Positions 1 to 13,666 of a DNA stretch of 13,666 nt are shown here, piece by piece. A program made the translations under genes and the position numbers. The notes under the pieces were generated by a model. It ran no database searches. It saw nothing but the letters and a program-made list of their open reading frames with translations, and was not told where the DNA came from. The stretch comes from Caldifarciminota bacterium. GTDB lineage: Bacteria > Hydrothermota > Hydrothermia > UBA1063 > CAJXJZ01. Location: the NCBI GenBank assembly GCA_027033555.1, contig JALVLE010000151.1, positions 1 through 13,666 of the forward strand. The letters are read 5' to 3'. The first letter of the stretch is position 1; the number at the start of each line of letters is the position of its first letter.

Positions 1-7
1 GAATACA

Positions 8-54
8 CATCAATTGATGAGTATTAAATTTGGAGCTCAAGATTATACTCTTGA
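8..54. repeat. Palindrome and short inverted repeat at the left edge
   Basis: Two small symmetric elements lie close together. Positions 8-19 are a perfect 12-bp palindrome (CATCAATTGATG). Positions 37-54 form an inverted repeat with 6-bp arms (TCAAGA / TCTTGA) around a 6-nt centre. Neither is followed by a T-tract on either strand, so neither looks like an intrinsic terminator. The palindrome has the size of a dimeric-regulator operator, but the gene it would control is outside the window. Function unknown; the symmetry itself is directly visible. Confidence 0.3.
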
Positions 55-74
55 CTGTTCAGATGATTGATTGA

Positions 75-212
75 TTACACAATTTTTAGTGTAAGTCTCC
101 TATATAAATGTCTTCTCTTTCCTGGTCGCTTTTTTATATCTTTTTGGTTGGCTTTGATTATGGATTTTTTATGTTTTGGTGTAAAATTTTGATAGGAAAT
201 TTCTATATTCAT
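75..212 (-). CDS. Possible small basic protein, 45 aa, unknown function
   Basis: I do not recognise this product. The ATG at 212 is preceded by AAGGAG with a 6-nt spacer, a near-ideal Shine-Dalgarno, and this is the main reason for calling it. The 45-residue product starts MNIEISYQNF and is very basic: about 14 Lys/Arg, concentrated in the second half (KKRPGKRR, YRR). It has no Cys, no membrane segment and no signal peptide. Such composition fits a nucleic-acid- or ribosome-binding peptide, but that is inference. The frame stays open upstream to 413, but the longer version has no comparable ribosome-binding site and runs through the leader hairpin, so I take the short form. It is divergent from rpiB. 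It could be a chance ORF. Confidence 0.35.
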   Translation of the reverse strand: MNIEISYQNFTPKHKKSIIKANQKDIKKRPGKRRHLYRRLTLKIV

Positions 213-266
213 AGGTAGCTCCTTCTTTCTGATGGTATAAAAGGATACACCATTCTGGGAGCTCCC
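213..266 (-). promoter_or_regulatory. Candidate structured leader that could mask the Shine-Dalgarno of the small ORF
   Basis: On the minus-strand transcript, a 10-bp palindrome GGGAGCTCCC (257-266) is followed by a hairpin with 8-bp arms including one G-U pair and a 6-nt loop (232-253), then by the Shine-Dalgarno GGAGCT (217-222). AGCTCC within the palindrome (257-262) is exactly complementary to that GGAGCT. An outer stem enclosing the hairpin could therefore hide the ribosome-binding site, or the palindrome could pair with itself and leave it free. The base complementarity is seen; the regulatory role is inferred. It matches no riboswitch class I recognise. Confidence 0.3.
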
Positions 267-369
267 TCTTATTATTTTCGTAATCTTTATCCCGTCTGAA
301 TTTCTGCCCTTTTTATTTCGAGGAAACAGTACCCCCTTCGGGAAGGTTATTTTTGAGGAAAAGCGATGG

Positions 370-398
370 TTGTGCATTCCCAGAGGTACACTTATAAT
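370..398 (+). promoter_or_regulatory. Sigma70-type promoter for rpiB-wecB-GT4
   Basis: A perfect TATAAT at 393-398 is preceded, after a 17-bp spacer, by TTGTGC at 370-375 (first three bases match the -35 consensus). Transcription would start near 405, giving a leader of about 23 nt that contains the strong AGGAGG ribosome-binding site of rpiB just before its ATG at 428. It is the only good promoter seen ahead of the three overlapping plus-strand genes. Confidence 0.6.
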
Positions 399-427
399 AC
401 ATATCCCAACCATTAAAGGAGGAGTTT

Positions 428-871
428 ATGAAAATAGCAATTGGCGCCGACCACAGAGGCTATAAACTTAAGGAACAGCTTAAAGAATACATGGAAGATA
501 AAGGAATTGAATTTGTTGATTTTGGCACATACAGTGAAGAATCCGTTGATTATCCAGATTATGCCATTCCAGTTGCAGAAGCTGTGGCAAATGGTGAATG
601 CGATTTTGGTGTGCTTATCTGCTATACTGGGATCGGGATGTCAATTGCTGCAAACAAAGTAAAAGGTATAAGGGCAGCCCATGTTGTAGCACCAGTATAT
701 GCCAAAATGACACGTCAACACAACGATGCAAATGTTTTATGTCTTCCCGGAGGGTTTATTACAAAAGAGGCGGCTATTGAGTGTCTTGAATTATTCATTA
801 ATACAGAATTTGAAGGAGGAAGGCACCAAAGAAGGGTGGAAAAAATAGAAAAATACGAAAAAGAACATTGA
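428..871 (+). CDS. rpiB: Ribose-5-phosphate isomerase B (RpiB/LacAB family)
   Basis: Cytosolic aldose-ketose isomerase interconverting ribose-5-phosphate and ribulose-5-phosphate in the pentose phosphate pathway. The 147-aa product has the usual family length. Family marks are visible in order: GADHRG (residues 6-11), DYPDYA (41-46), catalytic Cys65 in LICYTGIGMSIAANK, the RQHNDANVL block with His98, and GGRHQRR near the C-terminus. The start is set by AGGAGG seven bases before the ATG. One oddity is residue 66: E. coli RpiB has Gly after the catalytic Cys (CGTGIG), here it is Tyr. The gene overlaps the next one through TTGA, so it is transcribed and probably translated together with glycan genes. 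A role in supplying or modifying a special sugar phosphate is possible, but plain RpiB is the simplest reading. Confidence 0.9.
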   Translation: MKIAIGADHRGYKLKEQLKEYMEDKGIEFVDFGTYSEESVDYPDYAIPVAEAVANGECDFGVLICYTGIGMSIAANKVKGIRAAHVVAPVYAKMTRQHNDANVLCLPGGFITKEAAIECLELFINTEFEGGRHQRRVEKIEKYEKEH

Positions 872-1908
872 AAAAATTTTTTTTCCTTGTAGGCGCAAGA
901 CCACAAATTATAAAATTTGCTGCACTTTATCCACATCTTAAAAAACATAGGATTTCATTTGTTCTTGTACATTCAGGGCAACACTATGATGCAGAGCTCT
1001 CTGAAAATTTCTTTCATGAATTTGCTATTGATTCTCCAGACTATAACCTTAGAGTGGGATCCTCCACACACGCAGAACAAACAGCATCCATCATGATCTC
1101 ACTTGCAAAAGTGGTGGAAAAGGTAAAACCAGATTATGGAGTGGTATTTGGAGATACCAATACAACACTCGCAGGAGCACTTGTGTTTTCAAAAATGGAC
1201 ATACCCTTCATTCATATAGAAGCCGGGCTGAGGAGCTTCAATAAAAAAATGCCCGAAGAAATAAACCGAATAATAACAGACAGACTATCCAGCATTTTTT
1301 TTGCTCCATCTTTAAAAGCAAGACAAAATCTCTTAAAGGAAGGGATCACCCAAAATGTATATGTCACTGGAGATCTCCACTATGATCTTTTTAAAAGGAT
1401 GGAAAAACATTTAGAAAAAATTCAATTTAATTCTTCTTTTGGTGATAGATTTGTCTTTCTTACACTCCATAGAGAAGAAAATACAAAAAGCCCTGAATTT
1501 GTTAATGCTCTATTAAATGAGCTTGAGAGGCAACGTATACACGTTGTGTTTCCGTGTCATCCAAGAACATACAACCTGCTAAAAAGGACAGGATTCAAAT
1601 ATATCCACATATTTCCTCCAACCTCTTACTTACAAACCCTTTTTTTCATAAAAAAATCATTTATGGTAATAACTGACTCCGGTGGGGTACAAAAAGAGGC
1701 TTTTTATTTAAGAAAACCTGTTATTATCATGAGAAACGAAACTGAATGGGAGGAAATAGTAGAATTGGGATTCGGGAAACTTGCAGCCAACAATATAGAA
1801 AAAATAACAGAGCTTGTACAAAATCCATGGGAAACCCCATCTTTTAAAGAGGTTTACGGAGATGGGAATGCTGGTCATAAAATGGTAGGCATCATGAAAG
1901 AACTATGA
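868..1908 (+). CDS. wecB: UDP-N-acetylglucosamine 2-epimerase, non-hydrolysing
   Basis: Interconverts UDP-GlcNAc and UDP-ManNAc in the cytosol, providing ManNAc-type precursors for surface polysaccharides. The 346-aa product shows the GT-B-like epimerase motifs in order: GARPQIIK (9-16, usually GTRPEAIK), HSGQHYD (35-41), FGDTNTTLAGAL (94-105), EAGLRSF (118-124) followed by MPEEINR, LHREEN (200-205), CHPRTY (230-235), TDSGGVQKEA (269-278) and a C-terminal GDGNAGHKM. It is slightly shorter than typical members (about 360-380 aa). The start is a TTG overlapping the rpiB stop as TTGA; no ATG lies near enough to preserve the conserved N-terminus. The A6T8 run right after the start could promote sequencing or polymerase slippage, but the frame is intact here. 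Expected to be translationally coupled to rpiB. Confidence 0.92.
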   Translation: MKKFFFLVGARPQIIKFAALYPHLKKHRISFVLVHSGQHYDAELSENFFHEFAIDSPDYNLRVGSSTHAEQTASIMISLAKVVEKVKPDYGVVFGDTNTTLAGALVFSKMDIPFIHIEAGLRSFNKKMPEEINRIITDRLSSIFFAPSLKARQNLLKEGITQNVYVTGDLHYDLFKRMEKHLEKIQFNSSFGDRFVFLTLHREENTKSPEFVNALLNELERQRIHVVFPCHPRTYNLLKRTGFKYIHIFPPTSYLQTLFFIKKSFMVITDSGGVQKEAFYLRKPVIIMRNETEWEEIVELGFGKLAANNIEKITELVQNPWETPSFKEVYGDGNAGHKMVGIMKEL

Positions 1909-2969
1909 AAATTGCCTTTCCATTACTTTCCATTGAAAATCATGGAGGTACCCGTGACATTATTGAAGTTGCCAATTATCTTGCCAAAAAAACACATAAG
2001 GTCATTCTGTATGCACCGTTTGATAGAATTAATACTCATTATTACGTCAGTAATAAGGTAAAAATACAACCAGTCCCTACAAGTGGCAAAACGCGATGGG
2101 GACAATTTAAAACCCTCTTGTGGTACATATTAAACTTAAAAAATTCTGACCTCTATGTAGCTAATTTTTTCCCGACTTTCTATCCAATTTTTATAAGGAG
2201 CCTAACTAAACACAGTAAATTTGTGTATTTCGTACAGGATATAGAATACAAATTCGTAAAACTTCCTCTGAACATTTTTGCGCTCTTCACCTATATTCTC
2301 CCATCAAAAAAGATCGCACTTTCTCACTTCATCAAACAAAAAATCGGTGACAGAGATACAGAGGTAGCATTACCAGGAGTGAGCGAGACTTTCCTGAAAT
2401 TACCATTAAAAAAACGGGATTTCAACAACAATCCCCTTGTTATTGGTCATATAATCAGAAAAGAACCTCTTAAAAATTCCAAACTCTTTTTAAAGGCTAT
2501 ACCTGAGCTTTTAAAAATGGGGTATAGGGTAAGAGTAGTGGGAGACAGTGCCACAGTTATACATCTAAAAAAACTGTATCCCAAAGAGCTCACAGCCCTT
2601 CCCTATGCTGATTCAAATACTCTGTGCACAGAATTTTACGATAAAATTGACATATTTGTTCATACCTCTATTACAGAAGGTTTCGGTCTTCCTCCACTTG
2701 AGGCCATGGCAAGGGGATGTGCTGTTCTACTAACCCATTCAGGAGGTGTAAATGAGTATGCAAAAGACAAAATAAACGCTATATTCATTGACAAAGAAGA
2801 CCCTGCTGATATGGTATTGAAAATCGCAGGGCTTGACAGGAAAAGGGAACTTCTGAAAAAACTTTCAGATAATGCAATAAAAACAGCACATTTATATCCA
2901 ATAAGAAATTTAGGTCCCGCTTTTGAGAAAGCTCTTATAAAACTAAAGTTACTTACTAAGTCTAAGTGA
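1905..2969 (+). CDS. Glycosyltransferase family 4 (GT-B fold)
   Basis: Retaining glycosyltransferase transferring a sugar from a nucleotide donor to a surface-glycan or lipid-linked acceptor, probably at the inner face of the cytoplasmic membrane. The 354-aa product has an N-terminal acceptor domain with a glycine loop (HGGTRD, 13-18) and a C-terminal donor domain carrying the GT4 EX7E signature: E258-GFGLPPL-E266, followed by AMARGCAVL and SGGVNEY. Donor and acceptor cannot be told from sequence. It starts at ATG 1905, overlapping the stop of the epimerase as ATGA. ManNAc made by its neighbour is a plausible donor sugar, but that is inference from position only. Its stop codon lies inside the 3' end of the convergent cyclase gene, and no terminator is seen between them. 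Confidence 0.85.
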   Translation: MKIAFPLLSIENHGGTRDIIEVANYLAKKTHKVILYAPFDRINTHYYVSNKVKIQPVPTSGKTRWGQFKTLLWYILNLKNSDLYVANFFPTFYPIFIRSLTKHSKFVYFVQDIEYKFVKLPLNIFALFTYILPSKKIALSHFIKQKIGDRDTEVALPGVSETFLKLPLKKRDFNNNPLVIGHIIRKEPLKNSKLFLKAIPELLKMGYRVRVVGDSATVIHLKKLYPKELTALPYADSNTLCTEFYDKIDIFVHTSITEGFGLPPLEAMARGCAVLLTHSGGVNEYAKDKINAIFIDKEDPADMVLKIAGLDRKRELLKKLSDNAIKTAHLYPIRNLGPAFEKALIKLKLLTKSK

Positions 2970-5900
2970 CATTTGCCAAAACAAATCTCTTTGCAACTAC
3001 ATTTTTAAGCCTGTTTGCCAGCTCGTTGATATTTTCAAATCTATGGTTATCAAAATATTCAAAAAATTTTAAGAAACCCTTACGAAGATAGGGATATTTT
3101 TCTATTTTCTTCCGTATCTCAACAACTTCTTCAAAATCTTTCTCAACTAAAGCAAAAGCAAGTAGAAATGAAAATACAGCTCCAGCATCATGGAGCATAT
3201 TGTTATCCAGAAATATCCCAAGTGCATCTTTTAAATATTTTCTGGACCTTTTCTTATCTCCTAAAAAGGCCAGAGCTTCACCGTGTAATGCAAGAGACCT
3301 GGCTTGAGCCCATTTGTAATTTATAACTGCCAGATACCTCTCCACTTTTCTTAATTCCCGTAATATCCTTTCATAGTCCCCTTTTATCAAAAGAACATAA
3401 ATGAGATTCAATTCTGCAAGAAGATATGGATAATACAACCGATGTCGCAAAGCAATAAGAGATGCTTTTTGATAATAGGCTATTGATGTGTCAATTTCCT
3501 TTTTCCATAAGTAAATATTTGCCATGTTTATGTATACTCCAACCCTATTCCACACACTTTCATCGCTATGCCTTATTTTTTTAAGTATAAACCTGTATGT
3601 CGTCAGTGCCTCATCAAGCCTTTCCAGAGAAGCAAGAGCTGTAGCCTTATTTGCAGCAAGTGAAAAAAGTTGACGGGTAATCCTCTTTTTTAATGCAGTT
3701 TTTAATCCCCTGTTGAAATATTCCAGAGCTATATGGGGCTTGTTCGTATTCAAATAATAAAGCCCCATTATATTTTGATAAACAACATACAGATCAGGGG
3801 AGCGTATTTCATAAACTCCGTCCCTCTCTATTTTTTTAACAAGTTGTTTAACTTTATCCAATTGGTTCATATCCAGTAAGAGATAGGCCTCTACAAGCCA
3901 CTTTCTGAGCTCCTCTTCCTGGGTCTTCACTTTAGCTTTTTCCAACATAGAAAAAGCCCTGTGATAAAACCCAACCTTGGAATATAAATTACTTAACCCT
4001 TCAATCAGTTTAAACTCGGGCTCCCCCATTATGGAAAGTTTCATCTCCAAAAGCTCAATTCTCCGGTAAAAATCATTTTTGTAAGCCCTGTCAGAAAGGG
4101 CTAAATCTATATAATTAAATGCCTTTTCCTTAAGATCAGCCTTTGTGTAGTGTTTCGCTATGTTATAAAGAGGCTCTTCAATTTGTTCTTGATGCTTTTC
4201 CAGAAACTCAGCTATTTTTTTATGGATATTTTTTCGCTCATGTTTAAGCATAGATTCATATATAGCTTCCCTGTATGTTTGCTGCTCAAAGACGATATTT
4301 TCTCCATCTAAACGAAGAATTCCAGAAGATATTGCTTTCTCTGGTAATCCTGAGGGAAGTCCCACATACTTCTTGTATTTGTTAAAAAGTCCCGCAGGTA
4401 CACTATAACCAAAAACAGAAAGATGTTTCACATCTTCCTGCTCTCTTTCAGGTAACTCATCAAAGGACAAAATAAATATATCATGCATACCTTTAGGAAT
4501 TTTTACTGCTCCTCTATGAATCCATAAACCATTACGAACTTTCAGCATTTCATTGGCTAACAAATATGCCAGAGTGTGTCTCAAAACAAGCGGATTTCCA
4601 GATGTCTTCTCTTTCATAAGTCTTATAAGAAGGCTATGTGCTCTTCCTCCAAGAACCGTGCTGATCAGTTTTCCTATTGCATCTTCGGTAAAAGGCTCTA
4701 ATTTTAAAAGCATTCCACTTTCACGAGCAAGATTCACAACCTGATCATCAAATTTTCTACCTGTAATAACAAATAAAATCTCCCCTTTCCTCCTAAATAA
4801 TTTCTTTATCACTTTTCTGCTGGCTTCATCAACAAGATGCCAATCATCAATGGCCAGAATAATAGGTTTATCATGGCTCTTATTTCTTATCAAAGCTTCA
4901 AAAATTGCAGGAAACGTGGTCTCAATAGCTTTTACATCCACAAACTCTCCTTTAATAAATTTCTCCACAAAATCCTGAATATTTCCTGGTAGCCTGTTTT
5001 TTTCATAAAACATTCTTACAAGCCCTTTTAAACAGCCATAAGAGCCCTTAACTGCATACTCTTGAGCACTACACTTAAAAATTTCATAACTCTTTATTTC
5101 TTTTAATACTTTTTCAAGAAGCACAGTTTTACCAATACCTGCAACACCTTCAATAAGTATTAATCCTCTTCTATGTAAGGATACAAAAGTTTTTATTTTG
5201 TTTATTTCATCTTTCCTGTTTACAAACACACGGAAGGCGAGCCTTGCCGGATTTTTACCTTTAAGAACATACGTCCAAAGAGCACGCCTTCTTCCCCTTA
5301 CTTTTACATTTCCATGGAACTTAAACAGATATGCATTCTCAAAATACCTGGTATCCGTGCTGAATAGAATTTCTCCTCTTATAGCATGCTCCATAAGTCT
5401 TGCGGCAATGTTCACACTCTCCCCCAGAGTTGTAAATCTCTTAAACCTTTTACTTCCTATAAATCCACTCACGGCTCTGCCGTTGGCTATACCTATGCTG
5501 AGTTTGTTTTGATAGGCGTCTTTAAGCATAAGTGCCAGATCAAGCGCACTTTTTATCCGATACCTCGTGGTTTCAGGAGCACCAGCGGTAAAAAACAGAT
5601 GATTACCTTTATCAATCATCAAAATAGAATCAAGGTATATTTTGTAAGCGGTTATATAAGGGTAAAAATGCTCCTGTAGCTCTCCGATAAAGGTAAAAAA
5701 ATCTTTTTCATCCCCATAGAATTTTAGAAACATACATGTTATGTTTCTCCACTCTCCTCTAAATCCTGCTTTTTTGTATGCAGCTACTTTCCTGTTGTAC
5801 AGGCTATTTTTTTGTAAAGCTGTCAATTTTCTGGAGTATGATGGATATTTGGTGCTAATATATGCCCCCTTTGTAAGGAACTCTCCTGGCCTGGCTCTCT

Positions 5901-6354
5901 TCTCAAGTGATGCGGCTTCGTTTAGCGCTATTCCGTAAAATATAAAATCTCTCCTTTCCGGAAAATCCACGGGTATTATATAGAAATCGCCCATAGTAAT
6001 GCCACCTTTTACTTTTAAACTCCTTTCTTTCAGCAGAAGATGCATCATGTGAGCTGCTCTTTTTGCTTTTTTCTGAGTAAGGTCATTTTTGAAATATACA
6101 AGCATTGCATCTCCCGCTATAAAGGCAATTTCCCCTCCCTCCTCCTCTACAGCATCGTGAGCAAGTGTAAATACCCTTTCTATTCTGTCAAGTAATTCCT
6201 CAAACTTTTCCTCACCCCGAAATTGTGCCTCTTCAACTAGGGACGTAAAGCTTTTTATATCTACGAACATAAGACTCCCCGAAAGCTTTAGAGGCTTTTC
6301 TATTCCATCCTTGAAAATACTCAGCACATCCTTTGAAAATGAAGAGAAAGGCAT
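2962..6354 (-). CDS. Tandem class III adenylate cyclase with NTPase and TPR region, soluble-adenylyl-cyclase-like
   Basis: Predicted cytosolic cAMP-forming regulator of about 1,130 aa (numbered from ATG 6354). Domains: cyclase 1 (~25-165), cyclase 2 (~200-365), P-loop NTPase (Walker A GVAGIGKT 403-410; Walker B IILAIDD 498-504), then a long helical TPR-like region (~730-1090). Cyclase 1 keeps both metal aspartates (FVDIKSF D32; AGDAML D82) but has Ser149 where the transition-state Arg is expected (LNEAAS). Cyclase 2 lacks the metal Asp (CMFLKF) but keeps Lys249 (IDKGN), Thr308 (TTLGE), Asn315 and Arg319 (VNIAAR). The halves complement each other into one site, as in animal ADCY10, which has the same domain order. 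No membrane segment follows from this start. The frame is open back to ATG 6444, but that extension translates the upstream terminator hairpin, so I reject it. No Shine-Dalgarno precedes 6354. Confidence 0.85.
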   Translation of the reverse strand: MPFSSFSKDVLSIFKDGIEKPLKLSGSLMFVDIKSFTSLVEEAQFRGEEKFEELLDRIERVFTLAHDAVEEEGGEIAFIAGDAMLVYFKNDLTQKKAKRAAHMMHLLLKERSLKVKGGITMGDFYIIPVDFPERRDFIFYGIALNEAASLEKRARPGEFLTKGAYISTKYPSYSRKLTALQKNSLYNRKVAAYKKAGFRGEWRNITCMFLKFYGDEKDFFTFIGELQEHFYPYITAYKIYLDSILMIDKGNHLFFTAGAPETTRYRIKSALDLALMLKDAYQNKLSIGIANGRAVSGFIGSKRFKRFTTLGESVNIAARLMEHAIRGEILFSTDTRYFENAYLFKFHGNVKVRGRRRALWTYVLKGKNPARLAFRVFVNRKDEINKIKTFVSLHRRGLILIEGVAGIGKTVLLEKVLKEIKSYEIFKCSAQEYAVKGSYGCLKGLVRMFYEKNRLPGNIQDFVEKFIKGEFVDVKAIETTFPAIFEALIRNKSHDKPIILAIDDWHLVDEASRKVIKKLFRRKGEILFVITGRKFDDQVVNLARESGMLLKLEPFTEDAIGKLISTVLGGRAHSLLIRLMKEKTSGNPLVLRHTLAYLLANEMLKVRNGLWIHRGAVKIPKGMHDIFILSFDELPEREQEDVKHLSVFGYSVPAGLFNKYKKYVGLPSGLPEKAISSGILRLDGENIVFEQQTYREAIYESMLKHERKNIHKKIAEFLEKHQEQIEEPLYNIAKHYTKADLKEKAFNYIDLALSDRAYKNDFYRRIELLEMKLSIMGEPEFKLIEGLSNLYSKVGFYHRAFSMLEKAKVKTQEEELRKWLVEAYLLLDMNQLDKVKQLVKKIERDGVYEIRSPDLYVVYQNIMGLYYLNTNKPHIALEYFNRGLKTALKKRITRQLFSLAANKATALASLERLDEALTTYRFILKKIRHSDESVWNRVGVYINMANIYLWKKEIDTSIAYYQKASLIALRHRLYYPYLLAELNLIYVLLIKGDYERILRELRKVERYLAVINYKWAQARSLALHGEALAFLGDKKRSRKYLKDALGIFLDNNMLHDAGAVFSFLLAFALVEKDFEEVVEIRKKIEKYPYLRKGFLKFFEYFDNHRFENINELANRLKNVVAKRFVLANVT

Positions 6355-6358
6355 GTGT

Positions 6359-6389
6359 ATAATATACGAGAGTGATTGCGAAATTAAAA
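6359..6389 (-). promoter_or_regulatory. Possible promoter of the cyclase gene, giving a leaderless or near-leaderless mRNA
   Basis: Reading leftward, TATATT (6366-6361) overlaps TATTAT (6364-6359); each matches five of six bases of the -10 consensus. A poor -35 (TTTTAA, 6389-6384) sits 17 bp upstream of the first. A start 7 nt after TATATT falls on the A of the ATG at 6354, and no ribosome-binding site is present between the -10 and the ATG. The placement just after the strong terminator fits a separate transcription unit. Confidence 0.4.
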
Positions 6390-6396
6390 GGAGTGT

Positions 6397-6442
6397 AAAG
6401 AAAAGACGAGCGGAAGGGGCGTGTGCGCCCCTTCCGCTCGTC
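6397..6442 (-). terminator. Strong intrinsic terminator of the nadA-to-HD operon
   Basis: A perfect 17-bp GC-rich inverted repeat (arms 6405-6421 and 6426-6442, 4-nt loop) is followed on the minus strand by TTTTCTTT (6404-6397). It begins 14 nt after the stop codon of the HD-domain gene. No T-tract follows on the plus strand, so it is directional. It separates the metabolic operon from the cyclase gene. Confidence 0.92.
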
Positions 6443-6456
6443 AACGATTTATGGAA

Positions 6457-6993
6457 TCAGTCTTTGAAAGGTTCAAAGTTGACAAAATCTGCGTGGTGTA
6501 TAATCCAGGATTCAGTTATGCGTTTCGTAAAATCTCCTTCCTTGGAATGCGCCACTATAATATGCACAACCTCAAGAGGAAGTCCCACTTCACTTGCAAT
6601 TATCCCTCCTGATATAGGATGGCGTAGTCTTTTTCCGTGATAGCTTTTTACCACTTTTCCGTTTTCGTCTCTTTCAAATTCCAGCACCTTTCCTACATCA
6701 TGCAAAATGGCTCCAGATATAACCCAATCCATATTAACAGGCTTTTTCTCCCCGTAATTATCTATGAAACTCTCTGCTATCTTTATGGCTGTGTTCGTTA
6801 CTGCATTTGTATGTTTTAAAAGGCTTATATCTGTTTCTTCTAAAAGGAGGGTAAAGGGTATTTTATCAAGGTCATCTATTTCAAATGGAGAAAGTTCAAG
6901 GGCGCGTTCCCAGCATGTGATGGTTTTCTCTCTTAAGTCATCGTCTTTAATGTCTTTAATCCTTGGGAAGAGCTCCACTATCTTATTCCTCAT
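6457..6993 (-). CDS. HD-domain metal-dependent phosphohydrolase-like protein
   Basis: A 178-aa soluble protein of the HD/HDIG superfamily, whose members are mostly divalent-metal phosphohydrolases or phosphodiesterases; its substrate is unknown. Likely metal ligands are visible: His61 (LLKHTNA), His98-Asp99 (ILHDVGK), and distal Asp169 (HHADFVNF), with further conserved-looking histidines at 125 (RHPISGG) and 149 (VAHSKEGD). There is no attached sensor or RelA-type domain. The start is ATG 6993: GGGGAGG lies six bases upstream, and this ATG overlaps the 3' end of the lyase gene by 11 bp. An upstream in-frame ATG at 7023 would add ten residues inside the lyase gene and has no better site. It is the last gene of the operon, so it may act on a metabolite or nucleotide tied to citryl-CoA/NAD metabolism, which is inference. 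Confidence 0.8.
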   Translation of the reverse strand: MRNKIVELFPRIKDIKDDDLREKTITCWERALELSPFEIDDLDKIPFTLLLEETDISLLKHTNAVTNTAIKIAESFIDNYGEKKPVNMDWVISGAILHDVGKVLEFERDENGKVVKSYHGKRLRHPISGGIIASEVGLPLEVVHIIVAHSKEGDFTKRITESWIIHHADFVNFEPFKD

Positions 6994-7759
6994 CGTACAC
7001 CTCCCCGATATATTCATGGTCAACGGGGTCTATTTTCCTCATAGGTTTCATCTCTGTCTGCTCTTCGTATATGTGAGCGATAAGTCCCGGCGTCCTTGCA
7101 ATTATAAAAAACGCGTTTCCAAGCTCTGGGGGGAATCCCATCTCGCACAGCACAGCTGCTATGGCACCATCAACATTTATGGGAAGGTCTTTACCTTTTA
7201 TCTTTTTAATGGCTTCTTTTATGGAGACTGCAGCCTTCACATAGTCGCCATAAAAGCCTGTTTCTTTCGCTATTTCAAACAGTCTCTGTGTCCGTGGATC
7301 ATTTGTGTGATACCTGTGTCCAAAACCTGAAAGCCTCTTCTTTGCATCTAAAGATGCTTTTGTAAATTTATACGCTGCCTCCTCAATGCTTATATTCTCG
7401 TTTTTTGAAATATTTATCACGTCAATATAATGATGCATTGCTTGTTCAATGGCACCACCATGCCACTTATAAATGGCGAGTATTCCACCGGCAAGGGCTG
7501 CATTTAAAGGGCTTCCTGTTGAGGCAATTGTCCTTGCTGCGAGTGTTGATGGAGGTGTTGCACCATGGTCAATGGATGATACGAATATAGCATCTATCAT
7601 TTTACCGGTATTTTCATCAGGAAGTTCTCCTTTTAAAATGAGATAAATTGCCTGTGGAAATGTTATTTTTCCCATTAACTTATCTATTCTATGTCCCCTT
7701 ACATAGATTCTATTGGGCTCAATTTTTGTAATTTTAGTGGTCCAGTGATTTTCTCCCAT
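6983..7759 (-). CDS. ccl: Citryl-CoA lyase (short citrate-synthase family protein)
   Basis: Predicted to cleave citryl-CoA into acetyl-CoA and oxaloacetate, or, run the other way, to make citrate. At 258 aa it is far shorter than citrate synthase (about 370-430 aa) and matches the size of Hydrogenobacter citryl-CoA lyase and the C-terminal part of ATP-citrate lyase. Catalytic positions are kept: His100 in KWHGGAIEQA (His274 of pig citrate synthase), His148 in GFGHRYHTNDPR (His320), Asp197 in INVDGAI (Asp375; ATP-citrate lyase has NVDGLIG), and the CoA/oxaloacetate segment ARTPGLIAH (221-229). AGGAGG precedes the ATG. It follows the ligase alpha gene by 11 nt. A short citrate synthase working in the oxidative direction cannot be excluded, but its pairing with an ACL-like ligase favours the lyase. 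Confidence 0.8.
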   Translation of the reverse strand: MGENHWTTKITKIEPNRIYVRGHRIDKLMGKITFPQAIYLILKGELPDENTGKMIDAIFVSSIDHGATPPSTLAARTIASTGSPLNAALAGGILAIYKWHGGAIEQAMHHYIDVINISKNENISIEEAAYKFTKASLDAKKRLSGFGHRYHTNDPRTQRLFEIAKETGFYGDYVKAAVSIKEAIKKIKGKDLPINVDGAIAAVLCEMGFPPELGNAFFIIARTPGLIAHIYEEQTEMKPMRKIDPVDHEYIGEVYDEE

Positions 7760-7770
7760 TTTTAAACCTC

Positions 7771-8667
7771 CTATTTTCCAAGCACCTTCTTAACTGCCTC
7801 TGGAATATCTGTGATTTTATCTACAACTATGGCACCTGCCTCCTTTAAAGCATTCACCTTGCTTTCCCATGAACCTCTATTACCTTCAACTATGGCTCCA
7901 GCATGGGAAAAACGGGTACCTTTCTGAGCAGCCTTTCCACCAATAAAAGCAATAAGTGGCTTTGTAACTTCTTTGTTTTTCATTAGCTCAGCAACTCTCT
8001 CTTCCTGTGATGTGCCTATTTCTCCAAACATCACTATTACTTCTGTCTGCGGGTCTTTTTCAAAGAGTTTAACAATTTCAGGATGGGGCATTCCCACAAC
8101 TGCGTCTCCTCCCACATGAACAATCGTGGACTGTCCGAACCCTGCTTTTGAAATATAATAGGATATGGCACTTGTGATACCTCCACTTCTTGATGTAACA
8201 CCCACAGGACCTGGTTTAAACCATTCCCTTGCTGATTTTGCCCTTCCGCCTATCATGCCAAGAACCGCTTTTCCTGGACTCAATATGCCCAGTGTGTTGG
8301 GACCTATGAACTTAGCACCTTTTTCCTTTGCATAATCATAGATCTCCAGCACATCATGAATGGGAACCCTGTCTGGCACTAAAAGGAGCAACTTGACACC
8401 CGCTTCAATCGCCTCAAGGGCTGCTTCCTTGACAAGGGGTGCAGGAACAAAAATCGCAGATGCATCTATTGGTCCATGCTTTTCCCATGCCTCAAACACT
8501 GTGTCATATACGGGAATGCCTTCTACCTCCTGTCCTCCCTTACCGGGAGTAACTCCAGCCACCACCTTTGTGCCATACTCCTTCATAAGGCGGGTTCTTG
8601 TTCTTCCCTCTCTTCCAGTAATACCCTGTACAAGAACCCTTGTGTTTTCATCTATTAAAATAGCCAT
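7771..8667 (-). CDS. CoA ligase alpha subunit, likely citryl-CoA synthetase small subunit (SucD family)
   Basis: A 298-aa SucD-family subunit that carries the phospho-histidine and binds CoA. Visible: Rossmann CoA-binding start (VQGITGREGRT, 13-23), VTPGKGG (39-45), GPNTLG (122-127), SRSGGITS (159-166), GGDAVVG (186-192), Glu216 in MFGEIGT, and the phosphorylated His255 in FSHAGAIV. SRSGG is the ATP-citrate-lyase form; E. coli SucD has SRSGTLTYE. The usual EGIP loop is changed to PDRVP (98-102). Both changes fit a citrate-type substrate better than succinate, but this is motif reading only. It starts 1 nt after the beta-subunit stop, with GGGGGAG five bases before the ATG inside the beta gene, so the two subunits are probably made in step. 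Alternative: succinyl-CoA or malate-CoA ligase alpha. Confidence 0.82.
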   Translation of the reverse strand: MAILIDENTRVLVQGITGREGRTRTRLMKEYGTKVVAGVTPGKGGQEVEGIPVYDTVFEAWEKHGPIDASAIFVPAPLVKEAALEAIEAGVKLLLLVPDRVPIHDVLEIYDYAKEKGAKFIGPNTLGILSPGKAVLGMIGGRAKSAREWFKPGPVGVTSRSGGITSAISYYISKAGFGQSTIVHVGGDAVVGMPHPEIVKLFEKDPQTEVIVMFGEIGTSQEERVAELMKNKEVTKPLIAFIGGKAAQKGTRFSHAGAIVEGNRGSWESKVNALKEAGAIVVDKITDIPEAVKKVLGK

Positions 8668-8668
8668 T

Positions 8669-10231
8669 TTACTCCCCCTGCTCTTTAATAATTTTCTCTC
8701 TGTACTCTTTTAGTCCTGGAATTGGAAGATGTATATGAAGTGCGCCTTTTCCATGAAAACGGCAGGCAATCTCACAGGCAAGACACTCTGTGCATTTACC
8801 CTTTCGCGCCTCTTCAGGATCAATTTTCAGAACAGGTTTTCCATCCTTTAACTCAATAACATCGTACTGACAAGCTTCAACACAGGGTTTTTCTTCACAT
8901 CTTTCGCACACCTCGTGGTCTATGTAAATGGCACCTGTCATTGTTTCTATTTTGTATTCAGTGCCCTTTGGTTCAAATTCTTTGTGAGGCTTTACCCTGT
9001 GTAATTTTCTTCCATTCTCCTCAACCAATTCCTTAAGCCTCTGTGCACAGAAATCTGGAGAATCGTCTTTTCCATAGGCCTCAATTTTAACTGGGAGGTC
9101 TTTTAAATAAGTGTGGATTATCTCTATTGCCACCTCCTCATAGTTTCCACCGAGTCTCAAAACCGCAGGAATATCAATTTCATCCTCTAAAAACGCCTTC
9201 ACAAATCCTCGTGCTGAATGGAACTGTTCCTGTGATGCCACTCCTGAACCTGATGCAAAGTACCCCACCACATTTGGCTGTGAGAGAATAATCTTGGCTG
9301 CCCTATAGACCTTTGAAGCAGGAGGATTTCCGCTTGTATCTGTGAAATTTGCTATTTTAAAGCCTGCGTTTAACACAGCATCCATACTCATCATTGAGCC
9401 ACCACCACCTGCACCATGAAAGGCGATATGTTTTCCATCAGGTGGTACATCGGTTACCATCTGTATGAAGTAAAATGTTCCCCTGTAATCGTTCTTTTCA
9501 ACGTTCCACGCAATTTTTTCAAGCTCTGTGGCAGGTCTTGGGAACTCTCTCGCTATTTCTATACCAAGGTCTGGATGTCTGTACACACCGTAGTCGTCAA
9601 TAACTATGTGAGCGTCAAGTGCCACTATTTCTCCATCCTCTGTAAGTGCAAGGGGGTTTGTTTCAAGACTTCTTGCATCGTATTCTTTCATGGCTTTGTA
9701 AAGTTTTGCCAGTGTTGTGCCTATTTTGTTTAGTATTTTCCCCCTTATTCCAGCCTTTCTTGCCACCTCCCTTGCCTGGTAGGAGTAGAGCCCTCTACCG
9801 TAGTCAATATGCATCTTGGCAACCTTATCAGGATGCTCTTTTGCTATTTCCTCTATCCCTGACCCACCTATGCTTGAAAAGATAAGTACAGGCTGAGCCG
9901 TTGAGTCGTCAATAATGAATCCGGCAAAGTATTCTGCTTTTATGGGAAGACGTTTTTCTATAAGAACTGTGTCAACAGTAAACTGTCCCCACTTCATCCC
10001 GAGGAATTTTTTAGCATTCTCCCTTACGCACTCTGCATCTTCACAGAAGGCAATACCGCCCTTTCCCTTTCTACCTGTTTCCCATATCTGAACCTTTATT
10101 ACCACAGGGTACCCTATTTCATCCGCTATCCTGACTGCTTCATCAGCAGTCTTTGCAATACCACCGTCGGGAATTTTTACCCCGTATTTTTTCAGTATTT
10201 CTTTTGACTGGTACTCAAATAGTTTTGCCAT
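8669..10231 (-). CDS. CoA ligase beta subunit (ATP-grasp, ACL/SucC-like) fused to a 2[4Fe-4S] ferredoxin domain
   Basis: A 520-aa protein; ordinary SucC or CcsA subunits are about 390-430 aa. Residues ~1-225 are the ATP-grasp domain, with the metal-binding region LETNPLAL (Asn192) and ALDAH (Asp206). Residues ~240-385 are the CoA-ligase domain, with GAGGGGSMMSMDA (273-285). It has SGSGVASQEQ where SucC has its NIFGGI loop, and RLGGNYEE (359-366), close to ATP-citrate lyase RRGGPNYQE. Residues ~430-505 are an extra ferredoxin-type domain: C442-x2-C445-x4-C450-x3-C454 and C480-x2-C483-x2-C486-x3-C490, enough for two 4Fe-4S clusters. Predicted role: activation of citrate to citryl-CoA using ATP, with alpha. 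The clusters may be structural, redox-sensing or a docking site for a ferredoxin-linked partner; the sequence does not decide. It begins 15 nt after nadA, with GGGGA upstream. Confidence 0.85.
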   Translation of the reverse strand: MAKLFEYQSKEILKKYGVKIPDGGIAKTADEAVRIADEIGYPVVIKVQIWETGRKGKGGIAFCEDAECVRENAKKFLGMKWGQFTVDTVLIEKRLPIKAEYFAGFIIDDSTAQPVLIFSSIGGSGIEEIAKEHPDKVAKMHIDYGRGLYSYQAREVARKAGIRGKILNKIGTTLAKLYKAMKEYDARSLETNPLALTEDGEIVALDAHIVIDDYGVYRHPDLGIEIAREFPRPATELEKIAWNVEKNDYRGTFYFIQMVTDVPPDGKHIAFHGAGGGGSMMSMDAVLNAGFKIANFTDTSGNPPASKVYRAAKIILSQPNVVGYFASGSGVASQEQFHSARGFVKAFLEDEIDIPAVLRLGGNYEEVAIEIIHTYLKDLPVKIEAYGKDDSPDFCAQRLKELVEENGRKLHRVKPHKEFEPKGTEYKIETMTGAIYIDHEVCERCEEKPCVEACQYDVIELKDGKPVLKIDPEEARKGKCTECLACEIACRFHGKGALHIHLPIPGLKEYREKIIKEQGE

Positions 10232-10246
10232 AATCCATCCCCTTTT

Positions 10247-11161
10247 TCATGATATTGCAATCATTTTTAAGATGGCGTCTTTTGCCTTTTTGATTATCTC
10301 CTCAGGAAGTGTTATCTCATACACCTCATCCTTCAGACTCCTGTAAATATTTTCAAGTGTTATGGTTTTCATGCCCCTGCAAATGGCATTTTTACTTGCA
10401 GGATAAAAGGTTTTATCCGGAAATTCCCTTTTTAGTCTTGTTGTCATATCTATCTCTGTTGCAATGATGAATTCCTTTGCATTCACTTTCTTTATAACCT
10501 CTATCATCCCATTTGTTGATGCCACATAATCTGCAATTTCCAGCACCTCTCTTCTTGCCTCAGGATGTGCAATTACAATGGCGTCTTTGTGCTTTTCCTT
10601 CTGAAGTATAACATCTTTTACTGTGATAAGTTCATCGTGAACGTAACAGTAACCGTCAAAAAGTATGATTTCTTTCTCAGGAACCTGTTTTTGAACGTAG
10701 TTTGCCAGATTTCTGTCAGGGACAAAGATAATTTCCTTTGCCTCAAGGCTTCTTACAACATTTGCTGCATTTCTTGAGGTACAGCATATGTCACACTCTG
10801 CCTTTACATCTGCATACGTATTTACGTAGCATACAACCTGTGCCTCAGGATGCTCTTTCTTCAATCTTATAACATCTTCCCGCCTCACCATATCAGCCAT
10901 CTCACATGTGGCATCAGGATGGGGAAGTAGCACTTTCTTTTCTGGAGACAGGATTTTTGCAGTTTCTGCCATGAATTTCACGCCTGCAAACACAATAATA
11001 TCTTTTTCTATGTTCTGTGCTTTCCTTGAGAGGTCAAGAGAGTCTCCTATAATATCTGCAACTTCCTGGATTTCCTCTCTCTGGTAGTTGTGTGCAAGAA
11101 TTACCGCATTCTTTTCTCTCTTTAATCTCTGTATTTCCTCAATAATTTCTTTTTGGGACAT
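10247..11161 (-). CDS. nadA: Quinolinate synthase
   Basis: Condenses iminoaspartate with dihydroxyacetone phosphate to quinolinate in de novo NAD synthesis. The 304-aa product fits the compact type known from Thermotoga. The three Cys expected to ligate the catalytic [4Fe-4S] cluster are Cys86 (DATCEMADM), Cys172 (DGYCYVH) and Cys261 (NAICRGMKT), with spacing matching the family. Other marks are AHNYQREEIQ (23-32), GDSLDLS (39-45), FAGVKFMAETAK (58-69), CCTSRNA (126-132), VPDRNLA and AHPEARREV. GGAGG precedes the ATG. It is first in a five-gene operon; nadB and nadC are not in the window. Aspartate, the precursor of iminoaspartate, derives from oxaloacetate, which the downstream lyase would release, so a metabolic link is conceivable but inferred. 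Confidence 0.95.
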   Translation of the reverse strand: MSQKEIIEEIQRLKREKNAVILAHNYQREEIQEVADIIGDSLDLSRKAQNIEKDIIVFAGVKFMAETAKILSPEKKVLLPHPDATCEMADMVRREDVIRLKKEHPEAQVVCYVNTYADVKAECDICCTSRNAANVVRSLEAKEIIFVPDRNLANYVQKQVPEKEIILFDGYCYVHDELITVKDVILQKEKHKDAIVIAHPEARREVLEIADYVASTNGMIEVIKKVNAKEFIIATEIDMTTRLKREFPDKTFYPASKNAICRGMKTITLENIYRSLKDEVYEITLPEEIIKKAKDAILKMIAIS

Positions 11162-11184
11162 AAAAACCTCCGCTGTTAGGATTT

Positions 11185-11190
11185 ATTATA
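11185..11190 (-). promoter_or_regulatory. -10 element of a probable promoter for nadA and the citryl-CoA operon
   Basis: A perfect TATAAT reads leftward at 11190-11185, in the 52-bp gap between yjbQ and nadA. Transcription would begin near 11178, leaving a short leader with the GGAGG site of nadA. I see no good -35: the hexamer 17 bp upstream is TGCATA. It could be activator-dependent or weak, with some readthrough from the glycan genes upstream, since no terminator separates them. Confidence 0.45.
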
Positions 11191-11213
11191 ATGGGGCATG
11201 AATGTTTATGCAT

Positions 11214-11630
11214 TTATTCCCCCTGAAACTGGATAACTACTTTTCGTGTTCTTGCCCTGTTATCAAAATCTATAACCACAATGTTTTGCCATGTTCCAAG
11301 TATAAGACGGCCATCTTTAAAAGGCACGCATAAAGAGGCTTTTTGAAGGCTTGCCCTAAGGTGTGAAAAACCATTTCCATCGTGCCATGTAGCGTTATGG
11401 TGATAGGGCTTATCACTGGGTATTAACCTTTCCATAAATTCCTTATAATCCTGTACATTGCCTGGCTCGTATTCTGTTGTCGTCACAGCGGCTGTGGCAC
11501 CGGGTATAAAAACCAGGCACATGCCCTCTTTTAGCCCGGATTCTTTTAATTTTTCCCCTACTGTGTCTGTTATATCATGTATGTCACAGAAACCGTGCGT
11601 ATTAAGGGTTATTTCATAGGTTTTTACCAT
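11214..11630 (-). CDS. yjbQ: YjbQ family protein (UPF0047)
   Basis: A 138-aa soluble protein of the YjbQ/UPF0047 family. Family members have been annotated as secondary thiamine-phosphate synthases, but the physiological role is not settled. The family signature is well kept: HDITDTV (18-24), FIPGATAAVTTTEYEPG (41-57), LIPSDKPYHHN, HDGNGFSHLRAS (83-94), VPFKDGRLILGTWQ (102-115) and DFDNRARTRK. Length matches the family. The start is ATG 11630, directly after GGAGGAGG; the in-frame ATG at 11657 would add nine residues unlike the family and lies deeper in the upstream gene. It overlaps the 3' end of the glycosyltransferase by 17 bp, so coupling is likely. Nothing links it biochemically to glycan synthesis. 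Confidence 0.9.
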   Translation of the reverse strand: MVKTYEITLNTHGFCDIHDITDTVGEKLKESGLKEGMCLVFIPGATAAVTTTEYEPGNVQDYKEFMERLIPSDKPYHHNATWHDGNGFSHLRASLQKASLCVPFKDGRLILGTWQNIVVIDFDNRARTRKVVIQFQGE

Positions 11631-12372
11631 CTTCCTCCTCCATGTGATAGAGTTCATAAAGAAAACTGTATTTCCATACAGTGTATGAAAAGTAAAACAG
11701 TGAAAAAATAAGGCCTCTTATCCCATCAAACATACATCTTTTAAGAAAAAAATGTTTTGAGAAATTCAGAAAGGGACGCAACAGGAGGTCTGTTACTTTG
11801 AACTTAACGCCATTTTTATATTTTTCTTCTGCAAGAAGCCTTGCATATTTAAGGTTTTTATTGTACTGGTCTTTAAGGTTCTCAAAAGGATAATGGATTA
11901 TAGGATTCTTCATTACGCCTGTTTTTCCCTCTACCTTCATTTTTTCATGAACAAGCCCCTGCCATCTTGCCTTTCCCTTTTTCACTATTCGTACAATTCT
12001 ATCAGGTGACCAGCATTTTAGAGGCCTTCCCATATAATAGTTTCTTCTCGGCACATAGTAAGCAACGTACTCCTCTTTACCAATACGTTTTTTAATCTCC
12101 TCTTTCAATTCACAGGACAATCTTTCATCAGCATCAAGTGAGATTATCCATTCTCCATTTGCATTGTCTATTGCAAAGTTTTTCTGGTCGGCATATCCTT
12201 TAAACTCCCGTTTTAATACCCTTGCCCCAAGCGACTCTGCTATCTCCACGGTTCTGTCAGTGGAAAAGGAGTCCACAATCACAACTTCATCTACAATATC
12301 CTTTGCGCTTTCAATACACCCTTTTATGTATTTCTCTTCGTTATAGGTGATTATAACGAGGGAGATTTTCAT
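11614..12372 (-). CDS. Glycosyltransferase family 2, WaaE/KdtX-like LPS glycosyltransferase
   Basis: A 252-aa inverting GT-A enzyme likely adding a sugar to the lipopolysaccharide core or a related glycan on the cytoplasmic membrane face. Visible marks: N-terminal SLVIITYNEE (4-13), VDSFSTDRT (33-41), the metal/nucleotide DxD as Asp80-Ala-Asp82 in SLDADERL, the WaaE-type blocks YYMGRPLKCW and WQGLVHEKM, and a hydrophobic C-terminal stretch (~218-240) for membrane attachment. The order resembles the WaaE beta-1,4-glucosyltransferase-like subgroup; the actual sugar is not predictable. GGAGG lies about 11 bases before its ATG, which overlaps the ligase stop as TAATG. Confidence 0.85.
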   Translation of the reverse strand: MKISLVIITYNEEKYIKGCIESAKDIVDEVVIVDSFSTDRTVEIAESLGARVLKREFKGYADQKNFAIDNANGEWIISLDADERLSCELKEEIKKRIGKEEYVAYYVPRRNYYMGRPLKCWSPDRIVRIVKKGKARWQGLVHEKMKVEGKTGVMKNPIIHYPFENLKDQYNKNLKYARLLAEEKYKNGVKFKVTDLLLRPFLNFSKHFFLKRCMFDGIRGLIFSLFYFSYTVWKYSFLYELYHMEEEDGKNL

Positions 12373-13538
12373 TATGATCTTTTGCCTCCTAAATATAGGC
12401 CTGTGAAGAAGAAGACAGAATGAATAACCTCTGTATCCGAAAAGTTGTATTCAAAGAAGCCTGCTATGAAAAAGGTGATTAGCATGAATAAAAGCGCATA
12501 TTTCATCCTATCTTCCAGTAAAAAAGCCTCTTTCAGCATTGTAAATATAAGGTAAATAAAAGAGACGAACAAAATTACACCACCATTTATAAGCATCATA
12601 AGGTATGTATTATGCAGATGTCCGCGTATTGCCCTTGCATCAATGTTGTTTTTGGGTAGTATATCTTTTAAAAAAGAATCGCCGCTGTTATCAACGATAC
12701 TATCTGCAAGAAGGGGCCAGGCCTCAAAACCAATGCCTATCACAGGGTGTTTTTTAAACACGCTCAATCCCATTTTCCATAGATGTAATCTTACACGGCC
12801 ACTGTGGTCTATTTTCTCCGGGTCTAAGTGAAAGGCATGCACTTTAGAAATTGAAAAAATAAAAGCCAACACAGTCCCAATTAAACCCACAGCAACAACT
12901 TTTTCGTGTCTCTTGGCACAAGCAACAACAGTAACCATGCCCGATAGGAATGTTCCAAGAATGTAACTCCTTGTACCGTTTAAAGCAAGACTAAGTAAAA
13001 AAATAATTCCCCCCATTAACTCTATCATAGTAATTTTTTGTAAAAGTCCTTCTAACAAAACACCTGCAAAAGGGACAATAACACCAGGATATGTAAGTTT
13101 TCCACCAAGAAAACCTGTTAGTACGCCATGTCTATTAATTAAAGGAGAAAAACCCATGGGAGCGATTATGTAAAAAATTAAAGAAGCTCCACCCAAGATA
13201 ACAAATGCGTACACAGCATGTTTTTTTACCAACTTTGCATATTTTTTAGAATGCATTCCCAAAAGCAGTGCTAAAAACGTCTCAAAAAATAGGCCCGCCG
13301 CCTTTTTTATAGTATAAAAAGGATGGGATGAAAAAAGAGAAAGGAGTGTTGCAATACAGAAAAAAAGAGTTAATGTCAGAACCACACGATTTTTTAGGAA
13401 GTCCACGTTTTCTTTGATATTAATTAAAAACAATACTCCGAAAACACCCAATACGATTGTTTGTATTGTAATGGATATAAGGAGGGACCATACGTATATA
13501 ACAGGCAATAAAAATAAAAATGAGCTACGCTCCCTCAT
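12372..13538 (-). CDS. O-antigen ligase/polymerase-like membrane protein (Wzy_C family)
   Basis: A 388-aa polytopic inner-membrane protein with roughly ten hydrophobic segments, of the family that joins O-antigen to lipid A-core (WaaL) or polymerises repeats (Wzy). Typical marks: NGTRSY before a membrane segment (Arg190), a large external loop ~231-310 beginning after FIFSISK, with GRVRLHLWKMG (247-257) and HPVIGIGFEAW (264-274), and HLHNTYLMMLINGG (307-320), where family members carry a conserved His/Asn. Ligase and polymerase cannot be separated on sequence alone; proximity of a core-type GT2 mildly favours the ligase. No Shine-Dalgarno is seen before ATG 13538, and only 15 bp separate it from the terminator T-tract of the upstream gene. 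Confidence 0.85.
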   Translation of the reverse strand: MRERSSFLFLLPVIYVWSLLISITIQTIVLGVFGVLFLINIKENVDFLKNRVVLTLTLFFCIATLLSLFSSHPFYTIKKAAGLFFETFLALLLGMHSKKYAKLVKKHAVYAFVILGGASLIFYIIAPMGFSPLINRHGVLTGFLGGKLTYPGVIVPFAGVLLEGLLQKITMIELMGGIIFLLSLALNGTRSYILGTFLSGMVTVVACAKRHEKVVAVGLIGTVLAFIFSISKVHAFHLDPEKIDHSGRVRLHLWKMGLSVFKKHPVIGIGFEAWPLLADSIVDNSGDSFLKDILPKNNIDARAIRGHLHNTYLMMLINGGVILFVSFIYLIFTMLKEAFLLEDRMKYALLFMLITFFIAGFFEYNFSDTEVIHSVFFFTGLYLGGKRS

Positions 13539-13553
13539 GTTTTATTAGAAATT

Positions 13554-13578
13554 AAAAAAGGGGGCTCAAAGAGCCCCC
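13554..13578 (-). terminator. Intrinsic terminator of the partial right-edge gene
   Basis: A perfect 8-bp inverted repeat (13560-13567 GGGGGCTC, 13571-13578 GAGCCCCC, 3-nt loop) is followed on the minus strand by six T (13559-13554). It starts 11 nt after the stop codon of the gene entering from the right edge. Confidence 0.88.
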
Positions 13579-13589
13579 TTTACCAAAGT

Positions 13590-13666
13590 TTATCTTGTCA
13601 CAAGAATTTTTCGTCTTATTGTGTTATCCTTTGTGCTTGCCTGGATAAAGTATATGCCACTCCTTA
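13590..13666 (-). CDS. C-terminal end of a secreted protein with a T9SS/FlgD-like sorting tail (partial)
   Basis: Only the last 24 codons are inside the window; the gene continues past the right edge. The tail reads SGIYFIQASTKDNTIRRKIL and ends VTR. The pattern G-[IV]-Y-F-[IV], a short polar turn, then a basic strand ending K-[IL]-x-[VL], is the last two beta-strands of the C-terminal domain used by type IX secretion cargo and FlgD-like Ig modules in FCB-group and WOR-3-type bacteria. The main part of the protein, often a protease, adhesin or multi-repeat surface protein, is not visible. If correct, the product is exported through the outer membrane. Confidence 0.75.
   Translation of the reverse strand, partial: RSGIYFIQASTKDNTIRRKILVTR

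Follow-up and report, generated by a model that had tools for sequence, protein, structure and literature searches.

The ligase and its citrate operon

The window, meaning the whole 13,666-nucleotide stretch of DNA that was analysed, comes from an assembly of 1.96 Mb in 433 contigs (92.4% complete), and all of its features described here lie on the reverse strand. An open reading frame of 520 aa at positions 8669..10231, exactly where an earlier note on this DNA had placed a ligase, encodes a predicted CcsA-type citryl-CoA synthetase large subunit with a C-terminal ferredoxin-like domain, as judged from the ORF call, Pfam, PDB matches and relatives. The protein comprises an ATP-grasp_2 domain (residues 3-195; 9647..10225; Pfam PF08442, 172.3 bits), a citrate-binding/CoA-ligase domain (residues 269-389; 9065..9427; PF16114 Citrate_bind, 28.9 bits with a cut-off of 26.8), a variable linker (residues 406-425; 8957..9016; mean majority-residue share 0.37) and the ferredoxin-like domain.

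The ligase scores below both SucC models that were searched, with 250.2 bits for TIGR01016 (cut-off 375.55) and 248.7 bits for NF001913 (cut-off 370), and falls short of the ACL ATP-grasp model PF24948 (21.8 bits, cut-off 83). The CcsA body can be aligned over residues 3-403 (phmmer, 2.1e-41), positions 3-421 of the family profile match CcsA 2-424, and the best PDB match for residues 250-420 is CcsA (E 2.3e-13). For the whole protein, the PDB sequence matches listed are SucC (3ufx first), Hydrogenobacter CcsA (6hxq) and ACL chains, and in none of these does the aligned stretch reach the ferredoxin domain. The reading in the earlier note, a large subunit of a citryl-CoA ligase fused to a ferredoxin-like domain of probable dicluster type, is thus supported, with the domain absent from the listed SucC, CcsA and ACL structures. 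The predicted model of the whole protein is confident throughout (mean pLDDT 93.0, pTM 0.86).

The next two genes encode the partners of CcsA. These are ccsB, a CoA-binding/phosphohistidine SucD-like subunit of 298 aa (7771..8667; PF02629, PF00549), and ccl, a citryl-CoA lyase of 258 aa (6983..7759; NF004869, 289.8 bits with a cut-off of 212). The ligase had been said to hold a complete CoA-ligase body; the ATP-grasp and the citrate-type ligase domain are indeed present, whereas the CoA-binding half is the separate gene at 7771-8667. The fourth gene of the operon encodes an HD/HDIG-domain protein (6457..7023; PF01966, 38.6 bits), and overlaps the 3' end of ccl. On these grounds the ligase is assigned as the large subunit of a citryl-CoA synthetase of the CcsA type, and the operon as a three-part ATP-citrate lyase (CcsA, CcsB and CCL) with an added domain. 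Succinate is an unlikely substrate, given the SucC scores and the CCL partner; the same genome has a further gene, at another place, for a SucC-like protein (G000:C278).

The partner genes recur in relatives. The motif [SG]HAG[AS], which we take to be functional in CcsB, is present in 66 of 67 near-complete ccsB relatives, and the presumed functional motifs of CCL are found in near-complete ccl relatives as HGGA (53/54), [NP][VI]D[GA] (54/54) and G[FM]GH[RP] (47/54). In the 44 loci where 5 kb or more is available downstream of the ligase, ccsB was found in 42, ccl in 37 and the HD gene in 35; L084 and L094 have room downstream, yet no ccsB adjoins the ligase. Where 6.5 kb was available (n=39), members of the aconitase cluster were found in 24 loci and of the Iso_dh cluster in 23, both families being named from Pfam on one representative each. 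Pfam scans were confined to representatives of the neighbouring genes; a full list of operon neighbours runs to 212. Fumarate-reductase-like and fumarase genes lie beside the ligase in some loci (e.g., in Desulfobacterota L087, and by cluster in L082, flavoprotein, iron-sulfur protein and fumarase-type subunits are encoded upstream). The citrate context first suggested from the window holds up: CCL is present, and in many relatives the ligase has aconitase-family and isocitrate-dehydrogenase genes as neighbours. This gene context (ccsB, ccl, aconitase and isocitrate dehydrogenase) makes citrate a well-supported predicted substrate of the fused form.

Among 45 genomes that carry the fused gene, 30 encode a full-length citrate synthase (a match from profile position 1, which leaves out a 21-352 match in G076), 41 a CCL-type protein and 27 both. 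The 15 carriers without a full-length citrate synthase include the fragmented genome of the window, and some of these genomes are incomplete.

Comparison with known ligases

The closest counterpart in design is CcsA (Hydrogenobacter thermophilus, PDB 6hxq chain B; Aquifex aq_1306), which shares the ATP-grasp and citrate-type ligase domains, the GGGGS, ANFTD and GNPPA motifs (6hxq_B) and the CcsB and CCL partners. In contrast to the window protein, 6hxq_B has only 429 aa and no room for a ferredoxin-like domain. Aquifex CcsA is given as 48.3 kDa in the accessible text of PMC10052474.

AclA/AclB and human ACLY have the same overall reaction and the same modules, and match only the ligase body of the window protein. 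AclA unites CcsB-type and CCL-type modules in one chain, as do single ORFs for CcsB and CCL in two relatives (L079 and L091). We know of no ferredoxin domain in the solved ACLs. SucC has the same fold (the best structural match in the PDB is 3ufx, with a TM of 0.89 on target length), and differs from the window ligase in the TIGR01016 score reported above.

The ferredoxin-like domain

The domain spans residues 426-512 (8696..8956) and was recognised from a sub-threshold Pfam match to Fer4_9 at residues 442-491 (23.1 bits, cut-off 27) and from AlphaFold, which models the isolated domain with a mean pLDDT of 93.6; in the whole-protein model the blocks there reach 92-96. Both cysteine patterns described in the earlier note were found. 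The first motif, CxxCx4CxxxC, comprises C442, C445, C450 and C454 (8870..8908). The second, CxxCxxCxxxC, comprises C480, C483, C486 and C490 (8762..8794) and lies inside the strongly conserved GKCTECLACE. A conserved tail, LPIPGLKEYR (8699..8728), is similar in alignments of fused and stand-alone forms of the domain.

In dicluster ferredoxins, each cluster takes three Cys of one motif and the last Cys of the other. From this usual topology, together with the joint loss of Cys in the reduced clade described below, cluster I is predicted to be held by C442, C445, C450 and C490, and cluster II by C454, C480, C483 and C486.

No Foldseek match to the isolated domain was found at E 0.001 or better. 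The 50 matches listed include archaeal RNA polymerase subunit D, HdrA, hydrogenase and ferredoxin chains (TMq 0.29-0.54), with subunit D as the top, though weak, match (E 3.5e-3, TMq 0.48). Subunit D belongs to an unrelated, non-redox enzyme that also has a ferredoxin-like iron-sulfur domain, the clusters of which are lost in some lineages.

Conservation is uneven along the domain. Across 65 aligned rows, the majority-residue share at non-Cys positions is 0.77 in the cluster II loop, 0.74 in the tail, 0.47 in the cluster I loop and 0.37 in the linker, and in the ligase body the corresponding values are 0.82 (CoA-ligase region) and 0.69 (ATP-grasp region). By this measure the constrained part of the domain is the cluster II loop, with the tail, and not the cluster I loop. 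Distances between domains and between bodies of the fused proteins are correlated (Mantel r 0.73, with 0/999 permutations as high).

Distribution and conservation of the fusion

A species-genome collection was scanned with two short peptide patterns, which yielded 338 relatives, and the analysis was carried out on the best 80. The full eight-Cys motif is present in 77 of the best 80 of 338, a count that leans to the fused form because these are the relatives most like the query. The exceptions are L053 and L093, where the ORF ends inside the domain, and L080, with a single Cys-to-Ser change. The best 80 of 338 come from more than ten phyla according to their record labels (WOR-3/Hydrothermota, Aminicenantes, Marinimicrobia, Chloroflexota, KSB1, Caldithrix, Zixibacteria, Planctomycetota, Syntrophobacterales and others), so that the check on taxonomic spread proposed in the earlier note showed the fusion to recur; many of these loci are from Aminicenantes and hence are not independent.

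All eight Cys are invariant in 65 of 65 rows of alignment A2, which is partly a matter of selection because the rows were drawn from full-motif proteins. A2 consists of the window protein and 64 loci, out of 76 in which the ORF is intact from where the match begins; the twelve that were dropped (L022, L034, L044, L048, L055, L056, L064, L067, L069, L074, L087 and L090) are mostly close to rows that were kept, and L053, L072, L080 and L093 lie outside the 76.

The gene was also searched for within single taxa. In the class of the window, the fused gene was found in 10 of 40 genomes, with nine full-length proteins, all of which keep the eight Cys, and one cut by a contig end; the remaining matches at E 1e-60 are SucC-like (at most 256 bits, as against more than 1000 for the nine fused proteins). 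The Marinimicrobia phylum has the gene in 6 of 245 genomes, all six with the full motif, and the Chloroflexota sample in 3 of 350 (two with the full motif, one cut by a contig end). In the phylum of the Aminicenantes genome G057, presumably Acidobacteriota in GTDB, the gene was found in 27 of 347 genomes, two of them cut by contig ends, and the tails of part of these were read. In the Thermodesulfobacteriota (Desulfobacterota) sample, 17 of 297 genomes have the gene, with split forms in 17 and the fused form in one. The fusion is thus widely scattered and uncommon in the sampled phyla. The ferredoxin-like part is genuine and ancient, and has been retained in many poorly known groups of bacteria.

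A split form in Desulfobacterota

The Desulfobacterota sample contains 18 places (L114-L131) where the ligase, of about 415 aa, has no fused domain (in L114 it is broken into two ORFs). In all 18, a separate gene for a domain of about 97 aa lies within about 225 bases downstream of the ligase and before ccsB; 17 of these were called as ORFs, and that of L131 was found by tblastn, with 76 residues up to a run of N. A 404-aa ORF in L131 that joins the ferredoxin to CcsB was rejected as an artefact, since the run of N lies between both genes. The stand-alone domain keeps the Cys of cluster I and lacks C480 in 18 of 18, so cluster II there would have at most three Cys ligands. TECLACE and the P-x-x-G-L tail are kept in the aligned stand-alone forms, apart from L120, which has ECVSCE.

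The split ligases also differ in a block of the acid pocket, where all 17 proteins compared have A, N and L in place of S279, S333 and R359, and all 17 also differ at S327, S329 and G361. All 76 fused ligases, and all 13 proteins of the class of genome G967 (see below), retain R359, which we take to be the counterpart of an Arg that contacts citrate in ACLY. Within stretches of 5.6-11.6 kb around the split loci, blastp at E 1e-4 gave no match to the ccl or HD protein of the window, nor to the aconitase or isocitrate-dehydrogenase query. The changed pocket, together with the lack of a ccl match nearby, makes it probable that the split-form ligase acts on another 2-hydroxy acid, with its ferredoxin partner retained.

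The operon of L114-L131 reads ligase, stand-alone ferredoxin, CcsB, HpcH/HpaI lyase, formyl-transferase-like protein and GlcD-like oxidase. These assignments come from Pfam in L119 (HpcH/HpaI lyase, formyl transferase, GlcD-like FAD oxidase) and partly in L121 (HpcH/HpaI lyase and FAD oxidase), and the other split loci were judged by gene length; the divergent locus L120 has MmgE/PrpD genes. This operon perhaps represents an undescribed 2-hydroxyacid-CoA pathway of the glycolate or malyl-CoA type. Terms for a malyl-CoA/glyoxylate link are absent from the accessible parts of the Syntrophobotulus genome paper (PMC3156405), and those of PMC8092247 mention malyl-CoA and no ligase-ferredoxin gene.

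Loss of the predicted cluster I ligands in one clade

The class of G967, one class of the Aminicenantes phylum, has the gene in 13 of 162 genomes, and six of these are intact. In the other seven, C442, C445 and C450 are gone, and in six of the seven C490 as well, while C454, C480, C483 and C486 are all retained (7/7). Apart from the one retained C490, lost and kept Cys fit the ligand sets expected for a dicluster domain. The seven reduced members form one clade (support 100/99), which points to one loss event: good evidence on how the ligands are grouped, weak evidence on how often such loss occurs. Of the reduced loci, three were read; all three have HD close to the ligase, and two have ccl there.

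In the tree (36 fused, 7 reduced, 17 split and 6 SucC rows, L114 being left out for its broken ORF), the fused form surrounds both the split and the reduced variants, with SucC, in a tree that does not include CcsA or AclB, as the only outgroup and sole basis for the root. Oxygen was considered as a cause of the loss of cluster I. COX1-family proteins are encoded in 3 of 3 tested reduced-domain genomes and 5 of 10 split genomes, and also in 14 of 51 carriers outside these groups, which argues against oxygen as a sufficient cause.

Proposed role of the domain

Activation of an acid with CoA and ATP needs no electrons, so the domain is probably a built-in control or assembly element. The split form is informative here, given that the domain persists as a separate gene next to a ligase with another acid pocket and no ccl match nearby; by this comparison it is the ligase that the domain goes with, and neither citrate nor the reductive TCA cycle. 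The adjoining gene in 18 of 18 split ligases and the correlation between body and domain both argue for an integral component. The loss of cluster I ligands in one clade suggests, moreover, that a two-cluster electron wire is dispensable. Because no electrons are required, the module tracks the ligase in two gene contexts and with two acid pockets, and one clade does without a two-cluster wire, we favour a reading in which the domain is an integral part of the ligase that serves as a cluster-dependent docking and activation module, i.e., a switch that reports Fe-S integrity. We give this a rough probability of 0.45.

Under the proposed mechanism, CcsA and CcsB would convert citrate, CoA and ATP to citryl-CoA, which CCL would split into acetyl-CoA and oxaloacetate, or the reverse. 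Cluster II (Cys 454, 480, 483 and 486, in GKCTECLACE) and the LPIPGL tail would hold the domain on the ligase, and the ligase would be competent only with an intact cluster II, which would make it sensitive to oxygen, iron or redox state; cluster I would be the outer, dispensable cluster. We infer that the domain binds clusters, which of them faces the ligase, and that cluster state switches the ligase. A precedent for control of this kind is PurF (amidophosphoribosyltransferase) of Bacillus subtilis, a non-redox enzyme that is inactivated by oxidation of its 4Fe-4S cluster. Several observations speak against the mechanism. Its weak point is the stand-alone form, which alters cluster II (C480 missing) and not cluster I. 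Oxygen accounts poorly for the pattern, to judge from the COX1 distribution, the reduced clade is a single event, and the isolated domain has no Foldseek match at E 0.001 or better.

The strongest alternative is redox gating, in which electrons from reduced ferredoxin or another carrier pass via cluster I to cluster II and turn the ligase on or off, which would set the direction of citrate metabolism and avoid a futile cycle with citrate synthase. The conservation of all eight Cys in 77 of the best 80 of 338 relatives is in its favour. So is the finding that 27 of 45 carriers encode citrate synthase at full length alongside a CCL-type protein, since uncontrolled operation there could burn ATP, a motive for some switch. 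Nevertheless, cluster I ligands are lost in a clade that still has HD (3/3 loci) and ccl (2/3), and the sequences of this clade speak against an obligatory two-cluster wire; 15 of 45 carriers, some of them incomplete genomes, also show no full-length citrate synthase. We consider redox gating a live but rather unlikely alternative.

In a purely structural role, the clusters would only hold a small domain together and so aid assembly of the ligase/lyase module, with no control. Variants that have lost one ligand set, or have one set reduced to three Cys, do survive, as would be expected in this case, and the top, though weak, fold match to subunit D of archaeal RNA polymerase points the same way. 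On the other hand, a domain that merely stabilises would have no need to survive as a gene of its own that keeps the TECLACE and PxPGL-like motifs, an argument tempered by the fact that a separate subunit can be structural too. We regard a purely structural role as improbable.

The earlier note had also raised docking to the ferredoxin-dependent oxidoreductases of the reductive TCA cycle; the domain might then also act as an electron relay. Such enzymes (POR_N) are encoded in 26 of 26 tested carriers, and aconitase-family, isocitrate-dehydrogenase, fumarase and fumarate-reductase-like genes stand beside the ligase in some loci. The check on korAB/porAB co-occurrence proved uninformative, however, since each of the 34 genomes tested encodes POR_N proteins, among them all 8 class relatives that lack the fused gene. 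In G000-G003 and G017, the genomes with every match listed, no POR_N gene lies on the ligase contig (two of these contigs are shorter than 14 kb), and the split form keeps the module despite its changed acid pocket and the lack of a ccl match nearby. The proposal finds no support in these genomes, and we consider it very doubtful. Lastly, an assembly artefact or chance fusion of neighbouring genes, conceivable for a window from an assembly of 433 contigs, is refuted by the same fusion in three other members of the genus and in relatives from many separate assemblies.

Relevance to citrate metabolism

ATP-citrate lyase decides between the making and the cleavage of citrate, and is a widely used genomic marker of the reductive TCA cycle. 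The form with an Fe-S module occurs in Aminicenantes, WOR-3, Chloroflexota, Marinimicrobia, KSB1, Desulfobacterota and further groups. As the window protein scores below the NCBI SucC cut-offs, annotation may overlook this form or give it a wrong name. A search of the open literature, the coverage of which leaves out most subscription journals, found no description of a ligase-ferredoxin fusion, and none is given in the accessible parts of PMC12137691, PMC8092247, PMC3578206, PMC11237513 and PMC10052474. The accessible text of PMC3578206 describes the ATP-citrate lyase of Nitrospina as having very low similarity to known ones.

We tentatively suggest, as a possibility that leans towards the doubtful, that the fused proteins form an undescribed, widespread class of ATP-citrate lyase with a sister 2-hydroxyacid:CoA ligase in Desulfobacterota, and that in both an on-board Fe-S module gates ATP-dependent formation of acyl-CoA. 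If this is true, mostly uncultured bacteria would set the direction of citrate metabolism by the redox state or the integrity of a cluster. Should the module control activity, iron-sulfur state would be tied, unexpectedly, to carbon flow through an enzyme without redox chemistry. The natural variants, with the module full, separate or with one ligand set lost, make its role directly testable.

Additional genes near the ligase

Several further genes were observed around the operon. Downstream of it in the window (2962-6444) lies a gene for a 1160-aa protein with an adenylate/guanylate cyclase-like domain, an AAA/STAND NTPase and TPR repeats. The gene nadA (quinolinate synthase; 10247-11161) immediately precedes the ligase gene in the window and in its three genus mates, and in none of the other loci compared; NadA is itself a 4Fe-4S enzyme. 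An MmgE/PrpD protein, possibly a citrate or 2-methylcitrate dehydratase, is encoded near the citrate operon in L097, L141 and L143 (Pfam) and, by cluster only, in L089 and L095; in L141 it stands beside aconitase. A class II aldolase/adducin-type gene follows ccsB in L029 (PF00596) and, as members of the same cluster, in L034, L060 and L077. The genomes of L029 and L060 have a CCL-type protein on another contig, so this gene has not simply replaced the lyase. Finally, two pairs of ETF-like genes precede the fused ligase in one Chloroflexota locus (L100:2127-7927), of which the scanned pair has an alpha subunit with a ferredoxin N-terminus and the second was assigned by cluster.
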